Positions 1 to 64,000 of a DNA stretch of 64,000 nt are shown here, in pieces; within the stretch, counting starts at the first letter, position 1, and each line of letters begins with the position of its first letter. The DNA comes from Cristatella mucedo. Its lineage: Eukaryota > Bryozoa > Phylactolaemata > Cristatellidae. A model generated the notes under the pieces. It was not told where the DNA came from. It saw only the letters and a program-made list of their open reading frames with translations, and searched no databases. The position numbers and the translations under genes are program-made. The DNA lies in NCBI GenBank assembly GCA_009760855.2, contig WPIO01000013.1, forward strand, positions 724,501 to 788,500, read 5' to 3'.

Positions 1-399
1 TTCTCATTTTCTCCATGAATAAATTGACTGCATTCAATAGCAATGAAGGAACTAGCCTTTCACCCTACAACCTGGCCTGATTTACCTTCCAACATTTATT
101 TTTTGTGAGAACAATAATTGACCCCAGCACTTAGTTTATTCATTGAATTGTTTCAAGTTTGGGATGGTTTCAAACGACAGGCTGTTTGTAGCTGCAGTGT
201 CATTTTCGTGTGCATTAACAGATAGACGGATCTTTTTACGATGACAACGGACACACCATTGACCTCTAAATATACAGAGAAGCTTGCAGAAATAATAATA
301 GTTACTCATTATATTATATCCCAGGACAACAATTTCCTACCCGAGCGCTTTAAAACTCGCAGTAGGAAAGGCCAACAGGGGTTCATAACCATAAAAATT
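1..399. other. No feature seen
   Basis: AT-rich sequence with no recognisable repeat or gene. Confidence 0.5.
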
Positions 400-1330
400 A
401 TGTATAATTATTATTAATTTTGAATGACGTCCTCAGAGAACTTAATTTCTTATAAGTACTTTACACATGCTGTAAAGGAAACCTGAGCACATGGTGAGTG
501 GTAACATACACAGTGTCAATAAGCATGATAGGATTCGTGGGAAAATGCTGTGTTGTTAGGCATTTGCAAACACGGGACAAGTCACGCGGACCCAGCGAAT
601 GCTGTGATGAACGGGTAAATCTTTAGCGTCTTATCAAATACCACGACGTCATTATGGATTCTGTTCCAGGCTTTGGCAGCGTGGGAACTAAAGGCGAGGC
701 CTCTAAAGGAGCTTGGTTCAATGCATCACTAATGCAATGCATGCAATTTGAGTCTGCAAAGCAGGTAGTACGCTGCCTAGCCTGGTGGGTGGAGTAGGTT
801 TGATTGGTAGGCTGGAGCCAAAGAATGAAGGGACGTAAAAATGTGTGACAGAATCTTGAAGTCGCTGCTTTTCTTGACTATGAGCCAGTGCAGGTCGGCA
901 AGGAGTGGTGCGATGTGGTAACTACAACGCTCACGACAGACAAGCCTAGCTGCAGAGTTTTGCATTAATTGTAATGCCCGATAGCACTGCCCGGTAGAAC
1001 AGCAAGTAGTGAGTTACAGAAGTCGAGATGGGATGTCACAAATGCGTGGACTAATTTTGATTTGACGTAGTAGCCCTAGCCCTAAAGGAAGCCCTAATTT
1101 TACCAATACTACTCAGCTGAAAGTAGGCATAATTGGCTGTGGAGCTAACGTGGTCATCTAGTAATTGGTCACTTTGGAACAGGACATCCAGGTTACGTGC
1201 AGATTTATACAGGAGATATGCTGGCAGAACGAATTCTGAGTGTAAAGCTTTCCTCATATCTGAGTCCCACTGGGTTTTCCCTTCAGCAATAAGCTGATTT
1301 GATCGTCATTCAATTTGAGATAGATGCCAT
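400..1330 (-). mobile_element. LINE-A fragment, 5'-truncated and decayed
   Basis: On the minus strand this reads as the 3' part of LINE-A. Pieces such as [19 protein letters not shown] and LLDDHVSST occur in broken frames. The 3' stem (CTCAGAGAACTTAATTTCTT in plus orientation) is near 432. It lies downstream of the large gene. Confidence 0.8.
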
Positions 1331-1387
1331 CTACGTGGGTACGAAAGCAATGTCTCCCACAGTGACTTGTACAGGATTTAACTAGCT

Positions 1388-2106
1388 CCTTAGTTCTGTC
1401 TCGGCTTGATTATTGTAATTCCCTTTTGGCTGGGCTGCCAAAGAAAGCTATAATGCCACTACAGCGGACTATGAATATGGCTGCAAGGCTGGTCTTCAAG
1501 TCCCAGTGGTTTGAGCACGTGTCACCTTTGCTGGAAGAGCTAGGATGGTTGCCGGTTGAGCAAAGGATACGGAGCAAAGTTCTTACGCTGACCCACGAGG
1601 CCCGCCACGGCTGGGCTTATTCATATCTGAACTGCTGCACCAGTTTCAGCCTCTTCACGCCCTCAGGTCCTGTGTGGACAATAAATTAGCTATTCAATTC
1701 CTTCGCATAAAGACCGGTGGCGACAGAAGCTTTAGCTCTGCAGGTCCTAGACAGTGGAACTCGCTTCCACAATTCTTAGGCAACGACAACTACTCTCCAG
1801 CTGCCGACTACGGGTCATCATGTTCAGCGGTCCTGAGCTGCTACTTCCATGCTTCTCACTACCTCAACCGCTCTCCTGACTCTGCTATGCTTCTCACTTT
1901 CTATTTGTTGCGTGAGACGAAGTCTGTTGGCTACTGAATGCGTAGCGAAAGCCGCGTAGGCTGTGAATGTGCTATACAAAACCCACATGCGTAATATCCA
2001 CATGGTCTTTATGACTTTGTGGAGTTACAGGCGAAGATACATACATACATACATACATACATACATACATACATACATACATACATACATACATACATAC
2101 ATACAT
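1388..2106 (+). mobile_element. LINE-B 3' fragment with (ATAC)n tail
   Basis: Broken frames encode the C-terminal part of a LINE ORF2 (LGWLPVEQRI, GDRSFSSAGPRQWNSLPQ, LLRETKSVGY). A short 3' UTR and a long (ATAC)n tail at 2036-2106 follow. The long tail could be slippage of the element's own tail. Confidence 0.85.
2036..2106 (+). repeat. (ATAC)n microsatellite
   Basis: About 17 units forming the tail of the LINE-B copy. Confidence 0.95.
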
Positions 2107-3255
2107 GTTTAATTTTTTGCTCTCTGCACCTTCACGACTCTGGAATATATTTTGGCCAGTGCTCTAATTAAACTAATTTATTACTTAACTCAATAAAATT
2201 GCGGAATACTAAAAATGCCGGCATTATGAACCCATAATACTGCTCCTGTGTGCAGAGTTCAGTGTCGTATTCTTAATATAAGGAATTGCAATTATCATAA
2301 TTTGTTTAGGCATTAGGGTGTGTACATGCTAAATAATCGAGGGATTTTCTGGTTCCAGAAGATTGCCAACGGCAAATTGAATAGACTGGATAGTGTCACG
2401 CAGGCTCTTGGATTTACTTCACACTTTAATGCCGTATTAATATTGTGTAAAGTTATCGCCTTATCATGCGCGTGCTTTGGAAGCTAGTTGCTCGACTTGT
2501 TACAATTGGGGCTTCTAGGTGCAAGCTTTTGGCACCGAGGCATACGGTGTGGCATGCGCTCGCCCAGAAGACGTAATCCGGCCTCATTGCACATGTTAGC
2601 GCTGCGATCCTTTTGAATATTAGTGGTCAATGTCAACATTATTCAATTGAAAACGATTCGCATAGGCAGTATGGACAGTATGGACTAAAGCATAGCATGC
2701 ATTAGCCATTGGCCATGAGAAATCCCTGTTTTTTGTGACGTTGCGAAGATGGCTGCTGCTTGGTGGCTGCTGAGCTTGGCATGTTTGTATCAGATCCGTC
2801 AAGGCCTCACCAAAGATGGACAATCCGCAGCCCAATAGGTTCTTTGTACATTAAAAAAATCAATTGGCGAACGAAACTTCATTACGAGATTGGTAAAGTA
2901 CCTAGGAAGACACGCTTTACAGGCAATAATGCCTAGACAGGAAGTACGGGAATGATGAGTTCACTTGAGAAAATAAATTGGATAGACTAGCAGCAAATAA
3001 GCCAGCTGTAAATACTTCATGACACGAGATAGAATCCAGCAAAAAGCATTTCTACACTTTCCACTGTGATATGGAAGATAGCTATTACAGCTCTTCTTCA
3101 TTACATAAATGGGGCTTCTAAATCAGTTAAACAACAATAATAATATTAGCGATAATTATAAATGTTCTAGAGTGACTTCCGAAAACCTAATCTGTTTCTA
3201 GGCAATTCACATTTGCAGTATTAGAATTATGATTACATAGTAAGTGGTAGCATAC
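2107..3255. other. No clear feature
   Basis: A 71-residue minus-strand frame (2620-2835, starting GLSIFGEALTDLI) has no recognised motif. The rest is AT-rich without repeats that I recognise. Confidence 0.4.
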
Positions 3256-3261
3256 TCAATT

Positions 3262-3895
3262 ACAACAAGCACTCTGCAGCTAGGCTTGTCTGTCGTGAAA
3301 GTCGCAGTTGCCATGTCACACCACTTCTCACCGACCTGCACTGGCTACCAGTCAAGCAACGGATTGACTTCAAAGTTTTGTCACTCACTTTTAGGTCCCT
3401 TCATTCTATGGCTCCAGCCTATCTGTCAGATATACTACCCCATCAGGTTAAGCATCGTACCACCCGCTTTTCGGAATCCAACAGTCTAGAAATACCTCAT
3501 ACAAACCTTAAATCCTTTGGAGACCATGCATTTAGTTCATATGCTCCCAAAGCCTGAAACTCCCTCCCGACCTGCGTCAGAACATCCCCTGACCTGACCA
3601 CATTTAAAAGGAACCTAAAAACACACCTATTTAGGACAGCATTTAGTGGGTCCCTGTGATTCGTCCTTGATGTGCTTATGAGTGCTGACACTGTGCATGC
3701 TGCCACTAACCACATTTGCATGCTGACCGTGTGCATGTCACCACTAACCATATTATTTGTTTGTTTTTCAAGCATGATTTTACTTACCATTCAATTGCAT
3801 TTCACTTTACAGCAAATGCAAAGCGCCTAGAGAGAGATTAAGTTCTCTGAGGGTGCTTTATCAAGTGAATTATTATTATTATTATGTAAACATAG
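3262..3895 (+). mobile_element. LINE-A 3' fragment
   Basis: The 5'-truncated end of LINE-A starts at the sequence for NSAARLVC and runs through the 3' UTR and stem to an (ATT)n tail. It is close to the copies at 35.6 and 63.2 kb, so it is fairly young, but its coding part is frameshifted. Confidence 0.85.
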
Positions 3896-3898
3896 TTA

Positions 3899-3998
3899 GT
3901 GGCAGTGTGCATAGTGTCAGCACGCTTAAGCACACGCACACACAAATATCGTGGACTCACTTAATTCTGTGATAAATAAATGTGTTTTTAGCTTCTTT
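3899..3998 (-). mobile_element. LINE-A 3' UTR fragment, inverted next to the previous copy
   Basis: The segment matches, in reverse, the 3' UTR stretch that carries the CTGACACTGTGCATGC-type motif. It abuts the tail of the plus-strand copy, so two copies meet tail to tail. Confidence 0.55.
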
Positions 3999-4101
3999 TC
4001 ACTTTTTGCTTCGCAGTAGGATATTGGTTCCAGCTTGGGCTAAATAAATACAAACAACTCATGCGGATTGTACCATAAAAGAATCAAATCTCTACCCATG
4101 C

Positions 4102-4102
4102 G

Positions 4103-4175
<73 letters not shown>

Positions 4176-4195
4176 CGTGCGTGTGCGTGTGTGCC
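4102..4195. repeat. (TA)n(TG)n microsatellite
   Basis: Short (TA)n followed by a long (TG)n with GC interruptions at the end. It lies downstream of the terminal exon and its polyadenylation signal. Confidence 0.95.
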
Positions 4196-4536
4196 ATATA
4201 TATGTATGCCACAGCCTTCTATCCCATGACCTCTGTCGTCATAAGGCGAGCAGCTTAACATGTGGGCCAAACCAGGGCGGCTACTAACTGTGAAACCGAA
4301 TTCCAGAGTCTGGCGCCAGAATAAAAAATTGCCTTTTTTGCCACCAGGCTTTTCATTAAATTACTGTCATGAATTACTCTACTCTGTTTTACGAGGATAC
4401 TGTTAGGCAAGAAGTCGGCAGGGTTGCATCAATTCAGTTAGTTTTTATTTCTTGCAGAAACGTGTGCTGCTTGAGGTGCGATTGCTTAAGCTGCAAAAGA
4501 AGCAAGGCCGTAATTTTATTACTACTTACTACGTAC

Positions 4537-4546
4537 TTTATTTATT
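4537..4546 (-). promoter_or_regulatory. Candidate polyadenylation signal
   Basis: Two overlapping AATAAA hexamers are read on the minus strand, about 215 nt downstream of the stop codon of the terminal exon. This is a usual distance for a short 3' UTR. No other evidence was available. Confidence 0.4.
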
Positions 4547-4760
4547 GTAAAAAATATCGCAGCCAATGCCAATAGGTAAAGCTAGACAAAATAAAGGCAT
4601 CGGGTGCTTCAAAGAGTTGGAATTGTGCCAAACGGAAAGCATCAAAATTGCTGGATGATAATGATGCTGTGACCGACCAAACTAAGTTTTCAACTGTACA
4701 TCGAGCATTGATTTGGATTATTTCTAGGAATAAGTATACGTATATGCGGTTGCTCAAGCA

Positions 4761-5029
4761 TCACTTTCTGTTCACATTTGTATCACCTTTAACCTTTTTC
4801 GCTCGTATACGGGATGTGCGAAAGCCGCCTGTGTCATTGTTGAGGTCTGATCCTAGCGAATTAGTCGAGCCCGAATGATTAGAGCCTCTGCGATGGGAAG
4901 TGCTCGACCCGTCCTGTTGGCTTCTTGTCGCCAGCTCTTCTCTCCGGTTTCTGAAGCGGGTACACAGGGCTCCCAAGCAGGCAGCAAAGCTTATAATGGC
5001 TGCGGCCACCATTGCCACGGCTCCTTTGC
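4761..5029 (-). CDS. Candidate terminal exon: transmembrane helix and cytoplasmic tail
   Basis: The acceptor is TATCTTTCTGCAG, phase 1, in frame with exon 20 (...FPILNI-G-KGAVAM). A 20-residue hydrophobic helix (AMVAAAIISFAACLGALC) is followed by a stop-transfer cluster TRFRNRRE and a tail of about 65 residues rich in Ser, Asn, Gly and Arg, ending KGDTNVNRK and a stop. The tail has no tyrosine, so no ITIM or ITAM. AATAAA-type signals on the minus strand lie about 215 nt past the stop (4537-4546). The type I topology is inferred. Confidence 0.75.
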
Positions 5030-6182
5030 CTGCAGAAAGATAGTCATTACGCGAGATAAAATTCGCGCATCGACTGCATACGGAATATGCAAAGATGAAA
5101 CTCGTTTCATACGATCAGCGACCGATTTAGCCGCTTTCATCCCACGTATCCCTGTTCTTGCCATATGATGTTTTCCATTGCACAATTTTAACAAGGCTAC
5201 AGGAGCTCATGCCATTCAAAGAAGGCATTCAGTGATGGTAAAGGAAAACTTCTCTGAGCAAAGAGACGCACGAGGTCGGACGAGTGAAATGCAAGAGAAT
5301 TTGGGGTGACCGAAATAATTTGGATCAGCTTGACGGAGCACCATTTTAAGCTAGAAGAGTATGCGCATTATTCTTGGAAGATGAACAAATGTCTCGATGT
5401 CATGTGAAGAATGATGGCAACTGTCTTTTTGTAATCCTCTGTTGTGCGGGGCTAGTACTTGAGTTCCCATTCACTGGGATGGCAGCGAAGTGCACAAAGT
5501 CGCCACCCTAATCGTTCATAGGAAGGCTTTCCTGTCTAAGCAGAGTCCTTCCTGACATAGAGTATCACTCAAGACATTTGCGTGCCTTAGCAAAAGCGGC
5601 CTGTAAATATACTTTTGAGCACTTGCTATACATGCTATAAGTGCGGCATACTGCAAGAGCTAACTCAATAGACCAGACTTAGCAGACAGAGCTAAAAGCT
5701 TAGCTTTGCAATCCACAATTTTAACGAAATGACATTGAGGAGACATAGCACAGTCACTATCAGGCTCAGCAAGTTTATACACCGTGCTGACTTACCGTTG
5801 CCTAACTTCATTTTCCAAAAATAGATTTCTTTAGAGCGTCGAAAAGGAAAATTGATACGGATAAGCCTAGATTAAAGCACATTCGACGTTTGTGACGGCA
5901 GTGCATCAGGGATGGTGTGCTTATGGGCATGTAAGTGCTTTCGCTCGTCCTACAGGTGATACGCTCTCCTAACTCAGCTGCCTTCTATACTTGGGCTTCT
6001 GCTCGGGGCCGACAGTGAATCTAACTTCTCAGTGTATTTTTACTTTACTATTCGAGATGATAATGCATGTTTACAGTAGATGTACTATTTCCCTTCAAAT
6101 ACATTCATGGATGTCGCTGCTTTTTTCCAGAGTTTTTAAACAGGAAGACTCCCTCAGCAAGCCATAGAGAAGCCTCACAGTG
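5030..6182. other. Intron before the terminal exon, first part
   Basis: No repeats recognised. One possible 33-nt exon at about 5793-5825 on the minus strand is too short to support. Confidence 0.4.
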
Positions 6183-6183
6183 T

Positions 6184-6243
<60 letters not shown>

Positions 6244-6265
6244 TCTCCCTCCCTCTCTCCCCCCT

Positions 6266-6303
<38 letters not shown>
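6183..6303 (+). repeat. (CT)n microsatellite
   Basis: Two CT tracts separated by a C-rich interruption. Leucine/serine ORFs here are artefacts. Confidence 0.97.
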
Positions 6304-6307
<4 letters not shown>

Positions 6308-7224
6308 GCTGCGGCAAATCGTTCCAAATTAGCAGTCACCTGGCCAGTGCCAATCTACTGCTCACACTGTTGGCACCTAGTTGATAGTTGGTATTTGCTA
6401 GCACTAGTTGCTAATTTTAGCATCACACCTATTGATTACAAGGTGATTGGGGGTATATGTTTTTTTTAGTTTCCTAGTCTCCCAGATGGATAAATTCGAA
6501 GAGTCCTTGTCCAAGCGAATTTAATCGATATGATATTTTACTTTCGTTTCCTGCCCTTCATCAGGTCCCAGTTTCAAGCCTGACAGATTACCTTATCTTG
6601 GTTTTTATTCACCAGTTCACAAAGCTCCCAGCATTCTAGAAATTGTACTTATCGTTCTAACCGGATGTCCTAGATCTGCTTCTGTCTGCTCTGCGTAACT
6701 AAAACGAAAGTTTTGACAGCTTCAGGTCTTGTTCATGAGGCCTTAAAAGGCTTTTGTTAAGCAACTTATAAGGAAGTCTATGCCAGACTACTTGATCTTT
6801 AAAATTTTCTTTCAATCTACCTGTTTCCGTTCTTTTCAAAGAAGCGGGGAGGAGCAATGTCAGACCAGCAAAACTTGTTTGTCATACATTTAACTTAGCA
6901 AGTTAGCACCAAACAGGTTTCCAAAGTGACAATATTATTTCGATGGTGTCAAAACCTTCTCAGTATTGACGACCGTGCAGAAGAATGCTTGTTATTTCAG
7001 CAGATTATCTCTCGGTAATATTTGATGTTATTGATCTTCAAGTCCATCTTGCTCTTATGATCTTGCCTGTATATAACTTGCACCACACTGAAATAGTTTA
7101 GGTCCCATGTCAGAGAGGGATTTCGAGCAATGATATCAACGATCATCCGAGGAGCCTTAAAGGCCTGAGTAAAGCACCAGTGATCTGTGTGGTGCTTTTT
7201 TCACAGCTTACATAATCCCTCTTG
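6304..7224. other. Intron sequence, nothing seen
   Basis: No gene or recognised repeat between the CT tract and the LINE-A copy. Confidence 0.45.
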
Positions 7225-8705
7225 CTGACATCAATATTAAGCATTAACTGGGGCATCACTGGCACCGCATTGCAATGACCCAGGTCATATTTCAGTCTGA
7301 GACGCTAGAGTATTGATATGAATGGACAAAGATCCTCGGAAGGGCCTCTGAAATATGGGTTACCTGACCTGGTTTGGCCCAGTAGTTAAGGTGCTCGCTC
7401 CGACAAAGATTTGCCGAGGTCGTGGGATTGAGCCCTGTGGCATATGGGAAGTGGTTTATAGAGACCAAGTTCTCTTAGAGCGCTATACATATGAATTTCA
7501 TTTATTTATTTACCTCAGTGGTCTGTGATCGTTTCAATTCTTTTCACAGCTTATACTCTCCATCTAGCCGATGTGGTTGCCAGGATCAATCTAGGCTTTA
7601 ACTTCTGTGCAGATGTCACTCGGTTGCACCTTTGCTTTGATCACTCCCAGCCTTCCAGCAAGTCGAATTCTCTCAACTCTTTTGCTGCATGTATTGATGA
7701 CCTCCGATCATGCAGGGAAACAATTTAATTAATTTGAATGATGATAAAATTAACTTACTATTTATGGGCAAACCAAGTTCGATTCAGAAATTGAAAAGGC
7801 TAACGCTCACAATCGACTCTGCCAGTATATCCCCTGCTAAATCTGCACGAAATAGGCGTGTTATGTTCCAAACATACCATTTATTAGACGACCTCGTCAA
7901 TTCCGCAGTCAGGTCTGCATACTTTCAGCTACATAAAATTGCTAAAAATTGTGTTTGTTTAGAATGGGATACGATATCTAAATTGGTCTATGCATTTGCA
8001 ACATCCCTTCTGTATTGCTGTCACTCACTGCTTGCTCGTCTACCGGCCTATGCACTCAGGCACTTAGAGCTTGTGCAAAACTCTGCAGCTAGGTTTGTTT
8101 GTTGTGAGCGTCGCAGTTGCCAAATCACACTACTCTCATCGAACTGCACTGGATCGCAGTCAAGCGCTTAATCATCGAGCTTAAGGTTTTTTTCACTCAC
8201 TTTTAGATCCCTTCATTCTTTGGCTCCAGCCTACCTATCAAATCTACTGCCACACCAGGCTAAGCATCGTTTCACCCGCTTTTTGGAGTCTAAATCTTTA
8301 TCTATCCTTCGTACAAACCTAAAATCTTTTGGAGACCGTGCATTTAGTTCTCATGTTCCCATACTTGGAACTCAGTCCCGACTTGCATCTCAACATCTCC
8401 TGACTTGTCCATAATTTAAAAAAGAAACTTAAACCCACCTTTTTATTAGAGCATTTAGTAGATTTCCGCGATTCATTTCTTATGTGATTATGTGTGCTGA
8501 CACTGTGCATGCGGCCACTAACCAAACTTGCATGCTGACCCTGTGTATTTCATCCCTAACCATGTTATTCTTGTTGTTTATTGAGCATGCTACTACTAAC
8601 CATTGTGTTTCCTTTGCAGCAACTGTAAAGTGCCTAGAAAGAGATAGAGTTCTCTGAGAGTGCCACATCAAAGGGATTGTTATTATTATTGTATTATTAT
8701 CTGTC
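7225..8705 (+). mobile_element. LINE-A copy split by a SINE-1 insertion
   Basis: Decayed reverse transcriptase sequence begins at the GITGTALQW-equivalent region and runs to an (ATT)n tail near 8700. The core motif region is degraded (NFCADVTRL for FYADDTQL). A SINE-1 copy sits at 7366-7509 with its TTACCT duplication in LINE-A sequence. Confidence 0.85.
7366..7509 (+). mobile_element. SINE-1, full length, inside LINE-A
   Basis: The tRNA-like head has box A (GTAGTTAAGGTGC-like) and box B (GTGGGATTGAGCCC). The tail GAGACCAAGTTCTCTTAGAG resembles the LINE-A 3' stem. It is flanked by a TTACCT target duplication (7360-7365 and 7510-7515). Confidence 0.8.
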
Positions 8706-8936
8706 ATAATGTGGCAGAAAACATACTTCCTTCCCATGCTCGGGCTGCACGATGCACCTTTCTCTGCCTGCTGATCTGCCTGATCCGACCTCTTCTCACT
8801 CTAACTCTATCAAGTCGTTGGCATGAATTCGCGACACTCAACGTGTGGGTTGAGTTGTCCATGCAAAATCATTCCCAACAGTTCTTCACTTGCTGCAAAA
8901 TAAGTAGAATCCCAATATCAAGGTTATGTCACCAAT

Positions 8937-9065
8937 AAAGATAATAATAGTAATAATAGTAATAATAATAATGCACTTGATAAAGCGCCCTCAGAGAACT
9001 CAATCTCTCTCTAGGCGCTTAACATTTGCTGCAAAGGGAAATGCAATTGAATGGTGAGAAACACC
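8937..9065 (-). mobile_element. LINE-A 3' end fragment
   Basis: In reverse this reads GCAAATGTTAAGCGCC, the AGAGATTGAGTTCTCTGAG stem and an (ATT)n tail, the diagnostic 3' end of LINE-A. Only about 130 bp remain. Confidence 0.8.
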
Positions 9066-9517
9066 GGCATCCAAACTCAGATCCCTTAACACTTTCTTCC
9101 AGCTCTAATGCCCACCAAACCTGAAACTCATTTTGTTCATCGACAAAGTCTGTATTTACTCTCTAGATGATAATTAAAAGGAGCAAAGCACGCCGGCTAT
9201 TGTATTTCAAATCCAGTAGTAGTAAAGCTGCTAGAATTAGAATTTTTACTAGGAGATTTGTAAAAATTTCTTGTTAATATTAATGAAAAAGGTTCTATGA
9301 GACACGTCAACACAAAAACAATTGACAAACAGTTTTTTGAATGTCCATATTAAACATAGTTAGCACGTCAAACACATGGCAATGTATCTGCTTTGCCTGC
9401 AAATAGTACAGCCATCGTCATTCTCACAACTCGTCTATGGGAGCATCGTTAATCGTTCTTCGTCACGAGCACCGGAGCGAGAGGGTGAGCCGTTGTAATA
9501 CTGCGATCAGCTCTTAC

Positions 9518-9853
9518 CAATGTTTAGTATAGGAAAACGTGTTGACGTTAAAACTAAGGCATTAGACTCCAAAATGGCAGTGCCTGGTATATCAATGTAG
9601 CGCTTGCAAGTGACTTTTCGCTTAGCTAGGGACATGCCTTCCACTTGAAGCTTGCTACCAAATAATGGCGGCTGCACTGAATTGGCAGGCACTTGGTAGA
9701 CTGGCTCACTTTCATGGCGAAGCTCTCCATCGATAAACCACTGGATTTTCGTCCGACTCTCAAAGTAAGATGGTGGTATAGCACAAAACAACTCGCAGGA
9801 GTGGGCGCTGACACATTGTGGATTAATCAGTGACAAACTTGGCTGCGCTTGTC
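9518..9853 (-). CDS. Candidate exon 20 (membrane-proximal Ig-like module)
   Basis: Acceptor CTGTTCTCATTACCAG and donor ATTG|GTAAGAGC, phase 1 on both sides (336 nt). It encodes CELFCAIPPSYF, TKIQWFIDGELR and RKVTCKRYIDI, the most Ig-like module in the chain, ending in strands LVLTS and FPILNI. It leads in frame into the transmembrane exon. Confidence 0.78.
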
Positions 9854-9939
9854 CTGGTAATGAGAACAGGTCACGATAGCTGGTTATCGTCAGCGCTTTT
9901 ACTGCTATTGTCGCATTTGAAGCAAAAGTGCCACTCTAC

Positions 9940-10260
9940 CTTCAGCGACTTTAAATCTGTACACCGGTGAGCTTATGACAAGGCCATACACCGGGCTTAC
10001 TGGGGACGGCGTAACAACCCTGCATTGAACAGTCATAGCACCGGCCTCGAGAGGAATAAATATGGACCAGTTGGTCGGTTGCTGTCGCTCAGCATAGTCT
10101 GATCTCACTCCAGAATAGGTCCAGTGAACTTCCGTTACAGACGAGCTTGCTGCTGATCGCATCAATCCTGAATAGTTACAGTCAGCACGATACGGCTCAC
10201 CTAGTTTGATACTTAAAACTTGTTGATGTGCTGTGTTTTCGTGAACTATCACTTTTATTC
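9940..10260 (-). CDS. Candidate exon 19 (Ig-like module)
   Basis: Acceptor TATTTCTATTTCTAG and donor GAAG|GTAGAGTG, phase 1 on both sides (321 nt). The frame encodes PYRADCNYSG, TEVHWTYSG and MTVQCRVVT, a clear Ig-like C...W...C arrangement, with N-glycosylation sites NYS and NWS. It is separated from exon 20 by only 86 bp, by far the shortest intron. Confidence 0.75.
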
Positions 10261-11704
10261 CTAGAAATAGAAATAGAGGCGGCATTTTAGTGGCGAAATA
10301 AATCCCGAGATTTAATAGTAGCAAGAGCTGTTTTGCGAACTGGACGCTTAGAAGATTAAAAAATGTCTTGCACTGGGCATACTAATTAGCAAGAAAGCAA
10401 ATTATTGAAAACTTTTAAAGGCTAGAGTCCGCCTCAAAGACTGCAAACAAATCATTAGGAAATTCTGTATAAGTTGGCATGGTACAAAGCTCAAAGAGAA
10501 AACCGAGATGAAGGTTATTGCAATGCCAAAAATTTTAGTACGCACTATCTTTCAATAAAAGCAAAATTTCATGCAAAGGTTCTTATTTATGAAAGATGAT
10601 AATATTTTAGGAATTGTATGAAGAAATCCCACGATGCAGAAGACAACTATAAATAGCCGGACGAAGAATTGAGTAATTTGAAGGAGAAGATAACTCTATA
10701 GCCGGCTCGAAATGCAAACCAATTTCCTTATTTTTTCTCAGTTCATCAATTCACAGTAAATTCCTTCAACTGTATCTTGCTTAGTGTAGTGTCGCCAATG
10801 GTAATTTTTAAAGCACTGAAAACTGTGTTTAGCATGCAGACTGGCCCAATAGTGATGCAATTGGCGCTTTCCACGTACGCATAATAAGCTGTTTTTTTTT
10901 CAATCGATTTGGACGGAAATTGCAGCCTTGGATGACGAACTTTTAACTTTAGTCTAAGCGCGACAGGAAACTGAATGTCGCTAATTAGACCACATTTTTA
11001 TAGATATCAAGATATCTAATTGTTATCACAATTTTAAAAACATGAGATTTTATATTTGGAGAACTAAATTGACAAATGCACGCATTTAAATATCTAATTT
11101 GATACAGCACGTAATCCAATACTGGACCACGAAGCACTGCCAGAGTTTTCAGAGAGTTGCAAAATTCTTCAAAAATTGAAGTCAAAAACATCAAATGCAG
11201 AAACCGATGCTGCTAAGGCCTGCTTAAAAAAATATTTATTTCTGGCCGTAACGCAGGAGAAATTACCCATGGGCCTCTACATGCTTGCGCCTTGAGCCCG
11301 CAATCCGGTCTGCATGTGGAAGTGCTGGACATGCCGCCCCATCAGCCTATGAGCCTGCACTGAGGCAAATGTTTTTATAGCTTCGCAGGCACATAGGAAC
11401 ACCATTATTTGGCCAGATTATACATACCTTTTATGGTTTCATTGCGACGGTCAAATGCATTCTGGGTAGCCTTAGCTTTGTTTCTGGTTTTGCGAATTAG
11501 GAATCACCAGCAGGAAGGCAAGCCGAAGCAAAGGGCGGAGGGAGGTTAGAGGCACATTTATTTTCAGTAAAGTCTGCTGCTGTTTCTAGCCTTCTTGCTT
11601 GCTCCCCTTTAATAACGAACCTTAGGGGCAATTCGACATATTAAATTACCGGTCATCACTCTAAAGGTATGCCCATTGAATGCTCGTTCATGCTTTGAAA
11701 TAAA
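10261..11704. other. Intron sequence, nothing seen
   Basis: AT-rich with no repeat that I recognise. A minus-strand frame at 10985-11194 has no motif or usable splice phase. Confidence 0.45.
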
Positions 11705-11800
11705 CCCCTAATAATAATTAAAATAATAATGATAACACGCTAGATAAAGCACCCTCAGAGAACTCAATCTCTTAATAGGCGCTTTAAGTTATAATGCGTC
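11705..11800 (-). mobile_element. LINE-A 3' end fragment
   Basis: About 95 bp of the reversed 3' stem (CTCAGAGAACTCAATCTCTT) with an (ATT)n-like tail. Confidence 0.72.
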
Positions 11801-11959
11801 GTGCGATTCTTGCAAACATCCCTGAACTGTTCGACTTGACTGAGTCCTTCGTGGTGTTGACCAGCTCCCTAAGCATTACCGATGGTGTCCTTAAAGGGTT
11901 TTCTTTCTTTTGTACCCTGAAATCAATAACAGTGGTTGAATAGGTTATATGTACACATA

Positions 11960-12102
11960 TAATTCATTTGTATAACGCCTCAAGAGAGCTTAATCTCTAT
12001 TCAGGCGCTTCGCATATGCCTCGGGGCTCGAGCCCACGACCTCAGTCAGACCTTGGTCAAGGCGTGAAACCTTAACCACTGGACCAAAACAGCTCGGCTA
12101 GG
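11960..12102 (-). mobile_element. SINE-1, near full length
   Basis: Reversed SINE-1: the tail stem is at 11970-12010, then box B (GGGCTCGAGCCCACGACCTC in plus orientation) and the head ending near the sequence for a proline-type box A. It is similar to the copy at 41.4 kb. Confidence 0.75.
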
Positions 12103-12214
12103 TTAAGCCGTTCATATAGCGCTGGTTTTTTGCACGTTGATTGACCGAGCACTTGAACGACCAAGGTCAATGTGGATGCATTTGATGACCGAGATATTGG
12201 GCTCGACCTTTGTG

Positions 12215-12285
12215 GCTTTAGTGCAGCGCCCAAATAGATATGAAGTTCTTAGGGTACTAAACAGATGAATTATAATCATTTACCT
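12215..12285 (+). mobile_element. SINE-1 tail fragment
   Basis: The segment reads GCGCCCAAATAGATATGAAG then TTCTTAGGGTACTAAACA, a diverged SINE-1 3' end. Only the tail is present. Confidence 0.5.
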
Positions 12286-12554
12286 CCCTAAGTTTTAATT
12301 CGTTCACACAATCCATCTCTTTAATCTCTCCCGGAGCAGCACCACCCAGTGATCGTTGCAATGATCTGACAGATTTCTCTCTAGAATTTTTGTTAGCTAG
12401 ACAAATTGAGATAACACAGTTCTTATGAAACGTAATATCACGATCAGACTCCTATCCCATAATACCTTGCATTACCTTAATGACCACTTTCAAGCCTTAA
12501 CTTCTACAATCACCTAGAAATTCAAGCTAAAAGAGTAGGGGGGAAACTGGAGTT

Positions 12555-13080
12555 AAGGCGTCTCAATCCCTGGGAATCCGCAGACGTGTACAGCTACAGA
12601 ACCAGTTGCCCGAACTCGTAATTGCGGCGGCCGAATGAGACCAGTGCCCGAACACGTCGCCGCGTCGCCGGGGTCCCCGAGGAAGCCCGCCGGAAGCCGT
12701 CCCTCTTCTCCGTTCGCACCGCCGCAATGCTCGGGTGAGCGTCCAATGGCGGACGGAAGCGGAACGCGAGCTACGGCTGCCAGCCGCCGTTGACCGGACT
12801 GCTCGAGCGCTTCGCGGACGGAGCGCTGCGCATGAGCTCTCCGTCCAGGCCCCCGTCAGGCACGCGTGGCCCTGCGGCCGCTGCTCTCCGGCGGCCAGCG
12901 GGCTGCATCGGCCTGAGGAGTAGCACTTCGAAACCCCCCCCCCCGACCCAAGGAAGGGTGCAGTTTCTACTGCTTCCGCCGAGCCGCTGGCCTTCGGCCG
13001 CGTTCGGGCGCTTCCGGCCGTCTCCCGTTGGGCGTGCGCATTTCGCAGCGGCACTTCTCGGCGGCTTCGAAAGGTGGAGG
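12555..13080. other. GC-rich, CpG-rich island
   Basis: This block differs sharply from its AT-rich surroundings and is dense in CpG (for example CGTCGCCGCGTCGCCGGGG). It contains a C run near 12936-12950. Open frames on both strands are arginine-rich and look like composition effects. Smaller GC-rich blocks follow at about 13260-13400 and 13540-13700. It could be an unmethylated regulatory island in the intron, an rRNA-related or other non-coding fragment, or a transferred piece. I could not identify it. Confidence 0.5.
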
Positions 13081-14116
13081 CATTATTACTTATAAATATA
13101 TGATATGATACATGATTATTATATAATTATATATTATTGTAATTATATATTATATAATTAATTATTATGGTGGCATTTTATTATTAGATTATTGCATAAT
13201 CAAATAATAGCAAACAATGACTTTCAGTCATAATCTGGCTGGTCACTGCCCATGATCTCTGATATGTGCAGCCGTGCGCCAGGCAAGAAATTGGAAGCAC
13301 CGGAGGGAGAACGGTTGATGACCTGATCTCAAGCGCCTCCGTGCGCACGCGCCTCCGCCGCACGCCTCGCACCGCCAGCCGTTGCTCCCTCAGTGTTCGG
13401 ATACGCCTTCATAATAGCTTCCTATGATGTTCATTCAACGACCTGCCAACAAGTGTTGATAGGGACAGTGGCTCGCTTAGCTGGTGAGTCATTTACACAT
13501 TGCCAAAAGGTGAAAACTGCCCTTTAGTTTTCCAGATTTTTCCGGAGCCCTGGTCAGCCCAGCTCCCTAGGCGATTGCCTCGCTCGCCCAGCGGAAGTGT
13601 CGGGCTACGTCCGTCGCGTGTGGCCGTGCGCCGCACACGACGTACGTAGCGCCAGTGTAGCTCCGCTTTTCTCTGAGCCAGCGGTAGCGTGTCGCGTGTA
13701 GTTGCATAAATAAACATAACTAACTCCGATGAAAAAGCACTCGCATTACCTTAGGCTGTTAACGGTAAGCGACTCTACACTCTATTGTGGCCACAATGCT
13801 CTGCAGCACAAGCTAGAGTGCCCGCAAGCACATAGCCATACTTGACCCGCTCGAGGTCATTCAAAAGCCGCTCCTAGTTCCCAGCCTTTCCCAGAAGTCT
13901 TGGCTAGCTAGGGGCTTGTCCAATATACCGGTCGGTGCTTCATACACGGGTACAGCGGAAGCGGAAGCTGAGGCAAACACCATTGCCGATATAAAAAAAG
14001 CTAAATGTATCCTCTTCCGATGTCGTAATATTTTTGCAGCTCTCCTCGAAACTGGCTAATTATGCGTGACATTTCTTGACCGGAATAAATTAAGGGTAGC
14101 AGCCGCAGTCCAATGG
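13081..14116. other. AT-rich tract and small GC-rich blocks
   Basis: 13081-13200 is nearly pure A and T. Blocks at 13260-13400 and 13540-13700 are GC-rich and resemble the preceding island in composition. No gene was recognised. Confidence 0.45.
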
Positions 14117-14190
14117 GTCTCTGTGGCGCAACTGGTTAGCGCGTACGGCTGTTAACCGTAAGGTTGGTGGTTCGAGCCCACCCAGGGACG
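14117..14190 (+). tRNA. tRNA-Asn (GTT)
   Basis: A complete cloverleaf. The acceptor arms GTCTCTG and CAGGGAC pair over seven positions with one G-T pair. The D arm is GCGC...GCGC, the anticodon stem TACGG/CCGTA carries the loop CTGTTAA with anticodon GTT at 14151-14153, and the T arm is GGTGG-TTCGAGC-CCACC, followed by discriminator G. No CCA is encoded and a TTTT terminator starts at 14195, as expected for RNA polymerase III. It lies in an intron of the large gene, on the opposite strand. It looks functional rather than a SINE head. Confidence 0.93.
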
Positions 14191-14714
14191 TTCATTTTAG
14201 TATGTTTTTAGAATTAGCAGATGGCGCTAATGCGAGGAATGCCTCGAGGAACTGAACTAATTATCTCAGCGACCACGGTCAGTGCATCCTAACAAGACTT
14301 GGTACACGGTAATCTTCAAGTACACTCCGATCGGGAGTTTTAATAAAGGTGAAGAAGACTGATACTGGTAATCAACCGGATCAACAGTCATGGGCGCCTA
14401 GCTATTAGGACCAGTTGAAACGTTTTCCGATCAGCAGCAATAGCAAGTTTAACGTGAGAAAAACTACTCATTCATTGAATCAACTGTTTTTCACTTCATG
14501 TTAATGTGCTTTCCGCTTATTACCTTGAATTATCTACATGTTTTCTTTGTCTATGAGGATGCATTAAGTCCTTCGTTGTTACAAAGGCAGAAAGTTTCAT
14601 TAGACGCCGACCGTTCTAGCACCCAACATGGCTCTGAAGAAGGCTCTATGCATTTATTGTAATAATCATTAAGTAGGTCTTTTAATGTGCTAAAATTCAG
14701 AGAGTAGATGTCAA

Positions 14715-15580
14715 TGGAAAACAGTCATCAATAAATCTTTGACCTCTGAGTTCCATAGGGATCCGTTTTAGATCCACTCCGGCGCACTGGTTATACTGGC
14801 CTTCGTGACAATATGAACGCCAAATACAGTCTAGGGTTTCGTTTGTGTGCTGACGTAACGCATCTGTGCTTGTGCTTTTCCCCTCTCTTGCCTTCTAGCA
14901 TTTCAAACTCCGTGAGCCCTTAAGCAGTCTGAGTTGCCTATATTCGTGCTTGGATTGAAGCAATTAATTATGGCACAACCAACTTTTGATTAATCTGAAA
15001 ACCAAGTGTTACTCTCAGAATCTAATGCCTATTTCTCCGAAGGTGCTCGACAAACACATCGTCAGTAGCCCGTACACAAGATCAGGGAGTGCTCTTCCAA
15101 AAGAAAGAGTCAGTAAATGAATGCATAATGTCCACAGTCAACCATGCCGTACATTTATATACGTAGAATTGCATGAATAAGAGCGTGCTGAACAATACTG
15201 GCAAATGTGGTGCGTGCATTCTCTTCACCTCGACTAGTTTTTCCGTAAGTCACTACATGTATGTCCGACTGCTTTTGCAATAAGACGCTTACATATTGTG
15301 CAAAATGTGGCCTCTAGACTTACCTGTCTTGATCATCGCAGCTGCCAAGTTACCCTACTGCCCACTAACTTGCACAGGCTCGTTTATCAAGCAGCGTATT
15401 GAGTTCAAGATTCAGTCACCTTCACCATCTTTCGCCTTCATTCTCCGGCTCAGGTCAACCTATTTTAATTATTTTCTTATCATGCACCTCGTTTCAAAAA
15501 CAAGTTCTTCTAAATCGGGTCATCCATTTGGCTTGAAATTAGCTTATCTCTGTCCTATCTAACTGTATATCACCCGGAGT
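14715..15580 (+). mobile_element. Strongly decayed LINE-A copy
   Basis: Order and spacing of LINE-A landmarks are kept at low identity: a VPQGS-like start, then GFRLCADVTHLCLCF, later LSTCIDH-type sequence and the HWLPV region. No frame is long. It is among the oldest copies in the window. Confidence 0.6.
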
Positions 15581-16172
15581 TCATGCGTTATCTCACAGTC
15601 CTCTCAGAATGATGAAATTACTACTGATTGTCATTTTGTTTTATCTTAATTTGAAGGTGCTTGCAATAAGCTAAACAGTCTACCTACTGATAGCTTGACT
15701 TTGTCCAAATCATTGTTCCCTTTCTGTAGCTGTGAGTTATTCAGTGTGAGTTTGTCGGAGTTAGTGAGTGAGTTAGTTGTGAGCAATTTTCCTTTTCTGC
15801 AGTCACGACTATTTATTAGTCCTGACTCAGGGTAAGAACAACATGCTTTGCATTGCACCCCAGCTAGCTTATCTTTTTATGTTTTGCTCTTTGGTAAACT
15901 GGCATCACTCTGTATATGCTACACTCCTCGTCTTGAGTATCTTCTGGTGCGCTCTTGCATTTTTCTAAAGCAAGATACTTTGCTCATCATGAATTATCAC
16001 CATGGCTTCTCTTGCAGTGAGCTGTTAAGCAACCAATATCGTAGCTATTCCGTTTTATAAATCGCAAACACGTAAGACTTTAATTGTTATTATAATTATT
16101 GTTATTAATATATTAATTTCAATCAGAATTATAGAAGATAACAAAGTGTTTTTCCAAGATGAACTAACTTAC

Positions 16173-16472
16173 CGTAAGTGAACTGCGGATTAATGTTGGT
16201 GTCGTCTTGATATTCGTTAGCCATAAGCCTGACTCTGCACGTCAAACGTCTCATCTGAGCGGCTGCCAAAGTAGTGAGCATATGTCTGGCTGCATAGTCG
16301 CCATTTTCTACTGAGCGGATCGCCGCCATAATGGTTTGAAGATTACCGTTGACGTCTTCTTCTAGCCAAGTGGCAGTAGCTTTAGAGGCAGAACTCCACA
16401 TGCACGTATATGTGAGGGAGCCAAAACTCCGATCGACGATTCCATCATCCAAAATCTTGAGCGCTGCTACAG
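16173..16472 (-). CDS. Candidate exon 18 (Ig-like module)
   Basis: This is a 300-nt phase-1 exon with acceptor CGAAAATTGCAG and donor TACG|GTAAGTTA. It encodes a helical start (VAALKILDDGIVDRS), then LTYTCMWSS, ATATWLEED and RRLTCRVRLM, a C...W...C order typical of Ig domains. The decayed satellite array begins about 270 bp upstream, in the adjoining intron. Confidence 0.7.
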
Positions 16473-16744
16473 CTGCAATTTTCGAGCTGGAGCACATACG
16501 CGAAAGAAAATAGACACTTAAATACAGAGAAATTTAATTCCATACGTTTGGAACTGAAACCTGGTTTTGAGCAAATCACTCGGTCAGCTCTCTAGCGGGA
16601 AGTACGGATTCAAATTAGTAGATGCTCAAGCCATAATTAAATTGTATAAGCTGCTGCGAGTTTTACTTTCTCGTTAATTTCAGGTAAGGGTAATAATTTA
16701 TGAATTAAGTAAAAGAAAAAACAGAGTAAGCTAGAACGTCAAGA

Positions 16745-19470
16745 AATAGTATTGACATGGGCTGTATTGACAAGGGCCTTTGCCATTAATTGCAATGCAG
16801 TGACCGAGAGCTGGCATTACCAATGGAATTCCCTGGGTGCACCAAAAATAAGAGTGTACACGAACGAGAAAGCTAAATGAGAGCGTCACCCAGCAGCGTC
16901 CAGTCTATTTTTAACGGACCGTTGTAGATTTCCATATTTTCCCAGGCCATTGCCGTCTATTGCCGCGCATTGCCCTCGCATGTAGGTTCAAGATTGGTTG
17001 ATAGGATGCGGTTGCACTTTTAGTACTGAACACTGTTACGCATGACAAATTTGATCATCTCCTACCAGCTTTGTTTGTAATTGTAACAGACAATCACAAA
17101 TTGCTGTATTGTCTCGGGCATTTGTCGTCGATTGCCAAGGATTGCCCAAGGTTGGACGCGATAAAGGAAAGCATGTGTGCCAACAGTGAGTGTTATGTGG
17201 GAGGATAGTTGTAAATTCAAACAGCCAATTTCCAGAAAATTTGAACCAGATTGCTTCAGAGACCGGGCCATTGCCGTGCATTGCCCTCGATTGTGCCTTT
17301 TTCTATTGCTTAAAAGGACGTGGCTGCACTTTTAATGCAGTGTAGCGCAATACGCAAGAAAAGTTGGAGCTTCTCTCAGAAACTGTTGGTTCATTTGTAA
17401 CAGACCGTTATGGATTGGTGCATTTCCCCGGGCCATTGCCTTCGATTGCCGTGCGTTGCCATCGATTGAACGCGCATAATGAGTGAAAATTATGAGGGCA
17501 CACAGGTACGCGTTACGTGGAATGAGAGTTGCAGTTTATTGCAGCCAATCTTGTTAATTTTCCACGGATTTCGCTATCGGCCCCTACCATTGCTGTTGAT
17601 TGCCGTGCATTGCTGACAGTTAAAAAACAAAGCATCTTGAAAATTCCACGATTTTACTTTGGACGCAGCGGAATATTACATGTAATGACAATTGAGGCTT
17701 CCACGCTGCCAATTTCTCCTCAATTTTCCGAGAATTGGGGTATTATCCCAGGATATTGCTGTCGATTGCCGTTCATAGCTCGCGATTGTACGTGTGAGAT
17801 TGATCGAAAGGATTTTATTGCACTTTCAACACAGTGGGCTGTGACAGGTAAGATTGATTTGATCATGGCCCAGTTACTTCCCAGTGATTTGCGATGGACC
17901 ATTATGGATTGCCGTATTTGCCCGTGGCATTGCCGTCGATTGCCTTGCATTGCACAAGGTTGAACGGTCAGAGCTGGTTGAAAGGGTTGAAAATATGTGT
18001 TCGAGCAGTGAGATGTTACGTGGAATTAGAATTTGAGCTTGGTTCAGCCGACCTCTCGTCGATTCGCCACGGATTTCGGTATTGGTCCCCGCCATTGCTG
18101 TCGACTGCCATGCATTGTTGACAATTAACGTGCAAAATAGCTTGAAAGTCCTACGATTTTAATTTTAGCACAAAGAAATGCGAAATATGGCGACAATCGG
18201 CACTTCGTGCAGCCAATTTAGTGTCAACTTGCCACGGATTGTAATGGATTGCTGCTTCGAGCCGAGCCAAGTCATTGCCGTAGATTGCCATGCATTGCCC
18301 AAGGTTGTACGAGTGCAATTGCTTAAAATGATGTGGTTGACTTTAACCAGTGTGCTTTTTTCTAACGTGCATTAAAAATTGCAGCATTGCGAGACCAATT
18401 TCAGGGCATTTTTCATCAGATTGCTGTAAATTGAGGTATTGGCTAGGGCCATTGCAGTCAAGTGCAGTGCATTGCTGCCGAATGATCGAGGAGATTGTAG
18501 TGAAATTGTGGGATTACACAATAACCAAAAATTATAGCAACGTGCAATCACTATTGGAGCTTATATAAATGAATTAATTATATTGACGTATTCCGGTCGT
18601 TTTTCGGCGGGTTGCGGTACATTGACGTACTGGCCCGGGCAGTTGCAGTCGATTCCAGTGCATTGTTGCAGAATGGCACAGTCAATTACAGTGAATTTAT
18701 GCGAGTATACAAGAACCGAAGAGTAGAGCAGCGTGCAATCATAATTAAAGCTTCTAGTGTACGGGTTCTGGTCGCTGTGTGGTGAATTTCGGCTGATTGA
18801 GGTGGATTGAGGGAAGGGACCGGGTCGTTGCAGTCGATTGCAATTTATTGCGTGAGAACGCGTGTGCCTAATGGAGCGACGTTTTGTGGATGACTTTGAA
18901 CTGAGTCTAGTCCTATATGCAGTGTCAATTAGAGCTTCGCGATGGCGATTTGAGGACGATTTGAGTGGAATAGAGTGGATTGCAGTAGTTTTCCAGTTCA
19001 TTTCAGGCGATTGCAGCCCATTGCCACAGTGCGAGGTTGTAAAATTCTTTTTGTTTTACGTGGTTTTGCACACAGCATGGTCCACTTTGACATGCAATAA
19101 AATCTGGAGCTCTGCGCAATGTATTTCGATTTTGTATGCGGTGGATTCGGTGGATTGAAGTGGATTGTGGTATTGGCCGGGCTACTGCAGTCGGTGGTGG
19201 GGCACTGCACGAGAACGGCCGTGCCAATGCTAGTAAATTTTTTTTAATGCAATTTTTGCAGAGGGTGCTGTCATATGCAAGCCAAAAAGGAGCTTTTTGA
19301 TCAGGATTTCTTTCGTTGCATGGTTGAATGCAGTGGATTGCGGGATTTCGGTATTATCCTGGGCCACTGCAATCTTATTTCAGTGGACTTCGTGAGAACG
19401 CGTGAGTGGAATCGCGCGACAATTTCTGGGTACATTTTACTTGTAGCGTAGTTGGATATTTCAAACTTTT
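16745..19470. repeat. Decayed satellite array, about 175-bp units
   Basis: A core of the type GCCATTGCCGTCGATTGCCG, followed by GCATTGCC, recurs about sixteen times, near 16775, 16945, 17118, 17267, 17431, 17586, 17752, 17926, 18094, 18271, 18440, 18640, 18824, 19003, 19180 and 19362. Spacing is about 150-200 bp. GGATTG...GGTATTGGCC often precedes the core. Units are diverged, and from about 18440 the core shifts from ATTGCCG to TTGCAGTCGATTGCAG. ORFs here are by-products. It lies in the intron upstream of exon 18. Confidence 0.8.
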
Positions 19471-19549
19471 TGGAGGGAATTGAGAGCTTGAATTGAATCC
19501 AATTGAGACGGAGAGAGAGAGAGTTGAAGAGAGGGAGATAGAGTGGGGG

Positions 19550-19715
19550 AAAAGGGAGATGCTGAAAACGCACGGACTAGCTTAGCTGTAGTATCCATGT
19601 CTAGGCAGATCAAATCGTTGGCACAGTTGAAAAGCTGAAAGTAGGCTGACTTGACTGGGAAGCTGATGTTGTCATCTAGAGAAATGTGACTTCTAAACAA
19701 GATAACTAGTTTCGT
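19550..19715 (-). mobile_element. Decayed LINE-A fragment
   Basis: On the minus strand it reads SHISLDDNISFPVKSAYFQL, the LINE-A segment [18 protein letters not shown], then a diverged continuation. It directly follows the satellite array. Confidence 0.7.
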
Positions 19716-19989
19716 GCAGCAGCTTCGGGAGATGTTCTTCCAGAGCCTTTATAGGTTCGTGCTGCCAACTTATGTGTATTAACATGTTTTTCAATTTATA
19801 ATGTGACGTAGTGAACCGCAATCCGAAGCCTATCAGAAACTATACTAACAAAGGCCGGACCCTTCAATCGGCAGCCATTCCTATGGGTCGGAGGTGAGCA
19901 ACGGGTCAAGGTCAACCAATCCAACCTAGAGCCCGCTGGCCTATTCGCTACGCTAACGGTAAGCACTAGCCGAGTGCGAGAACGCATCT

Positions 19990-20210
19990 GTTTATCACCG
20001 AACTTAGTGGGTCAATGTAATTCGTCCTCTGTGTGCTTATACGTGCTGACACTATGCATGCTACCTTTAACCACGGTATGCTTGTTGACAGTAAGCATGC
20101 CACCATTAACCATTCTATCGTACTTTCTTTGCAGCGAATGTAAAGGGCCTAGAAAGAGATTACGTTCTTTGAGGGCGCAATACAGTTTTATTATTATTAT
20201 TATTATAAGC
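19990..20210 (+). mobile_element. LINE-A 3' end fragment
   Basis: It starts within the final coding segment (AFSGSL-like), continues through the 3' UTR and the AAGAGATTACGTTCTTTGAG stem, and ends in (ATT)n. Confidence 0.8.
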
Positions 20211-21811
20211 GTGCGCTAACTGCTGGTCGGTACAGAACTGCAGCCCGGTGTTACTAAGAAAACGTTCAGCGCGATGTTTGAAGCTAAATGGCTCCTGTGT
20301 TTAGAATATGGCCGCAGATTTCAGCCTGTATTGTGAGCAATACGAAATGTCTGTTATTTCTTATAAGTTAATAATAAGTCAATTTACACTTGTTCTAGGT
20401 GCATACCATTTGCCTTCTAGAAGCGGCTAAAGGTTAAGGTCTGACGGTTAGCAGGTAAAACTAAAAAATACAGATGCAGCTGTTTTCAGGCTATATGTTT
20501 TGTTTACAAGGTATTCACCGCACTGATTACTGTCGTGTTCTTTCACATGTATTCTATGATCTGTCGTGTTTTGCATCGTGCTGATCGCACTATTTGTTAG
20601 CAACATTTTAAGGTTCTAGTTTCTCCACTTGTTTTCTCACCGGTTTCGAGATGCACCGTTACTGGAGCAGTGTTGGCTATAAAAAACGTAGTCCCAGTAA
20701 CGCAAAAAATCTTTAAAATATCTTATTTGTGAATTTATAGGCAGTAACCTGTACGACGTAAAAAATTTCCAAATACTTTTGTGGATGCTTTAATACAATC
20801 TAGCAACGTAATGTCAGCTCAATTTGAGAAAATTATCGCACTCGCCGCGAGAGCGATAAAACAATCATTTAGGTTTCGGTTGAGTTTCACTTGCCATGAT
20901 ATAAGCAGACACTTTGATTAAACAACTATGTGGCCTAAATGATTTTGTTTTTCTAGTACTCAATACATTAAAGCTGCTAAATAATGTACTGATAAAAACA
21001 ACCAAGAAAATATAGCACAAGAATTTGTGCACGCAAAAACTATTTTAACAAGGCCTGCCGCAATGTAAACACAACCGTTGCCCTGCCATTACCGTCTGAT
21101 AAGCAATGTGAGGGAATAGCAGCAATGTTTTTAGTTCAACCTGCCACTTCATCAGTTAGTTAGGGTCTTATCAAAAGAAAGTTCAATCTTAGCCCAATGA
21201 TAGAAAATTGCATATATCTTGCAGCAATTTTTGAAGCAACTGAACAGAAATTTAGCTTACTTAGGGGCTATACAAAGATCTTAAGAATAATCATCATCGT
21301 AATAATAGCATAATTAAGGGATTGCATGCGATTCAAGATAATCAAATATGGATCTACGCACTTATGTAAGTTTCTGGAAAAGGCTAGCAATAAGCAATAA
21401 GCAATAAGGCTTTCCAATAACGCATTTTCTCAGCTCTCCTGACGTTGGTCACGCAATATTACTCTAATGTACCGAATTAATACTAGATCAGAAAATAAAT
21501 TCTGATTTCCTAACGTAATAATTCTTCAAAAGTCAAAATACTCTGAAGTTTCTAAAGCTTTTTATAAGCTCGTACGGCTTAATATGTAGAGTCTATGAAT
21601 ATGTGAATAGTTGTATGCCCCCTTTGCTCGAGTTCAGAATTTTTGCCGTGATACTTTTTTTTGAAAAATGCCCTGCTAATCTTTTTTTTATATTTAGTCT
21701 ATAAGTATTCAAAAAATTTGTGGGATTATTGACTGTTTGATCGTGTAAGAACGCCGCGTTCGCTTTTGCAATATGAAGCCTGTGCAGGAAGACACTGTTC
21801 ATCCCACTTAC
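20211..21811. other. Intron sequence, nothing seen
   Basis: AT-rich with no recognised repeat or exon up to exon 17. Confidence 0.45.
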
Positions 21812-22090
21812 TTGGATTCGGAAAAGACCTTTCGAGAGTGGCTATCGTAATGTTCGTCTGAGTCTTGAGTTCGCAGCGTGACATGATTATTCGGTTGTAT
21901 GGCCACGAAAAACTGGCAATGTTGATGCGATACGGATAGTCCCGTTCCAGAAAGGGACCAAAGAGCTGCCTGTGCCCTCCAAAGCTGACAGTGAGCGTGT
22001 GAAATAGTGCAGGTCGTCGAAGAGTGCATTGCGCCGTGATCTCCTTCGATATCCAGACATCCAATGAGAGAGGAATTTCGATTGGGAACT
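21812..22090 (-). CDS. Candidate exon 17 (Ig-like module)
   Basis: The acceptor TTTAACCCTTTAG and donor CCAA|GTAAGTGG enclose 279 nt, phase 1 on both sides. It encodes EITAQCTLRRP and IIMSRCELKTQTN, cysteines about 51 residues apart, with FGGHRQLFGPF between them. This is one complete module per exon, as in exons 18-20. Confidence 0.68.
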
Positions 22091-22237
22091 CTAAAGGGTT
22101 AAATGTTAAGGTGAAAATGCATTAATCACTAAAAGCGTGTAGTCACAATGAGCAAAATGCACGTGCAGCCATGACATGCTGACTATTGCATCACCTTACC
22201 AACACTGCTTTCAGAGAGATAACTGAGTCTTAAGTAA

Positions 22238-22416
22238 TAAATCAATAAATCCTAGTGGATTAAACAGCCTCCTGTTGGATAGAGACGGAGGAGCCCTTAC
22301 GGCTATCTCCACTGCTTGCAGTGGCGATAAAGGATCACCCACCGCAGGAATCGAACCCACGACCTCGGTACCGAGGTCATGACAGCAACCGCCTTACCTA
22401 GTGTGCCATCACGGCT
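22238..22416 (-). mobile_element. SINE-2, near full length
   Basis: Reversed SINE-2. The tail motif GGATTAAACAGCC is at the left, the GGCGATAAAGGATCACCCAC middle follows, then box B (GAATCGAACCCACGACCTCG in plus orientation) and the head ending GTGCCATCACGGC. Confidence 0.75.
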
Positions 22417-22777
22417 CTTCCCCTCTTAATTGCAAGAAACTCGAATGCATTCATTTCCCTTATTAATAATCAATGCATTTTTTCAGAACTAATTAAAATT
22501 TATTTTGCACGGCAGTGTAAGAATAACCTTATCTCTACGCAGGTGCTTTACTCGCTGCAAGAGAGATGAAATAACCAAGAGCCAATGGCAAGAAGGCAAA
22601 AGCAAAAGTAAAAGAAAGCAACTCAGGGCCACAAATTTTTAGGACCTTTGACTAAAAGATGAGTTGAATCATGCTCATGTAACGCACGCAAAGCAAGCAC
22701 GAAAAAGACAGGCTCCCCGGCTTTCGTGGAGGTCAAGCTGATCGGGACAGATACGCCTGCAGCAGAAACTTAAGCAA

Positions 22778-22835
22778 TCCTAGCTGATTAAACAGTCTTT
22801 TTTGTCCTTACCTAGTGTGCCATCACAGCTCACTA
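22778..22835 (-). mobile_element. SINE-2 fragment with internal deletion
   Basis: The tail motif CTGATTAAACAGTC and the head motif CCTTACCTAGTGTGCCATCA are joined directly, with the middle of the element missing. Confidence 0.5.
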
Positions 22836-23094
22836 TGCGATCGCAATGGAGGCTGTGACTGAAGCTGGAAGCGAGCTCCAGGTTTTCGGAGCTTGCTACT
22901 CGGAGTTCCGATTGCCAAAATATTTTGAATTATTGCTTTAAATGGCGCGTCGACCGAAATCTGAGTAGGATCTGGTAATGGGATGATGGATTATAGGGGT
23001 CGGATGGTCGGATGGTCGGATGGTTGGGCTCGTGGAAGCGAGCGTGGCTGAAGCGAGCGAAGCAATCTGTCATCTGCCAGAGAGAGAAAATTGA

Positions 23095-24920
23095 AGCATA
23101 TTCAGTGTACTGATTGCAGGACAGTAAATTTCCCTACGGTAAAAGTTGTGCTATATAGCGACCACGCCAAACATACATATGCCGATGTGATTGCCAAGCA
23201 CAGTCTATGCTTTCACTTTTATGCAGATGACACTCAGTTGTACCTTTGCTTGGATGTCTCCCAGCCCTCCAGCATGTCGAATGCATCAACTGCCTTGCTG
23301 CATGCCGTGATGACATGTGCGCATAAATTGCAGCAAACTTTCTAAATTGAATGGTGATAAAACCATCTTACTAGGTACTTGAAAACCAAGTGTGATTCGG
23401 AAATAAGAAAGTCTAACGCTCCAATTGGCTCTGCCAGCCAGCATGTCTCCTGTTGAATCTGCTCGAAATCTTGGTGTCATGTTCCAAAATGACCTTTCAT
23501 TAGACGACCACATCCGCTCGACAGTCAAGCCTGCCTTACTTAACATTGCTAAACTTCGGGCTTGTATAGACAGGGATACAGCATCTAAATAAGTCCATAC
23601 ATTTGTGACTGGGTACGGACCATTCCCCCCCCCGACTTCCCCCCACATTCCCCCTGGACATTCTCCGCCTCCGGACATTTCCCCCTGGGGTGTAGGGTTT
23701 ATGTTTTAGGGTTAAGGGTTCAGAGTTTAGGTTTTAGGGTTTAGGTTATAGGTTTTAGAGTTTAGGTTTTAGGGTTTATAAACCTATATATACTAATTTG
23801 TGTTGTGCGGAGTACCGTGATTGTTTTCAGCTTTTATTGCTCGTTTTTCGTGATTGATCTGATTTTCCTATCAGTAGTACGTTGAGCAAAACATTAAAGT
23901 ACAGTTTTTGTAATTAGACTACTTAAATTAACTGTGTCGTGCAAGGCCACCCAGTGAATATATCATACGGAATTAACAAAACGTCCAATTATACTGAGTT
24001 GATTTTATTTCAATAGAGCGTGAACTTCATTCGATCGTATATATATATATATATATATTTATTTATTTATTCTTAGTTATACATTCATCAACATAGGGGA
24101 CGGTATCCAACACTGCGGGAATATCCGGGGAGAAATGTCCTAGGGTCCACAATGGGGAGAAATGTCGGTGGAAACGTCCGGGCTGGGAAACGTCCTACAA
24201 CCATTTTTGACATCCCGTCTTGACTTCTGTAACTCACTGCTTGTTGGCCTACCAGCCAGTGCAATCGGTCGCTTACAGCTGGTTTAAAACTCTGCAGCTA
24301 GGCTTGTGTGTTGTGAGCGTAGCAGTTGCCACATCACACCACTTCTCGCCGACCTGCAGTGGCTCCCAGTTAGGCAACGCATCAATTTCAAGGTTTTGTC
24401 ACTCACTTTTAGGTTCCTTCATTCTTTGGCTCAAGGCTACCTATCGGATCTACTGCCCCACATGGCTAAGCATCTTTCCACCCGCTTTTAGGAATCTAGC
24501 TGTTTAACTAAAGGTCTTAAAAACTCAAATCCTTTGGAGTCTGTGCCTTTAGTTCGTGTAATCCCAAAGCCTGGAACTCACTGCCGACCTGCGTCACGAC
24601 ATCTCCTGACTTTTTCATATTTAAAAAGAAACTAAAAACAAATTTATTTATCACAGTATTTAGTGAGTCCCTGTGATTTGTCCTTCATGTGCTTACGAGT
24701 GCGGTCACAGTTGCATGCTGATACTAACCAGACTTGCATGCTAAACCTATGCATGTCAACCCTAACCAGACTTTTCCTGTTGTTTATTGAGCACGTTACC
24801 ACTAATAATTCACTCATGCTTCCCTTACAACAAATTTATAGCGCGTAGAAAGAGATTGAGTTATCTGGGGGTGATATATCAAATGTATTACTATTACTAT
24901 TATTGTTGTTACTATTATTC
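23095..24920 (+). mobile_element. LINE-A copy split by a 594-bp MITE
   Basis: Reverse transcriptase sequence ([14 protein letters not shown] near 23215) and the C-terminal region are continuous except for the MITE at 23610-24203. After the MITE, the text resumes at the sequence for [10 protein letters not shown]. An (ATT)n-like tail ends near 24920. Frames are broken. Confidence 0.88.
23610..24203. mobile_element. MITE with telomere-like core and 8-bp duplication
   Basis: It is inserted in LINE-A. The flanks TTTGTGAC (23602-23609) and TTTTTGAC (24204-24211) form an 8-bp target duplication with one mismatch. Ends read TGGGTACGGACCATTCCC and, reversed, TGGTTGTAGGACGTTTCCC, an imperfect terminal repeat. 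GGACATTTCCCC-type motifs recur near both ends. The interior holds degenerate TTTAGGG/TTAGGG repeats at about 23685-23780. No coding sequence was seen. The 8-bp duplication fits hAT or a similar superfamily. Confidence 0.75.
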
Positions 24921-26517
24921 ATGTTGATGTCCAAATAGTCATGTACACACACTTAAGCAGGCAGAAAACATTTTACTTGAATGGAGCCAATTAAATGATG
25001 AAACAGGTGTGTTTAAATTCTTTTTAAATCTTTTCCAGGCTTCGAGCTAGTCTGTCGATTAGTGGCGTGGACGTCCTACGAGAGGTGTCTTATGCTACGG
25101 CTGATACGTGTTAAAAACCTGAAGCCTTCCGTGGCTGTTTAACAGACTGCTCTGCACCGTTGATATGAACCTGCCATGATAAAATATGTGAGCTATTCGT
25201 TGCTGCATCGCTTGTTTACTATTAGCTTCTTCATTTATTGATGCTCCGCTAAAGAGCCTTAGGCCGTGCTTTGGGGCTCTTAGTTCTTTGAGGCTGCTAT
25301 TTCTTCACCCGTAGTGTTCGCCCGTCGGAGAGGAATAGCACCGTTAGAAGTGCTGGGCTCGTGGCCTAAGGGGGCGTGTGGTCAAAAGGTGCTGTAAAGG
25401 CAAATTCGATGCTTTAACAGTTGTCGGTAATAAATAAAAAGCGAATGCATAAGGAAAACTCTGATAATCTTCTTGAAATTGTTATTTTTCAATTTATTTA
25501 GAGCCTGAAAATGTGAAAAAGCCAAAAATGAGCACCTACCGTAGACGGTTGTAGGCTTCGTTTAGTATCCCTTCCAACCTTGAGGACGGGACAATTAAAT
25601 ACGAGTGTATTAAATCGGTCCATTTTTGGAAATCCTTGATATTCTTGATGGAAACTGAGTTATCGTAATTAAAACCAGATGTTCAACAACAAATAGTGTT
25701 CATAAACTAATTAAAGGCTGTTTCAAAGATGTTTAGTCAGTAATATTTTGAGCTTGAGAAAATTGAGTTGCAGGGTATTGCTGACTCTGAAAAAATGAGT
25801 CTCTTCATCGCTTTGGAATATATGCTTAGATGGTAAGGTCATATGCTGTTGTACTCGAGATGTAATGCTTCAGTTAGGTTATCTTTCAAATATGAGTGCT
25901 GAATCGTGAGCTTTATTACAGAATTTCGGAAGTATTTTTTTATCTGCCCTCGTCTCACTGTAGATTTAATTCTGAATTTTTCTCAGCTACGCCTATTAAC
26001 CCCTAGCTAAAAGCTTTATTTTTAATGGACTCGCAAAGGTTTTCTTAATGCTTTTCTACAACTTAATCTGATAATATATGCAACAAAACTATAGTGTAAT
26101 AATAATGACGGGCCCAAAAAAGGAGTCAGTTCGTCAAATCATTCAATTAGATACCACACATTTCTTGTAAGCCTTTTTTCTAAAGCTTTCGTTGAACCAA
26201 CTTCTCTGGATTAATTTGATGATAAATTCTTTGCAAAGGAGGTTTTCCACTTTTAGAAACTCCAGGAAATGCTTGAGAAAGTAGAGAACGCTGTAATTTA
26301 CAAGTTACACAAGAGAGCTATAAACATGTCACCGTATAGGCCACACAATCTTGTAGTACATATGGTTTTCTATTCTAGATGCATCGGCCTAAACGTATTG
26401 TTTCGAAAGACGACCCTATTTGAGAATTCGAATATCACCGCGATCGTTTGGTGAAGAAGGTGCCATTAAATTACTGCCTTTGTAGTTTATCATTAGCTGG
26501 CGCCGTGGAGGACTTAC
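24921..26517. other. Intron sequence, nothing seen
   Basis: No LINE, SINE or exon recognised. Confidence 0.45.
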
Positions 26518-26698
26518 CAGCGACTACATTCTGCTTGGTGGTCAAGCGCTTTAAACCGAAATTCCCACTCTCACCGAGATCGGCTGAGCACTCCAAAGTG
26601 AGAACAGCAGCTTGCGCAGAGCTTCGTCGAGGAGCTTCCACCACCATGTCCACCACGTGATAGCACGGCTCGAATGAGGTCGGGCACGACTCCATGCT
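26518..26698 (-). CDS. Candidate exon 16 (helical module)
   Basis: The acceptor is TTTCTAGTGCAG (phase 0) and the donor GTCGCTG|GTAAGTCC (strong, phase 1). The frame encodes ESCPTSFEPCYHVVDMVVEA, then AAVLTLECSADL. An alternative phase-1 acceptor lies 5 nt upstream. A weaker donor at CTCG|GTGAGAG lies inside. Confidence 0.58.
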
Positions 26699-27409
26699 CT
26701 GCACTAGAAAGACGCGCAAGAGAGATTAGCGAGTGTGTGGCACTCTAAGTCCGACTCACACAAGTCTCGTGGCCAATGCTTCCTCAGTCATGGGTAAAGC
26801 CCCTCTGAGTTATGGAGGCCAGCAATTTAGTCTATTTCTGCTACTACTTCTGATGCTACTAATTACTACTGCTTGCTGCCTCCTGCTGCTGACATATCTA
26901 GAGAGCGCTCACCGTCGTAAAATAACTATCTGTTTCTCGCGAGTGGCCTGTCACCAAGATAAGTACAAAATGAGAGCTTCGATTATTTCGTAGTGGTTAT
27001 TGTAGAGCCTTCGGTGGTGATCAGCTCCTTGTTCGTGTTCACGGCCAGTTTTTGATAAGTTCAGTTTCTGGCTGTTTCAGATTCTTTCTTTACTATACTT
27101 AAGATCATCGCGATTTATTATTTGCGGTCTTTGCAAGTCTAGTTAATTTGCAAATGACCCTTGTCATCTGCCTCCTCCCTAATACACAATCTCTCTCTGT
27201 CTCTCAATAAATATGCATATAAATTATCAAAAACAACCTAATCTACCGATTGTAGTGCACAATCATTGCTAAAGCGTAGATGCATTGTTGTTTAGGTGTA
27301 AACCCTTGAAAGGTGAAAGTCGTATGATCAGCTGCAAGTCATCGGCATTCATTTCGAGCAAGAATCACCGTTTTTCCAAGCAACATGAGTAAGCAGGTTC
27401 GCTCCTGGG

Positions 27410-27560
27410 TCTTACACAATAGCCTGGTGCTCTGTCTTCACGACCCAGGTCGTGGCTCCGGTTCTACAATAGGCGATCCTTAACCAGCCACTGCAAGTGA
27501 TGGTGATAGCCACAAAAACTAATATGCTGCTATATAAATGAAGCTGTTAAATCAGCTAAC
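27410..27560 (+). mobile_element. SINE-2
   Basis: Box B region GACCCAGGTCGTGGCTCCGG, the middle GGCGATCCTTAACCAGCCAC and the tail AATGAAGCTGTTAAATCAGC are in the SINE-2 order. It lies close to candidate exon 15 but does not overlap it. Confidence 0.7.
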
Positions 27561-27667
27561 CATTTTATGAAAAATTTATGAAACTTTCAAAATAAAAGGT
27601 CACCGCGAAATCATCCAGAATTTGTGGATCAAATTGACAAACTTTGCACACGATAGCAGTTATTTAC

Positions 27668-27818
27668 CCTGTTAATGCAGACTCTGAGCTGAAGAATTAT
27701 ACTTAAAAGGACATCTTTCCCCTTGGGTGAAGCTGAGTACTCGCCGTATCTTGTCGATAACGACTGCTGGGCTTTAACTACTGTCATGTATTTTAAGTTG
27801 GCTTCAGCGCACATAGTG
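27668..27818 (-). CDS. Candidate exon 15
   Basis: The acceptor AAAATAATTAG (phase 2) and the donor AACAGG|GTAAATAA (phase 0) fit exons 14 and 16. The frame contains SASPKGKDVLLSIILQLRV, which parallels the loop-strand motif in exon 7 (APGKKHVVVIMTLELSI) and exon 5 (FPAKGKLFKMLV). That parallel is the main support. Confidence 0.48.
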
Positions 27819-28267
27819 CTAATTATTTTGTTGAAGGCAATTTCTAAAGCCTATCGTGCGGAGGTTAATGCGATTATATATCCTTACTTGTAAAAATTCA
27901 GCATGACTCCACTGATATTTTCAAACACAGACATTTTATAATAATTAAATTTTGCATGCAGTCGTATGCTAAATTTGTTACTCTTAGAACTGATATTCGT
28001 TAGTTTTGAAGGCACTCAGAGCAGTTTGATTAGTTAGTTTTTTTGTCAGCCCGATCTCGGCTGTTCTTCTGCTGTTAAGGATTCCTTAATTTGTTACTTA
28101 AGCCTCTATTCCATAAAATGCGGATACTTACATCTCGATACTCGCTAATGTGCTTCCACTGCTCATTTACATATGAGCTATACCGTGTGATTGCATTTAG
28201 CCATTTTTAATTGAAATAACTTGGCGAACTTGAGGGCCAATCAAGTCTCGCGAGTCAAATCTCGCGA

Positions 28268-28438
<171 letters not shown>

Positions 28439-28850
28439 CCTCTGCATGGAACTTTGTTGGACAGAGGGTCACCCATATAGAGATGTTTGACTTTATAAGC
28501 AGTTTTTAGGATCTGTAGTAGAGTTTTGAGACCTCTAAAATTATATTCCCTAACGATATAGAATTGAAGTGAGATTTACGCATTACTTCGCATAGGAAAG
28601 CTGTATTAATATTAATCTATCGACATACAAAGATTCAAAGATTTAATTCACGTTTAAATAAGCCTGCCTACAGGAAGGAGTGCCGCTAGTTCGCTTGATC
28701 ACATGGACTGAGGCATTTCGCCCAGTGACAGCCCTTAAACGTAGTTTGATACGTATAAGTAAACCTTGAGCGAATAACCTACATGAATAAATTTACCTAA
28801 AAAACTTTCAAACCCGATTAGCAATCGCATGAAGATCCTGCCTGCAGTAC

Positions 28851-29010
28851 CTAGGAAACAAGTTTAAATTATCTGTGTATCTCAACTCGATTTTGAAGTG
28901 ATCAACATTAGCTACAAACATGATATGTTTCTGTCTGTAACTAAGCAAAGCCACTAAGACTACGTGGTTGCTACACCGAAGAGTTTTGTAGAGCACTCTC
29001 AAAGCCAAAG
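28851..29010 (-). CDS. Candidate exon 14
   Basis: The acceptor is ACCGAATGCAG (phase 1) and the donor TTTCCTAG|GTACTGC (phase 2). The 160-nt frame encodes YKTLRCSNHVVLVALLSY and DHFKIELRYTDNLNLFP, with the look of paired beta strands around one cysteine. Phase 2 is taken up by exon 15. Confidence 0.42.
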
Positions 29011-29154
29011 CTGCATTCGGTTGCCAACAGTTGTCATCTCAAGCGACAAAGAGAAAGTAAGAAGCATAGCTGGGTCAGAAGAGGAGTTGAGGTGGCGAGT
29101 AGTGTAAAAGTATCAGCTCAGGACGGCTGGAAAGTGTGTGACACATTCAGGAGA

Positions 29155-29475
29155 GTAGAAGCTTTAGCTCAGCAGGTCCTCGACTGTGGAACTCGCTTCC
29201 ACAATTCTTAGGCAACGACAGCTACTCTTCTGCTGCCGACTAAGGCTCATCCTTTTCAGCGGTCCTGAGCTGCTACTTCCATGATACTCACTACCTCAAC
29301 TGCTCTCCTGATTCTGCTATTCTTCCCACTTTCTCTTTGTTGCGTGAGACGAAGTCTGTTGGCTACCAAATGCGTACCGAAAGCCGCTTAGGCTGTGAGT
29401 GTGCTATACAAAATTCTCCTGAGTAACTCCCACATGATCTCTACGACTTTGTGGAGTTACATACGGAGATACATT
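29155..29475 (+). mobile_element. LINE-B 3' fragment
   Basis: It encodes the last part of LINE-B (SSAGPRLWNSLPQFLR-like, then LLRETKSVGYQM) and the short 3' UTR ending at GTGGAGTTACATACGGAG. It faces an inverted LINE-B copy immediately to the right. Confidence 0.8.
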
Positions 29476-29480
29476 ACATA

Positions 29481-30315
29481 GATGTCTTTGCCTAAGAATT
29501 GGGGGAGTAGGTTTCACAGCCTAGAACCTGAAGAGTAAAAGCTTCTGTTACTAACGGTCTTTAAGAGGAGGATCAGAACAGCTAATTTATTGTCCACACA
29601 GTGCCTGAGATCACGAGGAGGCTGAAACTGGTGCAGCCGTCCAGCTAGGTATGAAGGAGCCAAGCCTTGGCGGGCCTTTTAGGTTAGCGTAAGAACTTCA
29701 CTCTGTATCGGCTGATCGATCAGCAGTTATCGAAGCTCCTTTAGCAAAGAACACATGATCAAACCTCTGGAATTTGCAGACAAGCCTTGGCTACCATATT
29801 CATCGCCAGCTGCAGTGGCCTAGTTGCTTTTTTCTAAAGCCCAGCCAAAAGGGAATTACAAGTAATCTGGCCAGAACTAACGAGCAAGTTAGATAATTTG
29901 CAGGCCACTATGTAGGACAGTACCTAATCTTAGAATGGGATTTAACGTGATGGCTAGCTGTGGAAGCAGCTTTCTTAACGAGGCGTTCTAAAAATCTTGG
30001 CATCTGACAAGGACTACACTTAAATTCCGAGCGTAAGGTGATGGTCGCACAGCAGCATCACCTACTGGAAGAGCAGAGCATTCCACTACAGCCACACGCT
30101 TGGGGCCTCCTACAAGTAGCAGTTCCGTTTATCGACGTTCAGTTTAGGAAAGTTTGCCGAAATCTGTTATCAAATGTCTGCAAGGCGAGCATTCAGTTTA
30201 TCAGTCGCTGCAAAAGTTCCAATGGTTTAAATGACACATACAGCTGAGTATCGGCAGTATAAAAGTGATGGCCTATTCTATGAGCTCGAATTACGTTTTC
30301 CAGAAGTTGATTATA
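29481..30315 (-). mobile_element. LINE-B fragment with reverse transcriptase region
   Basis: On the minus strand it runs from the reverse transcriptase core (FYTADTQLYVSF, first catalytic Asp changed) through LLVGGPKRVAG to the WNSLP region, where it stops without a 3' tail. Frames are broken. Its left end and the previous plus-strand copy share about 60 bp in inverted orientation. Confidence 0.75.
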
Positions 30316-30334
30316 AGTGGAGAACAGCCGAGGT

Positions 30335-30425
30335 TGTGTGCTCAACCCCCTTGGCATACGTGACGCTCCTGAATAAAATTTCTCTTAGGGCTCTATACAA
30401 ATTAATTATATTTACATTTATTGTA
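30335..30425 (+). mobile_element. SINE-1 tail fragment
   Basis: It reads GGCATACGTGACGCTCCTGA, then AATTTCTCTTAGGGCTCTAT and ACAAATTAATTA, the 3' half of SINE-1. Confidence 0.65.
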
Positions 30426-30535
30426 GCAGCAACACGTTGAAGCTGGTAGAAAACTGATAGAAAATGGTGCAGATTCATAAATGGCGATATAATCTGACAA
30501 TACGAATGGGAAAACAGTGCTGCATCACGTTAGCT

Positions 30536-30700
30536 GGCCGAGATAGCCCAGGAGATAAGGTGCTCCTTCTTCTCGTCTGAGGTCGCGGGTTCGAAAATGG
30601 CAGTTGGGTGATTCTCTATTGCCAACTGAAAGCAGTTGTGATAGCCGTTAAGGCAATTCTGCTGCTAAACAAATGAGGCTGTTTAATCTGTTAAGATTTA
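30536..30700 (+). mobile_element. SINE-2, first of a tandem pair
   Basis: The head GGCCGAGATAGCCCAGGAGA, box B GGTCGCGGGTTCGAA, the middle TTGCCAACTG and the tail AATGAGGCTGTTTAATC are all present. Confidence 0.8.
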
Positions 30701-30702
30701 TT

Positions 30703-30862
30703 GGGCCGTGATAGGCCAGGAGGTAAGGTGCTCGCTCTTTACGACCCAGGTCGTGGGTTCGAATCCTGCAGTGGGCAATCCTTTATTGCCACCTGCAAGT
30801 GGTGGGGATAGCCTTTAAAGCTCTGCTGCCACTATACAAATGAGACTTTTAAATCAGCTTAT
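30703..30862 (+). mobile_element. SINE-2, second of a tandem pair
   Basis: The best preserved SINE-2: head GGCCGTGATAGGCCAGGAGG, box B GGTCGTGGGTTCGAATCC, middle GCAATCCTTTATTGCCACC and tail AATGAGACTTTTAAATCAGC. It follows the previous copy with no gap and is followed by (TA)n. Confidence 0.85.
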
Positions 30863-30865
30863 ATA

Positions 30866-30869
30866 TGTG

Positions 30870-30909
<40 letters not shown>

Positions 30910-31157
30910 TATACATACATATGTTGTATACATACATGTGGTGTTGTTGTCAGTAGTAAACTGGAGGTATTGTTCCCCGGTGTCGACTGCACAGGAGCGG
31001 AGGGAGGAAAATATCCTTTAGTTTAGCTGCTGGCTCCTTAGTAGCCACTAAGGGGTTAGAGGAGGGGTAGACTAAGGCTATCCCGATATATAAATATATA
31101 TATCAGCTTATATAATAATGTGTATGTGTATTTGTGTGTGTGTGTGTGTGTGTGTGA
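30866..31157. repeat. (TA)n and (TG)n microsatellites around an unidentified segment
   Basis: (AT)n lies at 30873-30905 and (TATG/TG)n at 31085-31157. The segment between them (30940-31075) has the look of a short repeat but matches nothing else in the window. Confidence 0.7.
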
Positions 31158-31357
31158 TTAGTTGCAAATATTGCAGGATGAGTGCACAGAAATAGGAATC
31201 TTTGACAGAACATTGAAAGTGTATACGCTTAGTCACTTGAAAATTTCTCTATTATCAAGTGGCTTGGTCAGGAGATTGGCAATTTTAAAGAACATAGAAA
31301 GACATCTGCAGAGTACGCCCGCCCGCAGCTAGAGAGCCCTTTTCTCCATGCGCTTAC

Positions 31358-31486
31358 CATTTGCGACGATATCACTTTGGCCGTATTCAAGTTGAAGCCG
31401 ACGAACGACTGATTTACTTGTAATCAAAACGCATTGGTAATGATTCACTTTTGATCCGTGGATTATATGAATAGTATCCCTTCCGC
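31358..31486 (-). CDS. Candidate exon 13
   Basis: The acceptor TTTACCTTTCCTTTAAAG and the donor CAAATG|GTAAGCGC give a 129-nt phase-1 exon with no stop. It encodes KVNHYQCVLITSK, a typical second-cysteine strand, then RRLQLEYGQSDIVAN. The region is not related to the LINEs or SINEs around it. Confidence 0.5.
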
Positions 31487-33004
31487 CTTTAAAGGAAAGG
31501 TAAAGTTTTCACATTTGCTGAGAGCAGTGCTTTCACCTGCGGATAACGCTGACAAGTTTAGTGCATATGGCATTGAAAATGCCTTCTATAGTAGTCTGCT
31601 CTTATTTATATTGAGTGACTAAAATCAAGTACGTTTTTTACTCCAAGATAGCGAGCCTCTGAATAATAAATAATAAAGATTCTTCAATTTCTATCCAGCT
31701 CATAGTATAGATTGTCCTTATATAGCTTATTACTACAATGCAACCTGGATGCTTCCGCTCGTGTTCTAGCGAGGCTGAGGTTTTTAAACTAAAGCAGCCC
31801 CATTACACAGTCAGTTGTAATAGGTAGCAAATACCAGAAAGATATTCATTAAAAAAGATTTACATAACCATGATGAAGAATTGAGGTGAAAAAATTCTTT
31901 AAAATTACCATTGAAAAATATCAGAACGCTTAAATAAATAAGCAGAGCAGCTACTGTAAAATTAAAGCAAGAATTCGATAGGCTTGTCAGTTTGATTCAA
32001 ACAAGCGTCAAGTCAAGCTTGTGATTCTGGGACTCCGAATTCCGAATAGAAATTTCCCAACTGCATTCGCGGCAGCTTTTAAACAAGCCCACTTGGACAC
32101 AGTCAAGCAGGGAAATAGGTGTATAGAATTTTATTTATAGACACATTTAGTCTAGATCTGTATTTTTGATGGGCGAAAATCAAAGATAGCGGGTGGTATA
32201 GTCAGAAAAGGAAATACCCTCACCTTCAACTGGGTACTAATCCATCGAGCGTATCCCGTGGTTACTACACATTAAATGTACCTCACTTCTTTTATTACCT
32301 AGGAGCTTCCACAGTGGTCAAGGAACTTGCTGAGGTCAGGTGAGAAGGAATGAGCTTTTTGCTTTAAATAAAATTAAATTAAATTCACCTAAAATGTCTT
32401 CACCACTGGGTACTGTTAGTAACAGTGATAATAAAAATTGCGTGTGGCGCCTGAGAACTGAAACTCCTTTCGTGCTCTTTACAACACGTTGCTAGAGATG
32501 CAACATCCTATAGTTTATGAGAAGCCAGGTACAATGCGCAGAGCAGCAGCCAAATGTTCATAAGCAGTCAAAGGTCAGCAGTCTAAGGTATTCGAGAGGA
32601 TACGAACGGCCGCTGGTTGCTGCGAACACGGACTAGTAGCATGCAGTGAATGATGCACGTGCAAGTACTATAGGTATACAGTAAGTATAATGTCAGGTTC
32701 ACTTGGGCGATATAAAGGCGTTTTGCCCGCGACGTAAGTCATGACGTGCACATATTCTTAGTGCAAATACACAGAGGAAAATTTGCTAAGATACAGTAAA
32801 AGCCGCAATGATTAATAGGCAGGTGCCGCATGTCCTCACGTATTGGTGCTACTCTGGCGTTCAAACGGGGAGAACGAGCACAGGTGCACAAGCGAGCGGC
32901 GTCTTCTTTCGCTGGTTCGCAGGTAAGAGCTCTTGCCGAAAACCAACTCTGAAGTATCACGGGGTCAACAGCTGCAAAAAACTGCATCGTCATGGCTCCG
33001 CCTG
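31487..33004. other. Intron sequence, nothing firm
   Basis: Mostly AT-rich unassigned sequence. A plus-strand frame at 32808-33005 runs into the hAT remnant but shows no motif. Confidence 0.4.
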
Positions 33005-33213
33005 AGTCGACGACAATTGGATCGCATGCAGACCTCTCGGAGATTCCACTTGGAGAAATCCCGAAGATTGCATTCGTTGCCGCCTCTGAAACGTGCCAGA
33101 GTGAGCGCAGCTTTTCCGTGGAAAAACGCGCTCAGCTAGTAAGGCCATCAGCATATGCTACCAACCTCTTCGAGGGCACGCTCCTATTTCTCCGTGCATA
33201 TCCGAGACGATAA
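33005..33213 (+). pseudogene. hAT transposase C-terminal remnant
   Basis: The frame ending at the stop at 33211 contains VAASETCQSERSFSVEKRAQ, then LVRPSAYATNLFEGTLLFL. The ASxxxxSERxFS block, then R..L.P and L.FL, is the pattern of the hAT family dimerisation (hAT_C) domain. Only about 60 residues are recognisable, with no catalytic region nearby. It lies on the strand opposite to the large gene, inside an intron. A transposon fossil is the likely reading. Match is by motif only. Confidence 0.5.
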
Positions 33214-33594
33214 TTCGTACGGAGCCAACGCCGAATCCACTGGAGACTTTGCAATTGCAATCGCATTGTACGCTGACTATTGTCTGTGCATTCATTTCAC
33301 CTTGAGGGACAAAGAACTACTATTTACACTTTGATGTGTTTATACTCTAAAAATGAATTCACGAGTACAGCGGGTAGTTACGAAAATAAACGAAAATGTA
33401 TTAGACAAATGTTACCATCATAGCCTTAGAGAAATGTACAGCTAAGAGAACACCTACAGGAAAACATGCCATAGAAATGAATGTTCTGGAGCTCAACTTA
33501 AATCTTCTTGCACAAAGCCAATCCTTTCTGCAGTGAGCTAGCAGATCTTCTCAATACCCATCGGCTTTAAGGTCGAGCCACCAATTTTTAAGTT

Positions 33595-34597
33595 GTATCT
33601 CGGCGAGAGACTTCAGAGTATTGATGTGAATAGGCAAAGATCATCCGAGGTACCTCTGAAATATGGTTTACCTCAGGGCAACGTGCTAGGTCCGGTTCTT
33701 TTCATGGTTTATACTCTCCCTCTTGCCGATGTGATTGCCAAGCACAATCTAGGATTTCAGTTCTATGCAGTTGACACTCAGTTGTACCTTTGCTTTGATC
33801 CCTCCCAGCCTTCGAGCACCTCGAATTCTCTCAACTCACTTGTTGCATGTATTAATGACATCCGCAAATTGATGGCATCAAACTTTCTAAATTGAATTAT
33901 GATAAAATCAACTTACTAGTTAAGGGAAAACCAAGTGTGATCCAAGAATTGGAAAAGCTGACGCTCAAAATCGGCTCTGCCAGTATACCTCCTGTTGAAT
34001 CTCCACGAAATCTAGGTTTAATGTTCCAAAGTGAACTTTCATTAGACGACCACGTCAGCTCCACAGTCAAGTCTGCCTACTTTCAGCTACATGCCATTGC
34101 TAAGCTTTTGGCTTGTTTAGACAGGGATACCACATCTAAAATTTTCCATGCAATTGAGACATCCCGGCTCGACATCTGTAACTCACTGCTTGCTGCTCTA
34201 CAGGCCTGTGCAATCAGGCACTTACAGCTGGTGCAAAACTCTACAGTTAGGTTTGTCTGTCGTAAGCGTCGAAGTTGCCACATCTCACCGCTTCTCGCTG
34301 ACCTGTACTGGCTCCCAGTCAAGCAACGCATCGACTTCGAAGTTTTGTCACTCACTTCATTCTTTGACTCTAGCCTACCTATCAGATCACTGCACCACCA
34401 GTATAAGCATCGTATCACCCTCTTTTTTTTTATTTAACTGTTTACCTATACCTCGTAAAAACCTCAAACACTTTGGAGACGGAGTGGTCCGTCAGCTCCC
34501 AAAGCCTGTAACTCACTCCCGACTTGCATCATGACATCTCTATACTTGACCACATTTAAAAAAATTGAATACACCTATTTAGCAAAGCATTTAGGTC
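33595..34597 (+). mobile_element. LINE-A outer copy, left part (continues at 36586)
   Basis: It starts at the RLQSIDVNRQRSSEVPLKYG segment and covers the reverse transcriptase core with a mutated motif (FYAVDTQLY) to the sequence just before AFSGSL. It is interrupted at CATTTAG by the hAT-like element 34598-36585. Two frames are joined by a frameshift near 33893. Confidence 0.9.
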
Positions 34598-36585
34598 AGA
34601 GGTCTGCAAATTCGGGCCTTTAGGCCTGATATGGCCTAGCAAGTATTCAAGTACGGCCTAACGCCCCCTAATTATTCATCGTTGGATCCGAACTTGAGCA
34701 ACTACCGCCCCGTTTCCCTTCTACCATTCCTATCAAAGACACTTGAACGGGTCGTGGCAGACCAGCTGAACTCGTATATCGAAACCTCACACCTTGCTAG
34801 TAAGTTCCAGTCTGGCTTTAGAGCTAATCACTCCACAGAGTCAGCATTGCTTCGGTATACAACGACCTACTTAGGAATGCAGACATGGGTAGAGTGTCTC
34901 TGCTTGTTTTGCTTGATCTTTCGGCAGCTTTTGAGACCATCGATCACAAAGTTCTTCCAGAGCGCCTCTCATCTCACCTGGGCATCACTGGCACTGCTCT
35001 GCAGTGGTTCAGGTCCTATCACAGTGGGAGACTCCAGAGTATTGACGTGAATAGACAAAGATCATTTGAAGTACCTCTGAAATATGGAGTACCTCAGGGC
35101 TCAGTGCTAGGTCCGGTTCTTTTCACGGTTTATACTCTGCCTCTTGCTGATGCGATTGCCAAGCACAATCTAGGCTTTCACTTCTATGCAGATGACACTC
35201 AGTTGTACCTTTGCTTTGATCCCTCCCAGCTTTCGAGCACCTCAAATTCTCTAAACTCACTAGCTGCATGCATCGATGACATCCACACATGGATGGCAGC
35301 AAATTTTCTAAAACTTAACGATGATAAAACTAACTTACTAGTTATGGGCAAACTCAGTGTGATCCAGAGATTGGAAAGGCTGACTCTCAAAATTGGCTCT
35401 GCCAGCATATCTCCAGTTGAATCAGCTCTAAATCTAGGTGTCATATTCCAAAGCAACCTCTCGTCAGACGACCGTATCAGCTCCACAGTCGAATCCGCCT
35501 ATTTTCAGCTTCATAACATTGCTAAAATTCGGGCTTGTTTAGATAAAGATACCACGTCCAAGTTGGTCCATGCATTCGTGACATCCCGTCTCGACTTCTG
35601 AAACTCACTGCTTACTGGCCTACCAGCATGTGCGATCAGGCGATTGCAGCTGGTGCAAAACTCTGCAGCTAGGCTTGTCTGTCGTGAGCGTCGCAGTTGC
35701 CACATTACTCCACTTCTCGCCGACCTGCACTGGCTACCAGTCAAGCAACGGATTGACTTCAAGGTTTTGTCGCTCACTTTTAGGTCCCTTCATTCTATGG
35801 CTCCAGCCTATCTGTCAGATATACTACCCCATCAGGCTAAGCATCGTTTTTCGGAATCCAACAGTCTAGAAATACCTCATACAAACCTTAAATCCTTTGG
35901 AGACCGTGCATTTAGTTCATATGCTCCCAAAGCCTGAAACTCCCTCCCGACCTGCGTCAGAACATCCCCTGACCTGACCACATTTAAAAGGAACCTAAAA
36001 ACACACCTATTTAGGACAGCATTTAGTGGGTCCCTGTGATTCGCCCTTGATGTGCTTATGCGTGCTGACACTGTGCATACTGCCACTAACCACATTTGCA
36101 TGCTGACCCTGTGCATTTCACCCCTAACCAAATTATTCATTTTGTTTGTTTTTCAAGCACGATTTTACTTACCATTCAATTGCATTTCACTTTACAGCAA
36201 ATGTAAAGCGCCTAGAGAGAGATTGAGTTCTCTGAGGGCGCTTTATCAAGTGAATTATTATTATTATTATTATTATTATCCGGCCTAGTGGAGTTGTTGC
36301 TGTTTAGTTCCCCTTCATTACTTGTGGTTGCAGCTCAAGCCGTGGCATGTGTTTATTTTTAGAACTGATGGCAGGCGCTTGTTTGAAACTGACGCACTTG
36401 ACCGGGAGGGAGGATAAAGGCCTGCCCTACAATCGTCGGGCGCGTCCGCGTGCCAGTCGTGACTGTTCGTCTGGCCACGCCCGCTCGGGCAGGACCTGTG
36501 GAGTGGGCGTGGTTTCATCTGGTCTAGTGTGACTTCTTGACCTCCTGAAATGGCTTCCCCATTCCAAAAGGTTTGCCGAACAGTG
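34598..36585. mobile_element. hAT-like element carrying a LINE-A copy
   Basis: Left end CAGAGGTCTGCAAATTCGGG, right end (reversed) CACTGTTCGGCAAACC: an imperfect hAT-type terminal repeat with CA and GCAAA conserved. Flanking octamers ATTTAGGT and GTTTAGTG both derive from ATTTAGTG in LINE-A, so an 8-bp duplication is likely. Its own sequence is only about 390 bp (34598-34684 and 36280-36585). No transposase was seen, so it would be non-autonomous. Confidence 0.65.
34684..36279 (+). mobile_element. LINE-A inner copy, the most 5' sequence in the window
   Basis: This copy reaches further upstream than the others: NLSNYRPVSLLPFLSKTLER and FQSGFRANHSTESALL, then [25 protein letters not shown] and the intact core [14 protein letters not shown]. 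One frameshift near 34885 and a stop at 35599-35601 break it. It ends with the 3' stem and (ATT)n. It sits inside the hAT-like element. Confidence 0.92.
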
Positions 36586-36845
36586 GTTTAGTGGGTCACC
36601 GTGATTCGTCTTTTATGTGCTTATGTGTGCTGACATTGGGCATGCTGCCACTAACCACACTTGAATGCTGACCCTGTGCAAGTGACCCCACCCATGTTAT
36701 TCCTGTTGTTTATTGAGCAGGCTACCACTAACCATTCGATCGTGCTTCCTTTGCAGCGAATGTAAAGCGCCTACAAAGAGATTGAGTTTTCTGAGGGTGC
36801 TTTACCAAATGTATTATTTTTGTTATTGTTCTTGTTATTATTTGT
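36586..36845 (+). mobile_element. LINE-A outer copy, right part
   Basis: It resumes at TTTAGTGGGTCACCGTGATT, the LINE-A 3' UTR, and ends in the AAAGAGATTGAGTTTTCTGA stem and a degenerate (ATT)n tail. It belongs with 33595-34597. Confidence 0.85.
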
Positions 36846-37151
36846 CATTGTCTAGCTCAGGCTTACCAATCTTTATCTGAAATGATCTTCAGACTAACCC
36901 TCGTACCATTCCGATCCGTCCATTAATACGTTTTTCTAACGAACCTCGAGTAAGGCTATGACCGTGCTCTCTAATTTAAAAGTAGGGCACGGAGCTCTTT
37001 AGCAAATAATGCACGAAATAGTAACTTAGCCGAAGATGACTGTCCATTCAAAAGAGCCGAGATGAGGCAAAGATCGTAAAAAATCTGCACACGACTACTT
37101 CCCTAAACGACGCTGCGTCGCTTTGGCATATTTTGTGAATACGAGCAGCCA

Positions 37152-37290
37152 ACTGCCTGTGGACTCGCTTCGCTGAGTCGTAGTAGTAACGTCAGAGAAG
37201 ACAATGCTGCACCATCTTTCCGACAGAAGTGTGCCGTATTGCCGCATGACGGAGGGAAAGACGGACTTTCTCGCTTTAATTAGTAGAAAT

Positions 37291-37352
<62 letters not shown>

Positions 37353-37518
37353 ATATATATATTTAGAGAGAGAGAGAGCGCTCACTGCCTGTGGACTCGC
37401 TATGCTGAGTCATTGTAGATTGATGCGCATACTACATCACTTCCCGAAGTACTAGTCGCAGTCTTGTCACTTTAAGGTGGGAGGGACGGACTTTCTCGCT
37501 TAAATTAGTAGAGATATC
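37152..37518. repeat. Diverged direct duplication around a microsatellite
   Basis: Copies at 37152-37297 and 37384-37518 share ACTGCCTGTGGACTCGCT at the left and GACGGACTTTCTCGCTT, then ATTAGTAGAAATAT or AGATAT, at the right. Middles are diverged. (AT)n(GT)n lies between them at 37291-37352. The unit is not otherwise present. Confidence 0.7.
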
Positions 37519-38361
37519 TTTGCAATGAACAAAGCAATTTAATTCGGATGACGTATACATAGCTGACCTTCCTTTATTCACTCATCACTCCCGATGTGAG
37601 CGAACGTATCACTCAATCGTCATTTTCTAACCATTTTCAGAGCCAACGAGAGTTTCATAACATAAAAACGTGCGGGCTCTTAATTTATATGCCCACGTGC
37701 AAGCCATAGCAAAGGCTTGACTACTGGCACTAATCATAGGAGACAGGAGAAGGATGGCTATGCATAGTCGAGAGCTAAACGTTTCTCTTCTCTTGCTTAA
37801 GTGAGTGCATCCTTATCATTTAAGAGGATGGCGAAGGATTTTCTAATGCAGTTTGAAACTAAGCAGATGCATAATGTTGAGTTGGCATTATTGATAATAT
37901 TAAAAAAAGTAGACATATTTCTAACAGCATGATCCAAATCTGAAAAGTCAGCTTAGCTTTTTATCCAGCAAATTTTCTCGGAGTCTCATCAATAGTATCA
38001 TATTCCGGCCGTCATGACAGCAATTCACAAACTAACTTAGGGCCAATGCATGCCTGTGCTGCCGGATGAAGGTGACATTTAAAACTTGAAACCTGAAATG
38101 ATCCGTTTCTGATTTTCTGGTCATGAAAATAGTTTTTTTTTCTTTTCTATCATTTAAAATAACTGGAAAAAGAGCTATAACAAAAAATGGTAGGACCCGT
38201 TTTATTGTGGTAAAGAAAATAGTTAAGGAACTGTCATTTTGGAAATCGTGCTGAAGAAAATGCTAGTTTCATGAATAATCATGAAGAAATTGAGCTCCGG
38301 CGTTGATCTGAACAAGCGAGAACTACCTAATGGCTTAGAAAATATTAGGCTATTGTAATCA

Positions 38362-39035
38362 AACTTAATGTAATGTATCTCCGTCAGTAACTCCACAAAG
38401 TCACAAAGACCATGTGGGTGTTACGCAGGAGAGTTTTGTATAGCGCACTCACAGCCTAAGCGGCTTTCGGTACACATTTGGTAGCCAACAGACTTCGTCT
38501 CACGAAACAAAGAGAAAGTGGGAAGCATAGCAGAGTTAGGAGAGCAGTTGAGGTAGTGAGTAGCATAGAAGTAGCAGTTCAGGACCGCTGAAAAAGATGT
38601 GCCATAGTCGGCAGTTGGAGAGTAGATGTCGTTGCGTAAGAATTGTGGAAGCGAGTTCCACAGTCTAGGACCTGCAGAGCTAAAGCTTCTGTCGCCAACT
38701 GTCTTTAAGCGGAGGAATGGGACAGCTAATTTATTGTCCACACAGGACCTGAGGGCGCGAACAGGCTGAAACTGATGCAGCAGTTCAGCTAGGTATGAAA
38801 GAGCCAAGCCGTGGCGGGCCTTGTGGGTCAGCGTAAGAACTTTGCTCTGTATCCTTTGCTCAACCGGCAACCATCCTAGCTCTTTCAGCAAAGGTGACAC
38901 GTGCTCAAACCGCTGGGACTTGAAGACCAGCCTTGCAGCCATATTCACAGTCCACTGTAGTGGCATAATAGCTTTCTTTGGTAGCCCAGCCAAAAAGGAA
39001 TTACAATAATCAAGCCGAGACAGAACTAAAGAGCC
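38362..39035 (-). mobile_element. LINE-B, intact C-terminal frame
   Basis: An uninterrupted frame of about 200 residues encodes the end of ORF2 (LVLSRLDYCNSFLAGLPKKA, LGWLPVEQRIQSKVLTL, GDRSFSSAGPRLWNSLPQ) to a natural stop near 38421. The 3' UTR and the ACTGACGGAGATACATTACA tail follow. It is truncated at the 5' end. It is nearly identical to the copy at 44.6 kb, so insertion was recent. Confidence 0.9.
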
Positions 39036-39213
39036 ATGCATTATTCTGGCTATGCATTCAAATACTAAATGACTCTTGGTCGATCAAAAGATAAATGAAA
39101 ATTCGTAAATATGGAATTAAGCTCGTATGTACTAAGAAGTTGTGTTACGAATTTTTTGCGAATGTAAACTGAAATCTACTGTTATGCATTTTCTGGGTTA
39201 GAAGAGGTCTTAC

Positions 39214-39285
39214 CGCTCAGTCCGTTCAGTTCTTTCATTAGAACAAACTTGTCAATCAGGACGTCAAGGAGGGCAGTTATATTGC
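39214..39285 (-). CDS. Candidate exon 12 (helical module)
   Basis: This 72-nt exon has a good acceptor (ATTTTATGTCTCGTTTCAG) and donor (GAGCG|GTAAGACC), phase 1 on both sides. It encodes NITALLDVLIDKFVLMKEL, an amphipathic helix followed by NGLS. It resembles the helical ends of exons 2 and 7 and has no cysteine. Confidence 0.58.
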
Positions 39286-40084
39286 CTGAAACGAGACATA
39301 AAATACTTTAAATTGGCTGAGGGAAATTCAGGAAACAAAAGTAAAATACGGTGAGTCTCCCGTGCCGATAAACGCGTTTTAATACTACTGAATTTTGTTT
39401 TATTAATCAATAATGCACAATGATTATGATGATAAGTTTTAGAATTTTAACTTAATGTGCTTACATATACTGCGATATTTCTTATACTTTTTACTTTGCA
39501 CTACAGTGAGGCTCTAGATGAAATTAGCTTCAAAGTTAAAAAATATCATGCATGCAATCCATGTAATAATTGGAGTAGTATTTATTAAATATTGGAGATA
39601 AAAGTGTTCGTTTATTTTTCTCTGTAAGGCGCAGGAATAAAAAACGACCTAAATCAGCCAGGCTTGAGATCTTCGCTGAAACTTGTCATTTTATATCAAA
39701 TGTAAGTCAAGTTATAAAAAAGGCGAAGCTGTCTTGGGCGCGATACTAAGAAATGTATGTCTTGATCGGGGAACGATCTGATAACTTTTATTTACCGGTC
39801 TCGTACCGACTGGGCGATCGAAACTACTTACATGTGGTTTCTGAAGAAAAGGCTTTTCAATCTTTGGTTTTAATTACAACTTCAGGGTTCCAGCCGCATC
39901 CTGGTGTACTGCCTAATTTTATGAGCAAGCATAGATTGCCAGGATTTCCATTAAATATTTTGTCAAAGAGGAAAAATGTGATGTATAGGAAGCTTGATAA
40001 AATTGCATACGTGTTACGAAGCAGATAAGTATAGAAAGGTAGTCCCAGAATCCACGATGGGGATGCCGGTTGGCACTATCGTTA

Positions 40085-40160
40085 TATTGATAATAAGTCA
40101 ATAATATAGTGCCCTAAGAGAACTTATTATATATTCAGGCACTTTACAACTCGTTGCAAG
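40085..40160 (-). mobile_element. SINE-1 tail fragment
   Basis: Reversed SINE-1 end: TAGTGCCCTAAGAGAACTTA, then ATTCAGGCACTTTACAA. Confidence 0.55.
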
Positions 40161-40566
40161 AGGTAGTTGGCTATTTTTGAAAGTTACAGATTCAGCAGCT
40201 TCAGCAGCACTCTGATTAAAGCATTAATAAAAAGTACCGTACAAAATTAACTAACGGAGTGTACGTGATCATTTTCATAAAAATGGTCAACCAATAAATC
40301 GTATCAAGAGAAATACAGTGCATCTAAGTAATTACACTTCTCAAACTTTTTCAATATTAGAATAAATATGTTAGTGCAATTTTTAATTTAAATAGACTGT
40401 TCGGTGAATTATTTATGTATTTGACAATTTTTAATGTAGCGATGTCTACTAAGCATTGCTCATTACAACACATGACATGCGCCATGTCGTATTCATAAGC
40501 CATAATTCTATACATGGTACCAAGCCAGCACATAAGCCATAAGACGTAAATACATTAAGCACTCAC

Positions 40567-40779
40567 CGACGTTTACCTGTAAAGTAGAGTTTGTCTGTTT
40601 TTCACTGTTGTTATCGGTCTCTGTAATAATGTGACATCTTAAATCTTTCCACTTAGAGTTTTGTGAAGATACTCCGCTGTCCGATAAATTTATAAAGGTA
40701 TATTCAGTTGTGGTTAATATAATATCATGCGTGCATGGCGGAAACATGTATATAGACGTCGATTTCGAGGAGTATCCTT
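40567..40779 (-). CDS. Candidate exon 11 (Ig-like module)
   Basis: The acceptor is CTTCTACTTTTTTAG and the donor GTCG|GTGAGTGC, phase 1 on both sides (213 nt). It encodes FPPCTHDIIL and KDLRCHIITE, two cysteines about 43 residues apart, with three possible N-glycosylation sites (NLS, NNS, NST). It joins in frame to the helical exon 12. Confidence 0.62.
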
Positions 40780-40852
40780 CTAAAAAAGTAGAAGTAACGT
40801 ATTAAATAACACTAGTTGTGTTGCTATAGTAAGATATGTATAGATTCATACG

Positions 40853-41022
40853 TGGCCGTGATAGCCCAACAGTTAAGGTGCTCACTTTTCGCGACCCAGG
40901 TCTTGTGTTCAAATACTGAAATGGGCGATACTTTATTGCCAACTGCAAGTTTTGGTAAATGCTATGCAGTCTGACTACCGCTATAGAAATGAAGCTTTTA
41001 AATCAGCTAATATTTTTATCTA
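40853..41022 (+). mobile_element. SINE-2, full length
   Basis: Head GGCCGTGATAGCCCAACAGT, box B region GGTCTTGTGTTCAAATAC, middle TTTATTGCCAACTGCAAG and tail AATGAAGCTTTTAAATCAGC. Confidence 0.82.
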
Positions 41023-41379
41023 TAAACTTCAAATTTTGACACATAGATATTCAAACGATTCTTTTAATTACCGTAAAAGTCAAAGCATAGCTACAGGTGT
41101 CAGTATTAATAATTTTTTCTCGCTGATAATTTGCTTTAAAATTGAAGCTAAGATACGTAATACTCTTTCCTTGTAAAACCTTTGCTCAGAGTATGTATAC
41201 CGATTGCTTAAAACTTATTTCTTCTGCCGCACAATGAATTTCGCCTAACAGTATCATAGTATCTATGCATTGCCTAGGCTCTAGGCTACATCCTAGCAAC
41301 GGCTCAGATCAATAATAGCTTATTATGATAAGCTGCATTTGAGATAGCTGCTGTAAGTATGTTTCAGAAAATGTCTGCC

Positions 41380-41532
41380 GAGCTGGCTTGGTCCAGTGGT
41401 TAAGATTCTCGCCCCCCCCCCGAAAAAGGTCTGTTTGAGGTCGTGAGCTTGAACCCCGAGGCATATGTGAAGCACCTGAATAGAGATTAAGTTCTCTTGG
41501 GGTGCTATACAAATAAATTTTATAAATTAATT
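41380..41532 (+). mobile_element. SINE-1, full length
   Basis: The head GCTGGCTTGGTCCAGTGGTT is followed by a C run, box B GGTCGTGAGCTTGAACCCC, and the tail CACCTGAATAGAGATTAAGT, TCTCTTGGGGTGCTATACAA. This is the clearest copy for comparison with the LINE-A 3' stem. Confidence 0.85.
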
Positions 41533-43299
41533 ACATAGCTCCAAATACCTGTTCATAGGCATTTAAAACTGCGCACCAATAGTTCAATGCTACTCTGACG
41601 AGGATAGCTTCGGATTTAGGCACACTGCAGGCAGCATTTTAACGAACTTGCCTGCCTGGAGCCCTAATGGTGATTGCCATTGCTTTGATCTGCAGTGCAC
41701 TGCTTTTACCTTGAGATCTTGGATTAGAACCTCCGTGTGGGGGTTTTAATCCGGTTAGTTGACTCTGATGACAACTAGCTGACGGTAATTAGCAAGGGCA
41801 GCCGGTCATACGTAGCAGCAGAAGATTGCTAAGGGTGCTAAATATATGGCTTTTAACTGGCTACGCTGTCATCTTTCCGTGCTTTTCAATATGATTTATT
41901 TTTAAAAAGGCACCTCATTTTGGGAGTAAAATTTTGTGAGCACTGCAGCAAGAGATGGTATGAAACCAAGGCTGTTCTGAAGTGCGTATATACAATAAAT
42001 GTTTAATAGAAATATTTATGGAAGTATGAAACTAGTAGCTATCATTTAATAAATCGTAACGGTAGCAAAACTAGGAATAAATTAGAGGCTACAAGCAGCT
42101 GTTAAGCTAGGATTGTGCAGGGGGCTGTAGCATCACCCACCCCCCTCGCCAGAGTGGAAGGGGTAACGAACTGGGTGGCCCCCCCATATTTTTACGGCCC
42201 AGGAGCTGGGACAGGGCAGGCTGCCTGGGGTCAGTCGCTTCATTTTATTGAATGAGCCGCTATGATTATACAGTTTGATTTTACAGTATTTGCATCTTTT
42301 TCTGCGTGTAGGAAAAGCTTGGCTCCACCACTGCTGACTGGCTTAATGATCTTGGACTATACCGGTACGGCTTGCTTGATATACTTAATACTTATTTAAC
42401 TCTTCTTTTTAAACCCCTACACTGAGATCCAGTGATTTGTTTGCAAATATATTTCCGTGCTCTGAAATTTACTGCTGCAATTCTTGTGTAGTGGGCCGTG
42501 CAGAGATTTATATGGCCTTCATTTACTTAACTGTTGTGTTGGCTATCACCATCAGCAGTCCTAAGATTAGTCTGCTGCACCAACCCCCGTCTCAGATTTA
42601 TTGCAATTGCGTGTGTTTGGACGTACAATTTTTCAAGATTGTATAGTGAGATTACCCATGCTTCGAATCATCGATTGACTATGACAATTATATTCAAGTT
42701 TAAATTTGATCGCAAAGATTGATTATTTTTATTAATTATGTTATTTGCTTCAAAATTTTTAAATGTTACACTTGATAAAATGTTGTTATCTGGAGCAGCA
42801 TTTCGGAAAAATGCAAAGGAATCACTGAGTACTTGCTCGAAGATAATATCTCAATGAAAACTTCCGACGTACTAAATCAGTGATAAAATGTATGCCAAAC
42901 TATAAAATATATTTGTTTCCTTATTATAAAATAATTAAAGAAAATTTCTTTTTTTCACAAATTTAGAAGCAGCATGTTTAGCAGCTATTGCTTTATGCTT
43001 GTTAAAAGTCTGAGTATACACCTTCTTCAAGATGTTTTCCGTCCATTTCAAGGTGCTTCACCCACTCTCTTTGTTAGAACGAGAAAACTCTTATGCACTC
43101 ACATTTGAAGTCTCTTCTGAATTGAAAGTAGCCTAATCAGATTTAATAATCTAGTTTGAGCATTTAAAACAATCTTACCTTTATTTTAATGTGAGCAGAC
43201 TTCCATAAATGAATTTTTATCGCATAACGAGACCACAAAGACTGTTTCTGTGTTACGCTGGAAGCTTTTCAATAGTCCACCCAAATCCCAAATCAACTT
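41533..43299. other. Intron sequence, nothing seen
   Basis: A short C-rich and G-rich patch at about 42120-42230 stands out. No gene or known repeat was recognised. Confidence 0.45.
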
Positions 43300-43760
43300 C
43301 TGTGCACATAAGGGTAGCCATCTGACACCATCTCACGCTTAAAAGAAATAACTCTTGCCAGTAGTAAAACGGCAGCTCATTCTACAATTGTTGCCTGGGC
43401 CAAGCTGACCCTCTCATCTCACCAGCCATTCTCAGCCTTGTCAAAACAGTTTTTCCAAACTTACTGTGGCCAACCATGCTCTTAATTGTCTTGACAGCCA
43501 GGCTTTGCGATTCAGAGTAAGAACTGTTCCCTACATCCGTTTATTGACCTTGAGCCATGGCTGTTCCTTCAGCAAACTAGATAAACCTGGCTGAATCTCT
43601 TGGATTATATGAATACCCTTACTCAGTCATCTTAAGCTTTTTGACGTCGCGCCTGTCACTATTAATCTTTCGATAATGCTGCTCCCTTTACAGCATATGT
43701 AAAGTGCTTAGAAAGAGATTAATTTCTCTGAGTGTGCTATAAAATTTATTATATACTTAT
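43300..43760 (+). mobile_element. Strongly decayed LINE-A copy
   Basis: GCCAGGCTTTGCGATTCAGA aligns with the LINE-A GCTAGGCTTGTCTGTCGTGA segment. The 3' UTR and the AAAGAGATTAATTTCTCTGA stem follow in order, ending in an AT-rich tail. On the opposite strand it mimics an exon (see rejected items). Confidence 0.65.
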
Positions 43761-44519
43761 ATTCTTGGAAGCTTATAATCCTTTTCCCAAATCAAAACTG
43801 AATTACAGCCGTTCAGTCTGTAGCTAATCATATCTTTAGCCAGGCACCACAGTATAGTTTCCCTAATCTTATAGAGATGAAGAATTATGAATAGCTTTTA
43901 AAGCGGACTTCTGAATGAGACTTTGAAATGTAAGGCTATAAGGAGAAACTATCATCTGAATTACGCGTGAGTGATGACGGTCGCTCGGCAGTACTGCCAG
44001 TTTAAAAAGCAAAGTTCCTTAGACTAGCCATAGGTTGAGGCTCTTCTCTGATTAAGGGTAAAATGTTATCATCTTTTAGCTTAAATTAGTGACTGGTATC
44101 CCTGATATAATTTGTTCGAACAGAGAGGCCTCCGATTTATTATTACCTGCACATGATTCTAAAGGTTAAACTTGCAAATACAGTTGGGTATCGTTCCACT
44201 TATCTTTGTTTCACTCCGCAAAGCTGCAAGGATGAAATTTCTATTGGGCTGTGCATTTTTATGTATAACAATTAAAGCCTAAGCTGTCAACAAGCAGAAT
44301 GCAGCCTAATTTAGACTGTCTCTTAAGCAGGAAGCAGAAATTTACAAGCACAGCCATGTCACGAGGGCCCTCAAGGAAGTGAATCGCACACAGAGAATCT
44401 GTGTGCATGGGGAGGCTGAAACTAGTGCAGCAGTTTCGATAGGTTTAACTACAAAGGTTTCAGGCAGGAGGCTTTTGTATGTGCTTCAAAAGGAAATTTA
44501 AAAGATTAATTTTTCAAAG

Positions 44520-46797
44520 TTGTAGATTTATTGATCTTTCGGCAGCTTTTGATACTATCGATCACCTAGTCCTTGTTGAGAGCGTCTCATCTCAACTAGG
44601 CATTAATGGCACTGCATTGCAATGGTTATGTTATTATTATTATTATGTATCTCCGTCAGTAACTCCACAAAGTCATAAAGACCATGTGGGTGTTACGCAG
44701 GAGAGTTTTGTATAGCGCACTCACAGCCTAAGCGGCTTTCGGTACGCATTCGGTAGCCAACAGACTTCGTCTCACGAAACAAAGAGAAAGTGGGAAGCAT
44801 AGCAGAGTTAGGAGAGCAGTTGAGGTAGTGAGTAGCATAGAAGTAGCAGTTCAGGACCGCTGAAAAAGATGTGCCATAGTCGGCAGTTGGAGAGTAGATG
44901 TCGTTGCGTAAGAATTGTGGAAGCGAGTTCCACAGTCTAGGACCTGCAGAGCTAAAGCTTCTGTCGCCAACTGTCTTTAAGCGGAGGAATGGGACAGCTA
45001 ATTTATTGTCCACACAGGACCTGAGGGCGCGAACAGGCTGAAACTGATGCAGCAGTTCAGCTAGGTACGAAGGAGCCAAGCAGTGGCGGGCCTTGTGGGT
45101 CAGCGTAAGAACTTTGCTCTGTATCCTTTGCTCAACCGGCAACCATCCTAGCTCTTTCAGCAAAGGTGACACGTGCTCAAACCGCTGGGACTTGAAGACC
45201 AGCCTTGCAGCCATATTCATAGTCCGCTGTAGTGGCATAATAGCTTTCTTTGGTAGCCCAGCCAAAAGGGAATTACAATAATCAAGCCGAGACAGAACTA
45301 AAGAGCTAGTTAAATTTTTTACAACCACTGTGGGAGACAGCTTCTAATCTTGGATAGGGATCGGATGTGATGGCTAGCTGTAGAGGCAGTCTTCTGAATG
45401 AAGCTTTTGAAATTGAGGCAGCCGTCGAACACGACACCTAGATTACGAGCACGTGGTGAAGGTCGCACAATAGCATCACCTATTAGAATAGCAAAGCCTT
45501 TTAATCCAGCCATACGCTTAGGGTGTCCTATGAGACACCCTAAGCGTGTGGCTCAGGTCCTATCAGTGAGAGACTCCAGAGTATCGATGTGAATGGACAA
45601 AGATCATCCGAGGTACCTCTGAAATATGGGGTACCCTAGGACTCCATGCTTGGTCATACTCTTTTAATGGTTTATACTCTGGCACTTGCCGGTGTGATTT
45701 CCAAGCACAATCTAGAATCTCACTTCTTTTCGGATGGCATTCATTTTTACCTTTGCTTTGCTCCTTTCTGGCCCTTCAGCACGTTGCATTTTCTCACCTC
45801 CCTTGCTGCCTGTATAGATGACATCCGCACATGGAAGACGGCAAATTTTCTTAAATTTAATAATGATAAAATCGACTTACTAGTTATGGACAAATTAAGT
45901 GTGCTCCAAAAATTGGAAAGGCTAATGCTCAGAATTGGCTCTGTCAACTTATCTCCTTTTAAATCTGCTCTACATCTAGGTGTGATATACTAAAGTGACC
46001 TTTCGTTAGACGACCACACCAGCACCACATTCAATTTTGCCTACTTTCAGTTACATAACATTGCTAAAATTTGGGCTTTTATAGACAGGGATAACTCATC
46101 TAAGTTGGTCCCTGCATTTTTGACATCCCGTCTTGACTTCTGTAACTCAATGCTTGCTGGTCTACCGGCCTCTGCACTCAAGCGCTTACAGCTGGTGCAA
46201 GACTCTGCAGCTAGGCTTGTCTGTCGTGAGCATCGCAGTTGCCACATCACACTACTTCTCGCCGACCTGCACTGACTACCATTCAAGCAAAGCATCGACT
46301 TCAAGGTTTTTTACTCAGTTGTAGGTTCCTTCATGCTTTTGCTCCAGCCTACCTATTGGATCTACTGCCCCATCAGGCTAAGCATCGTACCACCCGCTTT
46401 CGGAATCGAATGTTTTACCTCAAAATCGTACAAATCTCAAATCCTTTGGAGACCGCACCTTTAGTTCGTAGGCTCTCAAAGCCTGGAACTCACTTCCTAC
46501 TTGCATCACGACATACACTGACTTGACCATGTTTAAAAACAAATTTAATAGGCACCTATTTATCACTAGATTTAGTAGGTCCATCTGATTAGACCTAGAT
46601 TTTCTAATGCATGCTGCTACCAACCGCACTTGCATGCTGACCATGTGCATGTCATCCCTAACTATGTTATTCCAGCTGTTTATCGAGCATTATACCACTA
46701 ACCATTTGATCGTACTTTTTGCAGCAAATGTCAAACGCCTAGAAAGAGATTGATTTCTCTGAGGGCGCTTCGTCAAGTGCTTTATTATTATTATTAT
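44520..46797 (+). mobile_element. LINE-A copy split by a LINE-B insertion
   Basis: The left part (44520-44627) encodes FIDLSAAFDTIDH to GTALQW. After the LINE-B insertion it resumes at 45554 with AGGTCCTATCAGTGAGAGAC and runs to (ATT)n at 46797. The motif region is decayed (FSDGIHFYLCF). Several stops and frameshifts are present. Confidence 0.9.
44640..45535 (-). mobile_element. LINE-B inserted in LINE-A, with foldback at its 5' end
   Basis: A frame of about 200 residues (LVLSRLDYCNSLLAGLPKKA to a stop near 44693) is preceded by a second frame with GDAIVRPSPRARNLGVVFDG. It has an (ATA)n-type tail where other copies have ATAC. Its 5' end stops at HPKRMAGL and is joined to a reversed copy of its own last 20 bp (arms 45508-45527 and 45534-45553). 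Confidence 0.88.
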
Positions 46798-47001
46798 AGA
46801 GTCTGAATAACTTCAGCACACAGCGCGAGAAGCCTGGCTATACTGAATAGAAACAAAATTGGCCTGCCTGAGCGGCTAGTTGAGTGAAATGTGAACTGAC
46901 TACTTATTGCACATATGGTTGACAATGAGGTAGCTAAATGTTGCTTCCACTTGATTTTGAGAGCCGCTGTTGGACAACTAATGAGAAGGTCGACAATTCA
47001 C

Positions 47002-47102
47002 GGATGCTTCGTGCAGCCGGCCAGATTTTCACTTCGCACTTCATGCATGCTCTTGTTCGTTCACTAGCAATAAATAAACAATTGCAATGCATACCTATAG
47101 TG
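47002..47102 (-). CDS. Candidate exon 10 (Ig-like, second part)
   Basis: The acceptor TGTCCGCTGCAG (phase 2) follows exon 9 in frame. The frame encodes GMHCNCLFIASE and RACMKCEVKIWP, so it would close the Ig-like domain opened in exon 9. The donor GCATCC|GTGAATTG (phase 1) is weak. A longer version to about 46948 remains open. Confidence 0.4.
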
Positions 47103-47311
47103 CTGCAGCGGACAGTATAATTAGTGAGCTGACCCAGCTGGACTCCCGTCAATTTATTTGGAATACTGTTGAGACGACAGGAAATGCTTGATAAGTTTGT
47201 GCTGGCTCCAGATGTCCCTGAAAAAGACGCAATTCTTTCATCGATATGGCTAATAATCGTTGTAAATCAGAAGGACTCGCATTCTTATGATTAGCATTCA
47301 CCGAGTTTTAC

Positions 47312-47474
47312 GGCTGAAACCTGACGCAGTCGAGCTGCCACGTCACTGAGGAAACGGAATCGGGGTTTAAACTGTCAGGTATTCGTATGTCAACTCTATT
47401 CCTTGAAATAACTGCGGCTGTCTTCTCCGACACGCACTGCCAGCTCATGCTCAGGCTCAAGGGTCGATGTCTGT
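47312..47474 (-). CDS. Candidate exon 9 (Ig-like, first part)
   Basis: The open frame encodes LSLSMSWQCVSE and SSVTWQLDCVRFQ, two cysteines with a Trp between them, an Ig-like pattern. I place the acceptor at TTGAGGCAG (phase 1); an alternative TTATTCAG lies about 11 nt upstream (phase 2). The donor CAGCC|GTAAAACT is phase 2 and matches the acceptor of exon 10, 209 bp downstream. Confidence 0.45.
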
Positions 47475-47856
47475 CTGCCTCAACGACACTGAATAAGAAT
47501 AACCAAAGACAGGCTGACAACCTGATCGAGGCCGACTGCCTATAGCTTCCCGAGCCATGTCAAATTCGCAAGTCGCAAGGTAAATATGTTGAACTCACAT
47601 GATAATCAATCAAACTGCTGTAAATGCATTTGCTCGACAGTAGCTTCTAAGGATCGACATCAATCAATCTGTTTTTTTTAAGTCCTCCTTGCTGCCCTGC
47701 TTGCAGCAAGGAGTAAAGAATGGCTCGGATGGCCGCGGAGTCCGGAACCTGGCCAACCGACTGCAAAGACCATTGCTTCTCGGCCAAGACCAGTGTCTTC
47801 ACTCAAATTTTACATGCAACCATGTGAGATACTCTGCGCCGTCGCCTAGAGCTTAC

Positions 47857-47901
47857 CTCCAAGCTGTGCCATAATCTTAAAGTTATATCCAGTATATGGC
47901 C
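47857..47901 (-). CDS. Candidate exon 8 (45 nt)
   Basis: This has textbook splice signals: TTTCCTTGCAG before it and TTGGAG|GTAAGCTC after it, both phase 1. It encodes PYTGYNFKIMAQLG, which joins directly to the helix ending exon 7. The splice sites are better than most in the chain, so I rate it higher than the other microexons. Confidence 0.5.
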
Positions 47902-48193
47902 CTGCAAGGAAACATGAAGTTCCAACAGTTAAACTTTCTTAAATATGTCCTGCAAAGCTCAAAGAATCTATATTTCTTGAAGAAATATGCATTCAAAATT
48001 GCAAAAATGATAAGAAACTAAACAATAAATTTTTAATGAAAAAGTGTTCTAATTAATCAGTGAGTTTTTGTATTAAACTCGTGTGACTATTTTTGATAAT
48101 GCAAGTAATTTGATGCTGAAAATATTCATCGCAGAATAATAGTGATGCATTAATTACCTTTAAAAATTCAGAGCAAGTTTGACTTACTCTTAC

Positions 48194-48460
48194 CGGACAT
48201 GTAATTCAACAAGCCATTGAGCATCTCTATTGCTAACGTCATCGGAGGGTGAAGCTGCAAAGGGATCCAACTCCACCCTATACTGAGCTCTAGGGTCATT
48301 ATAACGACCACGTGCTTCTTTCCTGGAGCAAAGCTAATTGCAGCTGCCCTGTCCGGTACAGCTAAATTTATTTGTTCTGGATAATAGCACTGGCATATGA
48401 CACGACTCAATGAACGTGCACTAGACCTCAGCGGTGCGTTATTTATTCTGGAAGTTGCAT
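48194..48460 (-). CDS. Candidate exon 7 (Ig-like module plus helix)
   Basis: The acceptor is TTTAGCTATTAG and the donor TGTCCG|GTAAGAGT, phase 1 on both sides (267 nt). The frame encodes VICQCYYPE, a loop APGKKHVVVIMTLELSI with a Trp pair just after it, and a C-terminal helix MTLAIEMLNGLLNYMS. The loop-strand pattern matches exons 5 and 15, and the helix resembles exon 12. Confidence 0.62.
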
Positions 48461-49639
48461 CTAATAGCTAAAGCGACACAAAAGACGATCAATACGTTCA
48501 GATGAGCAGAAAATTCCCGAACACCACTGCAATCGATACTAGCCATGCATCAGCAGTAAATACGAATAACTTAATAAACTTCTGATAGATCAAAAAAGAA
48601 GCCTTATAAGGACAGCACTTCTCGAGAAAATTTGAATATTTACTCACACTATTTTCATATTAGAAAACGTGGGTGTAAGGAAAACGGAAGATCATAATTA
48701 CCGTATTTACTAAGGACTTAAAATTCTAGAACTTTACAAAAACTTTCATAGCAGCATAACTCCACGTTGTATTAGCGCTGGCATGCTAAAACATCACGCA
48801 CAATTCACCATTTTTACCATCCCTCTGCAGCCGCTTAGAAGGCCGACTTCTTTATGAAATTCCCTTCCAGATTTTCTTCTCACCACAGCATTACAGCATC
48901 ACATTAGATCTGGTCTCTTGCGTTTTTTCTGGTTGGTCTGCACATGAATAATTAATTATGTATTCGCCTGTTTTAGCTATCTCTTTAAACTTGCTCGATC
49001 AGGCTTAGGTTAGCTCTCTGCTGCCAACCTGATTCAAAGCAAAAAACTAGAAAGGTGAGCCCGCTTGGGACGAAAGGGCTTGATCGACACCTGATGCGGT
49101 GCACGTCTTCCAGGCCTTTGTGGTTACCTATTCCTCGTAATTTGAAGGATTGTTATTTATGCGGCTTAATCCTAAATAAGCACTTGCATCAGGACTCGGT
49201 TAATTAGAATAAACCCATATAGAATTGCACAGCCTAGCAGTGGTATTTTTATTCTAATTAACACTTAGTTTGTTCTCTAATCAGGGGCCATAAAAGCGAA
49301 TGTTTATTTAAGGTACACATTTTTCTCTTAACTTTCTCTCGGCATATGCTAGGATCCACTTTTTCCAGGTTTCTTGACAGCTAATTAACCCTCATTGCAG
49401 CCAATACAAGTTCATCTAACCGCTCTTAACATCTACTTAATATTGCCTAGAATTTGGATGAAGCAGAATTGCTATCAAGCTCTTCTGTGGTTTAGCTTGG
49501 CTGCTATTCAAGTGCCATGCTTGGCAAGATATTGAAAAGCTATTGAACACGATGACCTTAATCTTTCAGTTCTTAAACGTTCTGTACGGAACCGGCTAAA
49601 TAAATACGGACGCCATTCCTGGGTAAGTCAGCAACACGC
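48461..49639. other. Intron sequence, nothing seen
   Basis: No recognised repeat or exon before the decayed LINE-A copy. Confidence 0.45.
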
Positions 49640-50260
49640 ATTGCTATTGTCGAAGCACAGTGTAAAGCTGAGGGATACTACCTCTTACTAGATGACTACA
49701 TCAATAACATGGCCAAGTCTGTCTTTTGTTGGCCGTGCAACTTTGCCAAATTTCGGCCTGCGTATACTCGGTTACAATAACAAAGTTCATTGTTAAGTTG
49801 GCGACATTTTATCTAGAAAGCTGTCCCTGACTGCTTGCATGTCTTTCTGTCTGTGCCTTATCAGGCTCGCAGTGAGCGCAAAACTCGGCAGCTAATATTT
49901 CTTTTCGTGAACGTCAAAGTGGCGCAATAAATGCTTCCTATTTGCAATGATTCGGCTTCGGATCAAACAACTTATCAACTTCAGATTTTTGGCGCTTTTT
50001 TAGGTCCTTTATTCTCTCCTGACAAATCATCAGAAATATTTTATGTTACGCTACGCAGTATATCACAAGCGCTTTTGGCTCAATTAGTATAGCCGTATCT
50101 CTCCGTAATTAACCTGAAATATTTTTTTCAGACCATGCATGCCTTTACTTTTTATACACATAAAGACGGAAACTCACTCGAGATTGACCTCATGATATCC
50201 CTCGAATTGAGGATAGTTTAAATAAAGCTGAAATTCCGTACGTGTCCCCAGAGCATTTTG
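49640..50260 (+). mobile_element. Strongly decayed LINE-A copy
   Basis: LINE-A landmarks appear in order at low identity: LLLDDYINNMAKSVFC-like, then CAAAACTCGGCAGCTAATAT for the NSAARLV segment and ATCAAACAACTTATCAACTT for VKQRIDF. No 3' stem was found. Confidence 0.55.
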
Positions 50261-50909
50261 TATGCCAACCTATGTGAATTTGATTTCCAGAACATTTTTA
50301 GTACTTGCAAAGCATCCTAGCACTTGCCCATTTTCTTGCTATGTTTTAAAACGTATTATAAATATATATTTATACCAGTGAATACTGCATAATTGTAGAG
50401 GTACTTTAAGTATTTCCTAGAGAGGAAGTATTTCGACTGATTAGTTTTCACAGATTGTAATGTAGTAGCATCGTAGCTTCAGTTAATACAGGATAATGCC
50501 ATGAAAACAAAAGGTGATCCGAGAAACATGCACGATTAAAGCTTGCTTCTAAGATCGTCAAGTCAAGTGTCTTGAGGTCACTTTACTTGAAGCAGTAGAG
50601 CTCAGCGACATGCAGTTTTATTTGGCTACCACCTTCGCCAGACCATCAGTAGAGTCTTGCTCAAACTGTCAGTGCCTTGCAACATCGTTGGTCGTTCTTT
50701 GGGTGGCACGATGTTCGTGTGAATGCACAGGACTGAACTTGTTAGTATAGACAACAACCGACCAAGTCTGTGTCTATTTAACTATGGCAGTGTGTCTGAT
50801 TTTGCTCCCTTGCAACATCTTATATGCAAGATACCCGCCGTCCTGTTCATTCTTTTCGTGAAGTGAGATATTGGCGTGCTTCCCTTAGAGAGCTGATAAC
50901 ACGCCTTAC

Positions 50910-50951
50910 CTTTATAGAGCTTGGCTGATCTTCGAGAAAGCACTGTATGCT
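50910..50951 (-). CDS. Candidate exon 6 (microexon)
   Basis: This 42-nt frame has the acceptor ATTTCGTCAG, with a T-rich tract upstream, and the donor AAAG|GTAAGGCG, both phase 1. It encodes HTVLSRRSAKLYK. The phase fits the flanking exons. It could equally be chance. Confidence 0.3.
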
Positions 50952-51702
50952 CTGACGAAATCTTGCAAAAAATAGCATGTAGATTATTTATATTGATGTT
51001 ATTTTATTCTGTGTTGTTTTATTATATTCTAGTTATATTAGCTCTAAGGGATTGCAAAGTTTTCTGATTTTGAAAAATGAAAACACGATAGGCAAATAAG
51101 TAAGTCTTAATTAGGTGCATACTCGGCTCATTCAGCGAACACCTAAATTTTTTTCCATATTTATGTATGCATATACTAGATTTTTAAATTGCATTACGTG
51201 CTTGAATATTACTTTACAAAACCACATTAAAAGGACTTTAATAGAAAACTGGGAGTAGATAACCATTGATAATATAGAAAATGCAAAGCTCCGGAATATC
51301 CCATGTTGGAAGCTAGCCTTTGGAAAAATATATCACTTGGAGCTCACTGGTCCATGTTTTAAAGTTGGATTGATGAGATTTCACTTTATTTCAACCTTTG
51401 GATTTGTATTTCGCTTGCTAGTCTTTAAATGGCTTCTTTAACTTGATCAACGTGATAGGTACTGTATCAATCAATGTCCTCATATAAAGCAAGTGTGATC
51501 ATAAAACTCCACTTGGAAACCAAATTGCAGTCAACAGCAACACACGGATAAAGTACTAAATGAGTATCACATAGTAAGAATTTGCTAGGAAAAACGTGTC
51601 TTTGACGCAGTACGGACGTGCACTAAAGCCGATAGTGAAAGCAATGCAGAAATGCCTCTCGTTTAAGCGGTCGAAGCTGCAAAAGTTACGTGCGAGACTT
51701 AC

Positions 51703-51926
51703 CGATTTCAACGGAATAGAAAAAGATGTCCACTTTGTGACTGACGGTGTCGTTGGAAGTTACTTTTAGCGACCTGCTCCTACATTGGACGGCATTGGAA
51801 TGCATATACGTGTTAAATTCGGAAAGTGAGTGCACCGTCACTAGCATTTTAAAGAGCTTTCCTTTCGCTGGAAAATAATTCTGGCAGTTTCGTGGGTAGT
51901 GCGCGAACTCTAAGAATTTTCTGCTT
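51703..51926 (-). CDS. Candidate exon 5 (Ig-like module)
   Basis: The donor GAAATCG|GTAAGTCTC is strong (phase 1). The acceptor is either AACTTACAG at 51927 (phase 2, used here) or GATCGTTGCAG at 51940 (phase 1). The frame has two cysteines (YPRNCQNY and NAVQCRSRS) about 40 residues apart, and a loop FPAKGKLFKMLV. The Pro/Lys/Gly-rich loop before a beta strand recurs in exons 7 and 15. Confidence 0.6.
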
Positions 51927-52259
51927 CTGTAAGTTGAAACTGCAACGATCAAAACTCGGTGGTTAGATATATCTTAAAATGGTGTGCATGCGTTAATCAG
52001 TTGATATTGGGGATTCACCAAGTTGCATTGAAAATTGGACTTCGAAATTCTTCGTCGCCTTCAAAAGGAAATTGTATCCACGAGCCTCAAATTACGCGAG
52101 ACGACAAGAATGGTTTAACGAATAACTGTAAGCAATGCAGCAATATAAAAGTTACAAGATATCTCAGTTTTGATACTTTAAATTTGAACTATTTCTATAC
52201 CTGATACAAATAAAATTGCTGATCAGCTGGCCCGGGACCCATTTAACTAGATATATTAC

Positions 52260-52473
52260 GTGATTGCATCCAGTATTTTATTACGCACTCTCTTAAAAAT
52301 CCGTTCGGTTATACGAAATAAGAATTTAGCACTAAATACTAAACTGACTTTCCTTCTTAATCGACTTAGTTTCCTGAAGTCTCTTTTCGCCTGAGATTGA
52401 ATCTTCAGGCTGCATTTGATTTCAGCCATCGCTTTAGCACCCGGATGCATTATCCCATTTGGTCTTCGTGGCA
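52260..52473 (-). CDS. Candidate exon 4 (Ig-like first half plus helix)
   Basis: The acceptor is TTTTACTTGACAG (phase 1) and the proposed donor is ATCAC|GTAATA (phase 2). The frame gives AEIKCSLKIQSQ, typical of a first-cysteine strand, then a very basic stretch and a helix ending NKILDAI. Joined to the next exon the text runs KILDAI-T-SRKFLEF...NC, which parallels KILDDGIVDRSFGS...C in exon 18. The donor is not strong and other donors are possible. Confidence 0.4.
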
Positions 52474-52802
52474 CTGTCAAGTAAAAGGTAGAGATATAAC
52501 CGTTTACAATAAACCTATTAGAAGTTATGCGTTATAGCTTTTGAGCTGCAGTCAGCAGAACGGTGTTTGAAACAGAATTTAATTAACAGAGTAGTGATTT
52601 GGAGCATTACAACTATTAGAATATTTTTTTATTTCATAAAGCAAATAAATCCATAGCGGAAAGAAAATATCTAGGTAAATTTCAAAAGTAGAATGATTGA
52701 CCGCCTGCCTTCAGTGCTTAGAGAATCGTATGCATTCTTAAAAGGAATGTGGAAAAATTGAAATTATCCCGTACTTCGGAGTCAAGTGCTCAGTTGATTG
52801 GG

Positions 52803-52985
52803 CTATAACCAATCTTGCATGCTGACCCTGTGCACGTTACCCCTAACCGTCTTATTCTTGTTGTTTATTGAGCATGCTACCACTAACCACTCGATCGCGT
52901 TTTCTTTGGCAGCAATTGTAACGCGCCTAGAAAGAGATTAAGTTCTCTGAGATCGCTTTACCAATTTGATTATTATTATTTTTAA
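52803..52985 (+). mobile_element. LINE-A 3' end fragment
   Basis: 3' UTR (CTTGCATGCTGACCCTGTGC), the AAAGAGATTAAGTTCTCTGA stem and an (ATT)n tail. No coding part remains. Confidence 0.82.
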
Positions 52986-53874
52986 ATACTATCACTAAAT
53001 GTATCCAAATTTTGGCTGAACAATTTTAGTAACGAGTTTGAGCTGAATTGAGGTTCATTGCATGAATTTGTGCATGCATTCAGTTGCATTTAGAAGCTAA
53101 GCTGCAAACATTATTTCTTCTTTGGTCAAAGATCCTAGATCGCATCAGCTGCTAGACTATTTAAGCTGATCGCGACTGCTACCAAGTTCTTCAAACTAAG
53201 TGCATTGGGCTATCTAATTTCATTCACGGTTATCTATAGGTATACAAATAAAAGAGTTGCGAGTTTTTTCTAGCTTTCATAACTTTAGTTCTCAAGACAA
53301 GCAAATCAAATTAGTGATTCATGCGTCAAAAATTGCGTCGGTAAAACGGTAAGTTAAGTTTTGCACAACCAACCTGGATTTATTAGCAAAAATAAAAAAC
53401 TGGAGCAGTCAAGAGTGGTTTTTGTATAAGGATGAATGTATGGCGGAGAATTTCGGCTTTCAAATAGTGCTGAAGACCTTAATGTGTCATCTTTTCTATA
53501 GACTAATATTGCGAGATAATGTATTGAAACTTAGGTGATAACGGTGCTTTAATTGCTCATATTTACTGAAATTAAAATATTGCATAGCTTTTTAAAAATA
53601 TTATTAGAAAATCTAATTTATTTTGCATTCATTAATTTTATTAAGAATCATTTGTGCCTTTCCTTATTAACCCTTAGGGAAATACTATAATGTCTCGTGC
53701 TAATTTAGACTGGCAAATTGATGACTGAATTGTGTTGAATTGACCTGGACAGATTTTAAAATGGTATAATTGACAATAGAAACTTTAAAGGTGTACATAT
53801 ATCTAAAGTATACATCATAGGATTGATAGGACAAGATTGGGAGTCAGCTCAATAAGTATCTTTCACAGTCACTG

Positions 53875-53962
53875 GTTCAAAGGAGCCCCGAGGCATATGT
53901 GAAGTGCCTGAATAGAGATTAAGTCCTCTTGGGGCGCTATATAAATTAATTATATTTATATT
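53875..53962 (+). mobile_element. SINE-1 3' half
   Basis: Box B remnant GGTTCAAAGGAGCCCCGAGG, then GTGCCTGAATAGAGATTAAG, TCCTCTTGGGGCGCTATATA. The head is missing. Confidence 0.72.
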
Positions 53963-54043
53963 TAAAGGTGCATTTAGTTTCGCTCCTGAAAATACCGTGC
54001 GCACTAATCATGCTTTAGAATGATCTCGGATAAGATAACTTAC

Positions 54044-54103
54044 GAAACAGGGCTGAAGCTAAAAGCGGTCGCATGTCTAGAGCTGCACTGATAATCACAA
54101 GTA
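54044..54103 (-). CDS. Candidate exon 3 (small)
   Basis: This 60-nt frame lies between an acceptor ATTATCAG and a donor TTTC|GTAAGTTA, both phase 1. It encodes a hydrophobic stretch (LVIISAALDMRPLLASALF). Phase fits both neighbours. Its small size and the lack of a second line of evidence keep confidence low. Confidence 0.3.
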
Positions 54104-54357
54104 CTGATAATCTGAACTTCAGAAAGGCTTACGTTTCAGATGAAGCGTTGCAGCTCTGTTCTAGCCTGCATGGTTAGCCTGCTGGTGAAAATCATCCTTA
54201 GAAAAGAGTGCAATATCTAACTGATCCATGCCTTTTGGACATCTAGCCATGCTCCGAGGCTCAGAGTACTAGCAGGTGTTGCACGTCTGCTATGACGCAT
54301 CCTCATTTGAATGCGTCACGCTTGCCGTAAAATCTTTCACTGCACCCTCGGGTCAAA

Positions 54358-54510
54358 ACTAAGAGGGTAAGGTGCTTGTACTTAATGACCCTGATCGTGG
54401 CTTCGAATCCTCATTCGGGGATTCTTAACTGCCGAGTGCAGGCATGCCTCATTCTGCTAATGCTCGTCTGCTGCTATTAAAGTTTGGTTGTTTAATCAGC
54501 TAATCTTTTC
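54358..54510 (+). mobile_element. SINE-2, head truncated
   Basis: Box B GATCGTGGCTTCGAATCC, middle GGGGATTCTTAACTGCC and tail AAGTTTGGTTGTTTAATCAG. Confidence 0.68.
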
Positions 54511-54960
54511 TTTAGCGATTAAGCCGCTGCGGTAAAGTGTTCACAGCAGTGAAAGCAATAATGAGACCATCAAATAGGCTTAACTGAAACTAAAACCCTT
54601 CGTCGGTGTACAGAATGCATGGAGATGGAGAAGAAAATTAAATGGTGTAACGAATGCCGCAATCACTAATTCCATTCTCATGTTTGCCAGTAGATTCTAA
54701 TTATTTGTTTGGAGAAGTCGTCAAAGACCATTATGGAAGGCTCTTTGCTTAAGTTTGACATTAGTTGGTTAATGCGTCTTACACAGCTATCATACTCAGT
54801 CAAGCTCCAACACATTCTCTAACATTTCTCCGCGTCCACCAGTGTCATTTACTCCACTCCCTACCTGAATGCTTTGGCTAAGGTATACGAACTTCACGAT
54901 TACGGTCGTGTGAGAAAGCCTCGCGGGAAATATTCCTGGCTGCAATAGGGTGCAATAGCT

Positions 54961-55290
54961 GCTCAGGCAGCTCTACCAATGAGCAGATGATGAGGCTAAT
55001 GAATCGGCAGCTCTACCAATGAGCAGATGATGAGGCTAATGAATCGGCAGCTCTACCAATGAGCAGATGATGAGGCTAATGAATCGGCAGCTCTACCAAT
55101 GAGCAGATGATGAGGCTAATGAATCGGCAGCTCTACCAATGAGCAGATGATGAGGCTAATGAATCGGCAGCTCTACCAATGAGCAGATGATGAGGCTAAT
55201 GAATCGGCAGCTCTACCAATGAGCAGATGATGAGGCATGATGGTGATGATGAGCAGATGATGAGGCTAATGAATGAATCGGCAGCTCTTT
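54961..55290. repeat. 40-bp minisatellite, about seven units
   Basis: The unit CGGCAGCTCTACCAATGAGC plus AGATGATGAGGCTAATGAAT repeats without visible change from 55005 to about 55230. Partial or altered copies lie at both ends. High identity implies recent expansion. There are no spacers, so it is not a CRISPR-like array. Confidence 0.95.
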
Positions 55291-55705
55291 ACTTTCTTCG
55301 CCCGTGTCATAGGCTAGAGTGTAGGTACTTAAAGACCCAGTTCAATGTTTCGAGTCTTAGAGCTGCAATCTGTTGATGAATACAGCTATAAAGAGTGACA
55401 TTTGAAAAGGGCCCTTCAGAGGCGGTTAAAGATCCGCCATTCAATCAGTGAACCTTCTTTGGCTTCTTTCCGGCCATGCTTCTTTCTGCCGAAATAGTAA
55501 AATGTTTGCCTATCATTGTCATCTTACTGTTCATGGACAGAGCTCACAGCATAGTAAAACTCCATTGATTTACAAGTACCTGCGATTACTTAGGTCAATG
55601 ATTCAATCGTGTGACTGCTTGAAATCTCAACTGGTCGTATTTTACAGCCTATATCTGTGCAAATCCTACAAGCAACTTTCTTGTCGCAGAAAAGGAGTCA
55701 CTTAC

Positions 55706-55807
55706 ATTTGGCAAGTTCAGTGGTACTTTGAAAAAAAATTTGAATGATCAACTGTTTCTGTGGCATCGATTGGCTTCTTTCTGCAGATATTCTGCACTCA
55801 GTGAATC
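55706..55807 (-). CDS. Candidate exon 2
   Basis: The 102-nt open frame is bounded by ATTAGACAG and AAAT|GTAAGTGA, phase 1 on both sides. It encodes FTECRISAE, like the second-cysteine strand of an Ig-like fold, and then a helix (KQLIIQIFFQSTTELAK). The cysteine-strand-then-helix order matches candidate exons 11 and 12. It is too short for an ORF search and rests on splice signals and phase. Confidence 0.45.
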
Positions 55808-56443
55808 CTGTCTAATCACTGGCTTAGCAGTCCTTTAATCCAGTCGCTGTAATTCAGACGCTTTAAGCATCTTCATAACCCTAATAATGTTCTTAATTTT
55901 TTCAAGCTATCATGGAAGAGGGTGAATTTATCAGGGTTTATTAAGACATATTCAACTGCTACTACATGTAATCTTTTTCTGGAAAATTGTATCCCCAAAA
56001 AACAATCTTGACTTTTACGTTTTCCCTAATCATTCTGCTCTTGTCATCCTCCGAGTATTCTCAGCCTTGCAACACATGCGGGTTACTAATGTGTTCTTTG
56101 CTTGCTCATCTAAGAAGAATATATAATATGATTTTTAATGAATGCTTAAGCGCGATGTATTGCATGACTTTAACTCTAGGTTATTGCATTTATGTTCAGT
56201 GAATTATAAAGTACTTTGACATAGGATTGTTTTTCCTATGTCACTATGAAGATGATTTATTATTGTTCTTATAGCCAGAACCATACAATCAAACAAGAGA
56301 TAACCTTCCGTGAAGGATTTTCAATCCAAATTTTACCTTAGAAAACTGGTACATGCTTTACCCGGAGTGAAAAACCGTGCTACTTCCACTACCATTAGCC
56401 ACCACAGAATGGGTCAAGGCTACTAAAATTCTTGGCTGTAAGC
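55808..56443. other. Intron sequence, nothing seen
   Basis: A 71-residue plus-strand frame (55987-56202) has no motif. Nothing else was recognised. Confidence 0.4.
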
Positions 56444-56628
56444 CAGCGGTTTTCAACTTGTGGGTCGCGACCCCTCAGGAGGATTGAACAATCCTTTCAC
56501 AGGGGTCGCCTAAGACCATCTGAAGACATGCAATTCCACATTTCGCACACAATTTTATGGTTTGCGGTGGCCAAAACACGAGGAAACGTATTAAAGGGTC
56601 GCGCATTAGGAAGGTTGAGAAGCATTCG
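56444..56628 (+). mobile_element. SPIN-like hAT MITE
   Basis: It starts CAGCGGTTTTCAACTTGTGG and then has GGTCGCGACCCCT, CTTTCACAGGGGTCGCCTAA, GACCATC, a short AT-richer middle, AAAGGGTCGC and the end TTAGGAAGGTTGAGAA. This order and wording match my memory of the non-autonomous SPIN/Charlie-type hAT elements of vertebrates. Ends form an imperfect inverted repeat (CAGCGGTTTTCAAC against a reversed GGTTGAGAA-type end). A clear 8-bp duplication is not visible. It lies in an intron of the large gene. Identification is from memory, not a search. Confidence 0.72.
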
Positions 56629-57434
56629 CTTAGAGTCCAAGCGGATAAAAATCCTTCGACATTCCTTGCATAAACTGACTATAGCCAATACAAAAATCTT
56701 AAATCTCCAAAGGCTTTATAGCGATCACCGTGGATGATGCAAGCGGGCTTGCAGAATTGCCAATAATGTCAACCTCCAGTATTTCAATAAATTTTTCAGG
56801 CAAGATAAACCAACCTTTTGATTATTGTCATACCCGAATTCCTCAATGATTGAGCTGAGTAAAGTGCAACATCTTTCATATTGTCCTCGGTCCTTTTAAA
56901 TTGTCTAAGCACGTCTTGGTGCCGTGTCAGTCAGAGACTCGTTAAGCGCTTCGTGAGTGCTTGAAAAGTGCAAGGCAGTTTTTACAGTTTTCGCTAGTTT
57001 CCATTTACACTTTTGCAAGACAGTCCTTTTTCTTTCTTCTTCCTTTTTCTTTCTTCGTCGTGTGACCCTCTTCAGCGTGTGACCATTGATATCACGTTGA
57101 CGCACGCTAAAGCCTGGATGGCGTACCCTATAACTGACTGATTATTCAGGGCTGAGTTCATGCAGCACGCGAACTGGCGGTGGACCTGTCTATCCTCACG
57201 TCACGTTACCTTCTTCCTGGGGCGTGGGAGGTATGGGGTATTTCACTGGTTCACATTCTGCTTCTTCCTGTTTCATCACGTAGCGCAATGGATCGAGGCT
57301 TTAAGGACCCTCCACCATCGTTCACCTGGATTGAAATGGTTGCTATTTGAAGAAACCGTGAACTAGGATACCATAAGACTCCTCCCTGGATTAAGAAACT
57401 TTGCTTTACCAAACGGAGGTACCGTAGTGAAATG

Positions 57435-57510
57435 ACAATAGTAATACTAATTATTTTGTATAGTGCCCAAAAAAAACACATCTATTTCCAGGTGCTTTGC
57501 ATCTCACTAA
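57435..57510 (-). mobile_element. SINE-1 tail fragment
   Basis: Reversed SINE-1 end: TTGTATAGTGCCC, an A run, then CTATTTCCAGGTGCTTTGCA. Confidence 0.5.
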
Positions 57511-57569
57511 AATCAAAAAAATAGCCAAGGGTTATTGTTGCTATTGCATAACGTTCATCGTCAGAGCGT

Positions 57570-57752
57570 CCCTGGGTCTTAGAAAAGGGATAATGCGCTC
57601 GTTCTTTCCCACCCAGGTCATGGTTTCAAGTCATGCGGTGGGCAATACCATGCATATCCCCAACCCTAAGTTATTGTTTGTCTCGCAGCACTGTGTGAGG
57701 TACCTGTATGGAAACCTAGCTCTTTTAGGGTGCTACTCGAACTATCTGTTAT
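57570..57752 (+). mobile_element. SINE with SINE-2-like head and SINE-1-like tail
   Basis: The head and middle (ACCCAGGTCATGGTTTCAAG, GCGGTGGGCAATACC) follow SINE-2. The tail (GAGGTACCTGTATGGAAACC, TCTTTTAGGGTGCTACTCG) follows SINE-1. It may be a chimera or a third family. Confidence 0.55.
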
Positions 57753-58022
57753 AATTAGTATTTTTATTTTTACTTATAGGATTAGTATCCTATCTGTCTA
57801 TACACTGAGCCTACACTGGTCTTGCACAAATAGATTCGTATGTCATAGTGCAGATTAAAACCACGAAAATACATCTTCAAGGTTCTGAGCCAGTAAGTCT
57901 GTATATGTCTAAGGCAGCTATGATGCCCCAGTATGGCAGTATGATAAGTTGCTGCTTGAGGCGGCTGTTGCAAGCAAATGTACTGAAATCATGATGATGC
58001 TGATTGATCGAAAACAGCATCA

Positions 58023-58064
58023 TGATTACTTATAAGGCCTTGGACATGGCCTTATAAGTAATCA
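58023..58064. repeat. Perfect 17-bp hairpin
   Basis: TGATTACTTATAAGGCC (58023-58039) and its exact reverse complement (58048-58064) flank the loop TTGGACAT. There is no T run after it. Function unknown. Confidence 0.9.
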
Positions 58065-58469
58065 GGTTACTTTGAGCGCGGAACAATCCATCCAGCTAAA
58101 TGCTTGCTGAAATTGTACATGATACCCTAGAATTAAACCATTTATTCTATTCAATCATTCTCTTTAAGTCATGCAAATCCGTAAACCTTGTATAGCTGCT
58201 ATCGACTTTTGGAGGTCCTTACAGTGTGTATACTTTTCTTCGGTCAATAAAGATCCAAATTTTTTATGTACCATATGGTGCTCGTTAAGGCTGTCTGAAG
58301 AACCGTACTTGCAATTTTGGTAGCAACCGCCGTTGTGTTCACATGTTTGGCATTTTGCCCACTTTTTCGCATTCAAATAAACGATTGCTCTTTCAATGTG
58401 ATTACCAGTAAGAATCAGGCTCTTCAATTTGTTGCCATGAATAAAATCATACGCATGTGTATCTGCTTC

Positions 58470-58622
<153 letters not shown>

Positions 58623-59181
58623 TGTGATTCGCATGTGCCTACCGGAACTGAACATGGTCCGGTGATCATTTGTTTTATATTTCATTCTTGCACGCTGTCG
58701 AGCGTAACAGCTGGCTCGTCATAAAATTGCTGTGCCTCCATAATGCGGGCAAAATAGGCCCTCCATTAGTTGTCATGACAACTTGGGAGCAGATTTACTG
58801 CAAGTAATCTATAAATTGCGATCATACAAAAATTAGCGTAAGAATTTCAAGTATTTTTCCCTGGAATCATTTTGAAATCAGTGGATAGAAAGAGGCATAA
58901 TCTGACAATGATTTTCTGAAACTTTAGAGCATTTTCATTAGAAACACATCAGTTATAGTCTTATTTTAGTAAAGTGAATCAGTCTCAATACATTTGAAAT
59001 TAAAATAGTCAATAAGGTCTTGAGCATGCTCTATTTTTTAGGAGATCTCTAAAGAGCTTCTTGAAAAACCATCAGAGGTAACGAAATACGGTCGCAAGAG
59101 CACCAAAATTATCCGCAAAAGTCCAAGTATGCAAGAATAGCATCATACCACTGCGAAGGAATTTACCGCCGTTACTCATAC

Positions 59182-59331
59182 CTGTATCACCATAGCAACT
59201 GAAGCCGTCTATTGCCTCAAAGCTGGTAAGATCGAGGGAAATTTGCTGTGCTCCAGGCCGCATGTTGATAGTGTTGCACACAAGCTCAATAAGCAACATA
59301 AACAGCTGACTTCCAGTAAATTCTTTACTTC
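59182..59331 (-). CDS. Candidate exon 1 of the membrane-protein gene (helical module)
   Basis: The acceptor is TTTATTTGTGCAG and the donor ACAG|GTATGAGT, with phase 1 on both sides (150 nt). The frame encodes an apolar helix (GSQLFMLLIELVCN), then a beta-like stretch (QQISLDLTSFE) and a cysteine (GFSCYGD). The helix plus QQISLDL pattern resembles candidate exon 16 (HVVDMVVEA, then AAVLTLECSA), which suggests a repeated module. Upstream exons were not found with confidence. Confidence 0.55.
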
Positions 59332-59397
59332 CTGCACAAATAAAACATGGTTTTGGAAAATTATTGACAATGCTATCGCAAGCAAACGCTTCATAAA

Positions 59398-59398
59398 A

Positions 59399-59438
<40 letters not shown>

Positions 59439-59460
59439 TGTGTGTGTGTGTGTATGTGTG
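59398..59460. repeat. (AT)n(GT)n microsatellite
   Basis: A TA tract followed by GT repeats, just upstream of candidate exon 1. Confidence 0.93.
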
Positions 59461-59839
59461 CCTACATGCATATACACATCCTGTTCGTGCATGAATATTT
59501 CAGTTGTCAAAGAGGATAATGAGGATATCAAAACAGAAAAGGATCAAGGCGAGCCTGTAGAGCTGAAGTATTTCGTAAACTTGGCCAAATTCTGTCAATG
59601 AAACACAGCTAACCAGGCCTACATATATTTTATGATCCCACTTAGATTAGTGCAGCTCACTCCAATGCAGGACCTCCAACTTTGTAAAAAGAAAAACTCT
59701 TACTGCTGCAAGTGGAGTTTCTTCTACAATCTTAAGGTTGATGCATCTGCTGGAAACACTTGAATGTCACATTAAACCGGTTGTCTTCGGCTATCACGAA
59801 TCTGTATTTCCGTTTATACTATGCTCTTCTCAAGCTATC

Positions 59840-60085
59840 TAAAGATTCTTTCTTATTCTCCTCCTTTGCACTCCTCCCCTCATTCTCCTGCTCCTCCTAC
59901 TCTGTGTCCTCCTGTTCCTACTCTTCCTGCTACACCTTTTTCTTCGCGCGTCTCCAGCTACTCCGTTTCCACACTTCCGTCTGCACCTCCTTATTCTCGC
60001 GTTCGTTTTCATTCGCCTCCTTTTCCTCATTTTCGTCCTCGTACTTTCGTCCTCATCTTTATCCACTTCCTCCTGCTTCTTCAAC
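59840..60085 (+). repeat. Pyrimidine-rich low-complexity tract
   Basis: The plus strand is dominated by TCC, CTC and TTC over about 240 bp. ORFs on both strands (serine-rich on plus, Lys/Arg/Glu-rich on minus) follow from composition. Confidence 0.75.
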
Positions 60086-60854
60086 TAGTGAAAATGCATT
60101 TAGAACTTACCTGCAGGCCGGAAAAAACTCGTATGAAGCAGATCCTCTCAGTAGATCGGTCACTTGGAGCTGGAGCATTCGGAGTTCGGCTGTGCGGAGC
60201 GGTATTAGACCAGCAAGTGCTTCTTTCGCAGAGTTTATGTAGAAATCTTTATAACCTAATGATGACTCTCGATTTTTCGTCAAGTCAAAATAATTCATGC
60301 TTCTTCGTCAATTTCACGGCTATCCTAAGCATCTACTTCTCATTTTAGTAATGTTTCTCATTTTCTGTGATAATCTGAACCTTTTCCAATGCAACTTATT
60401 TACGTTAATTTTGTTGTTTCAAATTAATCTGTCAAAACTTTAATAAAATAAGATGTCACCATATATAAAGTCCCTAAATAATCCTGCATATACACTGTAT
60501 GTTAAGCATGTCTACTTCCACCTACGGAACATTGCCTAAGTTCTCTGTGCTTGCTAGCTAGGCCGATTTGTAGCATTCTACAGGGTAGGGGCACGTAGAC
60601 CCGGGCGTACTATGGCAGCAGTACCTAGTGTGGCTGGTCTGGCGCCCTCCCGCCCTCGTTAAGCACTTAATCTTCCACTGCGCACTATCTTGACGTGTTG
60701 CTTAAAAGTGAGCTACCAATATCCACCACTACACCTAGCCTAGTGGCGGGGTGAGGGGAAGGCTGGCGGAGGAAGTGAAACTAGTGAAGGTATTCAAGCC
60801 AGGCTTCCATAAGCATTTTGGGACTGAAGCAAAATCTATGGACCTTTTTCGGCC

Positions 60855-61450
60855 TGATAACTAAATCTCTTTCTAGGTGCTTTAAAATAACTACAAATGA
60901 AGCACGATCGAATGTTTAGTGGTAGCATGCCCAATCAACAATAAGAATAGCATGTTTAAGAGTGACATGCACAAGGTCACAAGGTCAGTATGCAGGTATG
61001 GTTAGTGGCAGAATGCACAGTGTCAACAAGCATAAGCACATACAGGACTAGTCACAGGGACCCACTAAATGCTTTCACAAAAATGTGCATTTTTAAGTTC
61101 TTTTTTAATTTGATCAAGTCAGGGGGTGTCGTGCCGCAAGTCGAAATGAGTTCCGCACTTTGAGAGTATACGAACGAAATGCATGTCTCCAAAGAATTTG
61201 AGGTTTGTATGAGGTATGGATAAACAGTTAGATCCCGAAAAGTGGGTGGTGCGATGCTTTGCCTAGTGTGGGAGTAGATCTGATAGGTAGGCCGGAGCCA
61301 GGAAATGAAGGGACTTAAAAGTGAGCGACAAAACTTTGAAGTTGATCTGTTACTTGACTGAGAGCTAGTGCAGGTCGGCGATAAGCGGTGTGATGTGACA
61401 ACTGCGAAGCTCACGACATACAAACCTAGCGGCAGAATCTTGTGTTGTCT
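60855..61450 (-). mobile_element. LINE-A 3' fragment
   Basis: On the minus strand it carries SFAVVTSHRLSPTCTSSQSS-type shadow frames of the [16 protein letters not shown] region. The 3' UTR lies at the left and the AACTAAATCTCTTTCTAGGT stem at 60860. Several frameshifts are present. Confidence 0.8.
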
Positions 61451-62604
61451 CTTGTATAAAAACGTTCAATGAGTATTTTTTCCAACTATCATAGATCTAT
61501 TACTTTTATAAGCGCTCATACTTTATAATGGCAGCCGTTAAGTGTGTCCCGTAAAAATACGTCTGCTGCATCTCACTTATTTAGTACCCCGAGTAATTTT
61601 TATAGTACTAATACTACAGTGGTACAGCTCCAACGAGCGTCATGTCTGTCACCACAGATGAGCCAATAGACTACTATGCATATGCAGCCTCGACAGGCAT
61701 GCATATTTACATTTGCAATCGAACATTTAATAAAGTGTCGAATTAAATAGGAAACAGGTATAAATATTTTGGTGCAAAGTGTATTTTATGAATCACTTAA
61801 TGTAAAAACTATGTTAATACTTTTCTCAAAACCACGCTTCTGTGAACTTTGAGATTTAATTTTTTAATAGTAGGCACTGTTCAGATTTCAAGCTCGTACT
61901 ATTATCGTGAATTGTGCCGTTTCCCAAATCAGTGAGGCTAAGCGTGCATAACATTGTAAAGTAATATCCTTAGAAGTGTAATACTACAGTTGCGTTTAAT
62001 CAGTGAGGCCTAGGGCATGCCTAACATTTTAAAGTAGAATCCTTAAGTGTAATACTACAGGTACCTTTAACAAACATGCTAGCAAATATTATTGCATAGT
62101 AAGATTCAATTTAAGAGCCTCATTGTACGGACTTGGCATCACGACGTTATCTGAACCCAGCAGATATATTTTACTACGCGCTACAATGATTAATGAAAAG
62201 AGCGAAAGCTGACTCCTTGAAAGCTCTAATTCGAGTGTGAGAAACCTAAAAATAATTATTCGGTATACGTATTGGTAAGTTAAACAAGTTCTTGGCACCT
62301 TATTTAGCAAGCGAACACAGCAACTAAAAATACTGAAGACATGATGAAAAGATGTGGGCCGACATGGGGACGTTTTTGCGTAATATTAGGAACTTTTTTT
62401 AAATAAAATTTTGCAGTTTCCAAATTCAGGTATGCGTTGGGTACAGGTTGGTAGGGGAAACGATTGCCTCGTAGTTTGCTATCCAAAGAATTTTCCTGGA
62501 ACTAACTATGCATTCAAGACGCAGCAAGTTCTGCATGGTAGACTCTTCCCAACGCCTCACCAGTAAGACTACGCCTCCCATCATGAAGCCAATCATTTAC
62601 AATG
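61451..62604. other. Upstream sequence with weak coding hints
   Basis: Apart from the 71-bp duplication, a minus-strand frame at about 62092-62240 (SQLSLFSLIIVARS, EALKLNLTM) resembles the helical modules of exons 1 and 16, but no donor fits. Confidence 0.3.
61929..62068. repeat. 71-bp tandem duplication
   Basis: Two copies beginning ATCAGTGAGGC and ending AGTGTAATACTACAG, with several differences between them. A further AATACTACAG lies near 61609. Confidence 0.75.
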
Positions 62605-63833
62605 AATCAGCAGCTTTCAATTATGAAATATGGAGTACCTCAGGGCTCAGTGCTAGGTCCGGTTCTTTTCACGGTTTATACTCTGCCTCTTGCTGATGTG
62701 ATTGCCAAGCACAATCTAGGCTTTCACTTCTATGCAGATGACACTCAGTTGTACCTTTGCTTTGATCCCTCCCAGCCTTCGAGCACCTCAAATTCTCTAA
62801 ACTCACTAGCTGCATGCATCGATGACATCCACACATGGATGGCAGCAAATTTTCTACAACTTAACGATGATAAAACTAACTTACTAGTTATGGGCAAACC
62901 TAGTGTGATCCAGAGATTGGAAAGGCTGACTCTCAAAATTGGCTCTGCCAGCATATCTCCAGTTGAATCAGCTCTAAATCTAGGTGTCATATTCCAAATC
63001 GACCTCTCGTTAGACCACCATATCAGCTCAACAGTCAAATCTGCCGATTTTCAGCTTCATAACTTTGCTAAAATTCGGGCTTGTTTAGATAAAGATACCA
63101 CGTCCAAGTTGGTCCATGCATTCGTGACATCCCGTCTCGACTTCTGCAACTCACTGCTTACTGGCCTACCAGCATGTGCGATCAGGCGATTGCAGCTTGT
63201 GCAAAACTCTGCAGCTAGGCTTGTCTGTCGTGAGCGTCGCAGTTGCCACATTACTCCACTTCTCGCCGACCTGCACTGGCTACCAGTCAAGCAACGGATT
63301 GACTTCAAGGTTTTGTCGCTCACTTTTAGGTCCCTTCATTCTATGGCTCCAGCCTATCTGTCAGATATACTACCCCATCAGGCTAAGCATCGTACCACCC
63401 GCTTTTCGGAATCCAACAGTCTAGAAATACTTCATACAAACCCTAAATCCTTTGGAGACCGTGCATTTAGTTCATATGCTCCCAAAGCCTGGAAATCCCT
63501 CCCGACCTGCGTCAAAACATCCCGTGACCTGACCACATTTAAAAGGAACCTAAAAACACACCTATTTAGGACAGCATTTAGCGGGTCCCTGTGATTCTTC
63601 CTTGATGTGCTTATGCGTGCTGACACTGTGCATGCTGCCACTAACCACATTTGCATGCTGACCCTGTGCATGTCACCCCTAACCATATTATTCAGTTCAT
63701 TTGTTTTTCAAGCATGATTTTACTTACCATTCCATTGCATTTCACTTTACAGCAAATGTAAAGCGCCTAGAGAGAGATTAAGTTCTCTGAGGGCGCTTTA
63801 TCCAGTGAATTATTATTATTATTATTATTAAGT
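62605..63833 (+). mobile_element. LINE-A, longest intact frame
   Basis: A 330-residue frame (62602-63594) covers the C-terminal half of a LINE reverse transcriptase protein: [12 protein letters not shown] (residues 12-23), the catalytic FYADDTQLY (43-51), then [30 protein letters not shown], and [12 protein letters not shown] near the end. This layout is usual in CR1/L2/Rex-type LINEs. The 5' part with endonuclease is missing, so it is truncated and not autonomous. 3' UTR, stem and (ATT)n follow to 63833. It is the youngest-looking copy. It lies upstream of the first exon found. Confidence 0.93.
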
Positions 63834-64000
63834 ATCTCTCTTATGTTTTTTCATTGCAATCTTGCCTTCCAATAACAACAATTACTAGTGATTCTTGTCT
63901 GTTGTAGAATTTTCTTCAGAAAATTGAAGTTATTCCGAAAAATGTATAAGAAAACAGTTCAGCTAAGACCTGCTTATAAATCATCTTCCCTAGCCAATCT

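Follow-up and report, generated by a model that had tools for sequence, protein, structure and literature searches.

A worn SPIN-type hAT MITE and its multi-copy family in an invertebrate genome

Background

The window analysed here, by which we mean the whole 64-kb stretch of DNA, carries a short sequence that raises two questions: whether a SPIN-type hAT transposon resides in this genome, and what such a copy would add to the known distribution of these elements. The initial annotation had answered both, describing a SPIN-like hAT element in an apparently invertebrate genome and suggesting that it would extend the SPIN pattern. According to PMC3517528, hAT transposons have 8-bp target-site duplications and terminal inverted repeats (TIRs) of 5-27 bp, and the target consensus of their Buster group is nnnTAnnn. 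Here we show that window positions 56444-56627 are one old, worn, non-coding copy of a SPIN-type jumping gene, and we describe the family to which this copy belongs, the genome that hosts it and the other hAT elements found there.

Results

A diverged copy of a 187-bp element

When the copy in the window is aligned with a consensus built from 40 family members, 160 of the 183 aligned bases agree and the alignment contains 5 gap positions. The alignment to the family consensus keeps the originally annotated start at 56444 exactly and places the last element base at 56627, one short of the 56628 given before. The features are as follows.

56444..56627, + strand: diverged copy of a 187-bp non-autonomous hAT (Buster/SPIN-type) MITE, by alignment to the 40-copy consensus
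56444..56459, + strand: 5' terminal inverted repeat CAGCGGTTTTCAACTT, family consensus CAGCGGTTCTCAACCT, from the sequence and the consensus alignment
56462..56468, + strand: GGGTCGC subterminal repeat that shares bases with an inverted copy immediately 3' of it, from the sequence and the consensus motif count
56503..56509, + strand: GGGTCGC subterminal repeat, from the sequence and the consensus motif count
56596..56602, + strand: GGGTCGC subterminal repeat near the 3' end, from the sequence, the consensus motif count and the alignment
56612..56627, + strand: 3' terminal inverted repeat, degraded, AGGTTGAGAAGCATTC, family consensus AGGTTGAGAACCACTG, from the sequence and the consensus alignment
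14117-14190: tRNA-Asn (GTT) gene, elsewhere in the window

The GGGTCGC at consensus positions 124-130 is mutated in this copy. The words that had been quoted as characteristic of SPIN/Charlie elements are indeed present where they were placed, GTGGGTCGCGACCCC at 56460-56474 and the 22-mer ACAGGGGTCGCCTAAGACCATC at 56499-56520, the latter with an expectation of 0.00 as judged from 100 dinucleotide shuffles. When the window was searched with the element by blastn, E values up to 10 being allowed, only short stretches matched elsewhere, so this is the sole copy in the 64 kb. Its Kimura distance from the consensus, 14.5 %, is the largest among the 40 scored copies. No clear target-site duplication was found at this copy, the flanks of which match at 2 of 8 positions.

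A family resident in the host genome

The initial annotation had proposed counting other copies in the host genome. A search of the assembly (572 Mb, 688 contigs) with window positions 56400-56700, with scoring of the best 40 among 1955 first-look candidates, yielded at least 40 copies on 26 contigs at 80-100 % identity. The true copy number is therefore higher than 40. The 39 other copies were fetched and all 40 were aligned, with no row dropped; having been selected for their likeness to the window copy and not at random, they form a biased sample.

Built de novo from the 40 copies, the consensus is one 187-bp sequence with clean ends, differing from an earlier 21-copy consensus at two interior positions. 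Its TIRs, CAG[C/T]GGTTCTCAACCT, are 16 bp long, match at 15 of 16 positions and are short as in hAT elements. The 8-bp flanks match at six or more positions in 29 of 40 copies, compared with 7.8 % of mismatched flank pairs, which fits the 8-bp duplications of hAT elements; among the remaining 11 copies, 3 match at 5 positions and 8 at 3 or fewer. Flanks agree at 7 or 8 positions in 20 copies; of these, 17 have T at position 4 of the 5' flank and all 20 have A at position 5, a TA-centred preference that fits the nnnTAnnn given for Buster in PMC3517528. The consensus carries five GGGTCGC motifs on its two strands, compared with 0.027 in base shuffles, and its longest stop-free frame is 55 residues. 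Kimura distances of the 40 copies to the consensus average 6.5 % and range from 3.3 to 14.5 %. Short, non-coding, multi-copy, homogeneous in length and bounded by TIRs and duplications, the family is a MITE, as judged from the 187-bp consensus and the 40 scored copies.

Comparison with SPIN

The reference used for SPIN was a working sequence of a rodent URR1/SPIN-type element that does not come from a database and was set down partly with host copies already in view; the comparison therefore gives a lead and falls short of a database test. The ends of the 40-copy consensus are identical to this working reference at 164 of 166 positions, with 84 identities among the 85 bases aligned at the 5' end and 80 among the 81 at the 3' end, and the match spans 166 of the 187 consensus bases at 99 %, well beyond a single motif. 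The copy in the window, taken alone, is 86-87 % identical to the same reference across stretches of 85 and 75 bases. Against this reference the ends of the 21-copy consensus score 148 and 142 bits, compared with at most 25.6 bits for 200 base shuffles of the consensus; interior positions 86-106 of the consensus find no match in it. If the working reference is right, the match to the rodent element is strong.

SPIN (SPACE INVADERS), a non-autonomous hAT of the Charlie/Buster group, and the family described here are alike in their 16-bp ends and 8-bp TA-centred duplications and, if the working reference is right, near-identical in their terminal sequence, differing at consensus 86-106. The earlier description as a SPIN-like hAT holds insofar as this is a hAT element of the Buster/Charlie group with SPIN-type ends, and the family is a candidate member of SPIN proper.

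Six words of the family were looked for in the texts of open-literature papers and no paper was found. Of four 13-15-base TIR words, one or another occurred in 4 papers, which by their titles and the starts of their abstracts are not about transposons. The exact 22-mer had 0 matches in viral contigs and in microbial genome contigs, and blastn of the consensus against phages and plasmids gave no match.

Other hAT elements of the host

In the host genome at least 138 matches to the hAT dimerisation domain (PF05699; 150 of 766 candidates scored) and at least 46 to DUF4371 (PF14291; 150 of 237 candidates scored) were listed. Forty-nine hAT loci (20, 10, 15 and 4) were compared with the MITE consensus by blastn, in stretches of 1.7 to 4.6 kb that may stop short of one or both element ends, and none matched. 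As autonomous partners, the PF05699 loci L057-L076 and L077-L086 and the PF14291 loci L087-L101 and L102-L105 were rejected on this result, and none of the 49 revealed an autonomous copy with a SPIN transposase. The source of the MITE may be extinct, it may have been missed, or a related transposase may act across families.

Loci L057-L076 (for example G000:C62:104187-104423) form a young hAT family: L058 is 97.8-99.5 % identical to the 19 other fetched loci over 2.0-2.2 kb, with no match to the MITE consensus, and the family is probably recent or active. Across the PF05699 matches, 63 of the at least 138 listed have E values of 1.1e-16 or lower, 62 of these 63 are free of internal stops, and many of the frames are about 640 residues long. 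A Buster-like hAT of about 2.7 kb, with the TIR CAGGGGTGTCCAAC, lies at L102:1082-3795 and also in L103-L105, the four copies being 93-95 % identical to one another. Its 472-residue frame in L102 exceeds the cut-off for the hAT dimerisation domain and falls just below that for DUF4371. The ends of this element resemble published Buster2 MITEs, for which PMC4298943 found no autonomous partner.

The host and the rest of the window

The host was assessed from a mitochondrial contig of 21,008 bases (C688). Its COX1 contains 11 in-frame TGA codons; AAA reads as Lys, AGA/AGG as Ser and ATA as Met, as judged by eye against conserved residues. This is the invertebrate mitochondrial code and therefore the host is not a vertebrate, which bears out the initial view of the genome; the reading also speaks against echinoderms and flatworms. 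By eye from the translations, one strand carries the order ND1-ND6-CYTB-ND4L-ND4-ND5, a block of molluscs and related phyla that a rearranged arthropod could also give. Searches for tyrosinase and for arthropod cuticle protein yielded 0 matches, and their positive controls were equally silent; read literally, the former would count against a mollusc and the latter against an arthropod. In the same contig (L035-L037, G000:C688:1-21008) a 2.1-kb segment, with the 3' part of ND3 in it, is perfectly duplicated in tandem, and there are perfect 1.8-kb inverted copies; these duplications may be real or an effect of assembly.

The window itself has a CpG observed/expected ratio of 0.77. Its 25 frames of at least 120 residues were compared with Pfam: 3 match reverse transcriptase over the cut-off and 22 match nothing over a cut-off, and a PDB search with one of the three reverse-transcriptase frames found no match. 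Repeat copies with reverse-transcriptase frames lie at 35078-36275 and 62624-63830 (96 % identity over 1.2 kb), with older, partial relatives elsewhere in the window. A 670-bp repeat at 38365-39034 and 44637-45306 (98 % identity) has frames of 220 and 216 residues without a Pfam match; relatives in inverted orientation lie at 1351-2043 and 29157-29479. About 1.2 kb upstream of the MITE copy, at 54966-55236, a 40-bp unit forms a perfect tandem array of 6.8 copies, and a degenerate, telomere-like GGGTTTA array of 13 units lies internal to the contig at 23688-23778.

Discussion

In favour of a chance resemblance of short words one may cite the brevity of a single word such as GGGTCGC. The 22-mer with its expectation of 0.00 in shuffles, the 40-member family and the gap between at most 25.6 bits for shuffled consensus sequences and 148 and 142 bits for the 21-copy ends make such a coincidence extremely improbable. 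Contamination, that is vertebrate or other DNA in the assembly, had been raised in the initial annotation, and SPIN-type elements are abundant in some vertebrates, which counts in its favour. Against it, the 40 scored copies are spread over 26 contigs, the longest of 24.8 Mb, the flanks of 21 aligned copies differ from one another, and the copies have decayed and carry target-site duplications; we give this explanation hardly any weight. The family, with its at least 40 copies, its ends, target-site duplications, target preference and decay, is resident in the genome and is not contamination.

It is also conceivable, though unlikely in our assessment, that the family is not SPIN itself but a different Buster-group family sharing SPIN-like ends, either a relative of Buster1 or a vertically inherited Buster. 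The comparison with SPIN uses a working reference from outside any database, and the other Buster-like element of the host (L102-L105) shares the general plan of the ends; however, this rodent reference matches 166 of 187 consensus bases at 99 % and not the motif alone. The motif is not specific to SPIN, as Buster1 carries TGGGTCGCG subterminal repeats, for which PMC4298943 suggests a role in transposition. As described there, Buster1 has these repeats and its target preference in common with the MITE described here but differs in its TIR (CAGGGCTTCTTAAAC, compared with CAG[C/T]GGTTCTCAACCT) and in the length of its non-autonomous elements (366-580 bp, compared with 187 bp), and on the TIR it was rejected as the family. 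Buster2, known there from hAT Buster MITEs in Rhodnius, a strepsipteran and a bat, has in the bat the TIR CAGGGGTGGCCAACCT, to which the L102-L105 element of the host is similar and the MITE is not.

We therefore favour reading 56444-56627 as an old insertion of a 187-bp non-autonomous Buster-group MITE of the SPIN type, moved in trans, whose family spread and is now decaying, with a probability of roughly 0.85. A transposase of the SPIN/Buster type would have been supplied in trans and would have recognised the 16-bp inverted repeats and probably also the GGGTCGC subterminal repeats. The element would then have been cut out and pasted at TA-centred 8-bp targets, the family spreading in this way before its present decay. 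Its first arrival may have been by horizontal transfer.

How far this extends the SPIN pattern depends on what is already in print. SPIN is reported from Rhodnius, where SPIN, OC1, hAT1 and ET transposons reach about 98.1 % identity with vertebrate ones (PMC11614815), and from the painted turtle with 385 elements (PMC4054807), and in Biomphalaria glabrata a hAT present in about 1,000 copies is significantly identical to SPIN (PMC5440852). The Biomphalaria element is likewise multi-copy in an invertebrate genome; its roughly 1,000 copies stand beside 40 scored here of 1955 candidates. No intact transposases were detected in that assembly according to PMC5440852, and here the 49 hAT loci gave no match to the MITE consensus. 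A further invertebrate SPIN-type family probably adds a host, but the claim of extending it is weaker than was first made because the Rhodnius and Biomphalaria cases are in print; the family is at most a new host.

Conclusions

Most likely, a travelling MITE that is already known has landed once more, and the family is a new host record for it. To the bolder proposal, of an unreported multi-copy SPIN invasion in an invertebrate lineage beyond triatomine bugs and the freshwater snail, by horizontal transfer and not by descent, we assign about even odds; under it, ends still about 99 % identical to the rodent SPIN-type element would therefore imply horizontal arrival. The finding leaves the nature of SPIN and its way of moving unchanged. 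If the lineage is unreported, the copies would date and locate one more cross-phylum SPIN landing, and their mean decay of about 6.5 % would give a time window comparable with those of known invasions.
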